Assembly: GCA_900074885.1 (NCBI GenBank)
Contig: FJUW01000066.1
Coordinates: forward strand, 1-64,000
Source of the DNA: Rhynchosporium graminicola
Lineage: Eukaryota; Ascomycota; Leotiomycetes; Helotiales; Ploettnerulaceae
Direction: 5' to 3'
Length of the DNA: 64,000 nt
Shown here one piece after another: positions 1-64,000 of the stretch. How positions within the stretch are numbered: the first letter of the stretch is position 1; each line of letters starts with the position of its first letter. A program made the translations under genes and the position numbers. The notes beneath the pieces were generated by a model that was given only the letters and a program-made list of their open reading frames with translations, was not told the origin of the DNA and did not search any database.

Positions 1-1134
1 CGCCTTAACGACTTCAAGTTCTTTAGCTAATATCTTATATAAGGAGGAGTATTTAAGGTTCTTCTTAGCCCTTTCCTTAAGCTTAATTCGGTAATCGCAT
101 AAGCGATAAGGAGGGAGAATATCGCTAGCTTCCTTAGAAAAGACATATACTTATTAGCTATACTCATGAGGGATCTATAGTTCTGAATCTAATTCGCTTA
201 AGCTAATAGTAAATTACTAAGCGGTTTTATAACGTTCTATAAAGTCAATAGTTAAAGATACGATAGTAGTATCGCGTTACTAAACTGCGATTCGGTCGTT
301 AAGAAGCTTATCTATCTCGTGAAGGGTAATAGAGAAGATCTTATCGTTAGAAGACTTCTAGTATTTATATAAGAGATAGAAAGCTAGGCTACTAATTACG
401 TAAATCTCTAGCGTAGAAGGCTCTAGAAGAGGTCTGAGCATACGAGGTAATCTTTATCGCTTCCGAAATGTTATAGTAGCTATTTTTATACTTTAAGTAG
501 CTTCTATAAAGTCGCGAGATAATATTCCGAGTAACTATTAGTCTATAGTATAAATTACACAAGCGTAGTCTTATGCGTAAGTCTTTAATATAGAGACTTC
601 TAATTAGGGTTAGAGTAGAGATTCACGCGGGATATAAGTAATAATATCGCTGAATCGTACGTATTTCGGCCGTATATTAGTAGCTTCTCTAGAGTATAAA
701 GACTTCTCTTTATTACTCTATTCTTATTCTTTAGGTAATAAACACTTAGGCTCGTTATATCTATAATAAGTAGTATAAACGCCGGAGAAACGGTCCTAAC
801 TGATTAGTAGTAGTAATAGAGGGTTAGTTACTTATAGAATACTCTCTAGGGGAGAGTTTTAGATGTTTTCATAGCTATAAGTCTCCCTAGAAATACGCTT
901 CCGAGCTAGTAACAGTCGTTTAATAATAGAGATAGAGTTAATAATAGCTCGAATATTAATAGGAGAGTTAGCTGCGCTTCGCTATTCCTTATACGCTTCT
1001 TAGAACTAATTAAGGCGTTCGTTTCGTTTATTAGCGTCGTGTTAGTAGCGCTAGTAGGTATAGTATTTACATAAGTCCTTAATCTCGATCGGAGAGCTAT
1101 AAACGTTACTAAGAGGAGTATATAGTAGCTAAAT
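1..1134 (-). pseudogene. B3 pol fragment: protease-RT linker region
   Basis: Reads on the minus strand, parallel to about 23630-24748 of B1, the stretch of pol between the aspartic protease and the reverse transcriptase palm. Identity is visible to the eye over the whole length, for example around 60-110. Stops fall at Gln and Trp positions. No catalytic motif lies in this piece; protease is on the far side of A1 and RT is off the window. It is a dead fragment, not an independent gene. Confidence 0.85.
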
Positions 1135-1402
1135 TATAATAATATAAGACTTAAGGTAGTATATAAGTAAGAATAAACAAGTAGGGAAGCTAAGAGCGAT
1201 CTTATATAGTCTACTACGAAGGAAATAAAAAGATAAGGAAAGAAGAAGAAGAGAGATAGAATATAAGGCACCTTATATATACATGCCGGTACTAGCCCGA
1301 TACTATACCGAGTCGGATACTAGTTCTACTGGGATACCTATGAACTTAGGCCCTAGTATCTATCCTTCTTCTCATGTGATATTCAGGTGAGCTATCGTTA
1401 TA
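1135..1402 (-). repeat. A1 3' LTR (268 bp)
   Basis: Same sequence as 8635-8902, 31921-32188 and 39430-39697, and in reverse as 56881-57148. In element sense it starts at 1402 (TGTGACGACAGC in the least mutated copies) and ends at 1135 (TCTTGTGTCGTTACA in those copies). A run of alternating T and A near the middle is the likely TATA box of the LTR promoter. Here the tips read tataat and cgttata, which is RIP decay. Confidence 0.95.
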
Positions 1403-1438
1403 TTACCCCTCCTCTAAGAAGAGCTTAACCCTAAGCTC
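1403..1438 (-). promoter_or_regulatory. A1 polypurine tract plus upstream tetraloop hairpin
   Basis: The sense strand has a purine tract (AGAGGAGGGGTAA) directly against the 3' LTR, the expected primer for plus-strand DNA synthesis. Eighteen bases upstream, at 1421-1438, is a perfect hairpin: GAGCTTA-ACCC-TAAGCTC on the plus strand. The same arrangement recurs in families B, C and E. Confidence 0.75.
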
Positions 1439-1663
1439 GGAAGGTTATAGTTTATACTAGAATTAGTCTTTATTATAACTATTTTCGTCGATATTCGCGT
1501 AATAAGCGCTAGCTGCTCTTTAGTAGTAGTAAATTCTTTATTAAGTTCTGACTAGTTACGTCGCTATAACGGTACTATATTAGTCGTAGCTTCTAAATCG
1601 GGCGGTAAGCAGTATTTACTTTATCTATTTATAGTAGGAGTTAAGTTTAAGTAGGGCGTAGAG

Positions 1664-1673
1664 TATATAAAGG
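1664..1673 (+). promoter_or_regulatory. Candidate TATA box of the antisense gene in A1
   Basis: tatataaagg lies 67 bp upstream of the proposed start of the antisense gene and is followed by a pyrimidine-rich leader. A2 has the identical box at 32450-32459, again 67 bp from the start. Spacing and conservation fit a core promoter; nothing here shows that it was used. Confidence 0.5.
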
Positions 1674-1851
1674 AAGGGGTTTATTAATATTAGAGCCTTT
1701 CCTTTTCAACCGCGATAACTACTTTAACTTATAAGTTTACTCTCCTTAGACTGCGATATAGCTCCTATAGTAGGTATTATTACTAACTACTATAGTAGTC
1801 TGCTATAATCTTATATATTAATCGACCTAATTAACTCTTCTCTTAATATAA

Positions 1852-1933
1852 GTAAGTTTCTTATCTTAGTTTTAGAGATAGTCCTTAAGTGTAGTATAAG
1901 GGTTTCACGGATCTATAACGCTAACTCCTATAG
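1852..1933 (+). other. Predicted spliceosomal intron 1 of the antisense gene (82 bp)
   Basis: Donor GTAAGT, branch-like CGCTAAC ending 9 bases before the acceptor CTATAG. Phase 1: the codon split is a|tg, restoring Met. It moves the frame from register 0 (exon 1) to register 1 (exon 2), which is where each side is open. A2 has the same intron, also 82 bp, at 32638-32719. Confidence 0.65.
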
Positions 1934-2412
1934 TGCCTTTACTAGTTCCTGCCGGTGCTCTTTCGGCGGCGTATTATATATATTACATAAGATATATTCG
2001 CGCATTCCTTAAGATAAAGTATAATAATACTCTTATTTTAGAACTCTTATACTTATTTAATAAGCTTAACTCTAAGCTTTATAAGTATTATTCGGCGTTA
2101 AAGAGTAGTTATAAGTATATAAGTTACTTAAATATAAACGTAGTTATATATACTAATACGTTATAGTTACCTGATTACGTTAATATAGAGTATATTATTT
2201 TATCTAGTTTACTTCCTAGCGGCGAAGCTAAGGATACGGAGCTGAATCGGGGTAGTATCGTAGCTACTTATAAGGCTATTAATCGGATCTATTATCTCAC
2301 GAAATCTGCTGCTCTTACTATTATATTAGAGATTACTACTATATAATTAGCAGAGACTTAAGCTTTAAGGCGTTCTATAGAGAAAGTATTTAAGGAGTTA
2401 GAGTTTATTAAG

Positions 2413-2468
2413 GTAATAAGTTACGATCTTAAACCTTTAGATACTAGTATAATACTAACGTGATATAG
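2413..2468 (+). other. Predicted spliceosomal intron 2 of the antisense gene (56 bp)
   Basis: Exon ends AAG, donor GTAATAAGT, textbook fungal branch site TACTAAC, acceptor ATATAG. Phase 0, joining a codon ending at 2412 with one starting at 2469; the open frame changes register exactly here. A2 has the same 56-bp intron at 33199-33254, with the branch site partly decayed. The length is typical of filamentous fungi. Confidence 0.72.
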
Positions 2469-2913
2469 GATTTAGATCTTCTAATAGTTAATTCGGCGGA
2501 ATCTAAGTTAATAGCTAAAATAGCGTTAAAGTAGATAAAGGAATTAAATAGTATTATATAGGAATTTGTAAAGAAAGCTATATTTAAGGCTACGATATTT
2601 AACGTTAGGAGAAAGAGGAATTTACCTTCTAGTTCAGAGATAGTATCGGATCTAAATACTCTTAGACTCTCTCTAAAGAAGAAAGCCCGTAGGATTAGCT
2701 ATTATACTCGGTCTGCTACTAGGGCTATATTAGCAGATTTAGGTAAGGAGTTAGATATAGTAGTTCTAGTTCTAGATTTACTAGAAGCTCCGGAGAACTT
2801 AGGAGAGAAAGCTAGTAAGGTAGAAGTAGTTAAAGAAGTAGAGTTTTAGATATAGTATTATTACGGAGTATAATTAGGGGATTATTCCTAGTAATAAATT
2901 CTAATACTAGTAA

Positions 2914-5900
2914 CTATAATAGCTTATTATCCTCTAAGTAACTATAGTTATCTATTCCGTCTTCTTAGGCCTTAATCTATTAATCTAGTTTACACGGAGG
3001 TCTAGGTTTACTTAGGTTAATAGCGTAGAAGTCTCTAAGCTTATACGAAGTACTTATTAGGTCGGAAGCGTTATACTAAGTTAGGTCCGGGTCGTGACTT
3101 AGCTAGCTAACTTAATACTTCAGATTACCTCTTAGGAGCTATATAGCGAGTATATCTTATAACTCTTACTCTTCTTAAGTAGTAATAACCTCCGGGGGTA
3201 GGTTTAGTAACTCCTAGCCTAGTAATAAGTCGTCCGAGTCCTTAAAGAGTAATTCAGGAGCGAATATATCGTATATAGAAGATCTCGGGGGTAAATCTAG
3301 CTTATAGGAGTATCCGATCTTAGCTAGGACCTAGTATAGTCTTACCTAGAGACTAGATAGCTTCTTACTTAGCTAGTGATTCTTAAGGTTCCTTATAAAG
3401 AGAAATACCTTATCTCTAACTTCCTAGTCGATACTACACCGTTTCGGGTAAGTTACGGCGCTTATCTTATACTAAGTAGCTAGTATATTAGCTTTTATAA
3501 CCTCGATAGCGGATTTAGTATATTTAGCTAAAGATTTAGTATCAGTATAGTTAAGCTTCTCTTGTAGTATCGATCCGGTAAGTTACTTCTAGTCCTAGCT
3601 ATTCCGTAGTAATATACTATATTTAAAGGTATATAGCGCTATACTAATAGAGTCGTGAGGCAGGATTACTTAAGCGCGGTCTATTATCAGTAGTAGTTCA
3701 CCCTAGTTACTCTAGTAGTAATTAACGAAAGGTCTAAAGCGTTAGTTAATATACTAATTCATAATCTCCGTTTATCTATTAGTTTACTAGTAGAAGAAAG
3801 TAGAGAGCTTAACCTTAACTCTAATTATATAGTAAAACTCTTACTAGAAGGATAAGATTAACTAAGCTCCTCAGTCGGATATAATTAACTTAGGAGTATA
3901 TCCGAAACGATATATCTATTAGATAAATAATATCGCTATCTCGCGGGTATCGATATTATAATAGTATAGTATCGATATAGAGTCCTTCCTTAGGCGGTCG
4001 ATAAATACTAATATCCTATTAAATCCTTAGTTATCAGGCGAGAAGTCCTTAAAATCTATAGCTAAGTGCTATATTAGGTAGCTAGGTACCGGTAATAAGT
4101 AGAGGAATTTTTACTGTTTCGTTTGCTTCGGATAAGAGTATTAATAGGAGCGGTAATTGCGAGTATACTATTTCATATCCGATACGAGTCCTTTCTAGTA
4201 GTAATAAGTAGAAATTATTTTAGCAGTCTTACGAGTATTTAGATAAGCAGAGGAAACTTAATCGTAGACTTCACTAATTAAATAGGTATATAGCAGGGTA
4301 TAGCGTTATACGTATAGATAACTATTATAAAGTAGTAAACTATTATTAATAGTATAGCTATCTCCTAATATATTCTATTTATTAGAGAACGATTCTTAGT
4401 TGAATTAGTATAGTTTCTCGATTAAATTAAAGGAATTATATACGAGTTCTAGTAGCGTATTAGTCCCTAGCGATATTAGGTATATATAACTAATTTAATT
4501 AATATAATACTTAGCTAGTTTCGCGTTAATTCTAGAGTCTAAGTAGTCTAGAGGTAATAAAACCCGAGATCTACTATCCTATTTCTGTTATTCCTATATC
4601 CTTAGATCTTATTCCCTATAGCTAAGGATATTAGCTTTAGCGTTATCTTTACTAAGCGTATATATAATTTGAAAGTTGAATTCAGAAAGGAATTCTATTT
4701 ATCTAGCTTACTTATTAGTTAGGACCTTAGTAATTATAAAGTATTCTAAGGATCGATAGTCCGTATATACGCTAGTATAGCGTCGTAGAGATATAAGTTC
4801 TAGTCTCTATTTCCGGAAAGACTTAATAATAGTATATAGCTCTTTATCGTAGATCTTCTAGTTTAGTTTATATCTATTAAGAATATAGGAGTAGAATCTA
4901 ATTAGATACTACTAGTTATCTTTATATAATTAGGAGATAACTCTAGCTATTATACTATTAGAAGTATTAGTTTCTAGTTTAGTTTATAATTCAGGGTCGA
5001 AATAGTATAGTTTCTATACTAATAGTAGCTATTAATATAAATCGTTAAAGGACTTCTTATAATCGTTAGTAAAATTCTATAGTACTATAGGCCGAGTAAG
5101 TACTAAGAGAAGTTTAGCGATAAGGCCGAAATTCCGAATAAATTAATAGTAGAACTTATAGAGTCTTAGGAAGGATTTCATAGCTATTACTATTTCAGGG
5201 TACTTCTAGTCTACTAACGGTATTACCTTCTCAGGATCTGGCTCGATTCCGTTAGTAGTAACGATATATCCGAGGTATTTAGTCTAAGTAATATAGAATT
5301 CGCTTTTCTTAATATCTACTTAAAGTCTAGTATCTATTAAGTATCGTAGTATTAATTTGATATATTCCTTATATTCCTAGAGCGTTTCCGAGTATATAAG
5401 GATATTATCTAGGTAAGCTATATAGAAATTATCCAGGTAGTCTAGTAGTATATTATTTATATATCACTAGTATATATTAGGTCTATTATAGAGCTTAAAA
5501 GGTAGTACTTTGCATTTATAGGATCCGAAGCGAGTTTAGAAGGTAATATACTCCTCTGATTCAGGGTTTATACAGATATAGTTAAATACTACTCGGATAT
5601 CTAGTTTAGTAAAGATTACTACTTTAGATATACGAGTTAAGAGCTTATCGATCCTAGGTATTAGGTATAAATCCTTTCGAGTGATTATATTAAGCTTATA
5701 ATAGATAATATAGAAGCGTAATCCTCTATCGGCCTTCTTAACGAATAGTATAAGTAATATAAAGGGACTTTAGCTAGATTCGATAAATCCCTTATCTAGG
5801 TTCTCTATAAGATACTCCTTAGTTACTTATAATTCGTCTGTAGATTACTAATATAGGGGCGAATATACGTTAGGTAATAGTTCTTCTAGAATAATTTTAT

Positions 5901-6800
5901 AATCGTATAAGCGATACAGCGGAAGAATATTAGAATCCCGCTTAGAAAAGGCTTCCTTAAGGGTATAGTACTATTCCGGTAGCTTTTTAGCTACGAGTTA
6001 TTCGGTATTAGGATCCTTAGGAGAGTTACTATTTAGATAGTCTTATAAGAGGCGGTCTATCTCGTAGATACTAGTAAAGAATAATTCGGAACCTTTACGT
6101 TTTATATTAAAGTAAAAAGCTATAGTACTAATTTAGTAAATCGGAACTAGTTTCTAGATCCTTAGAGGTTAAGAGAAGCACTTACAGTAGGATTTCGGCG
6201 CAAGTACTTTTCTCGATAAATTCGGAGCGGAAAGGGGTTCGGATTCCTTAGCGATAAGCGGAAATAAGTTAAAGAGTAAGGACGATACGTTAATATACTA
6301 TATTACTACTATTTAGTATAATCGGTATTAGTCTAGCTAGTTTATAGCTAAGTCCTACGCGTTAGTATCGATTTAGTAAGATCGATTAATATTAGGTTTA
6401 TAAGGCAGTAGAGTTATAATTATCTCCTTATTATATTAGAGGGTAGCTAGATAGCGTTCCGACTATAGTAGCTTATAGTAGAGCGTATCTAGCTTAACTT
6501 GAAATCGTTATATCTATTTGATACTAATAATTATATCTTATTATTCTAAATCGAGAAGAATAAAAGGGTAGTTATAAATACGCTTACTATTAATAGAAAG
6601 GTATAAACATATGAAATAGGTGATATAGGTTCTAATAGACTATTAGAAACTACGTATTAGAATAGAATAAAGTAATAGCTCGATTTTAATACTAAGAGCC
6701 CCTAATAGTTATCTAGTAAGAGTGCGATTAATAAATAAATAACTATTCGCTTCAGTATTAATCAAGCTATTTATAGAGACTCTTAGCTTATTTATACTAA
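2914..6800 (-). pseudogene. A1 pol: protease, RT, RNase H, integrase, chromodomain
   Basis: One frame runs from protease to stop without a frameshift. The protease active site reads N-T-E-A at 6748-6759 where A2 has D-T-K-A and the family norm is D-T/S-G-A. RT begins near 5725 (FYIDYYKLN-like) and its catalytic box is YLDN at 5404-5415, a RIP change from YLDD. Integrase occupies about 4500-3300 and a chromodomain about 3210-2960 (KYRVSWLGH-like core with Trp codons turned to TAG). The stop is at 2914-2916. Many TAG/TAA at Gln and Trp positions make it non-functional. Pol is in the -1 frame relative to gag. Confidence 0.9.
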
Positions 6801-8600
6801 CTATAGTTAAGTATATAAATTACTTACCTCTTATCAGGGAGTTAAGGTCTAGATTAGAGAGATTATATTTATATAGACCTAAGAAAGAGTTTTTACTTAA
6901 GCCTTATTATTTCTCTCTAGTATTAGTCTAGATTCGGAGGGTATATTTTCTACTACTTCTTTAGTTACTTAATCCTCTTCTGGAAATTTATTAATTAATT
7001 AAACTTTAGGCAGATTAGGGTAGTCTAGCTTAATATAACCGAGCTATTTATAATTATAATACCTAAGGGGTTCTCCAGTTGAGGTAGTAAGGCGTTTTAG
7101 CGCGAAGGGAGTACTAGCTTATACCGGGGTAGAAGTATATACGTATAATACGAGAGTAGTTTATCGAGGAGCTAAGCTTAAGGACTAGTAAGAAGTAGAA
7201 CTAGTAGTAGTTATAGTAGTAATAGTAGGCTTACGGTACTATACCTAAGCAGTAGCTTTCTCGGGATAGGTACGTTCTGAGTTATAGCGATACTCGGTAT
7301 TAAAAGAAAATAAGGATCTAACTATAGAAGCGTAGTCCTTATTCTACGTTAGTTTAATAATAAGGGTTAAAACGCGTAAGGATAGTATAATCTTATCCTA
7401 TATATAGAAGAACTACTCTTTCTTTTTAATCTTACTTTAGATAGTAGCGCTTTAAAATCGACTACGAAACTCAGCGAAAGTCTTGCATATATAGCTAGGT
7501 TATTATATTTCTAGGTAGTAGAAAGCGTTATAATAATTATCTTCTTCTAAACTAGTAAGAAAGTTCTTCTTTAATAAAGAGATTATTTTATCACTAGTTT
7601 TAAACTTATTAGTAAAGTACTAAAGCGTAAGATACTCCTTAGCTAATCTAGTAATTAGCTCCTATACGAGAACGCGCTAGGAGAAGTCTATAGGGTAGTA
7701 GTTAGCGTTTATAGCTAGCTAGTCTCGTATCGATACTCTCTATTAGAGGAAAGTAAGGTCTGATCTATTATCTAGAGGTAGGATCTTCTTAGTAAGATAA
7801 GACTTCTTAGGGTATAACTCTACTGATTTAGCGCTAGGAGAGGGAGATAGTTTATTAGGAATAGTATCTTCTCTCTCAGTACTATATATCGGAATAGAGT
7901 TTATTAGGTTATTGAACTTTACTATACGCGGAGATTATAGTATTAGTTCTAGTAGGAGAGTCGAAGATAAGCGAGGGACTCCTATAAGGAACTTATCTTA
8001 TACGGAGATTAGTCTATCTATAGTATCTTCTAGAGAGTTATTCTTTTCCTCTTAGTCCGCTAATTATTATAAGAGGGAATAGATTAGGTTCGAGTTACCT
8101 ATAGTAGTAAGAGTACTTAGCGATTATACTCTTAGTGAATTTCGCTTTTATTTTCTTTTCCCTCTTAGTTAGTACTTCCTTAATAAGGTATTAACGTTCT
8201 CTAGGGCAGGAGACGTTTAGGGTAAAGAAGGGTATAATAGATTAGGTTCAGAGGTAGAGTAGGAGGGATCGCGTCGAGTTCCTTTAGAACTAGAGGAGTC
8301 TCTAGTTTATTAGTTAAGAGTTATAATAGTAGCTTAAAAAAAGGTATATTAAGGCTATTTTAGTAGTAATATATAGAAGTTAAAGTTCTAGGGTATTTAT
8401 TATACTTTCTTTAAAATCTATTTATAATTCCTTTATACTAAGAGGGTTATTAAAGGAGCGTTAGCGAAAACTTCCTCTATTATACTATTTGCGATAAGCT
8501 AAATTAAACCCTAATTTATAGTTATCCGAGAGATCTCTAGTATCTTAGCTATATACAAGTAGTTATCGAATAATTAACTTAGTAGTAAGATATTATAGTA
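6801..8600 (-). pseudogene. A1 gag with CCHC zinc knuckle
   Basis: Capsid-nucleocapsid region just inside the 5' LTR. A zinc knuckle lies at about 7017-7061: C-x2-C-x4-H-x4-C spacing, with three of the four ligands changed to Tyr (TGT/TGC to TAT/TAC, CAT/CAC to TAT/TAC), a direct RIP effect. The N-terminal start was not located; 8500-8634 is probably leader. The boundaries given are approximate. Confidence 0.75.
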
Positions 8601-8634
8601 AGCTATCTCTAGCTATCTTAATCTTTTTTTTTAA

Positions 8635-8902
8635 TATAACGATATAAGACTTAAAGCGGTATATAAGTAAGAATAAATAAGTAGGGAGGCTAAGAGCGAT
8701 CTTATATAGTCTACTACGAAGGAAATAAAAAGATAAGGAAAGAAGAAGAAGAGAGATAGAGTATAAAGTACCTTATATATATATACTAGTACTAACCCGA
8801 TACTATACCGAGTCGGATACTAGTTCTGCCGGGATACCTATAAACTTAGGCCTTAGTATCTATCCTTCTTCTTATATGATATTCAGGTGAGCTATCGTTA
8901 TA
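8635..8902 (-). repeat. A1 5' LTR (268 bp)
   Basis: Matches the LTR at 1135-1402 in length and, apart from scattered C/T and G/A differences, in sequence. It ends at 8902 against the duplicated target taaat. The sense-strand sequence just inside the element (ttaaataaaaagattaa) would hold the primer binding site; I could not match it to a tRNA. Confidence 0.94.
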
Positions 8903-10781
8903 TAAATAATCTATCGTTTAGAGGTATCTAAGAGTACTTAATATTCCGAAAGCCAGGTCCTTCTAAGTATAATACTATAGTTTCCGAGAGTAGTAATAAG
9001 AAAGGGGGTAAATACCTGAACGTGACGATCTACTATTAAATTAAGTATCGTATAGTGACTAATAGTACTACTATTAACGCTATTAAAGCCTTTAATAGGA
9101 ATTACGTTTAGCAGAGGGTAAATTGAAAGTTTTAAGAAGAAGGAAAGGGATTTAAGAAAAGAATAATTAATAAAATAATATCTATTAGCTCTAGAATCGA
9201 GAAGTGCGGGTAGCTTATACGAGAGTCTATTCTTAGTAAGAGTAGTACGTATAGTGAACGATTAACTACTAAGAAGCTTCGTAAGGTTAAGATATCGTAT
9301 ATCTCGTATACTACCTAGGAAGGAGTCTTTCCCTAGGCGTAGTCTTTTGCTAGCGGTTTAATATACTCCTAGGCGTTATCGTACGTCTCTTTATTATTAT
9401 TATCTTCTAACTCGCTATAAACGTCGTTATTAGCGTTAATTACATTAATTCGATACGGAGTATTAGGTCGAGCTGACGACGAGCGTAAGTATAAGGTAGG
9501 CGTAAAGTAATAAGGAGTATTCGCCGGCGATTATAAACGAGGCGTATAATTTCGTAAAGAGTATAGTACTTATTTACTAGTCATACTAGTATTCTCAGGC
9601 GTAAGAAGACTAATTTGCGGATAAGAAGAGGAGTTAGTACTACAGCGCTAGGAGGAGGTATTTATAGGGCGTTCCCGAGTCGCGCTAGCCTTAGCCGAAG
9701 ACTCGGAATAGTAGGTCATTTCAATAAATTAACCTTAGTCTTCAGCTTATATAGCCTTAACGTATTCTTCTAGTATCCTTAACGTTCAGTACTATTAGAA
9801 GAGCTATTTCAATAGCTATAAAAGTAGCTTCTCATATAAGTCAATTTTCAGAGTCGATTAATTATTTACTATAGCTTTACGAGCTAGCGTACGAAACTCG
9901 TAGTAGAACGTCCAGAAGGTCTACTTATAATCTATCTTTAGCGCGGAGTAGCTAGCTCTTACAGTTTATTAGTTGTATAGATTAGATAAGAAAGAGACGA
10001 GTTAAGTGATCATATCGAGTGAATCGATTATACTACCTTCTTCGTTATATTCTAGTTCTAAGAATAAGGGTTCTAGGTAGGTTCTAGCTATTCCTTCTGT
10101 TTAGTTAAGTAACTAATCTTTATAGTAGTCTTCGTCGATAAAGTAGCTAGAGTAGCGCCGGAGGGCGTTACGTATCTAAACTTCATAGAGTTTTAGAGAG
10201 TAGTCGATTCTATTAGAGAGCTTATTTAGAAGGTTTAGTATCTTCTCTATACGCGTAGCGTATAATATTAACGATATTCCTCCGGTAGATTATTCTAAAA
10301 AATAATTATAAAGAATAAGAGTAGCGTTATCTTCTTTAATTAATAGTAGTAGTATTATACGCGATTAAATATTATCAAACGATATAGACTTAGTAGAGCG
10401 CTAAGTAATCAACTAGCGTAGTTCTAGGAACTTATCCCGTAACTAGTATAGTTCTGCAGATAAGTTAGCGTTTAATTATCTCTCTTCCGCGAGCTTCCTT
10501 TCTGCCTCTTATAGCTAGTAAGCGCGGTCTTCCTATAAGTTACTTATAGTTACTATTAATATAAGGGTATTATCAGGGAGGTTTAGCGACTTAGTAAGTT
10601 CGTTGATTATAGTAGGAGTTAGGAAGCTTAACTCGGACGAGGTGTTATCGCGAGTACTCTCTACTATAGAGAGAGGTAGGTTATAGCGAGTATTACGAGT
10701 CGCCGAAGAATAAGAGGTAGAGGGAGTCGGAGAACTAGTAGTCAATTTATCGGACTTAGGTTACTTCGGTTTAGGTACTAT
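8903..10781 (-). pseudogene. B3 gag
   Basis: Gag of the B family resumed beyond the A1 insertion, with the protease start at its left end. By comparison with B1 and B2 the start codon is at 10781, where ATG has become ATA in a good Kozak-like context. An undisturbed stretch of 70 codons in this frame runs 10745-10533. The conserved gag-pol junction (CCTAGGGAAAG on the sense strand) is at about 9330-9345. Stops are RIP-type. Confidence 0.85.
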
Positions 10782-10915
10782 TCTTTAAGTTTATACTTAG
10801 TATAGGCCTTCTCTATATAGCGTAGTCTCTTACGTTTAGTAGCTCTAGGCATAGAGGTATAATATAAGTAGATATTTACTATCTTCCTAGACGTAGGTAA
10901 AAGAGTTATAGATAA

Positions 10916-11150
10916 TATAATACTTACTCTAGAAAGGTCTTAAAACTACCTGAGTAATAAGACCTTATATTACTATAAATATAAAGTAGTAAGAATCACT
11001 TGAGAATCTATAACTAAGGAGTAAAGAAGTAGAGAGAGAATAGAAGTATATATATGAAAAGGGGCCCCTAAACTCTACTCGTGTAATCTCGCTTAGCAGT
11101 AAGTGTTTCTACTAATAGGGAGAGACCTCTAAACCTGACCAGTCGTCATA
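10916..11150 (-). repeat. B3 5' LTR (235 bp)
   Basis: Same length as both B1 LTRs. In sense it starts at 11150 with TATGACGACT and ends at 10916 with the decayed TATA tip (CGTCACA in B1's 3' LTR). It contains the family's pyrimidine-rich block after a short TATA-like run near 11050. Confidence 0.93.
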
Positions 11151-11579
11151 TTTCTTATAATTATTAGTAAAGTTCTATAGTATTATAAGCCAGGTAAATA
11201 TTAAGAGAAGTTTAATAATAAGGCCGAAATTCCGAATAAATTAATAGTGAAACCTATAGAATCCTAAGACGGATTTTATAATAATTACTATTTCGAGGAC
11301 CTTCTAGTTTACTAATAGTATTATCTTCTCAGGATCTAGCTCGATTCTGTTAATAACAATAATATATCAGAGGTATTTAGTCTAAGTAATATAGAAATCG
11401 CTTTTCTTAATATTTACTTATAGTCTAGTATCTATTAAGCATTATTATACTAATTTAATATATTTCTTATATTCTTAGAATATTTCTAAGTATATAAGAG
11501 TATTATCTAAGCAAGCTATATAGAAATCGTCTAGATAGTCTAGTAGTATATTATTTATATATCGTTAGTATATACTAAG
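11151..11579 (-). pseudogene. A4: RT fragment of an older family A copy
   Basis: Colinear with A1 positions about 5053-5490 (the RT palm region around the catalytic box) in the same orientation. It is the oldest layer here: B3 entered on its left (flank tttct) and A5 on its right (flank ctaag, 11575-11579). The remainder of A4 right of A5 is not in the window. Confidence 0.85.
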
Positions 11580-11848
11580 TGTGACGACAGCTCACCTGAA
11601 TATCATATGGGGAGAAGGATAGATGCCGGAGCCCAAGTTCATAAGTATCCCGGCATAAATAGTATCCGACTCGGTATAATATCGGACTAGTACTAGCATA
11701 TATATATAAGGTGCTTTATACTCTATCTCTCTTCTTCTTCCTTCCTTTTCTTTTTAATTCCTTAGTGATAGACTATATAAGATCGCTCTTAGCCTCCCTA
11801 CTTATTCTATCCTTACTTATATATTACTTTAAGTCTTATATCGTTATA
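11580..11848 (+). repeat. A5 5' LTR (269 bp)
   Basis: Begins TGTGACGACAGCTCACC, an undecayed tip, and ends cgttata. A TATA-like run lies near 11702-11712. It follows target bases ctaag in A4. Confidence 0.94.
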
Positions 11849-11899
11849 TTAAATAAAAAGATTAAGATAGCCGGAGATAGCTTATTATAATACCTTACT

Positions 11900-13660
11900 A
11901 CTAAGTTAGTTATTTAATAATTACTCGTATATAGTCGAGATACTAGAGATCTCTCGGATAGCTATAAATTAGGGTTTAATTCAGCTTATTATAAACAGTA
12001 TAATAGAGGAGGTCTTCGCTAACGCTCTTTTAATAACTCTCTTAGTATAAAGGAATTATAGATAGATTTTAAAGAAAGCGTAATAAATACCCTAGAACTT
12101 TAATTTTTATATATTACTACTGAAATAGCCTTAATATACTCCTTTTTAAGCTACTATTATAACTTCTAACTAATATACTAGAGACCTCTCCGGTTCTAAA
12201 GGAAATTAACACGATCTCCTTTACTTTATCTTTAAACCTAATCTATTATACTCTTCCTTATCTTAAATATCTCTTATACTAGAGAATTTTAATACCTCCT
12301 TAAGGAAGTACTAACTAAGAGAGAAAGGAAAATAAAAGTGAAATTCACTAAGAATATAATCGCTAAGTACTCTTACTTCTATAGATAACTCGAATCTGAT
12401 CTATTCTCTCTTATAATAATTAGTAGACTAAGAGGAAAAGAATAACTCTTTAGAAGATACTATAAATAGACTAATCTCTATATAAGATAGGTTCCTCGCA
12501 GGGGTCCTTTACTTATCTTCGACTCTTCTATTAGTGCTAATATTATAATCTCCGCGTATTCTAAAGTTTAAAAGCTAATAAACTTAATTCTAATACGTAG
12601 TACTAAGAGAGAAGATACTATTCCTAATAAACTATCGCTCTCTCCTAGCGCCGAATTAGTAGAGTTACGCCCTAAGAAGTCTTATCTTACTAAGAAGATC
12701 TTACTTCTAGATAATAGATTAGATCCTACTTTCCTTTAGTAAAGAGTATTAATACGAGACTAGCTATCTATAAACGCTAACTATTATCCTACGAACCTCT
12801 CTCGGCGCGTTCTCGTATAGGGACTAGTTATCAGATTAGCTAAAAAGTATCTTACGCGTTAGTACTTTACTAATAAATTTAAGATTAGTAATAAAATAAC
12901 CTTCTTATTAGAGAAGAACTTTCTTACTAGTTTAGAAGAAAATAACTATTATAATACCTTTTATTACTTAGAAATATAATAACTTAACTATACCCGCGAG
13001 ACCTTCGCCAAGTTTCGTAATCGATTCTAAAGCGCTATTATCTAAAGTAAAGTTAAAAAGAAGAAGTAATTCTTCTTTATATAGAATAAGATTATACTAT
13101 CCTTACATACTTTAACTCTTATTATTAAACTAATATAGAATAAGGATTACGCTTCTATAAGTAGATCTTTATTTTCTTTTAATACTAAGTATTACTATAA
13201 ATCAGAACGTATTTATCCTAAGAAAGCTACTGCCTAGATATAGTGCTATAAGCTTACTTTTACTACTACGACCACTTCTAGCTCTACTCCTTACTAGTGC
13301 CTAAGCTTAGCCCCTCGATAAACTACTCCCGCACTATACGTATGTACCTCTACTCCGGTATAGGCTAGTACTCCCTCCGCGCTAAAACGCCCTGCTACCT
13401 CGACTGAAGAACTCCTTAGGTATTACGATTATAGATAGCTTAGCTATATTAAGCTAGACTGCCCTAATCCGCTTAAGGTATAATTAATCGACGAATTCCT
13501 AGAACAGAAAGGTATAACTAAAGAGATAGTAGAGGATATACTTTCCGAATTTAGACTAATATTAAAAGGAAATAATAAGGCTGAAGTAAAAACTCTTTCC
13601 TAGGTTTATATAAGTATAATCTCTCTAATCTTAACTTTAACTCCTTAATAGGAAGTAAGT
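11900..13660 (+). pseudogene. A5 gag
   Basis: Region parallel to A1 gag. The CCHC knuckle is at 13421-13462 (first, second and third ligands now Tyr, fourth still Cys), followed by a conserved Leu-Asp-Cys-Pro. The start is not established. The protease that follows is in the -1 frame. Confidence 0.72.
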
Positions 13661-14658
13661 AATTCATATATCTAACTATAGTTAGTATAAATAAGCTAAG
13701 AGTCTCTATAAATAGCTCAATCGATACTAGAGCGAACAGATACTTATTTATTGATCGTACTCTTACTAGACGACTATCAGAGAGAGGCCCTTAGTACCAA
13801 GATCGAGCTACTATCTTATTCTATTCTAATATATAGTTTCTAATAATCTGTTAGAACTTATATTACTTATTTTATATATTTATACTTTTCTATTAATAAT
13901 AAGTGTATTTATAACTATTCTCTTATTCTCCTCGATTTAGGATAGTAAGATATAATTATTAGTATTAAATAGATGTAACGATTTCAAGTCAAGCTCGATA
14001 CGCTCTACTATAAGCTACTGTAGTCGGAACGCTATCTAGCTACTTTCTAATATAGTAAGAAGATAATTATAACTCTATCGCCTCATAAACCTAATATTAA
14101 TCGATCTTACTAAATCGATACTAACGCGTAGAACTTAGCTATAAACTAGCTAGACTCATATTAATTACCCTAAATAATAAAGATATAGTATATTAACGTA
14201 TTATCCTTACTATTTAACTTATTTCCGCTTATCGCTAAGGAGTCCGAACCCTTTTCTACTTCGAAATTATTAAGAAAAGTACTTATATCGAAACCTTATT
14301 ACGATTATACTTCTCAACCTTCGAGGATCTAGAAACTAATTCCGATTTACTAAATTAATACTATAGCTTTTTACTTTAATATGAAATACGAAAGCTCCGA
14401 ATTATTCTTTACTAGTATTTATAAGATAAACTATATCTTATAAGACTATCGGGATAGCGACTCCTCTAAGGATCCTAATACTAAACGACTTATAGCCGAA
14501 AAGCTATTAGAATAGTATTATACTCTTAAGAAAGCTTTTTCTAAGCGGGATTCTAATATTCTTCTGCTTTATTACTTATATAATTATAGAATCATTCTGA
14601 AAGAACTATTATCTAATATATATTCGTTCTTATATTAATAGTCTATAGAGGAACTATA

Positions 14659-15118
14659 TGTGAAAATTGAGGGTGGAAATCGGCCAAAGGTCAGAATAAT
14701 AGGTGATCAATTTGACTTGCTTTGATTGCTTGAAGAGAGCTAACTACAGGAGAGATTCTAGCTACTTATATAGCTATGTGAGCTCTCTAGAATATTCTAT
14801 ACTACGTAATACAGAACTCCATAGAAGAAGACACGTATACCGTAGAATCATACTACGTCAGTAGTACGTCAGTAGAAACCTCTAGAAGTACGATATGCGT
14901 ACTAGAGAGTAGTAGAACTCTATCGAGAACCTTCATGGTAACTCTAATAGAGTATACAGGGTACAGGCTGTTGACAAGGTACAGGGTGTAGGTGCCAGGT
15001 ACAACAAGGTACATGGGCAAGGTACTGAACCAGGTACTAAGACCATGTACTGACAAGGTACAGGGTGTGTATGCCAATGCAGGCAGAACTGACCAAGGTA
15101 CTGGTTACAAATCCAACA
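14659..15118 (-). repeat. F1: solo LTR of Copia family F (460 bp)
   Basis: Ends TGTGAAAATT / ATCCAACA with target duplication ctata (14654-14658 and 15119-15123). It matches the LTR at 59182-59649. Orientation follows F2, where the internal region shows the element is on the minus strand. Much of 14930-15118 keeps TG and CA dinucleotides, so it is less RIPed than its surroundings. An open 74-codon frame inside (15077-14853 minus) recurs in F2 but has no sign of being a gene. Confidence 0.9.
14960..15105. repeat. Iterated AAGGTAC motif in the F LTR
   Basis: At least five close copies of (c)aaggtac, with spacers such as agggtgt and tgccaggtac. The same array is in F2 at about 59500-59640. It could be a protein-binding or enhancer array in the LTR; no factor is identified. 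Confidence 0.6.
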
Positions 15119-16806
15119 CTATAAGGAACTAAGTAATATCTTATAGAGAACTTAGCTAAGGGATTGATTAAATCTAGCTAAAGTCCCTTCGTATCACCTA
15201 TACTATTTATTAAGAAGACCAATAGAGGCCTACGCTTCTATATCGATTACTATAAGCTTAATACGATCACTCGAAAGGATTCATATCTAATACCTAGGAT
15301 CGATAAGCTCTTAACTTATATATCTAAAGTAATAGTTTTTATTAAACTAAATATCTAAGTAGTATTTAACTATATCTATATAGACCCTGAATCAGAGGAG
15401 TATATTACCTTCTGATCCCGCTTCGGATCCTATAAATATAAGATATTACCTTTTAGGCTCTATAATAGACTTAATACGTACTAATAATATATAAATAATA
15501 TATTATTAGATTATCTGCATAATTTCTATATAGCTTACTTAGATAATATTCTTATATACTCGGAAACGCTCTAGGAATACGAAGAGTATATCAAATTAGT
15601 ATTATAATACTTAATAGATACTAGACTCTAAGTAGATATTAAGAAAAGCGAATTCTATATTACTTAAACTAAATACCTTAGATATATTATTACTACTAAC
15701 AGAATCGAGCTAGATCCTGAGAAAGTAGTATTATTAGTAAACTAGAAATACCCTGAAATATTAATAGCTATAAAATCTCTCTTAAGATTCTATAGTTTCT
15801 ACTATTAATTTGTTCGAAATTTCAGCCTTATCGCTAAACCTCTCTTAATACTTATTAGGCCTATAGTAATATAGAACTTCAGTAACGATTATAAGAAAGC
15901 CTTCGATAAGCTATATTGATAGCTATTATTAGTGCAGAAACTATACTATTTCGACCTAGAATTATAGATTAAACTAGAAACTAATACCTCTGATAGTATA
16001 ATAGCTAGAGTTATCTTCTAATTATATAAAGATAACTAGTAGTATCTAATTAGATTTTACTTATATATTCTTAATAGATATAAACTAAACTAGGAAATCT
16101 ATAATAAGGAATTATATATTATTATAAAGTCTTTCCGGAAATAGAAACTTAAACTTATATCGCTATAATACTATACTAGCGTATATATAGATTATCGATC
16201 CTTAGAATACTTTATAACTACTAAAGTCATAACTAATAAGTAAGCTAGATAGATAGAATTCCTATCTGAATTTAACTTTTAGATTATATATACGCTTAGT
16301 AAAGATAACGCTAAAGCTAATATCCTTAGCTATAGGGAGTAAGACCTAAAGATATAGAAATAATAGAAATAGAATAGTAGATCTCAGGTTTTACTATTAT
16401 TAGATTACTTAGATCCTAGGATTAATACGGAATTAGCTAAATATTTTATTAATTAGATTAGTTATATATATCTAATATCGCTAAGGACTAATATACTATT
16501 AGAACTTATATATATCTTCTTTAATTTAATCGAGAAACTATACTAATTTAACTAAGAATTAGTCTCTAATAAATAGAATATATTAGGAAATAGCTATACT
16601 ATTAATAATAGCTTACTACTTTATAATAGTTATCTATACGTATAACGCTATACCCTGTTATATACCTGTTAAATTAGCGAAGTCGATAATTAAGTTTCTT
16701 CTACTTATCTAAATACTCGTAAGACTATCGAAATAATTTCTATCTATTATTACTAGAAAGAACTTATATCAGATATGAAATAGTATACTTATAATTACTG
16801 CTCTTA

Positions 16807-17034
16807 TGAGTACTCTTTATCACAGGGCGAATGCAAAGTATGCAGTGCAAAAGCTCGTCTGTATTACAAGGAGAATTAACTAAGGAGAGAAGGGAGGCAT
16901 AGGAGTCTCCCTTCGAAGAAAAGGTAATACTATAGCCGCTAGTGGGAGTAGTATCGGTACACGTATGACTATAAGTCAGGTACTAGCGTAGACGCCTCAG
17001 GCGTTAAGTATACTAATAAGTGAAACTCGTTATA
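16807..17034 (-). repeat. D 3' LTR (228 bp)
   Basis: Plus-strand limits TGAGTACTC and CGTTATA; in sense TGTAACGAGTTTC to GAGTACTCA. The polypurine tract GGGAGAGGAGTAA abuts it at 17035-17047. No second copy is present in the window, so the outer limit rests on the break in A5 and the TG/CA ends. The left 150 bp keep many CA and TG, little RIP. Confidence 0.78.
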
Positions 17035-17047
17035 TTACTCCTCTCCC

Positions 17048-17486
17048 GTTTCGAGGTTAGAGCTATCGAGTCTATTCTTCTTCTTCTACTTATTAAGTGC
17101 TATAGTAGTAGTAAGAGCTGCTTCCAGTTCCTATATTAGCCTTACATAACTTATCTATTTAACTAGATACTTTTTTTTCCTTTAGCTTCCCCTTCGAAAA
17201 GATCTCTCCGCTAGGATTTCTTCCACTTCGAACTCGTCTTCGTCCGCTACTAGTAGTAGTAGTAGCTATAAGTTATCTTATACTTAGCTTAGTAATAGGT
17301 TAGTAGCAGCTAAGCGTAATAGCTATATATGAAAAATATCGTATATTCCTAGTAGCATATCTAAGTAGTAGCTATACGACCTTACTGCTTCGAGTACTAT
17401 ATACTTAGCTTACTTTATATCGAATTCTTTCGCAGGCCGATTCGCATAAATATTCTTTAAACTTAACTAGACTTTATCTCCGACTG
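17048..17486 (-). pseudogene. D pol C-terminus: integrase tail and chromodomain
   Basis: The integrase C-terminal GPY-like module is at about 17486-17300 (VGDKV, RPAKEFD, LLRLAAT-type motifs). A chromodomain follows at about 17235-17080, reading DEFEVEEILAERSFRRG and then KKKYLVK with Trp codons lost to TAG. Chromodomains of this kind steer integration to heterochromatin. Interrupted upstream by E1 (duplication gactg). Confidence 0.88.
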
Positions 17487-17688
17487 TATGACGGCGCATG
17501 GTATACGTGGCAGATACGGGCCAGTATCGGTGCCTTAGGTATACCCTCCTTATATATATAGAAGGTGCAGACTCCTTTAGAGCTCTGTATCTTTCTGTTT
17601 CCTTTATACTAGACTAAATAAGATCGCTCTTAGCCTTCCTACTTATTTATTCTTACTTATATACTACCTTAAGTCTTATGTCGTTATA
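17487..17688 (+). repeat. E1 5' LTR (202 bp)
   Basis: Starts TATGACGGCGC and ends cgttata. The 3' half (gatcgctcttagcc... to the end) is the same as the 3' half of the family A LTR; the 5' half is unrelated. A TATA-like run with following aaggtgc lies near 17550-17570. Confidence 0.93.
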
Positions 17689-18060
17689 TTAAATAGAAAG
17701 ATCAAGACCGCCGGGGATAGTATTAAATAATATCTCACCTAGAAAACTCGATTCGGACGTACGACTTCGACTATTAGGGAGCTCTTCGCTGAGTTATCTC
17801 TACTTACCTTGGATTTTCGATATTATACGGAAACAGTTAGTACTATTAATTACGAATTCGATAGTTAGGTTTTCAAAAGAGCTAAGATTCTAGAGATCTC
17901 TCGGATAGCTAGGAATTTGAACGTAATTCAGCCTCAGAAGCACTAGTATTACTACGAAGTCACTCTCGGATACTTCGAAACTCGTTCCTTTATGCGTACG
18001 AAGTAAAACAGCAGACGAATTTTAGGTGGAAACTTCCCTATAAGCTCTAATATTTATTAT

Positions 18061-18416
18061 CCTCTCACTCGACTTTAACCTTCCGAAAGCAGCTCTAATA
18101 GCGAAAAACCTTACTTTTAAGCTAGGACGAAGTAGCTTATTACCTTAGCGGAAATTGCCGGAATCCGACTCGTAACCCCTGTACCCCGGTATAATTTGTC
18201 CCCCTCGGTAGAATCGACCTCCTTCTACTAGAAAAGAACCTTTATCCTCTTACTTGACTTTAACCTTCCGAAAGTAGCTCTAATAGCGAAAAACCTTACT
18301 TTTAGGCTAGGACGAAGTAGCTTATTACCTTAGCGGAAATTACCGGAATCCGACTCGTAACCCTCGTACCCCGGTATAATTTATCCCCCTTAGTAGAATC
18401 GACCTCCCTCTACTAG
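18061..18416 (+). repeat. Two-copy tandem repeat in E1 (period 185 bp)
   Basis: The block beginning cctctcactcgactttaacc at 18061 recurs at 18246 with mostly C/T differences, running to about 18416. It probably arose by template switching or unequal exchange and makes up a third of the E1 interior. No reading frame is apparent in it. Confidence 0.85.
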
Positions 18417-18665
18417 AACCTTTAATTTAATACTTTCTATATCTATTTAACGAAGATATCCGACTCTCCTTAATCTTTTAGCTTCATCAGAATTCGATTT
18501 GGACCTCTCCTTCTTTCGTAACCTTCAAGTATTTTAATTACTCGCTTAGCCTTACTTATTTAGTAAAACTCGGTATCTATAGTTTCGGTTTAATAGAAAT
18601 TTAGAAGGTTATCTTAATATTTGATTACGTTTTGTACTTACTTTATTTCCTTTATTCGATTCTTC

Positions 18666-18703
18666 AAGGCTCGAGGGCGAGCCTTTATCTTAGAAGGGGG
18701 TAA
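18666..18703 (+). promoter_or_regulatory. E1 hairpin and polypurine tract
   Basis: Perfect 8-bp stem with tetraloop, AAGGCTCG-AGGG-CGAGCCTT, at 18666-18685, then TAGAAGGGGGTAA directly before the 3' LTR. The spacing of 18 nt from hairpin to LTR is the same as in family A. Confidence 0.78.
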
Positions 18704-18905
18704 TATAACGGCGCATAGTATACGTAGCAGATACGGGCTAGTATCGGTGCCTTAGGTATACCCTCCTTGTATATATAGAAGGTGCAGACTCCTTAAGAGC
18801 TCTGAATCTTTCTGTTTCCTTAGTACAAGACAAAATAAGATCGCTCTTAGCCTCCCTACTTATTTATTCTTACTTGTATACCGCCTTGAGTCTTGTGTCG
18901 TTACA
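18704..18905 (+). repeat. E1 3' LTR (202 bp)
   Basis: Partner of 17487-17688. Its last 35 bases (cttgtataccgcc... TGTGTCGTTACA) keep the unmutated sequence that is decayed in most family A LTRs, showing the original end TCGTTACA. Confidence 0.93.
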
Positions 18906-18910
18906 GACTG

Positions 18911-21319
18911 TAAACTCTAGGGCTTACTAGCGATAGTAGTTAGTAACCTTCTCCTAAACTTATTACGCTACTACTATTACTATCTATACTTATTCCCTAG
19001 CGTCTTATAGCTTCTTTAAGATTATATCCGCCTTTTAAATAAGTAAGTAGTTAGTAATAGCAGTAAGTTCGTCTTCGATATTTAAATCGACGTATTATAT
19101 ATAGTAATTATAAGTCAGAAAGAAAGAGCTTACTCCTATTAATATAATATCTTAGTTATTAATTATTATCTCTGCTGATAGTAGTATATTAAACTAATTA
19201 TCTTATGCGAAATCTACGAATATATATAAATACGTTTCTAGCGTCTGATTTATCCTCTCTATAGAGCTATTAGTTTCCGGGTAGTAAGCTATAGAGAGGC
19301 GTCGCGTAATCCCTAGTAAAGTATATACTTATATCTATAATATTCCGACGAACTATTTCCCTCGGTCGGATATAATTACGCGTAATAGTACGTATTATCT
19401 ATAGTAGACTCGTATAAACTACTTTACTATAGCTTCTGCTTTAATTAATAGTAGTCTATTATATATAATTCCCGTCCTAAGCTAATTAGTAACTATAATT
19501 AAGTTAGTATATCTTTTACTTTCTGAAAGATTAATAATAAAATCGATAGAAATTTCTTACTAGATCTAGTCTAGTAGTAGTAGTAGCTTAAGGAATCCTT
19601 ACTTTTAGTCTCGCTACGTCTTATTCCTTTTGTAAGCGTTATAGTTCCGAATAAGCCTTATTATATCTTCTGATATCTATAGCTAGAAGAACTATCGACT
19701 TATAGTAGTAGTAGTTAAATCCTATCCTAAGTATCTATATATCTTAGTATTATATATTGCTTAGATTAACTTCGTATATAGTTCTTTAGAATCAGGAACT
19801 TATAATCTGCCTCGGAATTATAGTTTACTCGCCTCTAATAGCGAATACTCTAATACTAATACTTTCAGCTTTAGCGTAATAGGGAATATACACTACTTAT
19901 CGCGTACTACCTTAGCCGCTCCCTAGTATATACTATCGGCTTATTCTACTTATAACTAGAGTTCCTTAAGTGTAGTAACGATAGTAATAGTAGTATCGTT
20001 ATCTAAGGTAGCTTCGTTAATTACTTTAAGTAGCTTCGTTAATTACTTTAAGTTCTTCAACTTATAGGGATTTGTTCTATAGTTATAAGACTTCCTCTTC
20101 TTCTTAGCGTCTTCGATCTTGCTATATTATAATCGGAGCTACTATTACTATCTCTTATAGTAGTAGCAGTTTTTGTAGTACTTTTAGCTTAATTAGTTGA
20201 ACTAACCGGTACTAGAGTCGTTCGTCTTTCATACTATAGAGTATATCCTATTCCCGTTATAAGAGTATATCTACGCGCTCGTTTTCTTTCCTAGGGATAT
20301 AACTAATCGTATAATTAAACTATAAGAGGAGTAGCGACTACTATATTTACTACTCCGTAAGCTGCCGTACTATTATGAAATACTCGAGGTTCTTATAATT
20401 AGTACGAATATAGAATTCTTATACGCTTTTTAATTCGTACTATTACTTCTTAAGGTAACGTATAATTACTAATATTTCCTTATCGTAGATTTCGTAGTTA
20501 TATTCAGCTAGAGTATTATTCTTCGAGAAGAATACGTAAGGTCGTAAGTATCCTTAGTTATCGAATTACATAAGTACCCCTCTTATTACCTACCTAGAAG
20601 AATCTATTTCGAGTATTATTTCTCAGTTAAAGTTAAACTACGCTAGTATAAGTCTTATAGTAAACATGCTCTTTAACTTCTTAAACGCTTCATCTGCGGC
20701 TTTATCCTACTACTATAGCTGCTCCTTATAAGTAAGCTATATTAGTAGTAGTATAATTATTAAGTTATTCTTAATCAATATCTAGTTGAAATTCGTAAAT
20801 CCTAAGAAGCTTTATACTCCTTTTACTAAGGTTAGGAGTTCCTATTCTCGAATCGCTCGTACTTTCTCAGGGTCTATTAGAATACCCTCTTTCGTATCGA
20901 TTACGAACCTAAGGTATTTCGTTATTTATACTTCAAATTAGTACTTATCGATATCTAGTTATAGCCTAGCTTCGCGTAATCTTACTATAACCTTTACTAC
21001 TTACTTCTAGTAGTAGTAGTAGTTACTATCTATATAGATCAGGATATTATTAATATAAGCAGAATAGAATTCGTTTAAGTAGTTATATAAGGCCTAATTA
21101 ATATATTATTAGAATATACTTAAGGTATTCACAAGTCTAAAAGGGATTACTAGCTACTCGTATAAACTATATCTCGTGCGAAAAGCTATCTTCTATTTAT
21201 CGCTAGTAGTAATACGTATCTTATAAAAAGTAATAGTAATATCTAATTTCATAAACTATTTCGTTTTCCTGATATTCCGGAGAGTCTCGTAGATTAGTAG
21301 TAGTAAGTATTAATCCTTC
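18911..21319 (-). pseudogene. D pol middle: RT end, RNase H, integrase core
   Basis: Sense order runs from high to low coordinates. The RT catalytic box reads YINN at 21046-21057 where YVDD is expected (V to I, and both Asp to Asn, all G-to-A after T). RNase H covers about 20800-20300. The integrase core is recognisable by SDRG near 19350 and the final Glu in a YPETNSSIER-like stretch near 19270. Stops are RIP-type. Continues into 17486 beyond E1. Confidence 0.87.
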
Positions 21320-21371
21320 TGTAACGACACAAGACTCAAGGCGGTATACAAGCAAGAATAAACGAGTAGGG

Positions 21372-21606
21372 TGTGACGACTAGTCAGGTTTGGAGGTCTC
21401 TCCCTATTAGTGGAAACACTTACTACTAAGCGAGATTACACGAGTAGAGTTTAGGGGCCCCTTTTCATATATATACTTCTATTCTCTCTCTACTTCTTCA
21501 CTCCTTAGTTATAGATTCTCAAGTGATTCTTACTACTTCATATTCATAGTAATATAAGGTCTTATTACTCAGGTAGTTTTAAGACCTTTCTAGAGTAAGC
21601 GTTATA
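21372..21606 (+). repeat. B1 5' LTR (235 bp)
   Basis: Starts TGTGACGACTAGTCAGG, ends gcgttata. The first 90 bases are little mutated. A short TATA-like run lies near 21470. Confidence 0.95.
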
Positions 21607-21740
21607 TTATCTATAACTCTTTTACTTACGTCTAAGAAGATAGTAAATATCTACTTATATTATACCTCTATACCTAGAGCTACTAAACGCAGGAGACTAC
21701 GCTATATAGAGAAGGCTTATACTAAGTATAAACTTAAAGA

Positions 21741-23204
21741 ATAGCACCTAAACCGAAGTAACCTAAGTCCGATAAATCGACTACTAGTTCTCCGACTCCC
21801 TCTACCTCTTATTCTTCAGCGACTCGTAATACTCGCCGTAACCTACCTCTCTCTATAGTAGAGAGTACTCGCGACAACGCCTCGTCCGAGTTAAGCTTCC
21901 TAACTCCTATTATAATTAACGAACTTACTAAGTCGCTAAACCTCCCTAATAATACCCCTATATTAATAGTAACTATAAGTAACTTATAGGAAGACTACGC
22001 TCACTAGCTATAAGAGGTAAAAAGGAAGCTCACGAAGGAGAGATAATTAAACACCGACTTATCTGCAGAACTACGCTAGTTACAAGACAAGTTCCTAGAA
22101 CTACGCTAGTTAACTATCTAGCGCTCTACTAAGTCTATATCGTTTAATAACATTTAATCGCGTATAATACCGCTACTATTAATTAAAGAAGATAATACTA
22201 CTCCTACGCCTAATAATCGTCATCGAGAATAATCTACCAGAGGAATATCGTTAATATCATACGCTACGCGTATAGAGAAGATACCAAACCTTCTAAATAA
22301 GCTCTCTAATAGAATCGACTACTCTCTAAAACTCTAGGAAGTACAGATACGTAACGCCCTCCGGCGCTACTCTAGCTACTTTATCGACGAAGATTACTAT
22401 AAAGATTAGTTACTTAACTAAACGGAAAGAATAGCTAGAACCTACCTAGAACCCTTATTCTTAGAACTAGAATATAACGAAGAAAGTAGTATAATCGATT
22501 CACTCGATATAATCACTTAACTCGTCTCCTTCTTATCTAATCTATAAGACTAATAAACTAAAAGAGCTAGCTACTCCGCGCTAAAGATAGATTATAAGTA
22601 GACCTTCTAGACGTTCTACTACGAGTTTCGTACGCTAGCTCGTAAAGCTAGAGTAAATAATCAATCGACTCTGAAAATGGACTTATAAGAGAAGCTACTT
22701 ATATAGCTATAGAAATAGCTCTTCTAATAGTACTGAACGTTAAGGACACTAGAAGAATACGTTAAAGCTATATAAGCTAAAGACTAAGGTTAATTAATTA
22801 AAAAGACATACTATTCCGAGTCTTCGGCTAAGGCTAGCGCGACTCGGGAACGCCCTATAAATACCTCCTCCTAGCGCCGTAGTACTAACTCCTCTTCTTA
22901 TTCGCAAATTAGTCTTCCTACGCCCGAGAACACTAATGCGACTAGTAGATAAGTACTATACTCTGCACGAAACGATACGCCTCGTGCACAATCGCCGGCG
23001 AATGCTCCTTGTTACTTTACGCCTACCTCCTACTTACGCTCGTCGTCAGCTCGACTTAACACTCCGTATCGAATCAATGTAATTAACGCTAATAATAATA
23101 TTAATAGCGAGTTAGAAGATAATAACAATAAAGAGACGTACGACGATACCTAAGAGTATATTAAACCGCTAGCAAAAGACTACGCCTAGGGAAAGACTCC
23201 TTCC
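21741..23204 (+). pseudogene. B1 gag
   Basis: Frame starting at 21741 (ATA for ATG, context agaATAGCACC) and open except for RIP stops to TAG at 23202-23204. It holds a Ser/Thr-rich N-terminus, a capsid-like helical region around 22250-22800 and an acidic Asn-rich stretch near 23080-23140. No clear CCHC knuckle was found. It ends in a motif A-W-G-K-T-P-S shared with family A, overlapping pol, which is in the -1 frame. A second ATG-like site at 21670 in another frame would make a short upstream ORF. Confidence 0.75.
23189..23195 (+). other. Candidate -1 frameshift heptamer at the gag-pol overlap of B1
   Basis: GGGAAAG sits in gag register as G GGA AAG, and the -1 frame is open from 23165 through protease and RT. 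The heptamer is also present in B2 (about 31419) and B3. It lies between two CCTAGG palindromes that could pair. A terminal G is not the favoured last base for eukaryotic slippage, so this is a candidate only. Confidence 0.4.
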
Positions 23205-26200
23205 TAGGTAGTATACGGGATATGCGATATCTTGACCTTACGAAGCTTCTTAATAGTTAATCGTTCATTATATATACTACTTTTACTAAGAATAGACTCT
23301 CGTATAAGCTACCCGCACTTCTCGATTCTAGAGCTAATAGATACTATTTCATTAATTATTCTTTTCTCAAATCCCTTTCCTTCTTCTTAAAACTTTCAAT
23401 TTACCCTCTACTAAACGCAATTCCTATTAAAGGCTTTAATAGCGTTAATAGTAGTACTATTAATCACTATACGACACTTAATTTAATAGTAGATCGTCGC
23501 GTTTAGGTATTTACCCCCTTTCTTATTACTACTCTCGGAAACTATAGTATTATACTCGGAAGGACCTAGCTTTCGGAACATCAAGTACTCTTAGATACCT
23601 CTAAACGACAGATCATTTAGCTACTATATACTCCTCCTAGTAACATCTATAGCTCTCCGATCGAGATCAAGGACTTACGTAAATACTATACCTACTAGCG
23701 CTACTAACACGACGCTAACGAATGAAACGAACGCCTTAATTAGTTCTGGGAAGCGTATAAGGAACAGCAAAGCGCAGCTAACTCTCCTATTAATATTCGA
23801 GCTATTATTAACTCTATCTCTATTATTAAATAACTATTATAAGCTCGGAAGCGTATTTCTAGGGAGACTTATAGCTATAAAAATATCTAAAACTCTCCCC
23901 TAGAGAGTGTTCTATAGGCAATTAACCCTCTATTACTACCGCCGATTAGTTAGGACCGTTTCTCCGGCGTTCATACTACTTATTATAGACACGACGAGCC
24001 TAAGTGTTTATTACCTAAAGAATAAGAATAGAGTAGTAAAGAGAAGTCTTTATACTCTAGAGAAGCTACTAATATATAGCTGAAGTGCGTACGATTCAGC
24101 GACGTTATCGCCTATATCCCGCGTGAATCCCTACTTTAACCCTAATTAGAAGTCTCTATGTTAAAGACCTACGCATAAGACTACGCCCGTGTAATTCATA
24201 CTATAGACTAATAGTTACTCGGAATATTATCTCTCGACTTAATAGAAGCTACTTAAAGTATAAAAATAGCTACTACGACATTTCGGAAGCGATAAAGATC
24301 ACCTCGTGTGCTCAGACCTCTTCTAGAGCCTCATGCGCTAGAGATTTATACAATTAGCAGCCTAGCATTCTATCTATTATATAAACGCTAGAAGTCTTCT
24401 AACGATAAGATCTTCTCTACTACCTTTCACGAGATAGATAAGCTTCTTAATAACCGAATCGCAGCTCAGTAACGTAATACTACTATCGTATCTTTAACTA
24501 TCGACCTTACGGAATGTCGCAAAACCGCCTAGTAATTTGCTATTAGCTTAAGCGAATTAGATTCAGAACTATAGATCCCTTACGAGTATAGCTAGTAGGC
24601 ATATGTCTTTTCTAAGGAAGCTAGCGATATTCTCCCTCCTTATCGCTTATGCGATTACCGAATTAAGCTTAAGGAAGGGGCTAAGAAGAACCTCAAATAC
24701 TCCCTCTTATATAAGATATCAGCTAAAGAACTTAAAGTCGTTAAGGCGTATATTACTAATAACTTAGCTAAAGGTTTTATCGAACCTTCTTAAGCACTAT
24801 ACGCTACACTTATTCTTTTCGTTAAGAAAGCTAATAGAAGTCTAAGATTCTATATCGACTTTCGCGCACTTAATAACCTCACGAGGAAGGATTAATATCT
24901 ACTACTATTAATCGATAAAACGCTAGCTAGAATCTCTACTACTAAGATATTCATTAAACTAGATATTCGCCAGGCGTTCTACCGAATTCGAATAGATCTA
25001 GCCTCTAAAGAGTATACGACTTTCCGGACCTATTATAGTACATATAAGTGTAAAGTACTCCCTTTCGGTCTGACTAATAGCCCTGCGACATACTAGCGAT
25101 ATATAAATAACGTCTTATTCGACTACTTAGACGACTTCTATATAATATATCTAGACGATATTCTGATCTACTCTAACGACTTACTATAGTATTAATTATA
25201 CGTATACAAGGTACTGCAATAATTATAAGACGCTAGATTATAAGCCGACTTTAAGAAGTATGAATTTAATATTACTCGCACTAAATACCTTAGATTTATT
25301 ATCTCTACTTCTAGGATCGAGGTAGACCCTAAGAAGGTTAATATTATATAATCTTAGAATTACCCGACTATAGTTAAGGGCGTATAATCGTTCTTAGGCT
25401 TTTATAACTTCTACTGACAATTTATTAAGGACTACAGAATTATCGCAAAACCTCTTATATAACTCACTAAAAACAACGTGTTATTTCGGTTCGCTAGGGA
25501 GTGCAAAGATACCTTTAATTACCTAAAGCACGCTCTCACTTCGGTACTACTCCTCTACTACTATTAGCAATATCTACCTTATATAATCGAAACAGACGCT
25601 AGTAATAGAGTAATAGCAGGTATACTATCGTAATAGCATAACGAAGACTAGTTCCCAGTAGCCTACTTCTCTAAGACTATACTACCTGCCGAGCTCAATT
25701 ACGCTATTTATAACAAGGAAATACTCGCAATTATACGATCTTTCAGTAACTAGAGATCTGAGCTCGCAGGCGCACCGTATCAGGTCCGCGTTATTACTAA
25801 TTATAAAGCTCTTAAGTACTTTATAACCTCTAAATAGCTAAACGCACGATAAGCCCGATAGGCCGAGCTACTCGCAGATTACAACTTCATGATCACCTAT
25901 CGACCTAGGAAGCATAATCCACTCGCTAACGCTCTCTCTCGCAGAATAGATAAATTAGATAACTAGAATAACGCTAAAAGAACCTAGCGTTTATAGTAGC
26001 TACTACGCGAAGACTAAATCGATCTAGTACTACTTATAAGTAACCTCTGGAATAGCTCTGACTCTATAGATAACTTTAAGCTTATTAACGCCTTAGAAAT
26101 CGCCGACTTATCGCTAGTCTTTTCTATAGTATAGCAAGTACTTAACGCTAATCGTATTACGCTATTACTCTAAGCTTTACAGAAATAAGCTCTTTCTGCT

Positions 26201-27664
26201 ACTCCTAGAAAACTAACTATGGAAAAAGATCTTCTACTCTATAAAGGAAGACTAATCGTACCTAACGTCTTATACTTTCGCACGCTACTTATACGCGAAG
26301 TACACGACCGATTAGAGACTACCTATCTAAGTATAAAGAAGACCTTATAACTACTAGTATTATAATACTAATAATACGGAATCGCTTTAACTATTAACTA
26401 GTACTACCGCAACTATTATACTTGCCGACGAATTCAAGTGCCGCGTAATAAGAAACCGGGCCTCCTCTAACCTCTGCCTGTACTATCACGTCTATAGGAG
26501 TATATTACAGTCGACTACTATAGCTTTAACCGCGATAAACACGGCTACGATAACATTCTCGTATTTATCGACTATTTTAGTAAATAAGCAATTAGTATTC
26601 CATACCGAAAGACCTCTAATGCGCGCGACCTTATAAAGCTTTACTTATACTACGTATACTACTATTTCGGAGCTCTATTAATAATTACCTCTAACAGAAG
26701 GCCTTAATTCGTTTCCCGTTTTTAGACTATAGTTATTATAATTCTCGGTACCAAAAGATAGCTTTCTATAGTAAACTACTTATAAACAGGTAGCTAAATA
26801 GAGATCTATAACTAATATCTCTAACGCAGATTACGACCTTTTATCTCTTACTATCAAGACGACTAGTCGGAATTCTTACCTATTATAGACTACGCCTAGA
26901 TAACTCTCCCTTACGAATCCCTTAGAGGTCTCTTACCCTTTAAAGTTATTTATAGATATATACCTCGCGTTAATTAGAATTAGAAAGACTTACCTAACTC
27001 TACTACGCCTACTAATAAGTTAAATACTCAGTAAGCTCTAGATTACGCTAATCGCCTGCGCGACGCCTAGACTACCGCTTAATCTAGCCTCTAACGTGTA
27101 TAAGCTAAGATATCCTAATCCTATAATCGCTTACGCTATAAAGTCGACTTCACTATAGACGACCTTATATAGCTAGATATACGCTACTTTACGAGTACTC
27201 GACCTAGCAAAAAACTCGACTTCCCGACTAATAGACCCTTCCGTATAATTGAAAAGGTCGGAAGCTCTTATTATCTAGAGCTTCCTACTAGTATAAAAGT
27301 ACATAACGTATTCCCTGCTGCTAAGCTACAGAAGCATCTAAACGACCCCTTACTAGGATAAACTTCACTACTGCTACTACCTATTAATATCACTAGTAAT
27401 AATAAATAGGAGATCGAAGATATACTTACGTGCCGTAAGCAGCGCAATAGCCTCTTATACCGAGTTTCCTAGTTAAATCAAGACGTCGATCTCATATAGT
27501 ACGACGCTATAGACGTTAAATACGCTCCTGCTAAGCTATAATAATTCCACCTTAATAACCTAACGCAAGCTAGACCTCCTACTAAACTACCTAATTAGCT
27601 GAAAGCTTTCTATGATAGAATTAATAATTACGACTACCTTAATAGTAATAAGGAGATAGACTAA
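23196..27664 (+). pseudogene. B1 pol: protease, RT, RNase H, integrase, chromodomain
   Basis: Protease D-S-R-A at 23324-23335 (G lost). RT has DFRALNNLTRKD near 24855 and an intact YLDD at 25148-25159. RNase H carries an ETDAS-type motif near 25590 and ALSR near 25930. Integrase has a His pair near 26310 (HDRLETTYLS), a zinc-finger Cys near 26420 and the catalytic VDYYSF near 26510. A chromodomain at about 27400-27560 reads EIEDILTCRKQRNS, then YRVS. The stop TAA is one base before the hairpin. It is inactive because of dozens of TAA/TAG codons. Confidence 0.93.
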
Positions 27665-27665
27665 C

Positions 27666-27700
27666 GCTCGAGGGCGAGCTTTTTTCGGAGGGGGGGGTAG
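27666..27700 (+). promoter_or_regulatory. B1 hairpin and polypurine tract
   Basis: GCTCG-AGGG-CGAGC (27666-27679) begins one base after the pol stop and is followed by six T, then GGAGGGGGGGGTAG against the 3' LTR. Hairpin plus T-run looks like a terminator of the bacterial kind, but in this setting it more likely acts in the RNA genome or in plus-strand priming. Confidence 0.75.
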
Positions 27701-27935
27701 TATAACGACTAGTCAGGTTTAGAGGTCTCTCCCTATTAGTAGAAACACTTACTGCTAAGCGAGATTACACGAGTAGAGTTTAGGGGCCCCTTTTTATATA
27801 TATACTTCTATTCTCTCTCTACTTCTTCACTCCTTAGTTATAGATTCTCAAGTGATTCTTACTACTTCATATTCATAGCAATATGAGGTCTTATTACTCA
27901 GGTAGTTTTGAGACCTTTCTAGAGCAAGCGTCACA
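27701..27935 (+). repeat. B1 3' LTR (235 bp)
   Basis: Partner of 21372-21606; the tip is decayed to TATAACG at the start but intact GCGTCACA at the end. Confidence 0.95.
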
Positions 27936-28156
27936 TAGGGAGGCCAAGAGCGATCTTATATAGTCTACTACGAAGGAAACAAAAAGATAAGGAAAGAAGA
28001 AGAAGAGAGATGGAGTGCAAGGCACCTTATATACATGTGCCGGTACTGGCCCGATACTGTACCGAGTCGGACACTAGTTCTGCCGGGATACCTGTGAACT
28101 TGGGCCCTGGTATCTATCCTTCTTCTCATGTGACATTCAGGTGAGCTGTCGTCACA

Positions 28157-28578
28157 CCTTCTTCGTAATTCGATTCAACTTATAGTAATCGATATAAAAT
28201 CGTAATCCGCCTCCTAGTTTCTTCACGAATAAGATAGAAGTAGTAGCAAGCGAGTTACTGACTCGAATAAATCCCTTATCGAGGAGCTTCATAAGAGTCT
28301 TCTGTAGTACTAAGAGTTTATCGCGAGATATATTATATAAAGGGCCCTAGGGTACTATAGGTTCTTTACCGTTAGATAGTTCGAGTTCAATCTTATAGTT
28401 AATTCTAGGACTATATAGCAGTAGTAATACGTCTGCCTTCTTATTATCGTATATGTCGAGGTACTTATATAGCTAATTAGAGAGTTTCGTTCGCGGGTTA
28501 GTCTTTATCTTCGATATAAGAGCCTTCTGGATATCTGCTATACTTATAATAAATACCTATATCTTCTTACGTAATTAT
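28157..28578 (-). pseudogene. D pol: start of RT
   Basis: Sense reading gives the classic Gypsy entry to RT: a K-F-L-D-I-Y-like segment, a GPLYNIS motif, KGFIRVSNS, LFVKK and RFYIDYYKLN, continuing into 21319 across A3. It is broken on the upstream side by C (duplication attat, 28574-28578). Confidence 0.88.
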
Positions 28579-28807
28579 TATTACGGTCCGTACCATAAGG
28601 GCCTCAGGCTCCCAGGCATCATAGCAGGCAGGGCTAGCGGGATGCGGTTAGCGCGTACTCGAGGATGATTAGTCAGCACAGCCCCATAGCTATACCTAGA
28701 GAGAGAGTCGAGAGTAGAAACCTCCCCTCTATCTTTTCTTGCTTTTATAAGCGTACCTCTCAGTAGTAATATAATACCTTATATAACCTTCTTAACGTAC
28801 TGTAATA
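28579..28807 (+). repeat. C 5' LTR (229 bp)
   Basis: Starts TATTACGGTCCGTACC (TGTTACGG originally) and ends CGTACTGTAATA, where the 3' LTR still reads CGTGCCGTAACA. A TATA-like TTTATAAGCG lies near 28745. Confidence 0.94.
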
Positions 28808-29569
28808 TAAGAAAAGATTATCACCTCGCTAGGAAGTAATAATATCCACTCGGAACAAATTCGAAGTCAGTACCACCTTTTTAGTACGACTCCTATGACT
28901 TTCGCCTTACCTATACAACTACAGGTGCCTTCTACTTCTATACCTCAGGAGTAGAGTATTTCAGAGAAAGCTGAACTCCCTCCCTTAATTAGTACTACCT
29001 CTATAGTATAATTCCACTAAAAAACCCTATTATGATATTTTTTACGCCCTTAGCCTCATGCTCAGCCTTACGTATCCTCGATCTTAAACCCTCCACGACC
29101 TCACGACTTCTACGAAGCTCTATAACCTTTGCGAACCTCCTACTTATAATTACGACCTTATATATATAAGAAGTAAACTCGTTAGTAGAAGTAGGTACTA
29201 TAAAAGGAATCTAAAGTAAACCTAATTAGTAATCTCCTAATACCTTAATATATACTCTACTAAGGGACTTTAAGAACGTGCTTACTCTCGTGCTATATTA
29301 ATCTTTACCCCCTTAAATAAGTTACTATTAAGCTTTAGGTCCCTCTTAAGCGCGCTTTTCAGCTATAGCGGGCCCTCTTATATATAACCGCGCTGAAGCA
29401 CTCGGGAGCTCTCTATACTAGATAGACTCGGATTCCCCGGATACAAGAAGATAAGTAGAAGCGCGCTAGCGAAGGATACTATTAGAGATACTATTAAGAG
29501 TAATATTATTAAGGAAGAAACCGGTTCAGAGTCTAATAATAATGACTTCGAGGAAGCGGATAAAGAACC
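28808..29569 (+). pseudogene. C leader and 5' part of gag
   Basis: A purine-rich leader (possible primer binding region near 28815-28840) is followed by a possible ATG at 28895 that opens M-T-F-A-L-P. That frame does not line up with the zinc-knuckle frame beyond B2, so either an indel has occurred or the start is elsewhere. It breaks off at 29574 with the target tatac. An open minus-strand stretch at 29378-29629 is an antisense shadow. Confidence 0.6.
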
Positions 29570-29574
29570 TATAC

Positions 29575-29816
29575 TGTGACGACTAGTCAGATTGGAGGTT
29601 TGGAGGTTTCCCCCTATTAGTGGAAACACTTACTGCTAAGCGAGATTACACGAGTAGAGTTTAGGGGCCCCTTTTCATGTATATACTTCCCTTCTCTCTC
29701 TACTTCTTCACTCCTTAGTTATAGATTCTAAGTTGATTCTTACTACTTCATATTTATAGTAATATGAGGTCTTATTACTAAAGTAGTTTTAAGACCTTTC
29801 TAGAGTAAGCGTTATA
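29575..29816 (+). repeat. B2 5' LTR (242 bp)
   Basis: Starts TGTGACGACTAGTCAG and ends gcgttata. The duplicated ggaggttt near its start accounts for the extra length compared with B1. Confidence 0.94.
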
Positions 29817-29950
29817 TTATCTATAACTCTTTTACCCACGTCTAAGAAGATAGTAAATATCTACTTATACTATACCTCTATGCCTAGAGCTACTAAACGC
29901 AGGAGACTACGCTATATAGAGAAGGCCTATACTAAGTATAAACTTGAAGA

Positions 29951-31440
29951 ATAGCACCTAAATAGAAGCAACTTAAGTCCGATAAATCGACGACTGATTC
30001 TCTAACTCCCTCTACTTCTATCTATTCTTCGGCGACTTGTAATACTCGCTGTAATCCACCCCTCTCTATAGTAGAGAGTGCTCGCGATAACGCCTTATCC
30101 GAGTTGAGCTCTCTAACTCCTACTATAATCAACGAACTCACCGAGTTACTAAACCTCCCCGATAATACCCCTATATTAATAGTAACTATAAGTAACTCAT
30201 AGGAAGACCGCGCTTACTAGCTATAAGAAGTAGAGAGAAGACTCGCGGAGGAGAGATAATTAAATGCAGACCTATCTATAGAGCTACGTTAGTTACAGGA
30301 CGAGTTCCGGGAACTACGCTAGTTGACTGCTTAGCGTTCTGTTAAGTCTATATCGTTTGATAACGTTCAATCGCGTATAATACTATTGCACTTAATTAAA
30401 GAAGATAATACTACTCTTACGCCTGATAATCGCTATCGAGAATAATCTACCGGAGGAATATTATTAATATTATATGCTACGCGTATTAAGAAGATTCCGA
30501 ACCTTCTAAATAAGCTCTCTGATAGAATCGACTACTCTCTAAAACTCTAGGAAGTATAGATACGTAACGCTTTCCGGCGCTACTCTAGCTACTTCCTTAA
30601 CGAAGATTACTATAAAGATTAGTTACTTAATTAAATAGAAAGAATAGCTAGAACTTACCTAGAACTCTTATTCTTAGAACTAGAATATAACGAGAAAAGT
30701 AATATAATCGATTCACTTGATATGATTACTTAACTCGTCTCCTTCTTATCGAATCTATACGACTAATAAACTGCAAGAGCTAGCTACTTAGCGCTAAGGA
30801 TAGATTATAAGTAGACCTTCTGGATATTCTACTACGAGTTTCGTACGCTAGCTCGTAAAGCTAGTATAAATAATCAATCGACTCTGAAAATAGACTTATA
30901 GGAGAAGCTATCTTCGCGGCTTCGGAAATAGCTCTTCTAATAGTACTAAACGTTAAGAATACTAGAAGAATACGTTAAGGCTATATAAGCTAAAGATCAA
31001 GGTTAATTTATCGAAAAAACTTACTATTCCGAGTCTTCGGCTAAGGCTAGCGCGACTCGGGAACGCCCTATTAATACCTCCTCCTAGCGCTATATTACTA
31101 ACTCTTCTTCTTATTCGTAACTAGGCTTTCCTACTCCTAAGAATACTAGTACAACTAGTAATTAAACCTCTACGAGTCGTATACTATAGTAAGTGCGAAG
31201 CGACACTCCGCGAGCTCTATCGCTAGCGAATACTCCTTATTACTTCACGCTTACCTTATACCTACGCTCGTCGTTAGCTCGACCTAATACTCCGTATCGT
31301 ATTAACGCGATTAATACTAATAACAATATTAATAGCGAGTCAGAAGATAATAACGACGAAAATACGTATAACGACGCTTAGGAGTATATTAAACCTCCGC
31401 TAGTAAAAGACTACGCCTAGGGAAAGACTCCTTCTTAAGT
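29951..31440 (+). pseudogene. B2 gag
   Basis: Parallel to B1 gag; the start ATA at 29951 sits in the same context. A run of about 60 codons without stop at 31193-31381 is a genuine piece of this frame, including the Asn-rich acidic stretch near the C-terminus. The gag-pol heptamer GGGAAAG follows near 31419, in the same position as in B1. Confidence 0.78.
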
Positions 31441-31920
31441 AGTATACGAGATATACGATATCTTAACCTTACGAAGCTTCTTAGTAGTTAATCGTTCACT
31501 ACGCGTGCTACTCTTACTAAGAATAGACTTTCGTATAAGCTACTCGCACTTGTTAATTCTGGAGCTAATAGATACTATTTTATTAATTATTCTTTTCTCA
31601 AATCTCTTTCCTTCTTTCTAAAACCTTTAATTCACTCTCTACTAAATGTAATCCTTATTAAAGGTTTCAATAGCGTTAATAGTAGTATAATCAGTTACTA
31701 TATAACACTTAACTTAATAGTAGATCGCCGCGTTCAGGTATTTACCCTCTTTCTTATTACTACTCTCGGAAATCATAGTATTATACTCGGAAGGACCTAG
31801 CTTTCGGAATATCAAGTACTCTTAGATACCTCTAAACGACAGATTATTTAGCTACTGTATACTCCTCCTAGTAACGTTTATAGCTCTCTGATCGAAATCA
31901 AGGACTTACGCAAATATTAT
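31441..31920 (+). pseudogene. B2 pol, protease piece before A2
   Basis: Protease region; the active-site stretch is near 31555 and the FNSVNS-like segment follows. It is cut at 31920 by A2 with target duplication attat (31916-31920, 39698-39702). Confidence 0.82.
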
Positions 31921-32188
31921 TATAACGACATAAGACTCAAGGCGGTATATAAGCAAGAATAAACGAGTAGGGAGGCTAAGAGCGATCTTATATAGTCTAC
32001 TATAAAGAAAACAAAAAGATAAGGAAGGAAGAAGAAGAGAGATAGAGTGTAAGGCACCTTATATATATATACCGGTACTAGTCCGATACTATACTAGGTC
32101 GGATACTAGTTCTGCTGGGATACCTATGAACTTAGGCCCTGTTATCTATCCTTCTTCTTATATAATATTCAGGTAAGCTATTATTATA
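31921..32188 (-). repeat. A2 3' LTR (268 bp)
   Basis: Plus-strand start TATAACGACATAAG, end TTATTATA. A polypurine tract (AAGGGAGAGGTAA in sense) and a hairpin GAGCTTA-ACCT-TAAGCTC at 32207-32224 lie next to it, again 18 nt apart. Confidence 0.94.
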
Positions 32189-32206
32189 TTACCTCTCCCT
32201 TAAGAA

Positions 32207-32224
32207 GAGCTTAACCTTAAGCTC
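32207..32224 (-). promoter_or_regulatory. A2 pre-PPT hairpin
   Basis: Seven-base stem with tetraloop. The stem is identical to A1; only the loop differs (ACCT against ACCC on the plus strand, a RIP-type change). Stem bases contain no CpA or TpG, so they are protected from RIP whatever their function. Confidence 0.7.
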
Positions 32225-32449
32225 GGAAGGTTATAGTTTATACTGGAATTAGTCTTTATTATAACTATTTTCGTCGATATTCGCGTAATAGGCGCTAGCC
32301 GCTCTTTAGTAGTAGTAAATTCTTTATTAAGTTCTAACTAATTATATCGCTATAATAGTACTATATTAGTCGTAGCTTTTAAATCGGGCGGTAAGCGGTA
32401 TTTACTTTATCTGTTTATAGTAAGAGTCGAGTTTAAATAGGGCATAAGG

Positions 32450-32459
32450 TATATAAAGG
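32450..32459 (+). promoter_or_regulatory. Candidate TATA box of the antisense gene in A2
   Basis: tatataaagg, same sequence and same 67-bp distance to the proposed start as in A1. Confidence 0.5.
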
Positions 32460-32516
32460 AAGGGGTTTATTAATATTAGAGCCTTTCCTTTTTAACCGCG
32501 ATAACCTCTTTAACTT

Positions 32517-33686
32517 ATAAGTTTATTCTCCTTAGACTACGATATAGCTTCTGGAGTAGGTATTATTACTAACTACTATAGTAGTCTGCTATAATCTTAT
32601 ATATTAATCGATCTAATAAACTCTTCTCTTAATATAAGTAAGTTTCCTATCTTAGTTTTAGGGATAGTCCTTAAGTGCAGTATAGGGGTTTTACGGATCT
32701 ATAACGCTAACTCCTATAGTACTTTTACTAGTACCTGCCGGTACTCTTTTAGCAGCGTATCGTATATGTTACCTGCGGTATATTCGCGCTTTCCTTAAGA
32801 TAAAGTATAATAATACTCCTGTTTTAGAACTCTTATACTTATTTAATAAGCTTAACTCTAAGCTTTATAAGTATTATTCGTTATTAAAGAGTAATTATAA
32901 GTATATAAGTTACTTAAACCTGAATATAGTTATATATACTAACGCGTTATACTTACTTAATTAAATTAATATAAAGTATATTATTTTGTCCGGTTTACTT
33001 CTTAGCAGCGAAGCTAAGGACGCGGAGCTAAATTAGGGCGGTATTATAGCTACTTATAAGGCGATTAATCGGATCTATTATCTTACGAAATCTGCTACTC
33101 TTATTATTACGTTAGAGATTACTACTATATAATTAGCAGAGACTTAGGCTTTAAGGCGTTCTATAGAGAAAGTGTTTAAGGAGTTAGAGTTTATTAAGGT
33201 AATAAGGTAAGATCTTAAATCCTTAGATACTAGTATAATACTAATATGATATAGGATCTAGATCTTTTAATAGTAGATTCAGCGAAGTCTAGGTTAATAG
33301 TATAAATAGTATTAGAGTAGACGAAAGAGTTAAATAGTATTATATAGGAATTTATAAAGAAAGCTATATTTAAGGCTATAATATCTAATACTAGGGGAAA
33401 AAGGAATTTACCTTCTAGTTTAGAGATAGTATCAGATCTAGATACTCTCGGACTTTCTCTAAAGAAGAAACCTTATAGGATTAGCTATTATACTTAGTCT
33501 ACTACTAGAGCTATGTTAGTAGATTTAAATAAGGAGTTAGATATAGTAGTTCCGGTTCTAGATATTCTAGATTTACTAGAAGCTCCGGAGAACTTAGAGG
33601 AGAAAGCTAATAAAGTAGAAGTAGTTAAAGAAGTAGAGTTTTAGATATAGCGTTATTATAGAGTATAATCGAGGGATTATCCTTAG
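32517..33686 (+). pseudogene. Antisense accessory gene of family A (A2 copy)
   Basis: Exons 32517-32637 (121 nt), 32720-33198 (479 nt) and 33255-33686 (432 nt), introns 82 and 56 bp, in the same places as A1. Exons 1 and 2 have exactly the A1 lengths; exon 3 is 9 bp longer (three extra codons repeating a Leu-Asp motif near 33560), an in-frame change that supports coding. Total 343 codons plus stop. Some RIP stops differ from A1: the TAG that ends the long open run in A1 exon 2 is Tyr TAC here. The product is unrecognised: hydrophobic patch VPAGTLLAAY in exon 2, charged C-terminal half. Confidence 0.65.
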
Positions 33687-33708
33687 TAATAAATTCTAAT
33701 ACTAGTAA

Positions 33709-36700
33709 CTATAATAGCTTATTATCCTCTAAGTAATTATAATCGTCTATTCCGTCTTCCTAGGCCTTAATCTATTATTCTAGTTTACGCGGAGGTCTAG
33801 GTTTACTTAGGTTAGTAGCGTAGAAGTCTCTAAGCTTATACGGAGTACCTATTAGATCGGAAGCGTTATATTAAGTTAGGTCCGGGTCGTAGCCTAGCTA
33901 GCTAACTTAATACTTCAGATTACCTCTTAGGAGCTATATAGCGAGTATATCTTATAACTCTTACTCTTCTTAAGTAGCGATAACCTCCGGGGGTAGATTT
34001 AGTAACTCCTAGTCTAGTAATAAGTCGTCCGGGTCTTTAAAGAGTAATTTAAGAGCGAATATATCGTAAATAGAAGATCCCGGGGGTAAATCTAGCTTAT
34101 AAGAGTATCCGATCTTAGCTAAGACCTAGTATAATCTTACCTAGAGACTAGATAGCTTCTTACTTAGCTAGTAATTCTTAAGGTTCCTTATAAAGAGAAA
34201 TACCTTATCTCTAACTTCCTAGTCGATATTACGCTATTTCGGGTTAGTTACGGCGCTTATCTTATGCTAAGTAGCTAGTATATTAGCTTTTATAACCTCG
34301 ATAGCGGATTTAGTATATTTAGCTAGGGATTTAGTATTAGTATAGTTAAGCTTCTCTTATAGTATCGATCCGGTAAGTTACTTCTAGTCCTAGCTATTCT
34401 GTAGTAATATACTATATTTAAGAGTATATAGCGCTATACTAATAGAATCGTAAGGTAAGGTTACTTAAGCGCGGTCTATTATTAGTAGTAGTTCGCCCTA
34501 GTTACTCTAGTAGTAATTAAAGAAAGGTCTAAGGCGTTACTTAATATACTAATTTATAATCTCTATTTATCTATTAGTTTACTAGTAGAAGGAGGTAGAG
34601 AGCTTAACCTTAACTCTAATTATATAGTAAAACTCTTACTAGAAGGATAAGACTAGCTAAGCTCCTCAGTCGGATATAATTAACTTAAGAGTATATCCGA
34701 AACGATATATCTATTAGATAAATAACGTCGCTATCTTACGAGTATCGATATTATAATAGTACAATATCGATACGGAGTCTTTCCTTAGGCGGTCGATAAA
34801 TACTAATATCTTATTAAATCCTTAGTTATCGGGTAGGAAGTCCTTAAAATCTATAGCTAAGTGCTGCATAGAGTAGCTAGGCACTAGTAATAAGTAGAGG
34901 AATTCTTACTATTTCGTCTGTTTCGGATAAGAGTACTAGTAGGAATAGTAATTATAAGTGTACTGTTTTATATCTAATATAAGTCCTTTCTAGTAATAAC
35001 AGGTAGAAATTATTTCAGTAGTCTTATAAGCGTTTAGATAAGCGGAAGAAACTTAATCGTAGATTTCGCTAATTAAATAGGTATATAGTAGGGTATAGCG
35101 TTATATATATAGATAACTATTGTAAAGTAGTAAACTATTATTAATAGTATAGCTATCTCTTAATATATTTTATTCCTTAGAGAACGATTCTTAGTTAAAT
35201 TAGTATAGTTTCTCGATTAACTTAAAAGAGTTATATACGAGTTCCGGTAGCGTATTAGTCCCTAGCGATATTAGGTATATATAACTAATTTAATCGATAT
35301 AATACTCCGCTAGTTCCGCGTTAATCCTAAGGTCTAAGCGATCTAGAGGTAATAAAACCCGAGATCTACTATTCTATTTCTATTATTCTTATATCCTTAG
35401 ATCTTATTCCCTATAGCTAAAGATATTAGCTTTAGCGTTATCTTTACTAAGTGTATATATAATTTAAAAGTTAAATTTAGAAAGGAATTCTATCTATCTA
35501 GCTTACTTACTAGTTAGGACCTTAGTAGTTATAAAGTATTCTAAGGATCGATAGTCCGTATATACGCTAGTATAATATCGTAGAGATATAAGTTCCGGTC
35601 TCTATTTCCGGAAAGACTTAATAATAATATATAGCTCCTTATTATAAATCTCCTAGTTTAGTTTATATCTATTAAGAATATAAGAGTAGAATCTAATTAG
35701 ATACTACTAGTTATCTTCATATAATTAGGAGATAACTCTAGCTATTATACTATCGGAAGTATTAGTTTCTAGTTTAGTTTATAATTTAGAGTCGAAATAG
35801 TATAGTTTCTATACTAATAGTAGCTATTAATATAAATCGTCGAAGGACTTCTTATAATCGTTAATGAAATTCTATAGTACTATAGGCCGAGTAAGCACTA
35901 AGAGAAGTTTAGCGATAAGGCTGAAATTCCGAATAAATTAATAGTAGAACCTACAGAATCCTAGGAAGGATTTTATAGCTATTACCGTTTCGGGGTACTT
36001 CTAGTCTACTAATAGTACTACCTTCTCGGGATCTAGCTCGATTCCGTTAGTAATAACGATATATCTAAGGTATTTAGTCCGAGTAATATAGAATTCGCTT
36101 TTCTTAATATCTACTTAGAGTCCGGTATCTATTAAGTATTATAGTACTAATTTAATATATTCCTTATATTCCTAGAGCGTTTCCGAGTATATAAGAATAT
36201 TATCTAAGTAAGCTATATAGAAATTATCTAAATAGTCTAGTAATATATTATTTATATATCGCTAGTACGTACTAAGTCTATTATAGAGCCTAAAAGGTAA
36301 TACTTTATATTTATAAGATCCGAAGCAGGTTCAGAAGGTAATATACACCTTAGATTCAGAGTCTATATAGATATAGTTAAATACTACTCGGATATCTAGT
36401 TTAGTAAAGATTACTACTTTAGATATATAAGTTAAGAGCTTATCGATCCTAGGTATTAGGTAGGAATCCTTTCGAGTAATTATATTAAGCTTATAATAGT
36501 CGATATAGAAGCGTAATCCTCTATCGGCCTTCTTAATAAATAATATAAGTAATATAAAGGGAATTTAGCTAGATTCGATAAATCCCTTATCTAGGTTCTC
36601 TATAAAGTACTCTTTAGTTATTTATAGTTCGTCTATAAATTACTAATATAAGGGCGAATATACGTTAAGTAATAGTTCTTCTAGAATAATTTTATAATTA

Positions 36701-37600
36701 TATAAGCGATATAGTAAAAGAATATTAGAATCCTGCTTAGAAAAGGCTTCCTTAAGAGTATAATACTATTCCGATAGCTTTTCAGCTATAAGTCGTTCGG
36801 TATCGGGATCCTTAGGAGAATCGCTATTTAGATAGTCTTATAAGAGGTAGTTTATCTCGTAGATACTAGTAAAGAATAATTCAGAGCTTTTATATTTCAT
36901 ATTAAAGTAAAAAGCTATAGTACTAATTTAGTAAATCGGAACCGGTTTCCAGATCCTTAGAGGTTAAGAGGAGCACTTATAGTAGGATTTTAGCGTAAGT
37001 ACTTTTCTCGATAAATTCGGAGCGGGAAAGGGTTCGGATTCCTTAGTAATAAGCGAAAATAAGTTAAATAGTAAGGATAATATATTAATATACTATATTA
37101 CTACTATTTAGTATAGTTAGTATTAGTCTAGCTAGTTTATAGCTAAGTCCCGCGCGTTAGTATTAATTTAGTAAGATCGATTAATACTAGGTTTATAAGG
37201 CAGTAAAGTTATAATTATCTCCTTATTATATTAGAAGGTAGCTAAATAGCGTTCCGACTATAGTAGCTTATAGTAGAGCGTATCTAGCTTAACCTGAAAT
37301 CGTCGTATCTATTTAATACTAATAATTATATCTTATTATTCTAAATCGAGGAGAATAAAAAGATAGTTATAAATACGCTTACTATTAATAGAAAAGTATA
37401 AACGTATAAAATAGGTAATATAGGTTCTGATAGACTATTAGAACTCACGTATTAGAATAGAATAAGGTAGTAGCTCGATTTTAATACTAAGGGCCTCTAA
37501 TAGTTATCCAGTAAGAGTATAATTAATAAACAGATAACCGTTCGCTTTAGTATCGATCAGGCTATTTATAGAGACTCTTAGCCTATTTATACTAATTATA
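33709..37600 (-). pseudogene. A2 pol
   Basis: Protease D-T-K-A at 37543-37554, RT box YLDN at 36199-36210, chromodomain near 33760-34000, stop at 33709-33711; all three are in one register, so there is no frameshift. The stop lies 22 bp beyond the end of the antisense gene. Inactivated by RIP stops. Confidence 0.9.
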
Positions 37601-39400
37601 GTTAGGTATATAAATTACTTACTTCCTATTAGAGAGTTAAGATCTAGATTAGAGAGATTATACTTATATAGACTTAAGAAGGAGTTTTTACTTAGGCCTT
37701 ATTATTTCCCTCTAGTATCAGTCCAGATTCGAAGGGTATATCTTCTACTACTTCCTCGGCTACTCTCTTCTCTTCTGGAAATTCGTTAATTAATTAAACC
37801 TTAAGTAAGTTAGGGTAATCTAGCTTAATATAACTAAGCTATCTATAACTATAATACCTAAAGGGTTCTCAAGTCGAGGTAATAAGGCGTTTTAGCGCGG
37901 AGAGAGTACTAGATTATACCGGGGTAAAAGTATATATATATAATACAAGAGTAGTTTATCGAGGAGCTAAGCTTAAGGACTAGTAAGGAGTAAAACTAGT
38001 AGAAGTCGTAGTAGTAATAGTAAGCTTATAGTACTATACCGGGGTAATAGCTTTCTCAGGATAAAAGCGTTCTAAGTTATAATAATACTTAGTATTAAAA
38101 GAAAGTAAGGATCTAACTATAGAAGCGTAGTCCTTATTCTATATTAGTTTAATAATAAGAGTTAAAGCGCGTAAGGATAATATAATCTTATCTTATATAT
38201 AGAAGAACTACTCTTTCTTTTTAACTTTACTTTAGATAATAGCGCTTTAAAATCGACTATAAAACTCGGTAAAGGTCTCGCGTATATAGCTAAGTTATTA
38301 TATTTCTAAGTAGTAGAAAGCGTTATAGTAATTATCTTCCTCTAAACTAATAAGAAAGTTCTCCTCTAATAAGGAGATTATTTTATTACTAGTTTTAAAC
38401 TCGTTAGTAAGATACTAAGGCGTAAGATACTCCTTAGCTAATCTAGTAACTAGCTCCTATATAAGAACGCGCTAGGAGAAGTCCGTAGGGTAATAGTCGG
38501 CGTTTATAGCTAGCTAGTCTCGTATTAATACTCTCTATTAGAGGAAGGTAAAGTCCGATCTATTATCTAGGGGCAGGATCTTCTTAGTAAGATAAGATTT
38601 CCTAGGGCGTAACTCTACCGATTCGGCGCCGAGAGAAAGAGATAGTTTATTAGGAATAGTATCTTCTCTCTTAGTACTACATATCGGAATAGAGTTTATT
38701 AGCTTATTAAACTCTAGAATACGCGGAGATTATAGTATTAGTTCTAGTAGGAGAGTCGAAGATAAGTAAGGGACCTCTATAAGGAACCTATCTTATACGG
38801 AGATTAGTTTATCTATAGTATCTTCTAGAGAGTTATTCTTTTCCTTCTAGTCTACTAATTATTATAAGAGGGAATAGATCAGGTTCGAGTTACCTATAGT
38901 AATAGAAGTACTTAGCGATTATATTTCTAGTAAATTTCGCTTTTATTTTCCTTTCTCTCTTAGTTAGTACTTCCTTAATAAAGTATTAATGTTCTCTAAG
39001 GCAGGAGACGTTTAAAGTAAGGAAAAGTATAATAGATTAAGTTCGGAAGTAAAGCGGGAGAGGTCGCGTTAAGTTCCCTTAGAACTAGAGGAGTCTCTAG
39101 TTTATTAGTTAAGAGCTATAATAATAGCTTAAAAAGGGGTATATCAGGGCTACTTCAGTAGCGATACGTAGAGGTTAAAGTTCTAGAGTATTTATTATAC
39201 TTTCTTTAAAATCTATCTATAATTCCTTTATACTAAGGGAGTTATTAAAGGAGCGTTAGTAAAGACCTCCTCTATTATACTATTTACGATAAGCTAAATT
39301 AAACCCTGATTTATAGTTATCTAAGAGATCTCTAGTATCTTAGCTATATATAAGTAGTTATCGAATAACTAACTTAGTAGTAAGATATTATAGTAAGCTA
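37601..39400 (-). pseudogene. A2 gag
   Basis: Parallel to A1 gag, with the CCHC knuckle at about 37810-37857 in the frame +1 to pol. The N-terminal limit is not defined. Confidence 0.72.
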
Positions 39401-39429
39401 TCTCCGGCTATCTTAATCTTTTTGTTTAA

Positions 39430-39697
39430 TATAATAATATAAGACTTAAGGTAGTATATAAGTAAGAATAAACAAGTAAAGAGGCTAAGAGCGGTCTTAT
39501 ATAGTTTACTACGAAGAAAACAAAAAGACAAGGAAAGAAGAAGAAGAGAGATAGAGTATAAAGTACCTTATATATATATACCGGTACTAATCCGATACTA
39601 TACCGAGTCGGATACTAGTTTTACCGGGATACCTATGAACTTAGGCCCTATTATCTATCCTTCTTCTCATATGATATTCAGGTAAGCTGTCGTCACA
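39430..39697 (-). repeat. A2 5' LTR (268 bp)
   Basis: Partner of 31921-32188; ends GTCGTCACA at 39697 before the duplicated target attat. Confidence 0.94.
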
Positions 39698-39702
39698 ATT
39701 AT

Positions 39703-42700
39703 ACTTATTAGCGCTATTAATATGACGCTAACGAATAAAATAAACGCCTTAATCAGTTCTAGGAAGCGTATAAGGTATAGCGAAATGCAGCTAGCTCTCT
39801 TATTAATATTTAAGTAGTTACTAACTCTATATCTATTATTAAACGACTACTACTAAACGCTCGGAGACGTACTTCTAAGGAGACTTATAGCTATAAAAAT
39901 ATCTAAAACTCTCCCCTAGAGAGCGTTCTATAGGCAACTAACCCTCTGCTATTACTACCGCTTAGTCAGGACTATTTCTCTAGTATTTATACTACTTATT
40001 ATAGATACGCTAAGCCTAAGTATTTATTATCTGAAGAATAAGAAGAGGGTAGTAAAGAGAAGCCTTTATACGCTAGAGCTACTAATACACGTCCGAAGTA
40101 TATACGATTTAGTAACGTTATTACCTATATCCCGCGTGAATCTCCACTTTAACCTTAACTAGAAGTCTCTACGTTAAAGACTTACGTATAAGATTACGCC
40201 TATATAATTTATACTATAAATTAATAATTATTAGGAATACTGTCTCGCGAGTTAATAGAAGCTACTCTAGGTATAAATACAGCTACTACGCTATTTCGGA
40301 AGCGCTAATAATAATAAAGACTACCTCCTCGTGCGCTTAGACCTCTCTAAGAGCCTCTTACGCTAGAGATTTATATAATCAGCGGCCTAGCTTTCTATTT
40401 CTTATATAAACGCTAGAAGTCTTCTAACGATAAGATCTTCTCTATTACTCTCTACGAGATAGATAAGCTTCTTAACGACCGAATTATAGATTAGTAACGT
40501 AATACTACTATCGTATCTTTAACTATCGACCTTACGGAACGCTATAAAACCGCTTAGTAATTTACTATTAGCTTAAGCGAATTAGACTTAGAACTACGGA
40601 TTCCTCACGAGTATAGCTAGTAAGCATATGTCTTTTCTAAAGAAGCTAGCGACGTTCTCCCTCCTTATCGTTTATGCGATTACTAAATTGAGCTTAAGGA
40701 AGGGGCCGAAAAGAGCCTTAAATACTCCCTCTTATATAAGATATCAGCTAAGGAACTTGAAGTAGTAAAAGTATATATTACTAATAACTTAACTAAAGGT
40801 TTTATTAAACCTTCTTAAGTACTATACGCTATACTTATTTTTTTCGTTAAGAAAGCTAATAGAAGTCTACGGTTCTATATAGACTTTCGTATACTTAATA
40901 ACCTCACGAGGAAGGATTAATACCTACTACTATTAATCGACGAAACGCTAGCTAGAATCTCAACAGCTAAGATCTTTACTAAACTAGATATTCGCTAAGC
41001 TTTCTACCGAATTCGAATAGATCTAGCCTCTGAAGAGTATACGACCTTCCGGACCCGCTATAGAGCGTATAAATGCAAGGTACTACTATTCAGTCTAACT
41101 AATAGCCCTGCGATATACTAGCGGTATATGAATAATATCTTATTCGACTATCTAGACGACTTCTATATAGTATATTTAGACGATATTCTGATCTACTCTA
41201 ATAACTCACTATAGTATCAATTATATATATATAAGGTACTATAACGATTATAAGACGCTAGATTATAAGCTGACCTTAAGAAGTATAAATTCAACGTTAC
41301 TCGCACTAAATACCTTAGATTTATTATCTCTACTTCTAGAATCGAGGTAGACCCTAAAAAGGTTAATATCGTCCGATCTTAGAACTACCTAACTATAGTT
41401 AAGAGCGTATAATTGTTCTTAGGTTTTTATAACTTCTACTGGCGATTTATTAAAGATTATAGGATAATCGCAAAACCTCTTATATAACTTACTAAAAACA
41501 ACGTGTTATTTCGGTTCGCTAGAGAGTATAAAGATACTTTTGATCACCTAAAGCACGCTCTCACTTCGGTACTACTCCTCTACTACTATTAGCAAGATCT
41601 ACCTTATATAATCGAAATAGACACTAGTAATAGAGTAATAGCAGGTGTGCTATCGCAATAGCACGATAAAGACTAGTTCCTAGTAGCTTACTTCTCTAAG
41701 ACTATACTACTAGCCGAGCTTAATTACGCTATCTACGATAAGAAGATACTCGTAATTATACGATCTTTTAGTAACTAGAGATCTGAACTCGCAGGCGTAT
41801 TATATTAGATCTGCGTTATTACTAACTATAAAGCTCTTAAGTACTTCATAACCTCTAAGTAGTTAAACGCACGATAAGTACGATAAGTAGAGCTACTCGC
41901 AGATTATAACTTTATAATTATCTATCGACCTAGGAAGTATAATCTACTCGCTAACGCTTTCTCTCGCAGAACAGATAAATTAGACGATCAAAATAACGCT
42001 AAGAGAGCCTAAGGTTTATAATAACTACTACGCGAAAACTAAATCGATCTAGTACTACTTACAAGTAACCTCCGAAATAGCTCCGACTCCGCAAATAGCT
42101 TTAAACTTATTAACGCCTTAGAAGTCGCTGACTTATCACTAGTTTTCTCTATAGTATAGTAAGTACTTAAAGCTAATCGCGCTATACTATTACTCTAAGT
42201 ATTACAGAAATAAGCTCTTTCCGCTACTCCTAGAAAACTAACTATAGAAAAAGATCTTCTACTCTACGAAAGAAGATTAATCGTACTTAACGTTTCACAC
42301 TTTCGCACGCTACTTATACGCGAAGTACACGATCGATTAGAAACTACTTATCTAAGTGTAAAGAAGACCTTATAACTCCTATTATTATAGTACTACTAGT
42401 ACGGAATCGCTTTAACTATTAACTAGTACTACCGCAACTACTTTACTTACTGACGAATTCAAGTACTACGAGATAAGAAGCCCGGACTCCTATAGCTCTT
42501 ACTAGTGCTATTATACCTATAGGAGCATATTACAGTCGATTACTATAGCTTTAATCGCGATAAATATAGTTACGATAACGTTCTTATATTTATAGATTGT
42601 TTTAGTAAATAAGTAATTAGTATTTCATGCTATAAGACCTCTGATACGCGTAACCTTATAAAGCTCTACTTATACTACGTATACCGCTATTTCGGAGCTC

Positions 42701-43689
42701 TACTAATAATTACCTCTAATAGAGGACCTTAATTCGTTTCTTGCTTTTAGATTATAATTATTACGATTCTTAGTACTAAAAGATAACTTTCTGTAATAGA
42801 CTACCTATAAACAGATAACTAAATAGAGATCTATAACTAATATCTCTAACGCAGATTACGACCTTTTATCTCTTACTATTAAGATAACTAGTCGGAATTC
42901 TTACTTATAATAGACTATGCCTAGATAACACTCCCTTACGACTCCCTTAGAGGTCTCTTACCCTTTAAAGTTATTTATAGATATATACCCCGCGTTAATT
43001 AGAATTAGAAAGACTTACGTAATTCTACTATACCTACTAATAAATTAAATACTTAGTAAGCTCTAGATTACGCTAATCGTCTGCGTAACGCCTAGACTAC
43101 TGCCTAATTAAGCCTCTTACGCGTATAAGCTAAGATATCCTGATCTTATAATCGCTTACGCTATGAAGTCGACTTTACTATAGACGACCTTATTTAGCTA
43201 GATATATGCTACTTTATAAGCACTCGACCTAGCAAAAAACTCGACTTCCTGACTAATAGACCCTTCCGAGTAGTTGAAAAAGTTAGAAGCTCTTACTATT
43301 TAGAGCTCCCTACTAGTATACAGGTATACGATATCTTCCCTGCTGCTAAACTACGAAAGTATCTAAACGACCCTTTGCTAGGATAAACCTTACTGCTACT
43401 ACTACCTATTAATATCACTAGTAATAACGAATAGGAAATAGAGAACGTACTAGCCTGCTATAAGCAGCGCGGTAACCTCTCTTACTGCGTCTCCTAGTTA
43501 AATCAAGATATCGATCTCACGTAGTATAATACTTCAGATAAGAAGTACGCTCCTGTAAAGCTTTAGTAGTTCTACCTCGATAACCTAACGTAAGCAGGTC
43601 CCCCTGCTAAGCTCCCTGATTAGCTAAAAGCTTTCTACGATAGAATAGACGATTATGACTACCTTAATAGTAATAAGGAGATAGACTAA
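39703..43689 (+). pseudogene. B2 pol after A2: RT, RNase H, integrase, chromodomain
   Basis: Resumes the protease-RT linker, then RT with intact YLDD at 41173-41184, RNase H near 41600-41960, integrase near 42310-43250 and a chromodomain near 43430-43590. Stop TAA at 43687-43689. Colinear with B1 except for small indels near 40300. The hairpin GCTCG-AGGG-CGAGC follows at 43691-43704. Confidence 0.9.
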
Positions 43690-43690
43690 C

Positions 43691-43725
43691 GCTCGAGGGC
43701 GAGCTTTTTTCGGAGGGGGGAGTAG
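43691..43725 (+). promoter_or_regulatory. B2 hairpin and polypurine tract
   Basis: Same hairpin as B1, one base after the stop, then T6 and GGAGGGGGGAGTAG to the LTR. Confidence 0.75.
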
Positions 43726-43967
43726 TATAACGACTAGTTAGATTAGAGGTTTAGAGGTTTCCCTCTATTAGTAGAAACACTTACTGCTAAGCGAGATTAT
43801 ACGAGTAGAGTTTAGGGGCCCCTTTTCATATATATACTTCCCTTCTCTCTTTACTTCTTTACTCCTTAGTTATAGATTCTAAGTTGATTCTTACTACTTT
43901 ATATTTATAGCAATATGAGGTCTTATTACTGAGGTAGTTTTGAGACCTTTCTAGAGCAAGCGTCACA
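43726..43967 (+). repeat. B2 3' LTR (242 bp)
   Basis: Starts TATAACGACTAGTTAG, ends GCGTCACA; shares the extra ggaggttt-type repeat with the 5' LTR. Confidence 0.94.
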
Positions 43968-43972
43968 TATAC

Positions 43973-45300
43973 CTCTAAAGTTAACCTTGATTATCGACGC
44001 TACTACCGCCCCTTTACTTATATTACCTCTAATCTCTCCTACTTCGGAAATACGAAGTACTATACTTACTCCTCAAACTAACTCTCCGCTAGAATTTATT
44101 ATAGCGCCTCTTAGTTTCTTAGATAAGTAGATATAAGTTATAAATACTACTATTACTATTACTATAACCGCTGCTCTCGCTCTAGAGGCTAATGCTAATA
44201 CTATTAGGAAGTCACGATCTCTTACTATAGACCTCTAACTTACTATAGATTACTTTCTTCTAAAACTCGATAATACTATAAAGGCTATCGAGTCTTATCG
44301 AGTTAAGTTCCCCTGCTTTCTCTTTACTAATTATAATAGTAAGATTAAGTACGATACGTGGAAAATAGATATAAAGCTCTTCTTAAAAGAATATTCTAGT
44401 AACTTCCCTACTAGTAATATATAAGTTAAGGCTTACTTTAAGTGCACTAGAGGAGAAGCTAAGACTATTACCCTCTAATATGTAGATACTAGCGCTAATA
44501 GCTAATTCAAGACCGCTTCTAATATCCTCAGAGGTTTAGACTAGCGCTTCTTTAATTATAATCGTATCTAGTGTACTAAAGCTACTTACGAGAACCTGAA
44601 GATAGCCGGAAATATAATCTATAACTAGTTCCGAGTTAAGTTCACTAATCTCGCTACTACTAGTAAGATCTCTAGAGATAGATAGTTTAAGGATATCCTT
44701 AAGAAGATCTCCCTTACGTTAAAAGCTTATATTATAGCTAAAAAATATAAGATAAATAATAACTATAACCTCCTCGACGAGTACCTAGCTATTATAGATT
44801 ATAAGTCTCGTAATATTACTACTGAGGAGAACCTTATTAAGAAGGCAGCTCTCGCTACTACTACTTCTGTCAGAACTCTAGGTATTCTTAAGAGAGAGAC
44901 TCTCTTCAGTATCGAACGTGCTATTAAGAGTAGCTCCTAGATTAATAATCGTACTACTAAATCAGCTATACGATTCACTCCTAAGACTATCTCACGAGTA
45001 CCTTATACTCCCGCTGCTACTAATACTTATCGCCTCTATAAGAAGGAAGGTTATTAGGCTCGTGAATGCCCTAACGCTATAAAGATCGCTAAGATAACTA
45101 GCTAGACTATAGAGGATATCGCCGCTATATATAGCGCGGAGGAAGATAATAATAAGGATAGCTTATAACTTATTAAGGTCGATAAGCTATTAGGAAACTC
45201 TTAAGCTATAGAATAGTTTCCTTCTATAGTAAATACCTCGATTTATAGAAAGACTTAAATACTGATTTCTATTCTCTTACTAGAGGGAACTAAATCTTAG
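43973..45300 (+). pseudogene. C gag, 3' part with zinc knuckle
   Basis: Continues C gag after B2: a capsid-like helical region at about 44270-44900 and a partial knuckle at about 45032-45072 (K-E-G-H/Y, x, A-R-E-C-P), where the first two Cys are no longer visible. The frame is +1 relative to pol. Confidence 0.72.
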
Positions 45301-48300
45301 TTAATATTAAATTAAAAAGAAATAGATTATTTATTAAAATAACTATATATATCGATAGCGGAGTAAATATCTTTAGCGCACTTTGTACCTCTATCGCTCT
45401 CTAAATTTATAACTTATTAAGCGTTAAATTCCTTACTCTTCTTAAACTAATTATACTTACTAGCTATAATAGATAAGCTAGCGCGGCTATTACTTATGTA
45501 ATTCTCCTTACTTTTATAATAGATTACTACTATATTAACTTCCTATTCTTAATTACTGACTCAGGAAGTAATAATATACTTATTAGCTAGAAGTTCTTAG
45601 AGTACTACGATCTTAAGCAGAATTATAATCGCTGAACGAAGAACTATTTAGAATAGCTATTTAATATACTACTATAATATTACTTCGATAAACGTCTCGA
45701 GCTACTCTTATCTCCTAAGACGCTCGTATTGAATATATAGCACTAGCTGGACTAGTAATAATAAGATACTCTATTTAAATAAGAGCTCTCTATAGTATAA
45801 GCTCCCTTATCCCTTTAACTAAAGAAGATTTAAAAATATTCCTCTTTATTTATTAGAGAGCTTAAGTAAGAGTTCCTAAGAATAAACAAGTTACTCGCTG
45901 ATTACTAACTAACGAATTCTCCCTTTACTACTTATGATCCTATATTAAGAGTCGAGTAAGCTAATTAAGCTCTCTAATGCTAAACCGATACTATAGTAAT
46001 TCGCTAAGCTAAAAAGGAGCTATATAAAACTAATATTAACTTGATTTCTATTACTTCTATATACTAGTTCTACTTATATTAGAAATACTATAAAAAGGCC
46101 CTTAACGACGATTCGGATCTTATTACTTTCCTTAAAGAGATCTAAGACAAGATTAAATAATATTAGGACGAGCTCTCTGCTATTACTATAGAGTTATTAG
46201 CTCTTAATATAAGTCTATCCCCGGAAGAGGCTCGTAAAGCTAAGTATTAGCAGAATAATAAGCTAGTTATAGAATGCTTTCCTAAGAAATAAGAGGAGTT
46301 TAAAGAGCTATTCTCTACTAGAGCCTCAGATGACCTCGTAGTAAGAAGACCCGCTATCGACTGTGAAATTAAGCTTACTAGTGAAAATACGCTTACGACT
46401 AAACCTCTCCGGCGTATACTAAATAAATACCTTACTAAGGCTAAGTGTTATATCACTAAGAACCTTTATAAAGGCTTTATCGTACTATCTAATACTCCTT
46501 AGGCTATACTAATCCTAATAGCTAAAAAAGTAAGTAATAAGCTATAATTCTATATTAACTTTCAGAAGTTAAATAAGCTTACCTAGAAGGACCTATACCC
46601 TATTCTATTAATCGATAAGATAATAGCACGAATCTCTAAAGCGAAAATCTTTACGAAAGTCGATATTTAATAGGCGTTTTATAAAATCCGCATATCGAAA
46701 GATTCTGAAGATTTTACTATCTTTTACACTTAATATAGGATATATAAGTATAAGATGCTTCCCTTTAGCCTTATAAGTAAGCTAGCTACCTTTTAGCGTT
46801 TTATTAATAATATATTAATAGAGTATTTAGACGACTTCTGCTTAGCGTACTTAGACGATATCTTAATCTATTTAGACTCAGAAGCAGAGCATAATATTCA
46901 CGTATAAAAGATTCTCGAGATTCTACGGGCTTACGGCTTTTAAGCTGATATTAAGAAGTCTGAATTTAGCGTTACTCGTACGAAGTTTCTTAGATTTATT
47001 ATTAGTATTAATAGAATTAAAGTTAATCCTGAGAAGATTAAAGTTATTAAGAACTAGGAATATACTAGTAACGTTCGCAGCGTATAGAGCTACCTAGGGT
47101 TTTGCAACTTCTACTAATAGTTTATTAAAGACTATAGTAGTATCTATTAACTACTTATATTACTAACTGGAAAAGATATCCCCTTTTACTTCAGTAGAGC
47201 TTATAAGTAAGCATAGGAGCGTCTATAGCACGCCTTATAGACGGCTTCTATCTTATGTTATTACGACCTATTTAAGCAGACTAGACTCGAAACTGACTCT
47301 TCGGATAGAGTAGTAGCTAGTATACTCTTATAACTTCAAGAGGACGGAATATTCTATCTAGTCAGTTTCTTCTCTAAGATTATAATCGACGCGAAGCTAA
47401 ACTACCTAATCTATAATAAAGAGCTACTCGCGATCTTCGATTCCTTTTAATAATATAAGCTTAAGCTACTAAGTATATAGAAGATAATCTATATCTATAT
47501 AGATTATCGCGCTTTAGAGTACTTTATAATAATAAAAGATCTTAATACCTAATAAGCGAGATAAGCTGAATTTTTCGCTTAATTCTACTTTAAGATTATA
47601 TACTAAACTAGAGTTACGAATACCTTAGCTAATATACTCTCCTATAGAGATCAAGAACTCTCTCCCTTAGAAGCGAGAAAGCGTATTCTATGTAACTAAT
47701 AGATAATCCCTAACGATAAAATTAGTAATAAGATTCTCTAAGAGATAGTACTAATATAACTCGCTAATATAGAAGTTAACTATAGTCAACTCTGCTACGC
47801 GGATTATAATACTACCTCGCTACTTAGTACCTATACGACTATCTTACTAGTTGATTTAGTACTACTAGAACTCCCCGAAGAAGAGTTCCTAGTTAGTAAA
47901 GCCTCGGACGCTATATCGATAGTCGCTTACGATATCGAGAATTACGATATTATTAACTAAGTCTTTATAATAAATAAGGAGTTAGAAGAGCTTGAACCTC
48001 TCCGCAAAAAGGCTCAGTAATAGTACCCTAAGTATACGATAGCTAGCAGTAAGCTCTTCTTCTACGGACGTTTAGAGGTCCCCCTAGAACTACTAGAGCT
48101 CCGAACGACTCTGATTCGTTACGTCTACGCTTAACCTTAAGTTGCGCACGCTAGGAATAGTAAGGTTAAGCTCCTTATCAGCCGCAAGTATTACTAGACT
48201 AGAATAATAGCTAATATTACCTATTATATCTCTAACTATAGCTATACTTATATAAAAGCGAAGAGAGATAAGACTCCTAAGCTTCTCTACCCCCTACTGA

Positions 48301-49502
48301 TTCCTGCGCGACCTTACTAGTATCTAATAATAGATTTCATAGAGCTACTATTAGATAAGAACAGTTTCGACGCTAGCTTCGTGAATATAGATCGACTATT
48401 AAAGAAACTAGTCTTAATTCCTTACTATAAGACGATTATAGTACGATAAATAGCTAAGCTATTCGCTATCTATTAGAGTCGATACTTTAGTATACCAGAT
48501 TCTATAGTCTTAGATCAGGGACTATAGTTTATTTCCAGTTTCTAGAACAAGTACTATCGAATCCTTAGTATAAAGGTTAAGCTTATTACCGCTTATAACC
48601 TAAATATCGACAGTTAAACAGAAGTTATAAACTAGTATATTAAGCAGAGATTATATCTATTTTACTCGTATTACTAAGACAATTAGAGCTCGCTTCTACT
48701 AGTTATAGATATCGTATAACTTACGCTTCCTTATAAGTCTCTTAGTACTATATCGCCGTTTCAGCTATTAAATAGTTACGAAGTAAGAACCCCTTAGGAC
48801 CTGAATAACCCTTTACTACTAGCTACCGCTATAGAGGCTCTCAGTCGTAAGGATACGCTACGTATAGCAACTCGAATGTTAGATACTACGGAATTCGCTA
48901 AATCCTCGCTTAAAAGCTAATAAGATAAGATAGAATAGTTAGCTAACTATAGTCGCCGCGAGATAGATTAGAGAGTCGGAGATATAGTTCTAGTTTCTAT
49001 AGCGAATTAGAAGATAGATAGACCTTCACGGAAGCTCTCTAATAAGCAGTATAGACTAGTAGAAGTGCTAGATAAAATAAGAGAGAGTTAGAAGCTCAAG
49101 CTATCGTAGGAATAGCAAATCCATCCTGTTTTCCACTTATACTCGCTACGCAAATATACCGAAAATCTACTACTAGGGCAAGTATAGTAGATACTAGTAC
49201 TAGTTCAACTGCTACCGAAGTAAGACGAATAGGAAATTGAAGCTGTTTTAGGCTCAAGAGTCTCTCGCGGTACTTTATAATACTAAGTCAAGTGGACCGG
49301 AGCTAACGATAACCTTAAATAGTACTCCTACTTAGACGCTATAATAGCTTCTTACTTACTAAAGTATTTCTATCTACGATATCTAATAGCAAAAGGTCTC
49401 TTAAGGCTCCTTCTAAAGTGGCTAGAGGCGTATAATAATAGTATTAACGACTATAGCGAATTAGAGGACGATAAACCTATGATAGCTACTACTCGTATAT
49501 AG
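45301..49502 (+). pseudogene. C pol: protease, RT, RNase H, integrase, chromodomain
   Basis: Protease D-S-G at 45354-45362, RT entry near 46540 (FYINFQKLNKLT), intact YLDD at 46848-46859, RNase H near 47280-47640, integrase core with DFIELLLDK near 48333, DQG near 48512 and a TEV Glu near 48610, chromodomain near 49225-49330 where VKWTGAND is preserved. One register throughout. The stop is TAG at 49500-49502 or, if that was Trp/Gln, TAA at 49521. RIP stops elsewhere. Confidence 0.92.
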
Positions 49503-49544
49503 TTTTTCAAGAGAGAGAGAGCGTAAGAGAGGTAGCGTTTTTCG

Positions 49545-49583
49545 AGCTTCGCGGACGAAGCTGTTCTCGGATAGGGAGGGTAG
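49545..49583 (+). promoter_or_regulatory. C hairpin and polypurine tract
   Basis: AGCTTCG-CGGA-CGAAGCT (49545-49562), a perfect 7-bp stem with tetraloop, 21 nt upstream of the 3' LTR, followed by GGATAGGGAGGGTAG. Confidence 0.76.
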
Positions 49584-49813
49584 TATTACGGTCCGTACTA
49601 TAAGGGCCTTAGGCTCCCAGGCATTATAGCAGGCAGGGCTAGCGGGATACGGTTAGCGCGTACTCGAGGGATGATTAGTCAGTCTAGCCCCACGTCTATA
49701 CCTAGAGAGAGAGTCGAGAGTAGAAACCTCCCCTCTATCTTTTCTTGCCTTTATAAGCGTACCTCTTAGTAGTAATATAATACCTTATATAACCTCCTTG
49801 ACGTGCCGTAACA
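49584..49813 (+). repeat. C 3' LTR (230 bp)
   Basis: Partner of 28579-28807, with an intact end GTGCCGTAACA followed by target attat. Confidence 0.94.
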
Positions 49814-50007
49814 ATTATCCTCGAGTAAGCTTATTAAATACTACTATTAATATAGCGAAATAGTCTAGCTTATAGTCCGGCTCTTGTACTAAGTTATATA
49901 GGGTCGTAGCAGTAGTATTAACGTAGTATTATGACTTCGGGGCGATTATACGTATATCGTTCCTTTTAAACTATAGTAGTCCTAAAATCAGGTTATAGTC
50001 TTCTAAG
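49814..50007 (-). pseudogene. D pol: post-protease segment at the truncated upstream end
   Basis: Sense reading DYNLILGL then F-K-R-N-D-I-R-I is the conserved segment that follows the Gypsy protease; it leads into RT at 28578. Directly upstream the sequence becomes Copia RNase H without LTR or target duplication. The break lies between 49998 and 50016. Confidence 0.8.
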
Positions 50008-53000
50008 CGTAGTATGCGTTCGTTCAGGTAAGCGTTCTTAGTTAAGGCAATTACTCCTTAGTTGTCTCCGAATATCTATACTAGTCTAGAGTCTTCCCTA
50101 ATAAAGTAGGGGTATCCTAGATCTCGTAGTACTTATATAAACTATTAGCCTTACTTTACGCAGTTCGCAAGTGCTATATATTCTGATTCGCAGCTCGATA
50201 TAGTAATAGAGCGCTGCTTCTTACTTAACTAAGAGAATAGTCTATTATAGAATATTAACACGCTTCTAGAGACACTTTTCCGGTTAACCTTATTACTCGC
50301 TTAGTTTATATTAGAGTAGAGAACTATAGTATTATATTCTCCCTCTAGTCCGTAGCGAATTCTTATCTTAATAGTTAACTTTAGGTACTATAGTAACGCT
50401 TTTAGGGCGTATCTATAGTGCTTAGCTAGATCGCTTATAAATTAACTAAGCTTTCCAAGGATAAAAGTAATATCTGATCTCGTAAAGATTATTACGTATA
50501 TTAAGCTTCTAATAGCTTACTAGTATTCGTTTACGTTAATCCTTTCGTTATTATTACTCGCGTGGTAAAGGTTCTCGTAGCTTATTATTAGTATCTGTTT
50601 CGGTTTAAAGGTTTCCTAGGTAATACCGAACTTATTAAGTATACTAAGCAGATATTATTCTTAGTCGATTTCAAGGACCCTAGATAGTATATCGCAAGTG
50701 ACTCTAGCTCTAAGAATCTTCTCTATCTCCCTTAGATTCTTAGCTTTAAATCTTCTAGAAAGTTTCGTATAAAACTAGTCTAGCTCCCCTTTCTTCCTAG
50801 CGCCCGCTATAATATCGTTGATATATATAAGGAGCTTAACTAAGTTTTCCTTATATATAAATATATATAAGTCAGTAGTACTTTATCGAAATCCCTATTC
50901 TAATAGTTCTGCCTTTATAAGCTTATTCTAGTCTCTTGCCGCTTACTTTAGTCTATATAAGCTTTTTAAAGCTTACTATACGTAACTATTCTTAACCTTA
51001 ATCCCTTCCGGAACTTTTAAGAATATATCTTCCTTAAGTTCTAACTCTATAAATATATTCTTAATATCGTATTATTAGTATTCTAGATCCTCTTTAGTAA
51101 CTATAGCTAAGAAAAGCCTTAGTATATCTATCCTAACTATTAGCGCGAATATTTAGTCGTAATCGAGCTTATATACTTAGCTAAATCCTCTTACGACTAA
51201 GCGAGCTTTATATTACTCTATATTCCTGTTTACTATAGTTTTTACTATATAGACTTATTTATAAGATACTAAGTTTAATCCCTCTAGTATAATAACTTCT
51301 CGGAACGTCTTATTTATATATAGAGATAATATCTCTTTAGATATAAAAGCTATCTACTACTTTACTTATAAGCTAATTATTACTTCCTTATATATCTTTA
51401 GGATCTTAATACTTATAATTTCTATAGCTACGAGGGTAATCTCGATCTCGTTACTTATCTATTTATCCCTTATAGATAAGTCTTTCTAGTTAGTTCATAT
51501 AGGTTATCCTTTTAGTAGTATTTTCGCGATTATAGCTCTGATCCTCTTAGCTTCCCTTTAGTCTTCCGGTTCTGATCCTACTCTTTTCCTAGCTCGAGTA
51601 AAGTACTTAGGTACCTCTTAGTTATTTATAAATTAATTAAGTTAACTAAAATTAACCTAAGTAATAGGAGTTCTATCTATAGAGGTATCTATAAGTACTC
51701 TATTCGTCGATTCCGAATCTCGGTCTAAGGCCTTAGGGATTAAATCTTATATCTAGTAATCTATTAGCGTTACTTTAATAGAGTTATCCTAATACTCTAG
51801 AGTTAGTTCCGCTAATCCTAGTGTTCTAATTAGTAAGATGGACTTATAAGTCGATCGTGCTAATACTAGTGCGTTCGCAGGTCTATCCTATATAGTCTTT
51901 AGGTTATCTTTAGGTATCTTATCTAGTAAGACGATCTTAGGAGTATAATCTGATATATCCTCTTTAGTAAAGCTTAAGACGTTTATTAGTAGAATAAATA
52001 AAAGTATTTCTACTCGCAGATTTTCTATTATATTAACCTTTTCGCTGATTTCCTTAGGTACTCTAAGTCTCCCGCGAGCTCTTCTATCTAGAGCGATATT
52101 TATAGTTCCTTATAATCTAGCTATATAATTCCGAAGTCTTAGGTCGACTAATCTTCTATTACTACTTTTCTTAATAATAACCCTACTTATTATAATCGTT
52201 AAGCCTCTTTCGGGAGAGTAGATCTTAAAGTGCTTAGTTATGTTTTCCGAATATCCTATAAAGACTCTAACTCTATTAGAGTTAACGAGCTTATCGTAAC
52301 GCTTACTTATAGGGAAAGTTTTCTTATTTATATATTAGAAGTATTTACTCCTCTATTTACGAATATAGTCGATTAATAGTATTTCTCCGGTAAAGGCTTT
52401 TATAAAGCAAGTCTTTTAATTGTTAATTATTAGTCTAGTAATAGTACGGTTTCTTATATACGAATCAGCTTCAGCGGCTTCGTCCCAGAATTCTAGTAGT
52501 AGCTATACTTCTTTAAGTATTATACGTATATCGAATTCCATAGTCTAAATTAATCTTTCAATAGGTCTATTCTAGTGCAATAATATAATAGTCGTTAATT
52601 ATACAAGTATTCTATCTTTAGCTTTCTAATTAGAGGTAGCTTTTAATAATTCCGATATATTATCAGATCTCGCGCGTTTAATCTTCTTTCCGGATTATAG
52701 CTTAACTCCGAGTTTCTAGTCCTTAAGTACCTAGTAGGTATCGCTCTTAGCTTTCAGTAGAATTACCTAATCTCGTCGAGAATAGATATTAATAATTATT
52801 AGAAAGTAGCAGTTTCCCTATATTATAAGCGGAAATAGTCTAGTGATATCGAATTATACTAGATCGAGGATCTCAGTAGGCTAGAGACTTAGTTACTTTA
52901 GAATTCGGTTCTTTATTTTCGTAAGAGTATATATATCGTAGATATTTAGATCCTTAAGGATCTTAATTCTCTTCTAGAGTATAATTACTTTATATAAGTT

Positions 53001-53700
53001 CTGAATCTTATTAGGTCTAAGATATATAAATTATTAATAGTACTTAAGGTATTATTCGAGCTCTTTTCCTTCTGCGTTATCCTAGTTATCTGCAGTATTC
53101 TCGTCTGCTTCGGCAGCTAGAAGTACTTTTAGCTTATACGCTAGCTATTTACGTTAGCTATAATTAACTTATCTATTACTAATTACTTATTTATTAAAGG
53201 CTTTAGAGATATGTTTTATAATATATAAGCCTTAAAATTATATTACTTTTAAGACTTTCTTATTACTTTTTATAGTCTAGATACTTTTATTATCGAACTT
53301 TCCGAGGTAACTACTTTTATAGAGTTTCTTTATAGAGATCAAATTAATACCTAGTTTAGGAATAAAGAGTATATTATCTAAATTATAGGAAGTGAAGTTC
53401 TATCTATAGCTTTAACTAGCGCTATTCCTTATATATAAGAAGATAGTATTCCTCCTCTTATTTATATATAGACTTTAGATATTAGCTTTAATTCCCTAAA
53501 TAAGTAGAGTTAGTTAGTTATAGATAAACTTACGCCTATATTAATTACTTAGTCTTCAGGAGTACTCTTACTTATTAATTCTTTTAATAATATAACTTTC
53601 TCTATAGTATTATTATTAGAACTAGATAATTTACTTATATCTCTTCCGGAGTCTTCTGATTCCTAATTAGTATCTAAATTTAATTCTACGATAGTAGTAT
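50008..53700 (-). pseudogene. G pol: protease region, integrase, RT, RNase H
   Basis: RNase H at about 50270-50020: SKKQRS, then SSCESEYIALANCV, then GDN-GVIALTKNAYLNER, all Copia hallmarks. The RT catalytic box is Y-I-N-D near 50818-50829 (from YVDD), preceded by LYIFIYKENLVKLL. Integrase is at about 52900-52440, with RPIERLI and EFWDEAAEADSYI readable. The region 53600-53200 holds a divergent protease that I could not pin to an active site. Confidence 0.86.
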
Positions 53701-54808
53701 ATCCTCTTTTCTTATATCGCGAGACTCTAGATTTTAGCTTAGTAGAGCGTTCGTTTTTACTAGTTTAAGAAGATCGCGATTTCTTATCTTTAACTCGTGA
53801 TCTAGTCTTATAAGTTAATTTATTATACTTCTTCCTTTCTTTTTCTAAACGAAAGTTCTTAGTATACTCTCTACTTATAGTCTAGAATTCGCAGTTAGTA
53901 ATAAAGTAATTACTAGATCCGCAGCAGAAACACTTACTAGAAATACTTATTATACTTCGGTCTAATAAGCTACTATTCTCTTAAGAATAATAGTTCGGGT
54001 GATAATATACCTACTTATACTATTTCTATACTATATATACCCTTTCTTTACTATAGTTATTACTCTTAGTACCTAGGTCTTATAGTATTAATTTATACTC
54101 TTCTAAGGCTTTCACCTTTTCGTTAGTAGTTATTATAAGCTATAGTCTAAGGCTTTTAAGGAAAGTAATATAGTAACCTTGCTTTCGGAGCGATAAGGTA
54201 AGTAAGTGGAAAAGGGCCTTATCGGAATATGATTTTCCTATTTCTATATTAATAGTAATAAGCTTCTTACGGTATTCCTTTAGGTTTCACTATAATCTAT
54301 CTATCCTATCGTCCTTATTAAATATAAAGGTCTAAATCTTCGTTATATATATATTCGCTATTAATAAGTTCGTTCTATTATATTTAACCTTTAGTTTAGT
54401 CTATAGTACTTCTACTGAATTATACTTATTAAGTAGTATAATATCATTATTACTAAGTCCTTCGATTATAATATCTAGGGCCTTCGAGTCGTCGGATACC
54501 TATTTCTCGGCTTTCTCTAGATTCTATATTCCGCTGAGCCTCTCGAAATCGCTCGTAAGGTCATCTATAGTTAATATCGATAGTATACTTTCGGAGGTAG
54601 TCTCTAGTATACTTTTACCTTTTATTCCGTCTCGAGTTATCTAGGTAAAGTTAACCTTACTAGTATCTATTATATAGAATATACTCTTTCCCTTAATCTT
54701 GATTTTAGCTTATAGAAACTATTTATTATAGTTCTTATAGCTTAAGATTAGTAGCTTATTATCTTTCCTTATTTTTATCCTATAGTTATCGCGCGGTACT
54801 CGATACAT
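53701..54808 (-). pseudogene. G gag
   Basis: The start ATG is preserved at 54808 (MYRVPRDNYRIKI...). A UBN2/Copia-type gag fold is suggested by the order of conserved stretches (N-Y-x-K-W-x-x-A-K-I near the start). A CCHC knuckle at 53891-53932 reads C-F-C-C-G-S-S-N-Y-F-I-T-N-C, with His changed to Tyr only. A basic tail follows at about 53750-53850. Confidence 0.82.
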
Positions 54809-55333
54809 TCGACTGGATTTTCTATAAGTTAACTATAGTTAACTCAGTATATATATATAGTTAATAGATATTTATCTTTTACTAGCTATTAGTTTATATA
54901 GAGGCTATACTCGGTTTAAGAGTTACGAGTAGCTTACTTACTTACTACTCGACTTTATAATTATAAAGTTTCCTCTAAAGTCTACGAGTCGTAGAGTTAT
55001 TTTTTATAAGAAATAATCTTTCTTATTATCCTCGGATTATTATTACAGATCTCCCTCTAAAGTCTACAGGTCGTATAGTTAGTATTAAAGGCCTTCTTAC
55101 TTATAGCTCTCCGGTTATTATTAGCGCTCTTACATAGCCCTTTAGTCTTCTTACTTTAATTAGAATACCCTTATCTTACGTATTAGGGATTTTAATCGAT
55201 CGCCTTACTTTCGTCGATTATTAGTACTCTTACTTAGCCCTTTAGTCTTCTTACGTTAACTAGAATACCCCTATCTTACTTATTAAGGCTTAAATCGATC
55301 GCCTTACTTTTCGTCGATTCGAAGTTACGTCCT
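54809..55333 (-). repeat. G untranslated leader with tandem repeats
   Basis: No gene here. Two 100-bp units lie at 55117-55216 and 55217-55316, nearly identical. A smaller repeat (cctctaaagtctac) occurs at 54973 and 55054, 81 bp apart. It could be a packaging or regulatory region of the retrotransposon RNA; unproven. Confidence 0.75.
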
Positions 55334-55351
55334 GCCGGGGCTTATAGCCTA
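55334..55351 (-). promoter_or_regulatory. G primer binding site, complementary to a Met tRNA anticodon arm
   Basis: In sense, TAGGCTATAAGCCCC starts two bases after the LTR. With the RIP change reversed at one base it pairs with an anticodon stem-loop containing CUCAUA, as expected for priming by a half-molecule of initiator Met tRNA, the mechanism known for Drosophila copia. Confidence 0.55.
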
Positions 55352-55352
55352 T

Positions 55353-55580
55353 TGAAAGGAATATCCTTATTCTCGTATACCTGTAAGGACAGGGGTAATA
55401 TTCACAGAGGAATTAGATACTAGTAGGTTAGACTATTATCTTTATTAAGTGACCTTTCTACTTGAGTTATAACTTCTACTTAATCTATAATATATCCTAG
55501 ATATTCCTTAATATCCGGGCCTATGCACTAGCTCTAGTCCCGATTAAGCTGCCACGTGATACTGCACTGAATACTAACTA
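55353..55580 (-). repeat. Putative G 5' LTR (228 bp)
   Basis: Limits inferred from the primer binding site on one side (sense end CCTTTCA) and the start of family A LTR sequence on the other (sense start TAGTTAGTATTC, from TG). No partner LTR is present to confirm it. About 60 bases near 55530 are unRIPed. Confidence 0.6.
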
Positions 55581-56530
55581 TTCTAATAGTATATATATAT
55601 AAGATATATTATACTCTATCTCTCTTCTTTTCTTTTTCTTATCTTTTTATTTCCTTAGTAGTAGACTATATAAGATCGCTCTTAGCCTCTCTACTTATTC
55701 TATCTTTACTCATATATTATTTTAAGTCTTATACTATTATATTAAATTAAAAGATTAAAATAGCTAGAGATAACATATTATAATATCTTATTATTAAGTT
55801 AGTTATTTAACAACTACTTATATATAGCTAAGATACTAGAGATCTCTCGGATAATTATAAATTAGAGTTTAATTCAGCTTATTATAAATAGTATAATAGA
55901 GAAGATCTTCGCTAATACTCTTTTAATAACTCCTTTAGTATAAAGGAATTATAAATAGATTTTAAAAAAATATAATAAATACCTTAGAACTTTAACTTCT
56001 ACATATTACTACTAAAATAGCTTTAATATACTTCTTTTTAAGTTATTATTATAGCTTCTAACTAATAAACTAGAGATCTCTCTAATTCTAAAGGAACTCA
56101 ATATAATTCTTCTTACTTTACTTCTGAACTTAATTTATTATACTTTTCATTACTTTAAATATCACTTATACTAGAGAATATCAATACTTCCTTAAGAAAG
56201 TATTAATTAAGAGAGAAAGGAAAATAAAAGCGAAATTTAGTAAAAGTATAATCGCTAAGTATTTTTACTTCTATAAATAACTCGAATCTAATCTATTTCC
56301 TCTTATAATAATTAGTAAACTAATAGAAAAAGAATAACTCTTGAGAAGATACTATAGATAGACTAATCTCTATATAAGATAAGTTCCTTATGTAAGTCCT
56401 TTACTTATCTTTAACTTTTTTACTAAAGCTAGTATTACAATCTCTATATATTCTAGAGTTTAATAAGCTAATAAACTTTATTCTAATATATAATACTAAG
56501 AGTAAAGATATTATTCCTAATAAACTATTA
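55581..56530 (+). pseudogene. A7: family A fragment, truncated LTR and gag start
   Basis: 55581-55743 is the 3' two thirds of an A LTR. The rest follows A5/A6 gag until about 56530, where homology stops abruptly. One of the most strongly RIPed stretches: nearly no CA or TG. Both ends are breaks without target duplication. Confidence 0.85.
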
Positions 56531-56880
56531 TAAGCGCTATATACGCAATACCTGAAAAAACATATAATAAGAGGAGGCTCGGTTAGTATAAACCCGATCT
56601 GTAAACTTTAAGGTATCGTAATAAGAGGTAGAAAAGTATTTAATTCTTCTATATATAGTGGAGGCTAGAAGGTTATCTTAAAGATAACGTGGAACCTTAG
56701 TACTAATTAGTTCTGCTTTAGATTTTAGGAGGTTTAATATCCTTATATCTTTCCCCGATAGTATAAGTAATTACCCCTGATTATAAACTAGAATTAAAGT
56801 AACTAACTAAAGAAAGGAGGGAAAGGTAATACATTAATAAGATAAGTAAATATAAAGTAACGCTTTTAGTGTAAAGATAC
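56531..56880. other. Unassigned 350 bp between A7 and A6
   Basis: Matches no other part of the window by eye. It keeps more CA and TG than its neighbours, suggesting it was single copy and not a direct RIP target. It contains an inverted repeat GTTATCTT-A-AAGATAAC at about 56673-56690 and no convincing reading frame. It could be a remnant of host intergenic DNA or of an element not otherwise present here. Confidence 0.5.
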
Positions 56881-57148
56881 TGTGACGACAGCTCACCTGG
56901 ATATCATATGAGAAGAAGGATAGATACCAGGGCCCAAGTTCATAGGTATCCCGGTATAACTAGTGTCCGACCCGGTATACTATCGGGCTAGTACTAGCAT
57001 ATATATATAAGTTGCCTTACACTCTATCTCTCTTCTTCTTCCTTCCTTATCTTTTTATTTCCTTTATAGTAGACTATATAAGATCGCTCTTAGCCTCCTT
57101 ACTTATTTATTCTTACTTATATACCGCCTCGAGTCTTATATTATTATA
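56881..57148 (+). repeat. A6 5' LTR (268 bp)
   Basis: Tip TGTGACGACAGCTCACC intact, end TTATTATA decayed. TATA-like run near 57000-57010. Confidence 0.94.
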
Positions 57149-57199
57149 TTAAATAAAAAGATTAAGATAGCCGGAGATAGCTTATTATAATATCTTACT

Positions 57200-59181
57200 A
57201 CTAAGTTAGTTATTTAATAATTACTCGTATATAGCCGAGATACTAGAGATCTCTCGGATAGCTATAAATCAGGGTTTAATTTAGCTTATCGTAAAAAGTA
57301 TAATAGAGGAGGTCTTCGCTAACGCTCCTTTAATAACCCCCTTAGTATAAAGGAATTATAGATAGATTTTAAAGAAGGTATAATAAATACCTCGGAACTT
57401 CAATTTCTATATATTACTACTTAAATAGCCCTGATATACCTATTTTTAAGCTACTATTATAGCTCTTAACTAATAAACTAGAGACCCCTCCGGTTCTAGG
57501 GGAACTCGACGCGACTCCTCCTGCTCTACCTCCGAACCTAATCTATTATATCTTTCCTTACCCTAAACGTCTCTTATACTAGAGAACGTTAATACTTTAT
57601 TAAGGAAGTACTAACTGAGAGAGAAAGGAAAATAAAAGCGAAATTCCCTAGGAGTATAATCACTAAGTACTCTTATTACTATAGATAACTCGAACCTGAT
57701 CTATTCCCTCTTATAACGATTAGAGGACTAAGAGGAAAAGAATAACTCTCTAGAAGAAACTATAGATAGACTAATCTCTATATAAGATAGGTTCCTTATA
57801 AGGGTCCCTCGCCTGTCTTCGACTCTCCTATTAGAACTAATACTATAATCTCTACGTATTCTAGAGTCTAATAAGCTAATAAACTCTATTCTGATATATA
57901 GTACCGAGAGAGAGGATACTATTCCTAATAAACTATCTCCTTCTCCTAGCGCCGAATCAGTGGAGTTACGCCTTAGGAAGTCTTATCTTACTAAGAAGAT
58001 CCTGCCCCTAGATAATAGATCAGACCTTACTTTCCTTTAATAGAGAGTATCGATACGAGACTAGCTAGCTATAAACGCTAACTATTACCTTATAGACTTC
58101 TCCTAGCGCGTTCTCGTATAGAGACTAGTTACTAGATTAGCTAAGGAGTATCTTACGCCTTAGTACTTTACTAACGAGTTTAAGACTAGTAATAAAATAA
58201 TCTCCTTATTAGAGGAGAACTTTCTTACTAGTTTAGAAGAAGATAACTATTATAACGCTTTCTATTACTTAGAAATATAATAACCTAGCTATACCCGCGA
58301 GACTTTCACTGAGTTTTATAGTCGATTTTAAAGCGCTATTATCTAAAGTAAAGTTAAAAAGAAAGAGTAGTCCTTCTATATATAGGATAAGATTATACTA
58401 TTCTTACGTGCTTTAACTCTTATTATTAAACTAATATAAAATAAGAATTACGCTTCTATAGTTAGATCCTTACTTTCTTTTAATACTAAGCGTTATTATA
58501 ACTTAGAATATACTTATCCTAAGAAAGCTACTGCCTAAGTATAGTATCGTAAGCTTACTATTACTACTACGACCTCTACTAGTTCTACTTCTTACTAGTC
58601 CTTAAGCTTAGCCCCTCGATAAACTACTCTCGTACTATACGTATATACTTCTACCCTAGTATAAGCTAGTACTCCTTCCGCGCTAAAACGCCTTACTACC
58701 TCGACCGGAGAACCCCTTAGGTATTATAGCTATAGATAGCTTAGTTATATTAAGCTAGATTACTCTAACTCGCTTAAGGTTTAATTAATCGATAAATTTC
58801 CGGAAGAGGAAAAAGTAACCGAGGAAGTAGTAGAAGATATACCTTCCGAATTTAGACTAATACTAAAGAGAAACGATAAGGCCTAGGTAAAAACTCCTTC
58901 CTAGGTCTATATAAGTATAATCTCTCTAATCTTAACCTTAACTCCCTAATAAGAGGTAAGTAATTTATATACCTAACTATAGTTAGTATAAATAAGCTAA
59001 GAGTCTCTATAAATAGCTTAATTAATACTAGAGCGAATAGTTATCTATTTATTAATCGTACTCTTACTAGACGACTATCAGGGGCCCTTAGTATTAAATC
59101 GAGCTACTACTCTATTCTATTCTAATATATAGTTTCTAATAGTTCGTTAGAACTTATATTACTTATTTTTTATATTTATAC
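57200..59181 (+). pseudogene. A6 gag and protease
   Basis: Parallel to A5 11900-13870. Zinc-knuckle region at about 58720-58765, protease active-site stretch near 59024-59035. Fewer RIP hits than A5 in 57480-57620, where CG-rich codons remain. The start is not located. Confidence 0.72.
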
Positions 59182-59649
59182 TGTGAAAATTAAAGGTGGA
59201 AATCGGCCAAAGGTCAGAATAACAGAATAATAAGTGATCAATTTGACTTGCTTTACTTACTTAAAGAGAGCTAACTACAGGAGAGATTCTAGCTACTTAT
59301 ATAGCTATATGAGCTCTCTAGAACATTCTATACTACGTAATACAGAACTCTATAGAAGAAGACACGTATACCGTAGAATCATACTACATTAGTAGTACGT
59401 TAGTAGAAACCTCTAGAAGTACGATATGCGTACTAGAAAGTAGTAGAACTCTATCGAGAACCTTCATGGTAACTCTAACAAAGTATACAGGGTACAGGCT
59501 ATTAACAAGGTACAGGGTATAGGTGCCGGGTACAACAAGGTACATGCGCAGAGTACTGAACCAGGTACTAAAACTATATACTGACAAGGTACAGGGTGTG
59601 TATGCTAATGCAGGCAAAACTGACAAAGGTACTAGTTACAAATCCAACA
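59182..59649 (-). repeat. F2 3' LTR (468 bp)
   Basis: Sense TGTTGGATTTGTAAC to TTTTCACA, a common Copia LTR start. Eight bases longer than solo LTR F1. It includes the iterated AAGGTAC array. An 80-codon open stretch (59626-59384, minus) is shared with F1 and is most likely chance. Confidence 0.93.
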
Positions 59650-59829
59650 CGCCCTCTTTATCAGAGCCTTATAGTCAGTTTTAAAACAGAACTATATAAG
59701 GTAAATCACTAATCGACTACCCTTAGGTTATTACAAAAGAAATATAATAAGGAATAGAAATGCCACCTCGTAGCTACCCTCCTAGGTTAAATAAACCTAA
59801 TTCTCTTATAATAATCTGAATTATTAGCT

Positions 59830-62530
59830 CTAATAAGCTAGTTCAAGGTGTTTTATAAACTCCTTAAATTTAGGCCTATCTAGGGCTTTAGTAAACCCGT
59901 CTGCCTTTTACTTCAAAGTACTAATATAGATTAAATCTAGAGTACCTTAATTGATTAGGTCCCTTATAAAGTGGTACTTCACGGCTATATGCTTAGTTCT
60001 CTTACGGAATTAAGGGTTTTTAGAGAGTAATAAAGCGCTGTTATTATCAGTAAACACTAGGAACCTTTCTTAGAAGTAATAGCCTAATTCGGTAAGAAGT
60101 TATCTTATATAGACCGCTTCTTTAACTGCCGAATTAATAGCTATATATTTAGCTTCTATAGTAGACTAAGCTATAATCGATTGCAACTTCGACTTCCAAG
60201 AGAATAAGCAGCTTCCTATATAGAAGGAATATCCGCTAGTGGACTTAGCTGTACTAATATCTCCGGCATAGTCAGAATCGCAGTATCCGCTAATGTATTT
60301 ACTAGAGCTATTAATATAAACTAAGCCTAGTTTAATAGAACCTTTAAGGTATCTAAGTACGTTCTTTATAGCTAAGATATGCGTATCGCTAGGGTTACTA
60401 GAAAACCTACCTAATTTGATTATAGCGTAGCTTATATTAGGCCTAGTAGCTAGCGTAAGGAATAGTAAGCAGCCTATTACTTGCTGAAACTATGATATAT
60501 CTTCCTTAGTAGTCTTATTAGGATTAGGTTCTAATTTAACCTTTGAATCTATAGGCGTATTCTTCGGTTTATAATCTGATAAGTCAAACCGAGCTAGTAC
60601 CTTCTCTATATAGCTAGCTTAATAGAGCTTCATATAGCCCTGATCTCTATTATAGTTAATTTCAATACCTAAATAGTCTTTTATTAGCCCTAAGTCCTTG
60701 AGTTTAAAGAAGTGTTTTAATTCTTCGATTAAGGACTTAATAGTACTTATATTAGGGCTAATTAGAGCTAGATTATCCACGTATATAAAGATTATAATCT
60801 TAAGCTCTTTATTAACTAATATGCAATTTTCGGATAAGATTAACTTAAATCCGAATTTATTAACTAATACCTCTTTTAGCGTAATAAACTATAGTCTAGC
60901 TGATTACTTAAGACTATATAATACTTTCTAGAGTAGGAGGAGTTTATTAGCGTAATAATCTACGCCTTCCGGGGGGTAAATATATAAGGTATTAACATCT
61001 ATATTACTCTGTGTAAAAGCGGAGATTATATCCATCTAATACATATACTACTTATAGAGTACTACTAAGGCAAATATAAGACGCTAAGCTATTTACTTAA
61101 CTATACTAGCATATATATCTAGGTAGTTTATACCGTATAATTACTTAAACCCTTTAGCTACGAATCTAGCTTTGAATTCGTAGTACTCGCTCTCTAGTTC
61201 TTTAATCTTATAGACCTAGCGAGTTTTTAGTAGTTTTATAGTCTTAGTATTACTATTAACTACTTTCCACGTATTATGATTTTCAAGGGAGGCAATTTCT
61301 TTATTTATAACTTTTAGCTAATAATCCTTATAAGGACTATTTATAGCTTCTTTATAGCTCTTAGGCTCGTAGATAACTACTTCCGGATCCTTTTTAATAA
61401 GGATTCTTTCCGGATCAGGTAATAGCCTAATTTCTTCGTCTGATTTAGAGCTAATAAAAGCCTAGTAAGCTAAATTAATAACGTTTTTATATACGCTATA
61501 AGCCTCTTTCTGCTCTTGAATTAATCGCTTATTATTCTGAATAGCTAAAGCTATATTAGGGTCTTTAGCGTGACTTCTAGTAGTAACGTTAAGTACCTAA
61601 TAAGAGTAGTCCCTTCTACGTTTTATACCTCGTTTAGGTATTTCTACTATAGGTGTTTCTTCGGCTATATCGTTAAAGAGATCAAGTTCTATATCTTCTA
61701 TGACTTTTTCTTTTAATGAATTATTAGCTATTTTATAGTTGATTTTCTCCGAGTTTTCAGCTCTAGATAAGTCTGATTTAGGAGTATTTATAGGTGAAGA
61801 AATCACGCGATTTAAACAGTTAGAGGTCTCGCAATCGTTAAGTGTCTTATTAAAGGATTCTAATTCTTCCTTAGAGATTACTTTATCCTTAAAAGTTAAA
61901 TCTTCCTTAATTAGGACGTTTTTAGAGCTTATAATAGCTCTCTTCTCAGGTATATATACTAAGAAGTTATTTGCGGACTTATACCCTATAAGTATACCTC
62001 TATCGGACTTATCTTTAAACTTATTACTCCTTTTATTAATAAGAACGTAAGTAAGAGAGCCTAATACTCTAATATAATCAAGAGTAGGCTTTTTACTAAA
62101 GAGAACTTCAAAGGGACTCTTTTTAATAACCGAATTATAAGAGCGATTCTTTATATAAGCTATTCCTTAGATTATTTAAAGCTAAAGGAATAAGAGTATA
62201 TTCTTATCTGTATAGATAGCTATAAGCCTTTCTATAATATATCGATTTAAACGCTCTGCTATACTGTTTTACTCAGGAGAGTAAGGACTAGTATATTCAC
62301 AAATAATACCTTTATCTTTATAAAAGATAGTCTATTTATTAGATTTAAACTCCCTAGCGTTATCTAGCTTAAAGGCTCTAATTTTAGCGACGATTTTTGA
62401 TTTACTTTACTTAAATTAAGTAGTTATTATATTATACCACTCGATTAAGGTATCGTAGGCCTTAGCCTTATGTTTTAGAGCGTATACCTAAATAGCTCTA
62501 GAGCCTCTATATATAATAGTTAAGAAGAAT
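59830..62530 (-). pseudogene. F2 pol: integrase, RT, RNase H
   Basis: Integrase core at about 62530-62190: LDNAREFKSN, then GIICEYTSPYSPE and NSIAERLNRYI, textbook Copia. A linker at 61806-61597 is open for 69 codons (TPIVEIPKRGIKRRRD). RT has LYI..CILVNKELKI and YVDN at 60772-60783 (from YVDD). RNase H at about 60290-60090 reads YCDSDYAGD, TSGYSFYIGSCLFSWKSK, and the end KADGFTKAL, RPKFKEFIKHL near 59850. Stop at about 59830. Few inactivating changes compared with the Gypsy copies, yet clearly dead. Confidence 0.92.
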
Positions 62531-62535
62531 CTTTC

Positions 62536-62737
62536 TGTAACGATATAAGACTTAAGGCGGTATACAAGTAAGAATAAATAAGTAGGGAAGCTAAGAGCGA
62601 TCTTATATAGTCTAGTACGAAGGAAACAGAAAGATATAGAGCTCTGAAGAAGTCTGCACCTTCTATATATATAAGGAGGGTATACCTAAGGCACCGATAC
62701 TAGCCCGTATCTGCCACGTATACTATGCGCTATTATA
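62536..62737 (-). repeat. E2 3' LTR (202 bp)
   Basis: Plus-strand start TGTAACGATATAAG, end GCGCTATTATA. The first 100 bases are shared with family A LTRs, the rest only with E. Confidence 0.93.
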
Positions 62738-62772
62738 TTACCCTCTTCCAAGATAAAAGCTCGCCCTCGAGC
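62738..62772 (-). promoter_or_regulatory. E2 polypurine tract and hairpin
   Basis: Sense GGAAGAGGGTAA against the LTR; hairpin core GCTCG-AGGG-CGAGC on the sense strand at 62759-62772, as in E1 and family B. Confidence 0.72.
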
Positions 62773-62870
62773 CTTTAAAGGTAAATAAAAAACGAAAGAA
62801 AAGAGAGTTAAATCTAGTCGAATTCTAAATAAAATCTAAGTGATTATTAATCTAAAGCGTAAGACGCAAA

Positions 62871-63851
62871 TCACTTCTTCTTCGTCTTTAATATCGGATA
62901 ATCTCCCTTACAATAACCGTGCTTCTTATAGTAGTAATACTATACTTCCTCGATAGGTATTAAGGGCTCAGAAGACGTACTAACTATCGGTAGAGCTAGA
63001 GTAGCTCGAGGTATTAAAGGTAGTCGAGAGAGTTCCAAATCGAGTGCCGTAAGAGAAGAGACTATAGCTGAATAATCAGTCTTCTAAGAGTACTTAATTA
63101 GAGCGGCAGCTATACGTAGCCGTATAGTAAGCTTTAGCTAGAGGTAAAAGTACTACTCTGATTTAGCTATACCTCCGAGAATTGCTGAGCTTTAGAACTT
63201 TATACGGAATTATAAAAAGGACTCCTTTTTCATTAAAAGCTTATGAAATTCGGTCCGATACTGCTCCGTTTCGAGTCCGGAAAGTTAATAAGAAGCGAGT
63301 ACTGAAATTATCTCTTTAGTAGAGGAGAAAGGCGTAATTTCCGAGAGATACTATAGTTCTAAGTAACCTCTTATAAGGCTAGAAGTAGAGCTCTAGACTA
63401 GCGCTTTATAAGTACGCGTAGTCGGATATCAGTCTGAATTAACTTCTAGTCAGTCCTAAATAGAAGTATACTATTAGCTAAAAGACAAGTTAATCCCTAT
63501 ATTAAAATTATTAATACTTTTAGTTAGTTACGACTTACTAGAGGTCCGTAAATTATTAATTAAAGAGTATTTAAGAGTAGGTTCTATTAGTAATTATAAT
63601 ACTGAGTTTACCGAAAGTCTAAGGTTTACCGAAGGTCTAGAGTTTATCGATTATACCTAAGTACGTAAAAATTCGGCAAATATCTATTCGATACGACTAA
63701 TACTAATAGAAAGCTCCCGAGTAGTCGATTCTATCTATAATTAATAGTCTTTAATCGATTGAAGTAATTCTATAATAGGTACGGAATCAGAGGGGCTGCG
63801 AGAGTATTCCGGTGAAGCCGTAGGAGCTGGCTGAGCCTTCTTAGGAGGCAT
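62871..63851 (-). pseudogene. E2 gag (326 codons)
   Basis: ATG preserved at 63851 (MPPKKAQPAPTASPEY), one continuous register to TGA at 62871-62873, 981 nt. Internal stops are TAA, TAG or TGA at presumed Gln/Trp positions only; no frameshift. The C-terminus has a knuckle-like motif (Y-Y-K-K-H-G-Y-C-K-G-D-Y-P) at about 62895-62940, consistent with C-x-K-x-H-x-C spacing after RIP of Cys and His codons. Pro/Ser-rich N-terminus, helical middle. The product would be a capsid-type protein. Not obviously the same gag as family A or B. Confidence 0.8.
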
Positions 63852-63902
63852 AGTATTAGGTAAGCGAGGCTAAGCGAAGGTGATAGAATACTTGAAAGTT
63901 AT

Positions 63903-63903
63903 N
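63903..63903. other. Single N, assembly gap
   Basis: The only ambiguous base in the window. It falls in the E2 leader next to where the 5' LTR should start, and the sequence after it jumps back to the 3' LTR region, so the N stands for missing or misjoined sequence. Confidence 0.85.
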
Positions 63904-64000
63904 AGTCTGCACCTTCTATATATATAAGGAGGGTATACCTAAGGCACCGATACTAGCCCGTATCTGCCACGTATACTATGCGCTATTATATTACCCTCTT
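63904..64000 (-). repeat. Partial E LTR and internal junction repeated after the gap
   Basis: The 97 bases look identical to 62665-62761 (LTR part ending GCGCTATTATA, then ttaccctctt). Absence of any difference between two RIPed copies suggests the same DNA assembled twice, or a very recent duplication. Orientation as E2. Confidence 0.8.

What the first reader, a model, noticed from the sequence alone, without database searches (positions are those of the whole stretch)
1652..2897. Spliced antisense gene hidden in a chromovirus, between pol and the 3' LTR
On the strand opposite to gag-pol, three frames become one 340-codon frame if two introns are removed. Both introns have good signals (GTAAGT...CGCTAAC...CTATAG, 82 bp; GTAATAAGT...TACTAAC...ATATAG, 56 bp) and their phases (1 and 0) match the only open registers on each side. 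A TATA box lies 67 bp upstream. Sense-oriented genes lose introns during retrotransposition; an antisense one keeps them, because the genomic RNA carries them as non-spliceable complement. I do not recognise the protein. Additional ORFs, some antisense, are known in plant Tat-lineage elements; I know of no described intron-bearing one in a fungal chromovirus, but I could not search.
Basis: partly seen in the sequence, partly recalled or inferred. Interest (0 to 1): 0.93.

Follow-up and report, generated by a model that had tools for sequence, protein, structure and literature searches.

The report
Antisense split gene in fungal retrotransposon
A repeated jumping element in a barley-pathogen fungus carries, on the strand opposite its own genes, a two-part reading frame that is likely an extra protein gene whose message is predicted to be spliced; such backward genes are already known from a related fungus, so this looks like a further and partly new example.

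Summary
The window lies in Rhynchosporium graminicola (R. commune). At 1652-2897, opposite to gag-pol of a Ty3/Gypsy element, there is a real reading-frame signal, but not the open 340-codon frame described. The window copy has 8 in-frame stops (RIP mutation), and all 150 listed copies of the main exon are broken. Across 48 aligned copies, exons 1934-2415 and 2469-2849 stay far more open than shuffles or shifted frames and show no subfamily indels, while the introns and spacers do. No transcript was available: splicing is predicted. Relatives found are only from Rhynchosporium (14 deposited proteins). An antisense gene at this place, brtn, is published for Boty elements of Botrytis and Sclerotinia; homology could not be tested. 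Function is inferred: likely a nuclear accessory protein. Verdict: new member of a known kind.

The parts
1135..1403 (-). 3' LTR of the element (gag-pol is on the minus strand)
   Evidence: direct repeat with 8635-8903, 269 nt, 92%
8635..8903 (-). 5' LTR of the element
2914..8634 (-). gag-pol region, RIP-broken; RT and RNase H recognised; pol stop inferred at 2914-2916
   Evidence: Pfam RVT_1 3.5e-10, RT_RNaseH 1.8e-14 on stop-masked pieces; stop in the pol frame in 48 of 48 copies
1664..1671 (+). TATA box (TATATAAA), candidate promoter of the antisense gene
   Evidence: TATATAA in 47 of 48 copies, TGTATAA in one
   Evidence: 3 in-frame stops against 4.4 in shuffles, P 0.32; fewer than in the shifted frames
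1852..1933 (+). predicted intron 1, 82 bp
   Evidence: GT 48 of 48, branch CTRAC 48 of 48, AG 46 of 48; 1-bp deletion shared by 7 copies
1934..2415 (+). coding exon; first two bases complete a predicted start codon A|TG with base 1851
   Evidence: A at 1851 in 48 of 48; TG in 29 and TA (RIP-type) in 19 of 48; as few stops in 0 of 5000 shuffles; no indel in 48 copies
2416..2468 (+). predicted intron 2, 53 bp (54 in a second group of copies)
   Evidence: GT 15 and AT 33 of 48 at 2416, AG 37 and AA 11 of 48; 54 bp in 6 of 6 second-group copies
2469..2849 (+). last coding exon with stop; holds the basic SLKKKA motif
   Evidence: 2 stops against 14.5, 0 of 5000 shuffles; in 48 copies only a 9-bp deletion private to the window and one unshared 1-bp indel; SLKKKA in 14 of 14 deposited proteins
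1283..1386 (+). alternative first exon inside the 3' LTR used by deposited gene models; considered doubtful
   Evidence: frame free of stops in 32 of 43 copies; N-terminus of this kind in 11 of 14 deposited proteins by motif; its ATG looks RIP-made

Best explanation
Between pol and the 3' LTR of a multi-copy, RIP-mutated Ty3/Gypsy retrotransposon there lies, on the opposite strand, a two-exon reading frame that is likely an accessory gene of the element, whose transcript is predicted to be spliced twice and whose protein would act in the nucleus. Shown: the position, the strand, the openness of both exons across copies, the intron-like signals, where indels fall, and that the aligned copies keep the introns. 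Inferred: transcription from the internal TATA box at 1664; an untranslated first exon; a start codon put together by removal of intron 1 (A|TG); a protein of about 287 residues ending at 2849, tail-to-tail with pol. Inferred and untested: the SLKKKA stretch works as a nuclear localisation signal, and the protein regulates transcription or integration of the element, as proposed for other antisense proteins such as HBZ of HTLV-1 and GENE23 of Grande. The introns would persist because the RNA that is reverse-transcribed is the sense strand, in which they are only complement and cannot be spliced.
For: Exon frames: window 3 and 2 stops against 16.1 and 14.5 in dinucleotide shuffles, 0 of 5000 as low in each; over 48 copies a mean of 3.3 against 16.7 and 20.9 in the shifted frames (exon 2), and 2.5 against 26.0 and 13.3 (exon 3). 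Six further copies: 2-4 in exon 2 against 16-23. Four listed exon-3 matches have no stop at all. Columns where every copy has a stop: 2 and 0 in the two exon frames, 7-16 and 2-10 in the other five. Indels shared by 3 to 46 of the copies: none in exons 2 and 3; four of 1 bp in the leader, intron 1 and the spacer after the stop. Intron 2 is one base longer in 6 of 6 copies of a second group, where its read-through frame has 3-4 stops in 18 codons. A strict donor-branch-acceptor set occurs 4 times in both strands of the window, one being intron 1; a loose one 26 times. R. secalis protein P0002 reads EFIK-A-DLD, as a donor at 2416 predicts. 39 of 48 copies match from the LTR into pol in one piece. 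SLKKKA is in 14 of 14 deposited proteins.
Against: No transcript or spliced read was seen. No intact copy: the 150 listed exon-2 matches carry at least two stops each, and two stop columns are fixed in 48 of 48. The stop-column test is blunt: the last 128 pol codons, taken as coding, have 5 fixed stop columns and a mean of 10.9 stops against 13.2 and 16.4 in shifted frames, and over 2850-3300 one plus-strand frame ties with pol at 6 fixed columns. One frame on the pol strand of exon 3 is about as open (2 fixed and 5 variable stop columns against 0 and 10). Transversions favour third codon positions only weakly (31 of 64 in exons 2 and 3; among those seen in two or more copies 8 of 16, exon 2 alone 3 of 8), and only 2 near-fixed ones separate the groups, one at a third position. 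Two of the six second-group copies are disrupted near the end of exon 3. Deposited models cut the frame differently and mostly start in the LTR; they rest on prediction programs with manual choice. The AlphaFold model is poor (mean pLDDT 47), so no fold speaks for a nuclear role. The aligned copies were picked by unbroken matches, which may select against copies without an intron; but intron 2 matched in 87 of 88 loci, many overlapping, the exception being a deletion copy.
Confidence: 0.55

Rival explanations
1. The gene starts inside the 3' LTR, as HBZ of HTLV-1 does: exon 1283-1386, a small exon 1573-1604, then 1934-2415 and 2469-2849.
For: These four exons add up to 999 nt and are in phase; the LTR exon frame has no stop in 32 of 43 copies (0 of 43 in either shifted frame) and the small exon in 45 of 45; splice dinucleotides are GT 42 of 44, AG 38 of 45 and GT 44 of 45. 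11 of 14 deposited proteins from three species carry the LTR-encoded N-terminus.
Against: At 1283 the copies read ATG 18, ATA 16, and GCG, ACG or GTG in 7 of 43; since RIP makes C to T and G to A, the ATG is probably RIP-made. The same may hold for the acceptor at 1572, where two copies (the window among them) read GG, and for the next Met, where four copies read GTG.
Confidence: 0.2
2. One reading: exon 1 (1689-1851) is coding and joined to the other two, 340 codons.
For: In phase with exon 2; fewer stops than in the two shifted frames (mean 3.4 against 6.0 and 6.7) and the fewest fixed stop columns of six frames (1 against 3-4). Parts of this frame occur in some deposited proteins.
Against: 3 stops against 4.4 in shuffles, P 0.32; no copy free of stops (0 of 46); unshared indels of 1 and 3 bp, two types each; no start codon at 1689 (variants).
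Confidence: 0.1
3. The frames are coding but not spliced: two separate proteins, or one short one, without introns.
For: The exon-2 frame has no fixed stop column within intron 2 in the 48 copies; in the second group the intron is 54 bp, so that reading through would keep the frame; no RNA evidence exists.
Against: In the 48 copies reading through leads into a frame with 10 fixed and 24 variable stop columns; in the second group the read-through frame has 3-4 stops in 18 codons of the intron, against 2-4 in 160 of exon 2.
Confidence: 0.15
4. A fragment of a host gene or of another transposon, caught once in antisense and carried along without a role for the element.
For: No significant Pfam match and no relatives outside the genus found; known aORFs are also of unknown origin (PMC7264820, passages).
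Against: In the same place in 48 of 48 aligned copies, without subfamily indels in the exons. Copies outside the element were not searched for systematically.
Confidence: 0.15
5. Not a gene: a chance open frame in AT-rich RIP-mutated sequence.
For: All 150 listed copies are broken, and exon 1 is not significantly open.
Against: Exons 2 and 3: 0 of 5000 shuffles each, the same in 48 copies, with indel evidence that does not depend on RIP.
Confidence: 0.06

Closest known systems
brtn of Boty-like elements (Botrytis cinerea, Sclerotinia sclerotiorum; Zhao et al. 2011, known to me here by title and citations only)
   Same: Antisense gene between pol and 3' LTR of a fungal element (PMC7264820, passages) whose gag-pol has a chromodomain (PMC4227169, passages); same order Helotiales (recalled)
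   Different: No relative outside Rhynchosporium was found at E <= 10 (candidates of about 138-540 residues only, only the 7995 sharing most words). Introns of brtn unknown to me. The copies here are broken by RIP
HBZ of HTLV-1 and APH-2 of HTLV-2
   Same: Spliced antisense gene at the 3' end of a retroelement (PMC3185765, passages); here splicing is predicted only
   Different: HBZ has its initiation codon in an exon within the 3' LTR and a bZIP domain (PMC3185765); here an internal TATA box is favoured and no bZIP was matched
Antisense aORFs of plant elements (Grande GENE23, RIRE2, Retand ORF4)
   Same: Antisense frame between pol and 3' LTR; GENE23 is nuclear and has its own promoter (PMC7264820, passages)
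   Different: No TRP28 domain (PF04195) matched here; Retand is not a chromovirus (PMC11963269); the word intron does not occur in the main text of either paper

Membership tests
Ty3/Gypsy LTR retrotransposon (host element) | Two LTRs flanking gag-pol with RT and RNase H | tested here: met
   LTR pair, RVT_1 and RT_RNaseH; the gag piece tried matched no family
Ty3/Gypsy LTR retrotransposon (host element) | Chromodomain after the integrase (chromovirus) | tested here: inconclusive
   No Pfam chromodomain or integrase match in the stop-masked piece at E <= 1; only a sub-threshold Tf2-1 SH3 match, 2.8e-5. A chromodomain-like stretch was read by eye from memory
[quoted passage not shown]
brtn-type antisense gene | Sequence homology to BRTN | tested here: inconclusive
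   No named BRTN among hits at E <= 10, but its sequence and length were not available
HBZ-type spliced antisense gene | Spliced antisense transcript | not testable with these tools
   No RNA reads available
HBZ-type spliced antisense gene | Initiation codon in an exon within the 3' LTR | tested here: inconclusive
   Frame open in the LTR, but the ATG appears RIP-made
Retand-type aORF | TRP28 domain PF04195 | tested here: not met
   No match in two window pieces at E <= 10 nor in P0001, P0002, P0013 at E <= 1

The most novel reading that the evidence does not exclude
The start codon of this antisense gene exists only in spliced RNA (A|TG across intron 1), so neither the element's genomic RNA nor unspliced antisense RNA can make the protein: a retrotransposon gene gated by splicing, whose introns survive every round of reverse transcription because they are copied from the strand in which they cannot be removed.
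Probability: 0.33. Interest if true: 0.7.

Novelty: new member of a known kind. Interest (0 to 1): 0.45.

Why it matters
It would extend the brtn kind of antisense accessory gene to another fungal genus. Its predicted introns give a clean test of whether fungal elements, like HTLV-1, use splicing of antisense RNA to make a protein. It also shows how RIP can mislead gene finding: 14 deposited proteins of Rhynchosporium appear to be differently cut pieces of this transposon gene.

Tried and rejected
A coding exon 1 at 1689-1851 is kept only as a rival. Donor 2413 was rejected because five copies read GC there. I first read the open_frame_aa of about 319 as absence of intron 2; alignment showed a one-base longer intron instead, whose read-through frame is rich in stops. 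A further intron inside exon 2, ending at the fixed stop column at 2164, was set aside because the frame-keeping donors I saw would give introns of 27 nt or less (own reading of the sequence, no call). The codon-position test with transversions is weak. The structure model was too poor to search with; no fold search was run. Searches for relatives outside the genus found none. Four paper searches on antisense or additional genes in retroelements led to citations of brtn; in their listings I saw no intron-bearing antisense gene of a fungal element, but only passages of seven papers were looked at. Zhao 2011 is not held.

Rows dropped before counts: of 77 matches spanning 1654-2849, 48 were kept after removal of those sharing an identical 400-bp core; copies with broken matches are not in the counts. 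The second group of six is no random sample: L067 and L072 had been left out for broken matches, and L089-L092 were chosen for their long open_frame_aa. Only 150 of 615 candidates were scored and 40 of 630.

Full report
What the window is. The window is bases 1-64000 of contig C90 of a 55.3 Mb genome in 121 contigs. The closest deposited proteins are from Rhynchosporium, most from R. graminicola (R. commune), and contig lengths agree: C118 has 137,924 bases like the contig of P0009, and C93 has 199,433 like that of P0010. Composition shows strong repeat-induced point mutation (RIP): TpA/ApT of 1.44-1.98 and (CpA+TpG)/(ApC+GpT) of 0.10-0.47 in the 32 blocks of 2 kb. The element has LTRs at 1135-1403 and 8635-8903, with RT and RNase H on the minus strand. 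I call it Ty3/Gypsy; the chromodomain was read by eye and not confirmed by Pfam.

Check of the observation. None of the 150 listed matches to exon 2 in the genome is free of stops, the fewest being two; 615 candidates were seen by the first look. The statement that three frames become one open frame is therefore not literally true. Behind it stands a real signal.

Frame test. I aligned 48 distinct copies, the window included; 39 of them match from the LTR into pol in one piece. In exon 2 the proposed frame has a mean of 3.3 stops in 160 codons, against 16.7 and 20.9 in the other two frames of that strand; in exon 3 2.5 against 26.0 and 13.3. Of 5000 dinucleotide shuffles of the window none had as few stops in either exon. 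Stop columns fixed in all copies number 2 and 0 in the two exons, and 7-16 and 2-10 in the five other frames. As a control I took the last 128 codons of pol (2917-3300): 5 fixed stop columns, and a mean of 10.9 stops against 13.2 and 16.4 in its shifted frames. So even a frame taken as coding has fixed stops under this mutation, and two in the antisense frame are no bar; but the control also shows that the test is blunt, since pol is hardly better than its shifted frames, and over 2850-3300 it ties with one plus-strand frame at 6 fixed columns. I do not count it as coding, and keep it as a rival.

Indel test, independent of RIP. Exon 2 has no indel in 48 copies. Exon 3 has one 9-bp deletion, private to the window, and one unshared 1-bp indel. 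Exon 1 has four unshared types, two of 3 and two of 1 bp. The four indels shared by 5-7 copies lie in the leader (two), in intron 1 and in the spacer between the two stop codons, and all are 1 bp. A second group of six copies has 54 instead of 53 bp in intron 2, with no indel in exon 2; two of these six (L067, L072) are disrupted near the end of exon 3. Four of the six were chosen for this feature. With 54 bp the frame could be read through, but the 18 intron codons then hold 3-4 stops in each of the six copies, against 2-4 in the 160 codons of exon 2.

Splice sites. Intron 1 (1852-1933) has GT in 48, CTRAC in 48 and AG in 46 of 48 copies. A strict set of donor, branch and acceptor occurs four times in both strands of the window, once here; a looser set 26 times. 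As the copies are dead and GTAAGT holds no RIP target, its conservation shows what the ancestor had, not present selection. As RIP turns C into T and G into A, the donor at 2416 is likely the older one, and the R. secalis protein P0002 has the extra alanine that this predicts. Base 1851 is A in 48 of 48, and 1934-1935 is TG in 29 and TA in 19: removal of intron 1 would make an ATG at the head of exon 2. With a TATA box at 1664-1671 (TATATAA in 47 of 48) I favour an untranslated first exon and a protein of about 287 residues. That is inference.

The LTR start. 11 of 14 deposited Rhynchosporium proteins carry an N-terminus encoded in the LTR, and a four-exon model from ATG 1283 is in phase, 999 nt. 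It would be strikingly like HBZ of HTLV-1, whose initiation codon lies in an LTR exon (PMC3185765, passages). But at 1283 the copies read ATG in 18, ATA in 16, and GCG, ACG or GTG in 7 of 43 with letters; by the direction of RIP the ATG is likely made by the mutation. [quoted passage not shown] I keep this as a rival at 0.2.

Relatives and function. Three protein searches found 13, 14 and 13 proteins, all from Rhynchosporium. Pfam gave only weak sub-threshold matches to the frame or its relatives (DUF4884, E 0.091; DUF5659 in P0013, E 0.17). The AlphaFold model of P0002 is mostly helical but poor (mean pLDDT 47). The stretch SLKKKA is in 14 of 14 deposited proteins, which I read as a possible nuclear localisation signal. 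By analogy with nuclear antisense proteins of Grande (PMC7264820, passages) and HTLV-1 (PMC11963269, passages) I infer a nuclear accessory protein. A role of the antisense RNA itself, through double-stranded RNA, is not excluded.

Prior art. The antisense gene brtn of Boty is cited in PMC8365987, PMC4227169 and PMC7264820 (passages); the last says that such a frame between pol and 3' LTR occurs in Boty of Botrytis cinerea and Sclerotinia sclerotiorum. PMC5987419 (passages) reports a Monilinia transcript similar to truncated Pol and to BRTN. So the kind is known. Introns in it I could neither confirm nor deny, as Zhao et al. 2011 is not held.

Verdict. A real, in this genome apparently dead, antisense gene, likely spliced; a new member of the brtn kind, with a predicted splicing-made start codon as its most novel side.

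Noticed in passing
window 2774: The window copy lacks 9 bp of exon 3 that the other 47 of 47 aligned copies have.
   Followed up: partly
window 6486-14000: Long inverted matches (84-89%) show a second copy of the same family in opposite orientation from about 11584 on, with an LTR-like stretch at 11584-11806.
   Followed up: no
P0001-P0014: Fourteen deposited uncharacterized proteins of three Rhynchosporium species appear to be differently cut pieces of this one transposon gene; start codons used in the LTR look RIP-made.
   Followed up: partly
L042, L045, L064: Some copies hold a second piece of exon 2 or 3 within the fetched stretch, as if duplicated or nested.
   Followed up: no
L079 (1462-1932): A copy with a deletion that removes most of exon 2, intron 2 and the start of exon 3.
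   Followed up: no
window 2471-2849, minus strand: One frame on the pol strand opposite exon 3 is about as open as the exon itself (2 fixed, 5 variable stop columns); an 84-aa ORF is listed at 2444-2698.
   Followed up: no
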